From: Candidatus Fermentibacterales bacterium | Lineage (GTDB): Bacteria > Fermentibacterota > Fermentibacteria > Fermentibacterales > JAFGKQ01 | Reading direction: 5' to 3' | Assembly: GCA_016928495.1 (NCBI GenBank) | Contig: JAFGKQ010000211.1 | Span: 1-10,353, forward strand | DNA length: 10,353 nt | Shown: positions 1-10,353 of the stretch, piece after piece | How positions within the stretch are numbered: position 1 is the stretch's first letter | How the letters are laid out: every line of letters begins with the position of its first letter | Program-made: the position numbers and the translations under genes | Notes under the pieces: model-generated | Seen by the model: only the letters and a program-made list of their open reading frames with translations | What the model was told of the DNA's origin: nothing | The model's database searches: none

Positions 1-507
1 AGGCGTGCCCTGCGCTACCAGGGCAAGGGCTGCCTGACCGCCGTGGAGAACGTTCAGGAGTACATCTCCCGGGCCTTCGAGGGAAGAGACCCTTCGCGCA
101 TGACCCTTCGCGAGATCGACGGCACGCTCCTGGCACTGGAGCGGACCCTGGCCGTTCGCAGGGGCAAGCTCCCGGCGGATGCCGATCATGACCGGTGCGT
201 GGCGGTGATGCAGCGCAAGCAGAATCTCGGGATGAACGCCGTGCTGTCCGTGTCGCTCTCCCTGGCCCGCGCGGTTGCCAGCGTTAGCGGCATGGAGCTC
301 TACGAGCTCCTGAGAGAGGAGATGCTAGGGCTGATGGACAGGCTCGCCGCCGATTGCGGTATCGAGATAGCCGGAAGCGGGCTCCCGGACTACGTCGGCG
401 CGCTGCGACTGTGCGCCGCGGTCCTGGATGAGAGAGGGACTCCCCTGTACCAGGCTCTCAGGCGGATCTCGGGAATCTACGATCCCGAGAGCCCGTCGCG
501 TGGCTGA
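1..507 (+). CDS. Enolase N-terminal-domain-like protein, 5' end outside window, no catalytic barrel
   Basis: The reading frame is open from the window edge, so the true start lies upstream. The first visible residues (GKGCLTAVENVQEYI) match the enolase signature GKG.LKAVENVNE.I, followed by an ID..L..L stretch and then LGMNAVLSVSLSLARAVA...G.ELYELL, which matches enolase LGANAILGVSLAVAKAAA...G.PLY.YL. These are the second half of the enolase N-terminal capping domain. Between the two motifs there is an extra charged segment compared with normal enolase. True enolase then continues into a barrel of about 290 residues carrying the Mg ligands and the catalytic Lys/Glu/His; here the protein ends about 65 residues after the ELYELL motif, in a tail that repeats a TPLYQAL phrase. 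It cannot therefore be a normal 2-phosphoglycerate dehydratase. The next gene starts inside its last codons, which implies coupled translation. A non-catalytic partner or regulatory subunit is my inference. Confidence 0.82.
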   Translation, partial: RRALRYQGKGCLTAVENVQEYISRAFEGRDPSRMTLREIDGTLLALERTLAVRRGKLPADADHDRCVAVMQRKQNLGMNAVLSVSLSLARAVASVSGMELYELLREEMLGLMDRLAADCGIEIAGSGLPDYVGALRLCAAVLDERGTPLYQALRRISGIYDPESPSRG

Positions 508-3500
508 TACGGTGCTCTCACACCCGTTCGGCGGATCGCGCATCACTCCGCAGCTCGACGAGCTCCTGGACACGGATCTCGGAGACAGGCTCCTCGATCT
601 GCACAGGGCGCTTCGGGAGGCCTTCGTCCTGGGCTCCGACGAGAGGGCTCGGCGCGATGCGGTGCATCTCTACGTCGGGCTCAAGAGCGAGGTGGCCAGG
701 AGGACCGGGCACTTTGGCATAGTCAACAACAGGGTCTATGGAGCCGGGCGTGATCTCGTCGTGCCCTACCTGGTGGGCGACACGCTGGTCGTCCTCCGTG
801 AGGGGGATGACGGGACGAGGCCCCTGGGCGTGAGCTATCCCCCTCGGGGGACCATCTTCACCGATTCCCTCCTCGAGAGGGAGGCCGGCTTCCGTGGCGA
901 GGTCATAGATCTCGAGCCGAGGATCTTCGTCTTCGATGCCGAGCAGGCCCAGGATGTCAGCATCACCAGGATCAGGGATCTCGCCGGGCTTCTCCAGCGA
1001 GTCAACGAGACCACTAACCGCAACGAGGCCGTCTACTTCCTGAGGTTCATGGTTGCACGGCTCTGCAATCCGGCCTTCGAGGCGCTCGTGGGTGCCAAGA
1101 ACCTCAAGCCGGAGGTCCGTCATCTGACGATGGAGCTGGTCAGGTTCCTCGACAATCCGCTGGCCAGAAGGATCCCGCTGCTGGTAAGACTGCTGGTGAG
1201 GAACATCTCCGGTCTCGTGATGAGGCCGAACCACATAGACCGGCTCTGGAACGATACCATAGACCTCGCGGAGATCCACGTTCCAGGAAGCGGGATCGTG
1301 AACGAGCTGCGCAGAAGCACCCATCACGCCCTCGGCAAGCGGTCTCTGATGCTGGCCCGGGCCTATCTCGATTTCCTGGAGAACGGCAATCTCCGGGAGC
1401 TGCAGGACCTGGGGTATGACGCGCCTCCCTCGCAGGCCGACCTGAAGGCGCGCAGCAGCGAGGAGGCGGTCGCGATCCTATCCCGCGTCGTGGGGGATCT
1501 GGAGAGCCTTCTGGGCACGACCGAGGTGCTGTCCAGGATCCGCGAGTGGCAGGCGGAGTACGAGGATGCTCTGCTCAGATGCGAGTTCGGACGCAGTCTC
1601 TACGAGGAGATGGCCGAGGTGCTAACCGGGCTTCGCAGGGTCAACCGCTGGGCCTGCCTGCACCACCTCCGCATCCTCAGGAGGAAGGGGGAGTCCGTCA
1701 GCTGGCCCACGCAGCTGCGAGAGAGCTTTCTCGAGGGAGTCGCGTCTCTCATGGAGGCCTCTGCCGATCAGCCGTCCACCGATGTGGAAGGACTGGCCGG
1801 CGCACTGGAGCGAGTAGTGAGGGATTTCGCGGAGGGTCTCAGGGAAGCCTATACCGCAGAGCTGTTCCCGCGTCTGGAGGCCGCCCTGTCATCCTACGAG
1901 GAGGGGCGCCACTTCGACGCTTTCTCCCAGCTCCGCGGGCTGCGCAAGTCGCTCTGGCATCTCATAGGACGGGGCGGCTTCACCGAGCAGAGGTACTTCC
2001 TCTATCAGCTCGACTGCCTGCTGGAGGAGATGGGGTACCTCGCTCTCACGCACGTCTCCACCGAGTTCGAGGAATCGGGCATGGACCTGCCCCGCTGCCT
2101 GGAGATCATCGGGATGTCCGTGCGCAACCTGGCCTTCGACGGGAAGTACTCGAGGGAGCTGCTCGACCTGGCCGGTATGCTCACGCGGCCATCCCGCTCC
2201 TACGCAGAGGCAACCGATCTTCTCGAGTACATACAGAAGAACTACCACAAGATCGTGCAGCGAGTGACCTCGCCCTACGAGAAGATGCGTGACAGGCTGG
2301 GGCTGGACGAGGAGGAGCTGCTGGTCATTCTCGGGAACATGAAGCGCTACATGCACGACCTGAACAGCATGGTCCACTTCTCGGACATGGCCCGGGCCTT
2401 CATCCTCGAGGAGGCTCCCGAGTCCTTCCGGCCGGTAACCCCCGGTGCGGCCCGGATCGACGCCGAGGACTTCCCGATCGTGCACCTCTCGCACCCCGAG
2501 GGGATAGGCTCGCTCGTGGAGAGCAGCGGCGAGGACGGCTGGTCGCTCAGGGAGGCATACGGGGGCAAGGGAACGGGCCTCGTGTACATCAGCCATCTTC
2601 ACATCCCGACCCGTGACGGCTTCGTGCTCCCTACCTGCATTGCCAGGTCCGGCAGGCACAGGAGCGATCCTCAGTGGCTCAGGGAGAGGGTGCTGGAGCA
2701 CCTCTTCCTCCTGCAGGAGGACATTGCCGGGAGGTCGGGCAGACCCAAGCGGTGCGGAGACGTCGAGGATCCTCTGCTGCTCGCAGTCAGGGGAGGCTCC
2801 GTCTTCTCCATGCCCGGCATCATCCCCACGGCCATCTTCGTGGGCATGAACGACGACATTGCCGAGAGCCTGGCCCGGGACGACCCCTGGCATGCCTACG
2901 ATTCCTACCGGCGCTTCCTGGCATCGCTCGCCAAGACCCTCTGGGGGATCGACTTCGAGGAGTTCGACCTGGTGGAGGCGGCCAAGCGCAAGTACGGGGT
3001 CGCCTACAAGACCGAGCTGCCTTGGGAGGGCATGCGGGAGGTCGCGAGAAGCTCCAGGTACATCCTCGGCGACATGGGGCACGGCGACGAGCTGGAGGCG
3101 CTCCTGGCCGATCCTGTCGAGCAGGTCGTGGCAGCCGTCACCGCCGTGTACGAATCCTGGGACCGCGAGATGCCCCGGAGGTATCGAGCCATCAAGAGCG
3201 TGTGCGACACATGGAACACCGCTGTCATCGTGCAGGAGATGGCTTCAGGCAATCGCCAGACCGAAGAGGTCAGGGACGGCATGGACGAGACGCGGGCCTC
3301 GCTGACCGGCGTGATACCTCACACCAGGCTGACCGACAGGGGAATCAGGCTGTTCGCCGGGGAGATCAAGTTCTCCGCCTCCGGAGATGACCTGGTCGGG
3401 GGAATGACACGCCCGACCTCGTTCCGGACCATGCGGGAGCTCAACACGCTCATGCCCATGCTCAACAGGAGGCTCAGGCACACCGTTGCCAAGCTCAGGA

Positions 3501-4045
3501 GGTTCCAGGGAACCGACCAGGAGATCGAGTTCACGGTCGAGAGGGGTGTTCTGAGCGTTCTCCAGTCGAGATCGGCGGAGATGGCCTCGGACAAGAACCT
3601 GGCCAGCTTCGCCGACCCCGGGCCCGAGGCCACCAAGGGAATAGGCATCAGGGGAGGGGCCTTCAGAGGGCTCGCAGCCTTCGACGACGAGGATTTGCTG
3701 GAGCTCTCGGGGTCAGTCCTCGCCGACCGGGATGACGTGGACGGAGTGCTGATGGTAGTGGAGAACCCTTCTCCCGATGACATACCCATGATCCTGCAGG
3801 CCGGAGGGCTGCTGACGGTGAGGGGCGGCTCCAGCTCCCATGCCGCTGTGGCCATAAACGGTATCGACAAGAGCTACAGCGCGGTGCTCAGCGCTATCGG
3901 GCTCAGGGTGGACGCGGAGTGCCACAGAGCAGTGATACTCGGAGAGGACGGGAGCACCCGCCACAGGATAGAGAAGGGTGACCTGGTCTCGATCCAGGGC
4001 ACGAGCGGGGAAGTCTACATCGGAACCAGACCTCTCAGGTCCTGA
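500..4045 (+). CDS. PPDK/PEP-synthase-like ATP-grasp and phosphohistidine protein lacking the PEP/pyruvate barrel
   Basis: This 1181-residue protein starts, on my choice, at GTG 500, because that gives an 8-bp overlap with the upstream stop and a weak GAGAG eight bases upstream; GTG 512 is possible. Residues 1 to about 640 are mostly helical and contain no domain I recognise. Residues about 655-1030 are a PPDK-type ATP-grasp domain: GGKG at 688-691 (K690 matches the ATP-binding Lys), VRGG with R764 followed by SMPG and VGMND, the IEFTVE motif with E1010, and LQSR with R1024. Residues about 1040-1178 are the swivelling phosphohistidine domain, with LTVRGGSSSHAAV placing the phospho-acceptor at H1114 and a final GD.VSI.G..GEVYIG. 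PPDK and PEP synthase continue with a PEP/pyruvate barrel; this one stops. It probably takes phosphate from ATP onto H1114 and passes it to an unknown acceptor, as rifampin phosphotransferase and the glucan dikinases do with other substrates. The acceptor site could lie in the N-terminal region or in a partner protein. The acceptor is unknown. Confidence 0.85.
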   Translation: MADTVLSHPFGGSRITPQLDELLDTDLGDRLLDLHRALREAFVLGSDERARRDAVHLYVGLKSEVARRTGHFGIVNNRVYGAGRDLVVPYLVGDTLVVLREGDDGTRPLGVSYPPRGTIFTDSLLEREAGFRGEVIDLEPRIFVFDAEQAQDVSITRIRDLAGLLQRVNETTNRNEAVYFLRFMVARLCNPAFEALVGAKNLKPEVRHLTMELVRFLDNPLARRIPLLVRLLVRNISGLVMRPNHIDRLWNDTIDLAEIHVPGSGIVNELRRSTHHALGKRSLMLARAYLDFLENGNLRELQDLGYDAPPSQADLKARSSEEAVAILSRVVGDLESLLGTTEVLSRIREWQAEYEDALLRCEFGRSLYEEMAEVLTGLRRVNRWACLHHLRILRRKGESVSWPTQLRESFLEGVASLMEASADQPSTDVEGLAGALERVVRDFAEGLREAYTAELFPRLEAALSSYEEGRHFDAFSQLRGLRKSLWHLIGRGGFTEQRYFLYQLDCLLEEMGYLALTHVSTEFEESGMDLPRCLEIIGMSVRNLAFDGKYSRELLDLAGMLTRPSRSYAEATDLLEYIQKNYHKIVQRVTSPYEKMRDRLGLDEEELLVILGNMKRYMHDLNSMVHFSDMARAFILEEAPESFRPVTPGAARIDAEDFPIVHLSHPEGIGSLVESSGEDGWSLREAYGGKGTGLVYISHLHIPTRDGFVLPTCIARSGRHRSDPQWLRERVLEHLFLLQEDIAGRSGRPKRCGDVEDPLLLAVRGGSVFSMPGIIPTAIFVGMNDDIAESLARDDPWHAYDSYRRFLASLAKTLWGIDFEEFDLVEAAKRKYGVAYKTELPWEGMREVARSSRYILGDMGHGDELEALLADPVEQVVAAVTAVYESWDREMPRRYRAIKSVCDTWNTAVIVQEMASGNRQTEEVRDGMDETRASLTGVIPHTRLTDRGIRLFAGEIKFSASGDDLVGGMTRPTSFRTMRELNTLMPMLNRRLRHTVAKLRRFQGTDQEIEFTVERGVLSVLQSRSAEMASDKNLASFADPGPEATKGIGIRGGAFRGLAAFDDEDLLELSGSVLADRDDVDGVLMVVENPSPDDIPMILQAGGLLTVRGGSSSHAAVAINGIDKSYSAVLSAIGLRVDAECHRAVILGEDGSTRHRIEKGDLVSIQGTSGEVYIGTRPLRS

Positions 4046-4063
4046 CTCCGCTCGCTCGCCTGC

Positions 4064-4885
4064 CTAGTCCCCTGGCCAGCGCTCCAGCCTGTCGCGAATC
4101 TGCGTGTAGACCTCGCGCCTCCTGGCGACGTTGTAGTACTCCGCGGCCCGGGCGCCCCCGTAGACGTTGGCTCCGTAGAACGAGAAGGTGAGCCAGCCCA
4201 TGAGCATGCTGGTCGAGAGGTTGTCCTCATCTACGGCCGCGTATAGCAGGGCGCCGGCTGCTGCCGTCATCCCGAACGCCATCAGGCCGTCCTTGACATG
4301 ACCGCAGATCATCTGCCCGGAGCCTGGCAGGATCGCGCTGGCAAGACCGCACCAGAACGGGCTCCTGCCGGGTAGTCGGTCTCCGCGGGCCGCAATCCCG
4401 CGCAGCTCCCCGGCGAGCTGCCCCCTCGACCCGGGCCATTCCTCCTCCAGCTCGCCGAGGCCCTCTACGGCGAGACTCCATTCACGGTCGTACACGGGCG
4501 TGAGAGCGCCGAGAAGCTCTGCCCGGAAGACCAGGTCCTCGCCGGTTGCGGTGCGTGCGGCCTCTTCGTAGAGCTCGATGGAACGTCCGTGGAAACCCAG
4601 GTCGGCGTATACCGCGCCCGCCCCCATGGCTGCCAGAGCCCTGGAGTCCGGGTCCTGTAGCCGGGACTCGAGCAGGGAGTAGAGAGTGAGAGACTCCTGG
4701 TAGCGACCAAGCGCGTGCAGGCAGCGTGCCAGCCGGAGAGCCTCCTCTGGCTGGCCCAGGGTGTCGCCGCTCTCGTAGAGCACTCTCGAGTACTCAAGTG
4801 CGGCCAGCCCGTAGTCTCCGCCATCATAGAGGGCGTCGGCGAAACTGAGAGTGAGCGTCAGAAGGGCAGCAGCAGGCAGTCCCAT
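4064..4885 (-). CDS. Secreted TPR-like protein with C-terminal PGSGQ-type membrane domain
   Basis: The protein is 273 residues. The ATG at 4885 is supported by GGAAGG nine bases upstream and by a short hydrophobic leader (residues 1-18, ending ADA) that looks like a signal peptide. Residues about 19-150 are alanine- and leucine-rich helical pairs typical of TPR repeats (for example a Y..GDYGLAALEYSRVLY unit and RSIELYEEAARTA). After a linker, residues about 176-245 hold a SAILPGSGQM.CG..KDGLMAF motif and about three hydrophobic segments (around 176-190, 201-218 and 225-242). This pattern recurs in small bacterial membrane domains described by the motif PG.GQ.Y.G (DUF5683/TM2-like); the exact family assignment is inference. 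Its start lies inside the upstream YidD-like gene (28-bp overlap), so the two are probably co-translated and act together at the envelope. Its stop is 18 bp from the stop of the convergent dikinase-like gene. Confidence 0.72.
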   Translation of the reverse strand: MGLPAAALLTLTLSFADALYDGGDYGLAALEYSRVLYESGDTLGQPEEALRLARCLHALGRYQESLTLYSLLESRLQDPDSRALAAMGAGAVYADLGFHGRSIELYEEAARTATGEDLVFRAELLGALTPVYDREWSLAVEGLGELEEEWPGSRGQLAGELRGIAARGDRLPGRSPFWCGLASAILPGSGQMICGHVKDGLMAFGMTAAAGALLYAAVDEDNLSTSMLMGWLTFSFYGANVYGGARAAEYYNVARRREVYTQIRDRLERWPGD

Positions 4886-5340
4886 GGCTCGAGGCCTTCC
4901 ATGATGTGAACCGGATCGCTCAGCCGCGACCCGGCCGGCTCGTAGTAGTCCTGCTCCCTGGCCGAGGCATGACACCTGGTCCATCTCTCCAGAGCCATGA
5001 TCACTCCGACCACCGGACCGTATTCCGAGATAGCGAGTTGCCCGTAGATGGAGCAGGAGGGGTAGAAGTTGCATCTGCGCGCGAGGAGATCCCTCGCGAG
5101 GAGCCTGTACTCGAAGAGCAGCGCGTCCGCAGCTCCCGGAACTGCCGGGACGGGATCGGTGGCGGGGAGCGATACGGGCTCCCATGCGCACGACAGAGAC
5201 AGGAAGAGAATGACAGCCGCCAACACGAGCCCCCCGAAGAACCGTTGCCCCGATATCCTAGACTCGAGGGAAGCCGGCCGCAACTCGCCCTTGGTCCGCA
5301 GGGTCTGCTCCGGGTTGATCGGGAGTCCTCCGGGTCTCAT
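4858..5340 (-). CDS. YidD-family protein with an added N-terminal signal or anchor
   Basis: The protein is 160 residues. Residues about 75-125 contain the YidD (membrane protein insertion efficiency factor) signature: C90-NFYPSC96-S.Y, then a G..(V)G..MAL.RW.RC123-H, preserving the three family cysteines. Ordinary YidD proteins are about 70-100 residues, associate with the inner face of the cytoplasmic membrane, assist YidC/Sec insertion, and sit beside rpmH-rnpA-yidC. This copy has about 70 extra N-terminal residues, with a basic stretch, a hydrophobic segment at about 36-50 and a Cys at 51 (LSLSC), which could be a membrane anchor or an atypical lipoprotein signal. The residue at -3 is Ser, not the usual Leu, so lipidation is doubtful. 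Either reading would put the YidD domain outside the cytoplasm. No Shine-Dalgarno site is visible before ATG 5340, so the start is less certain than the domain. The neighbour is a secreted TPR protein, not yidC, which suggests a paralogue with a specialised envelope role. Confidence 0.78.
   Translation of the reverse strand: MRPGGLPINPEQTLRTKGELRPASLESRISGQRFFGGLVLAAVILFLSLSCAWEPVSLPATDPVPAVPGAADALLFEYRLLARDLLARRCNFYPSCSIYGQLAISEYGPVVGVIMALERWTRCHASAREQDYYEPAGSRLSDPVHIMEGLEPWDCLLLPF
4895..4900 (-). promoter_or_regulatory. Ribosome binding site GGAAGG of the TPR-like gene
   Basis: On the minus strand GGAAGG lies nine bases before ATG 4885, inside the end of the YidD-like gene. It decides the start of the TPR-like protein against a much longer open frame reaching back to 5191, whose N-terminal part is only the out-of-frame reading of the YidD gene. 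Confidence 0.55.
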
Positions 5341-5396
5341 ATTGGCGCGGAGCCATACGGCCTCTGGACACCCAGGCCCCTGACGAGGGAGAGCAC
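5341..5396. promoter_or_regulatory. Divergent intergenic region between the YidD-like and barrel genes
   Basis: The two neighbouring genes are transcribed away from each other, so promoters for both directions must lie in this 56-bp gap or just inside the gene starts. I could not identify a clear -35/-10 pair or an operator in it; the region is GC-rich. The call rests only on gene orientation. Confidence 0.3.
5385..5391 (+). promoter_or_regulatory. Ribosome binding site GAGGGAG before a TTG start
   Basis: A GAGGGAG purine run sits five bases before TTG 5397. The TTG is followed directly by a good signal peptide, and the first in-frame internal Met is not until residue 94, so this site fixes an unusual TTG start codon. 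Confidence 0.6.
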
Positions 5397-7193
5397 TTGG
5401 ACCTTCGAGCAGTTACACTCACGCTTGCGCTGATCCTCCTGGCCGGGCTCTCGACCTGTCTGGCGCAGGGAGGCGAGGAAGACATAGACAGCCTCTGGGG
5501 CGAGGAGGACTCCGAAGGCCACCACTACTGGACTGGTCCCGAGACGGGCCCCGCCACACCATCTGCGGCGGTTCTGGTCCCGGACGCGGGCACCGTCTGG
5601 GAGCACGGGCAGACCGGCGTGAGCATCGAGTGGAGCGGTCTGGAGGATGTCCGGATAAGGATAGAGCTCCTCCGGATGGGCGAGAAGGTGGCCGACATCG
5701 CTCCCTGGGAGCAGGGCACGGGCAGTTTCACGAGGACAGCTCCCGTTGCCGAGGCCTGGGGCAGCGGCGGCCACTTCCGGGTGAGGGTTGTCAGCGAGGA
5801 TGGCGATTCGATAACCAGTGAGGAGTTCAGGATACTCGCCCCGTTCACCGTGATCGAGCCTGACGAGGGATCGAGATGGGCCTTCTTCGAAGAAGGTGCC
5901 ACGGTCTCCTGGACGAGGATCGACGGGGCCGAGGTCATGCTGGAGCTCTGCGATCCCCGCGACTCCTCGGTGGTCGCCGCGATCTCCGGCTGGGTCCCGA
6001 ACGACGGGAGCCTGGAGCTGCCCTCGGTCTCGCCCGACTGGGGAGGGGAGGGCGCATACCTCCTCAGGATCACGGATGACCTCGGCAACTCCAACTACAG
6101 TGATTCGTTCACCATCGATGGCATAAGGATCGATTCCCCGGGGCCGGGCTTCGAGTGGGAGATCGGCGGCCCCGTTCCCCGGATCGCATGGAAGTGCCTT
6201 GGCACGATCGTGAACATCGAGCTCTGGGAAGAGGACGGGCTCGAGCCCCTTGCGGTCCTCGCGGAGTGGGTGCCCAACTCGGGCGCCTGGCAGGTGGTCC
6301 TCCCGGCAAGCGGGGAATGCCTGCCGGTGCAGGGCGGCAGCTATCTCATCCGCATTCGCAATGACCTCGGGCAGAGCGGGACAAGTGCCCGATTCGAGGC
6401 AGTCAACAGCGACGACACGCCCCTCGGGGCAATCCAGCTCACCGGAACCTGCGAGGGCTCTCTGGACCGTCCGGGCGATCTCGACTACCTGGTCCTCACG
6501 GGGGTCCCGGGGATGGTGAACAGGGTGGAGGCGGAGGCGGGGGGGCCGATCGGGATCTCCGTGCTGCTTGCAGCCACGCTCGACACCCTTGCCGAGTCCG
6601 GCACGTCCTCGGTGCAGTGGTACTCGGAGCGGGGCGGCGACTGCTTCGCCGTGTTGAGGTCATCAGGCGGGGCAGCTGCCGGCCCCTACCGCGCGACCCA
6701 CTCCTGGTCGAGGCCGGTCCAGCGCCACAGACCCTGGCGCGTGGCTCTGGTGTTCGGCGGCGCCGGCGGCGAGTTCGGTGAGATCGAGAGAGGTCACCTC
6801 GGCATCCGCTTCGGCTGGCTTCCGAGGAGGTTCCTCGAGGCGGGCCTCAGGCTGATGTACTGCACCGTGGACCCTGACATCTACTTCTTCAACCCCTGCT
6901 CCTCCATAGTCTATGCCGGCCCGTTCCTGGGGTTGCGCAGCAGGGAGTACTCGAGGTTCTCGGGCTTCGCCGGCCTGGGCTGGCTCTTCAGCCTCGATGC
7001 CGAGGACAGGATCCTCGCTCTCGACTACATGGACTACGAGAGCAAGCTCGACGGCGGCATCAGGCCCTACGCAGGCGTGGACTACAGGGTCCTGTCCAGC
7101 TGGCGGGGCGCTGCCCTTCACGCTCTGTTCCAGTACACCTTTGTTCCCGGAACGGCCGGAGAGGCCGATCTGGGCCTGGATGTCGCCTTCTGA
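5397..7193 (+). CDS. Secreted Ig-like repeat protein with C-terminal outer-membrane beta-barrel
   Basis: The protein is 598 residues with a TTG start backed by a strong ribosome binding site. Residues 1-24 form a signal peptide (hydrophobic core ALILLAGLS, then CLAQ). Three related beta units follow at about 57-147, 150-241 and 243-336, each with a P..G..W..G..V.I.W opening, a hydrophobic V.IEL strand, a W.P..G-type turn (WVPNDG, WVPNSG) and a Y.IRI..DLG..-type end. This resembles the Kre9/KNH-like Ig fold (PF10342-like). Residues about 343-437 (GT..GSLD.PGDLDY...) resemble a pre-peptidase C-terminal (PPC) beta domain. Residues about 446-598 alternate aromatic and hydrophobic strands (for example HLGIRFGWLPRRFLEAGLRL, YAGVDYRV) and end in VAF. 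A terminal Phe is the usual signal for BAM-assembled outer-membrane barrels, and the length suits about eight strands. The likely role is a surface or periplasmic binding or structural protein; the ligand is unknown. It is probably in an operon with the TIR gene 37 bp downstream. Confidence 0.72.
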   Translation: MDLRAVTLTLALILLAGLSTCLAQGGEEDIDSLWGEEDSEGHHYWTGPETGPATPSAAVLVPDAGTVWEHGQTGVSIEWSGLEDVRIRIELLRMGEKVADIAPWEQGTGSFTRTAPVAEAWGSGGHFRVRVVSEDGDSITSEEFRILAPFTVIEPDEGSRWAFFEEGATVSWTRIDGAEVMLELCDPRDSSVVAAISGWVPNDGSLELPSVSPDWGGEGAYLLRITDDLGNSNYSDSFTIDGIRIDSPGPGFEWEIGGPVPRIAWKCLGTIVNIELWEEDGLEPLAVLAEWVPNSGAWQVVLPASGECLPVQGGSYLIRIRNDLGQSGTSARFEAVNSDDTPLGAIQLTGTCEGSLDRPGDLDYLVLTGVPGMVNRVEAEAGGPIGISVLLAATLDTLAESGTSSVQWYSERGGDCFAVLRSSGGAAAGPYRATHSWSRPVQRHRPWRVALVFGGAGGEFGEIERGHLGIRFGWLPRRFLEAGLRLMYCTVDPDIYFFNPCSSIVYAGPFLGLRSREYSRFSGFAGLGWLFSLDAEDRILALDYMDYESKLDGGIRPYAGVDYRVLSSWRGAALHALFQYTFVPGTAGEADLGLDVAF

Positions 7194-7230
7194 TCCCGGC
7201 GTTCTCTCCGAAGGCCCTGGAACGTCCTGC

Positions 7231-8595
7231 ATGAGCGTTTCGCACGTATTCATCGCTCACTCATCGGAGGACCAGAGCATAGCCTCGAGGATCCTGGAGG
7301 TGCTCGAGGCGGAGGGCGTGCGCTGCTGGATAGCCCCTCGCGACATACCTCTCGGGACCCAGTGGGCGGAGGCCATTCTGGATGCCATAGAGGCCTCATC
7401 GGCCCTTCTCCTGGTCTTCTCGGCCGGATCCAACGACTCCCCGCAGGTGCTCCGCGAGGTGGAGAGAGCCGTCAGCAAGCGGGTGCCCATCTTCCCTGTG
7501 AAGATCGACCAGACCGAGCCCTGCAGGGCCATGGAGTACTACCTCAGCAGCCATCAGTGGAAACAGCTTTTCCCAGGGCGCATCGAGGACAGGTTGTCCG
7601 AGCTGCTTCCATCGATGAAGGCCCAGCTCGGGATGGACGTCATCGAGAGGGCAATGGACGGGACCGCTCGGACGCACGAGGCCCCGGAGAAGCCGCGGCG
7701 ACGACTCGGCTGGGCCCTGCTCGCGATCCCGGCCGCAGCCCTGATCGCTATCCTGGCGCTAGGTGTTCCATGGCTCGGACGCGAGACTGGAGGGACCGGG
7801 CCCGACGCCGTTCCCGACACCGCTCTGACTCCTGAGCCGGTTGTCTCCTCCGGCACGGGCCCGTGCGAGGGGCCTGTGGAGGGCATGGTCTTCGCCCGGG
7901 TTCCCGGAGGGGAGTTCCTGATGGGCTCCCCCGGGTCGGAGCGCGGGCGCGACGAGGACGAGGGACCCCTCCATACGGTGACGGTAGGCCCCTGTCAGAT
8001 CATGACCACGGAGGTCACCCAGGGCACATGGGAGGCCGTCATGGGCGACAACCCGGCGGAGCACGCCGGGTCCGAGTACCCGGTCGAGCAGGTTTCCTGG
8101 TCGGACTGCTTGGCGTTCACCGACTCGCTGGATGCACTGGACCCGGGCCATGACTACCGGCTGCCGAGCGAGGCCGAGTGGGAGTATGCCTGCAGGGCGG
8201 GCAGCTCCACCCGGTTCTTCTGGGGGGAGGACACCCTCGAGGTGGAGATCGGCGACTTCTGCTGGTACGAGGGCAACTCGGGAGAGGAGACCCATGCCGT
8301 AGCGTTCAGGGAGCCGAATCCCTGGGGTCTCTTCGACATGTCGGGCAACGTCCTGGAGTGGTGTCAGGACTGCTACCAGCCGGGCTACGCCGGGGCGCCG
8401 GAGGACGGGTCCGCATGGACTCCGCCCGGCGCCGACTCCCTCCGTGTGGTCAGGGGTGGGAGCTCGAGGAACAGCCCTGCAGGCTGCAGGTCCGCCTGGA
8501 GGAGCTCCTATCCGTCTGGCGGGAGCTCACCGGGCATCGGTTTCCGCGTGGTCAGGACGGAGAGAGACTCCCCCGGGGGATCCTGGCTGCGCTAA
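7231..8595 (+). CDS. TIR domain - transmembrane helix - SUMF1 (FGE-like) domain protein
   Basis: The protein is 454 residues. ATG 7231 places the TIR domain at the N-terminus as usual; a possible in-frame ATG at 7180 would overlap the previous gene. Residues 4-125 are a TIR domain: VFIAHSSEDQ.IA..I...LE..G, BB-loop APRDIPLG at 35-42, W..AILDAIEASSALLLVFS, and REVERAV..RVPIFPV, where E76 lies at the position of the catalytic Glu of NAD-cleaving TIR enzymes such as SARM1. A basic stretch (KPRRR) precedes a single hydrophobic helix at about 159-181, so the TIR should face the cytoplasm. Residues about 214-443 are a SUMF1/FGE-type domain: GEFLMGS, VTQGTW..VMGDNP, VSWSDCLAF, YRLPSEAEWEYACRAG, WGLFDMSGNVLEWC and RVVRGGSS...C419-RSAWRSS..GFRVV. 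Authentic formylglycine enzymes carry two catalytic Cys after RGGS; only the second (C419) is kept and the first is Asn. It is therefore probably a binding or sensor version. Downstream NADase signalling is inference. Confidence 0.85.
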   Translation: MSVSHVFIAHSSEDQSIASRILEVLEAEGVRCWIAPRDIPLGTQWAEAILDAIEASSALLLVFSAGSNDSPQVLREVERAVSKRVPIFPVKIDQTEPCRAMEYYLSSHQWKQLFPGRIEDRLSELLPSMKAQLGMDVIERAMDGTARTHEAPEKPRRRLGWALLAIPAAALIAILALGVPWLGRETGGTGPDAVPDTALTPEPVVSSGTGPCEGPVEGMVFARVPGGEFLMGSPGSERGRDEDEGPLHTVTVGPCQIMTTEVTQGTWEAVMGDNPAEHAGSEYPVEQVSWSDCLAFTDSLDALDPGHDYRLPSEAEWEYACRAGSSTRFFWGEDTLEVEIGDFCWYEGNSGEETHAVAFREPNPWGLFDMSGNVLEWCQDCYQPGYAGAPEDGSAWTPPGADSLRVVRGGSSRNSPAGCRSAWRSSYPSGGSSPGIGFRVVRTERDSPGGSWLR

Positions 8596-9506
8596 GGGTA
8601 GTGCAGAACGGGATGCCCGCTCATCGCAAGACCGTCTGGCGCGGGCTGGCCGGAAAGGGGTGACGATAGCGCGATCGCCTCTGCCAGCCTGACATCGAGC
8701 AGCTGCTGGATGACCGGCAGGCCGAGTCGTCTGGATTGCCGTGCTCCGATCTTCCTGACGAGGATCAGTCTGCTGCCGTCGCTCGAGATCTGGCGCGATC
8801 CCGGGCCGATCCCGTGCCTGGAGCAGGCCGAGGCAATGTGGGCCGCGCAGGGGCCGAACTCGAGCCTCTGCCCCGAGCCACCGCAGGTGAACCTGGGCAG
8901 CTCCACCTCCATCTCGGTCCTGATCTCCATGGATGAGCGCAATCCGAGACCGCTGCCAGGGACGAAGCTCAGACTGCTGGAGAGCTTCCTCCCCGACCTC
9001 GTTCCCTCGAGTCTGCTCACCGCCTGCCACTTCGAGCTGGAACCCGCGAGCCCCATGGCGATGCCTTCCGTGATGGACGCGGGAGCTCCCGGCCTCAGAC
9101 CGGTTGGGCCGAGCCTCGCTTCGACGACCGGCACGGACCACCTGAGCAGGTTGAGCATCATCACCAGGCCCAGCAGGGCGATAACCGGATACGCCAGGGC
9201 TATGCTCGAGCGTGTGCCATCCCCGAGAGCGCTATCCGGGTCCCCGAAGAGCACTGCGAGCGCCAGCAGCATGGCGATCGCCGACCCATACGAGAGCAGG
9301 ACGGTCCTTCGCCATGCGGACTCGCGCTCGGCGATGCGCCTGCGCGCTTCCGCGTCGAGCGGGTAGCCGCTGCCCTCCGGCGCACGCAACTCCCCGGACA
9401 GCCTCTCGAGCTCGGCGATCAACCTCCCGGTTCTTGCCAGATGCGCCCTGTAGCCGACGATTCCGGCCAGAAGGAGCGCCATCGCTGCGGCTAGTGGAAC
9501 TGCCAT
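8592..9506 (-). CDS. Three-helix membrane protein of unknown function
   Basis: The protein is 304 residues, starting at ATG 9506 with GGTGAG eight bases upstream. I do not recognise the family. A hydrophobic segment at 2-19 (signal anchor) is followed by a charged helical stretch at about 22-66 (RLIAELERLSGEL, RRRIAERESAWRR) that may be a coiled coil, then two hydrophobic helices at about 68-88 and 100-121. The remaining 180 residues are soluble: an RLEGTRSGRKL segment, a MEIRTEMEVELPRF beta-like run, two nearby cysteines (C208, C220), a DGSRLILVRK strand, and a final LLDVRLAEAIAL helix before a Pro-rich tail. The spacing of G..SGR.. and ..LVR.. recalls small bacterial beta domains seen in other membrane proteins, but I would not name one. 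Its stop TAG and the stop TAA of the convergent TIR-SUMF1 gene share bases 8592-8595. It is the nearest downstream gene of the alkaline phosphatase on the same strand but lies 120 bp away, so co-transcription is uncertain. Confidence 0.65.
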   Translation of the reverse strand: MAVPLAAAMALLLAGIVGYRAHLARTGRLIAELERLSGELRAPEGSGYPLDAEARRRIAERESAWRRTVLLSYGSAIAMLLALAVLFGDPDSALGDGTRSSIALAYPVIALLGLVMMLNLLRWSVPVVEARLGPTGLRPGAPASITEGIAMGLAGSSSKWQAVSRLEGTRSGRKLSSSLSFVPGSGLGLRSSMEIRTEMEVELPRFTCGGSGQRLEFGPCAAHIASACSRHGIGPGSRQISSDGSRLILVRKIGARQSRRLGLPVIQQLLDVRLAEAIALSSPLSGQPAPDGLAMSGHPVLHYP

Positions 9507-9514
9507 GACCGAAA

Positions 9515-9520
9515 CTCACC
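9515..9520 (-). promoter_or_regulatory. Ribosome binding site GGTGAG of the three-helix membrane protein
   Basis: On the minus strand GGTGAG lies eight bases before ATG 9506, a normal spacing that supports this start. Confidence 0.45.
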
Positions 9521-9579
9521 GCCCGTCTCACCGTGCAGGTTCGTCCGTTGCCCAACACGGTGAAGATGCCGGACCGTTG

Positions 9580-9605
9580 TTAACCCCGTATTGCTGCCGG
9601 GTTAA
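9580..9605. other. Imperfect inverted repeat TTAACCCCG / CGGGTTAA
   Basis: The arms are 9580-9588 and 9598-9605 with a 9-base loop and one extra C in the left arm. It lies about 20 bp past the stop of the alkaline-phosphatase-like gene, where a terminator would be expected, but no T-run follows on either strand. It could also be an operator for the next minus-strand gene. The flanking 120-bp gap (9507-9626) is visibly more AT-rich than the coding sequence and holds no other feature I can support. Confidence 0.3.
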
Positions 9606-9626
9606 GTGTGGGCTATCGACCGCATC

Positions 9627-10353
9627 TCAGGGAAGGGGGGTCAGGAAGTACTCCCGGGAGCCGGTCAGCGGCTCCATGCCGCCCAGTCCGGTGTCGTACC
9701 CGAGCGCCGGGTCGAAATCCACGGGGTCCCAGGCCGGTGCCCCGGCCAGTCTGGCATACCTGTCGTAGGTATCGATATCCCAGGTCGTGCACCAGTTCCT
9801 GTAGGGGAACAGGGAGTCGGAGTGCCATGCGAGCGAGTGGTCGTCGCCGTAGAGGTAGAGGCTGGCCGCCCTCTCGTGCTCGAGGTTCATCCCGTCACCG
9901 ATGACCAGGATCAGGTGCCGGACCGGCTCTCCGTCCAGGTCCGCACAGCCCGCCAGGACCCGGAAGACGTGAGTGTTGTCCAGGAGCTCCCCGCTAGCGG
10001 GTGCGGGAGGCAGGCCCTCCAGCGATCGCAGGAGCTCGAGCGCTCTCACCGGTCCCCTTGCAGCGATCGTCACCAGCTCGTTCGTGTGCTCGCAGCAGCC
10101 GTAGCTCACATCGCCGTCCGGGTAGGACCAGTTCTCGCCGTCCCATTCCATTGCCGGCAGCATGCCCCTGGCCGGTATGCGTTCGGGATCGAGCCTCATG
10201 AAGCTGTTCGAGTGGTCCGAGGTCACGATGAGCAGAGTGTTGTCCCAGGCCAGCGCGCTCGAGCTGTCGACGTAGCTCAGCACCGAGCGGACCGCCTGCT
10301 CGAGGTCCCACATGGCGGCGATCATCCAGGCGTAGTCGTTGCCATGGTTCGCC
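9627..10353 (-). CDS. Alkaline phosphatase (5' end outside window) with a second N-terminal-type segment at its C-terminus
   Basis: Reading from the window edge, the frame opens with A-N-H-G-N-D-Y-A-W and continues into WDLEQAVRSVLSYVD, then NTLLIVTSDH (Asp at 10217-10215, His at 10214-10212), then EHTNELVTIAARGP (His at 10088-10086), and DNTHVFRVLAG. These correspond to the C-terminal half of E. coli-type alkaline phosphatase, with the counterparts of metal ligands H331, D369, H370 and H412 all present. The enzyme hydrolyses phosphomonoesters, normally in the periplasm. Family members normally end here. This one instead continues with RHLILVIGDGM (Asp at 9896-9894), which is the beginning of the alkaline phosphatase fold and carries the D51-type metal ligand, then about 85 residues typical of the stretch before the nucleophile (T..WDIDTYDRYA, FDPALGYDTGLGG, EYFLTPLP). 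It stops before the TDSA-type nucleophile motif. It is either a circular permutation or a tandem fusion with a truncated second copy. Confidence 0.8.
   Translation of the reverse strand, partial: ANHGNDYAWMIAAMWDLEQAVRSVLSYVDSSSALAWDNTLLIVTSDHSNSFMRLDPERIPARGMLPAMEWDGENWSYPDGDVSYGCCEHTNELVTIAARGPVRALELLRSLEGLPPAPASGELLDNTHVFRVLAGCADLDGEPVRHLILVIGDGMNLEHERAASLYLYGDDHSLAWHSDSLFPYRNWCTTWDIDTYDRYARLAGAPAWDPVDFDPALGYDTGLGGMEPLTGSREYFLTPLP

Follow-up and report, generated by a model that had tools for sequence, protein, structure and literature searches.

The window, a 10353-base stretch that is the entire contig G000:C306:1-10353 of draft genome G000, carries at one edge the 3′ half of a gene whose product is probably a PhoA-family alkaline phosphatase (PF00245) that has undergone natural circular permutation, a reading to which we give a probability of about 0.86 and for which we infer the 5′ half, folding, activity and export. 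An N-terminal IGDGM strand marks the start of the fold in alkaline phosphatase, a textbook enzyme, and the evidence below supports an arrangement in which the usual first ~90 residues of the window-type enzyme, with the zinc-binding aspartate, have been transferred from the start of the chain to its end. To our knowledge, circular permutation of alkaline phosphatase was known only from the laboratory.

The gene at the edge of the window

The reading frame (10352-9627, minus strand) has 241 codons followed by a TGA stop at 9629-9627, and is open at the contig edge, past which the 5′ half of the gene lies. Its motifs are, in order, ANHGND, TSDH, EHTNE, DNTHVF, RVLAGCADLDGEPVRHLILVIGDGM, TWDIDTY and EYFLTPLP, and the initial annotation was correct in placing the C-terminal motifs of the family (SDH at 10220-10212, EHTNE at 10091-10077, DNTHVF at 9980-9963; all minus strand) ahead of an IGDGM segment (GDGM at 9899-9888, minus strand) in the same chain. 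Three parts can be distinguished on the minus strand. The first (9936..10352) is homologous to the canonical C-terminal part and includes the H331-type ANHGND, the D369/H370-type TSDH, the H412-type EHTN, and DNTHVF. It is followed by a linker of about six residues (DGEPVR, 9918..9935, with approximate boundaries set by comparison with canonical ends) that leads from the ancestral C-terminus to the ancestral N-terminus. The last part (9630..9917) is homologous to the canonical N-terminal part, with HLILVIGDGM, TWDIDTY and EYFLTPLP, and ends just before the place where TDSA stands in canonical members, as had been recognized from the sequence. The codon for the D51-type metal ligand, a residue that thus resides in the C-terminal part of the protein, is at 9894..9896, exactly where it was originally placed, and the ligand role of this residue is presumably that of its E. 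coli PhoA counterpart.

A canonical query from Desulfocarbo indianensis matches the frame in two segments in swapped order, first with residues 338–475 (E=8.3e-24) and then with residues 5–95 (E=2.5e-18), and at these values the swapped order reflects homology and not a chance motif. The half gene carries all of the family motifs that fall in its part (H331, D369/H370, H412 and D51 types), and there is a single IGDGM within the contig. As the sequence is a fragment, it scores 19.6 bits against PF00245, below the cut-off of 24.4, and its predicted structure, from a thin alignment, has a mean pLDDT of 44.3 and is uninformative. The assembly is in 337 contigs and ~81% complete, and queries with the Desulfocarbo protein and with a complete relative (G002; see below) found no match to the 5′ half of the gene elsewhere in it. 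Beyond the stop, searches of the window with alkaline phosphatase N- and C-segments gave no credible match (best E ~0.001, at a far-off and unrelated place); with no continuation of the family sequence downstream, the in-frame DAVDS, for which either decay of a nucleophile motif or chance had been suggested, is rejected as a decayed motif and attributed to chance.

Other genes on the contig were noted as well. One, at 7219-8595 (plus strand), joins a TIR domain and a formylglycine-generating-enzyme-like (FGE-sulfatase) domain, separated by a stretch that looks hydrophobic, and the TIR part has weak matches to SAVED-TIR and Thoeris models. A second encodes a 1205-residue product (428-4045, plus strand) in which ~700 residues that have no Pfam match above cut-off precede a nucleotide-binding part resembling pyruvate phosphate dikinase and a PEP-utiliser domain. 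A YidD-like protein with an N-terminal extension (4858-5340, minus strand) overlaps a mechanically called frame for a TPR-like membrane protein (4064-5191, minus strand).

A complete relative in a second family

The same order of parts is present in G002, a genome from another family of the same order, in a 516-codon open reading frame that is collinear with window residues 1–228 across the junction, unbroken, at 38% identity. The likely start is an ATG at L008 5689 (a TTG at 5611 is possible), from which the protein reads MIIDRIAFLTALAILIRNAGLVGLLPATDSASAATALATG, such that it begins at the nucleophile motif (LLPATDSASAAT). The motifs follow as TDSAS, SHATPA, DRENY, EQGDIDWASH, TADH, SEHTN and DNTQV, with IGDGM near the end, and every catalytic motif is accounted for: the nucleophile serine and the R166-, E322-, D327-, H331-, D369-, H370-, H412- and D51-type residues. 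In any frame of the 8449-base contig there is one TDSA (L008 5770) and one IGDGM (L008 6889), with TDSA first. The Desulfocarbo query run against the whole G002 genome matches this frame only, with residues 110–472 and then 5–83, and at E≤1 it has no further match in either the G002 or the G000 genome. There is no second IGDGM in the frame, in the 5.7 kb upstream, or in the rest of the genome (E≤1), and no credible match to a remnant of the N-terminal segment upstream of the TDSA. The G002 protein, of 480 residues, scores 124.1 bits against PF00245 (curated cut-off 24.4) and is the only one above threshold among the 42 genomes of the phylum. Its order is TDSA, DH, HT, IGDGM and not the canonical IGDGM, TDSA, DH, HT; the two halves are swapped within one reading frame, the moved segment is not duplicated, and the chain has one IGDGM and one TDSA where a tandem protein has two of each. 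With these features, which support the reading very strongly, the G002 protein is by definition a circular permutation, and a permuted homologue rather than a canonical member of the family.

The window and G002 proteins have several features in common that are absent from 13 canonical domains. These include an insertion of two residues after the HTN strand (GPVRALELLRSLEG in one, GPAAAIAVLDSLEG in the other), an additional one-residue insertion before DNT, AASL in place of AASR after IGDGM, and, within the GDLPxQ motif, P-x-M in place of P-x-Q. The pair likewise share three inserted residues ahead of the FP of the N-part, but this insertion is present as well in the first domain of tandem proteins (see below). 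Five of the seven window deviations at invariant columns are also deviations in G002 (hypergeometric P=0.0099), the two proteins end at nearly identical points, and their halves and linker correspond. In the tree, G002 is a long branch, and the two proteins lie on open branches that are not grouped by the tree alone, with a common clade not rejected (AU p=0.42–0.57). To choose between one and two events we used the shared insertions and substitutions instead of the tree, and since these are missing from the canonical domains, the simplest and most likely reading is that one ancestral permutation lies behind both genes.

Through G002, circular permutation, first offered from the window alone as one of two readings beside a tandem fusion, is supported strongly but indirectly for the window gene itself, as the complete relative starts near TDSA and has its sole IGDGM at the C-terminal end. 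The window gene might instead be a tandem fusion, with a complete first domain and its own IGDGM past the contig end and a second copy truncated before the nucleophile. Tandem PhoA fusions do exist and the contig breaks off short of the part of the gene that would tell, but in G002, the sole relative that spans the junction at full length, no first IGDGM was found in the frame, upstream, or in the genome, and the common end point and shared derived features also weigh against a fusion, which we consider unlikely. An assembly or sequencing artefact that joined two genes or created the stop, a concern raised at the outset, has in its favor a draft assembly of 337 contigs and a gene at a contig edge. 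However, G002, which is independent and from a different family, has the same order with a short linker in a gene at 38% identity, and this excludes a join of two separate genes; the G+C content by codon position is alike on both sides of the window junction (0.63/0.48/0.87 and 0.64/0.46/0.89), and the family sequence does not continue after the stop, so that an artefact of either type is extremely improbable.

Tandem genes and a second breakpoint

A likely origin for the permuted gene is permutation by duplication, in which a head-to-tail, in-frame tandem gene would have formed first, with the first copy afterwards losing its N-terminal part and the second copy losing the remainder. In-frame head-to-tail tandem enzymes of 993–1001 residues with both motif sets are conserved in three genomes of another phylum, G151 (L043), G448 (L072) and G447 (L073), and genes of this type are as would be predicted for intermediates on that route. 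They have the same junction of C-part, short linker and N-part within one chain as the window gene, but differ in having two complete domains, each with IGDGM and TDSA. The tandem domains form their own clade apart from the window and G002, and the tandem genes are thus regarded as parallels of the intermediate and not as the ancestor of the permuted genes. In G449 (L070) a stop and a frameshift interrupt the tandem, and a 610-codon frame extends from the middle of the first copy through the junction into the second. An independent tandem on a more distant branch is in L003 (G086:C223), where a 1260-codon frame has two PF00245-type domains followed by other sequence.

The G449 gene, whose remaining frame spans both copies, raises the prospect that the window gene is likewise what remains of a tandem gene, non-functional and in decay, with its order kept by chance, and the long branch of G002 could be taken in the same way. 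Against this, open frames, metal-ligand motifs and shared insertions have been kept in two lineages at 38% identity, and we regard a remnant as quite improbable, more so than a tandem fusion. The invariant columns of the 13 canonical domains are retained at 38 of 45 positions in the window protein and 73 of 93 in G002, and the majority residue is matched at variable columns at 64 of 168 and 101 of 309 positions, respectively. That the catalytic motifs and most invariant columns have been kept argues for selection on what would be a working, permuted enzyme.

A second candidate permutant was found from a weak junction match (E=8.5e-4) in the single-contig genome G313, and is a 566-residue protein encoded at L080 1429-3126 (G313:C1, around 7258228-7259925). 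It has a signal-like N-terminus, WTSHSLRLVPVY...YLDNTNIADMQQAAL, a short linker, VIFDGMD and the core, and it stops after VTADHGHYLNLDQP. The HT...DNT segment stands in front of the (I)FDGM strand, with the cut between the DH and HT metal ligands, and the first part aligns with the C-terminal end of a normal-order Nostoc alkaline phosphatase (WGSHSRRLVPVY), with identity at 13 of 22 positions (E=3e-6 in a single comparison). These data, although fewer than for G002, support a permutation in G313 that arose separately, in another branch of the family. We think it probable that PhoA-type enzymes have been permuted naturally at least twice with different breakpoints, before the nucleophile in the window and G002, and in G313 between the DH and HT ligands, with a short linker between the old C-terminal helix and the IGDGM strand each time; the nucleophile of the first type would follow the new N-terminus by ~30 residues, and may be at or next to the end of a signal peptide or membrane anchor.

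Architecture and relation to known enzymes

In E. coli PhoA, D51 bridges the Zn2 and Mg sites beside D369, H370 and S102, Zn1 is held by D327, H331 and H412, and the IGDGM strand is in the central sheet next to the strand ending in the DH pair. By analogy, the permuted chain would start at the nucleophile-serine motif (TDSA), and its core, with the R166-, E322-, D327/H331-, D369/H370- and H412-type residues, would extend as far as the old C-terminal helix, where a linker of a few residues would lead to the old N-terminal strand with IGDGM as the end of the chain. This strand would adjoin the SDH strand in the fold, the C-terminus would supply the two-metal site with its D51-type ligand, and, from PhoA biochemistry, the active site may be rebuilt unchanged. 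Provided that the old termini lie near each other in the fold, a few residues would be enough to close them, and the cut could be made in the variable stretch that precedes the nucleophile helix. The linkers from the DNT-helix to IGDGM are ~4–7 residues in the window, G002 and the tandems.

The permutant has the same motif set as PhoA-type alkaline phosphatases (PF00245; E. coli PhoA, PDB 1alk and 1y7a), with TDSA, HATPA (H153 type), the R166-type arginine, E-x4-DW-x2-H (W328 type), DH, HT and IGDGM in common, and differs in that IGDGM is C-terminal rather than N-terminal. Among solved structures, the G002 protein is best matched by 1y7a, which we take to be an E. coli PhoA double mutant, and which the H-type HATPA and W-type DWASH of G002 resemble. 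Closest to the window (43–52% identity per half) is a canonical lipoprotein/periplasmic subfamily that includes Desulfocarbo indianensis (L007), which alone turned up as a relative in the genome collection, and G226, G269 and G316, although unlike the window protein its members have a single domain in normal order. Junction-spanning queries of ~480 genomes, a sample with one genome per species and biased towards relatives, found the window-type junction only in G000 and G002, both from the one phylum of 42 genomes, and no relatives were found in plasmids or viral contigs. The engineered permutant of E. coli PhoA is reportedly of high specific activity, to go by the title of the report. That enzyme is laboratory-made (Kojima, Ayabe and Ueda 2005, J Biosci Bioeng 100:197, listed among the references of PMC2395249, PMC3281007 and PMC8513176). 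No natural permutant of alkaline phosphatase was found in an open literature library, which leaves out most subscription journals.

Profile searches split or under-score permuted genes, as with the window half that falls below the Pfam cut-off, and more of them may therefore be hidden. A natural permutant would mean that this metalloenzyme can be cut beside its nucleophile and can take a metal ligand from the end of the chain, and the duplication route by which it may have arisen is directly testable through the tandem genes elsewhere in the family.
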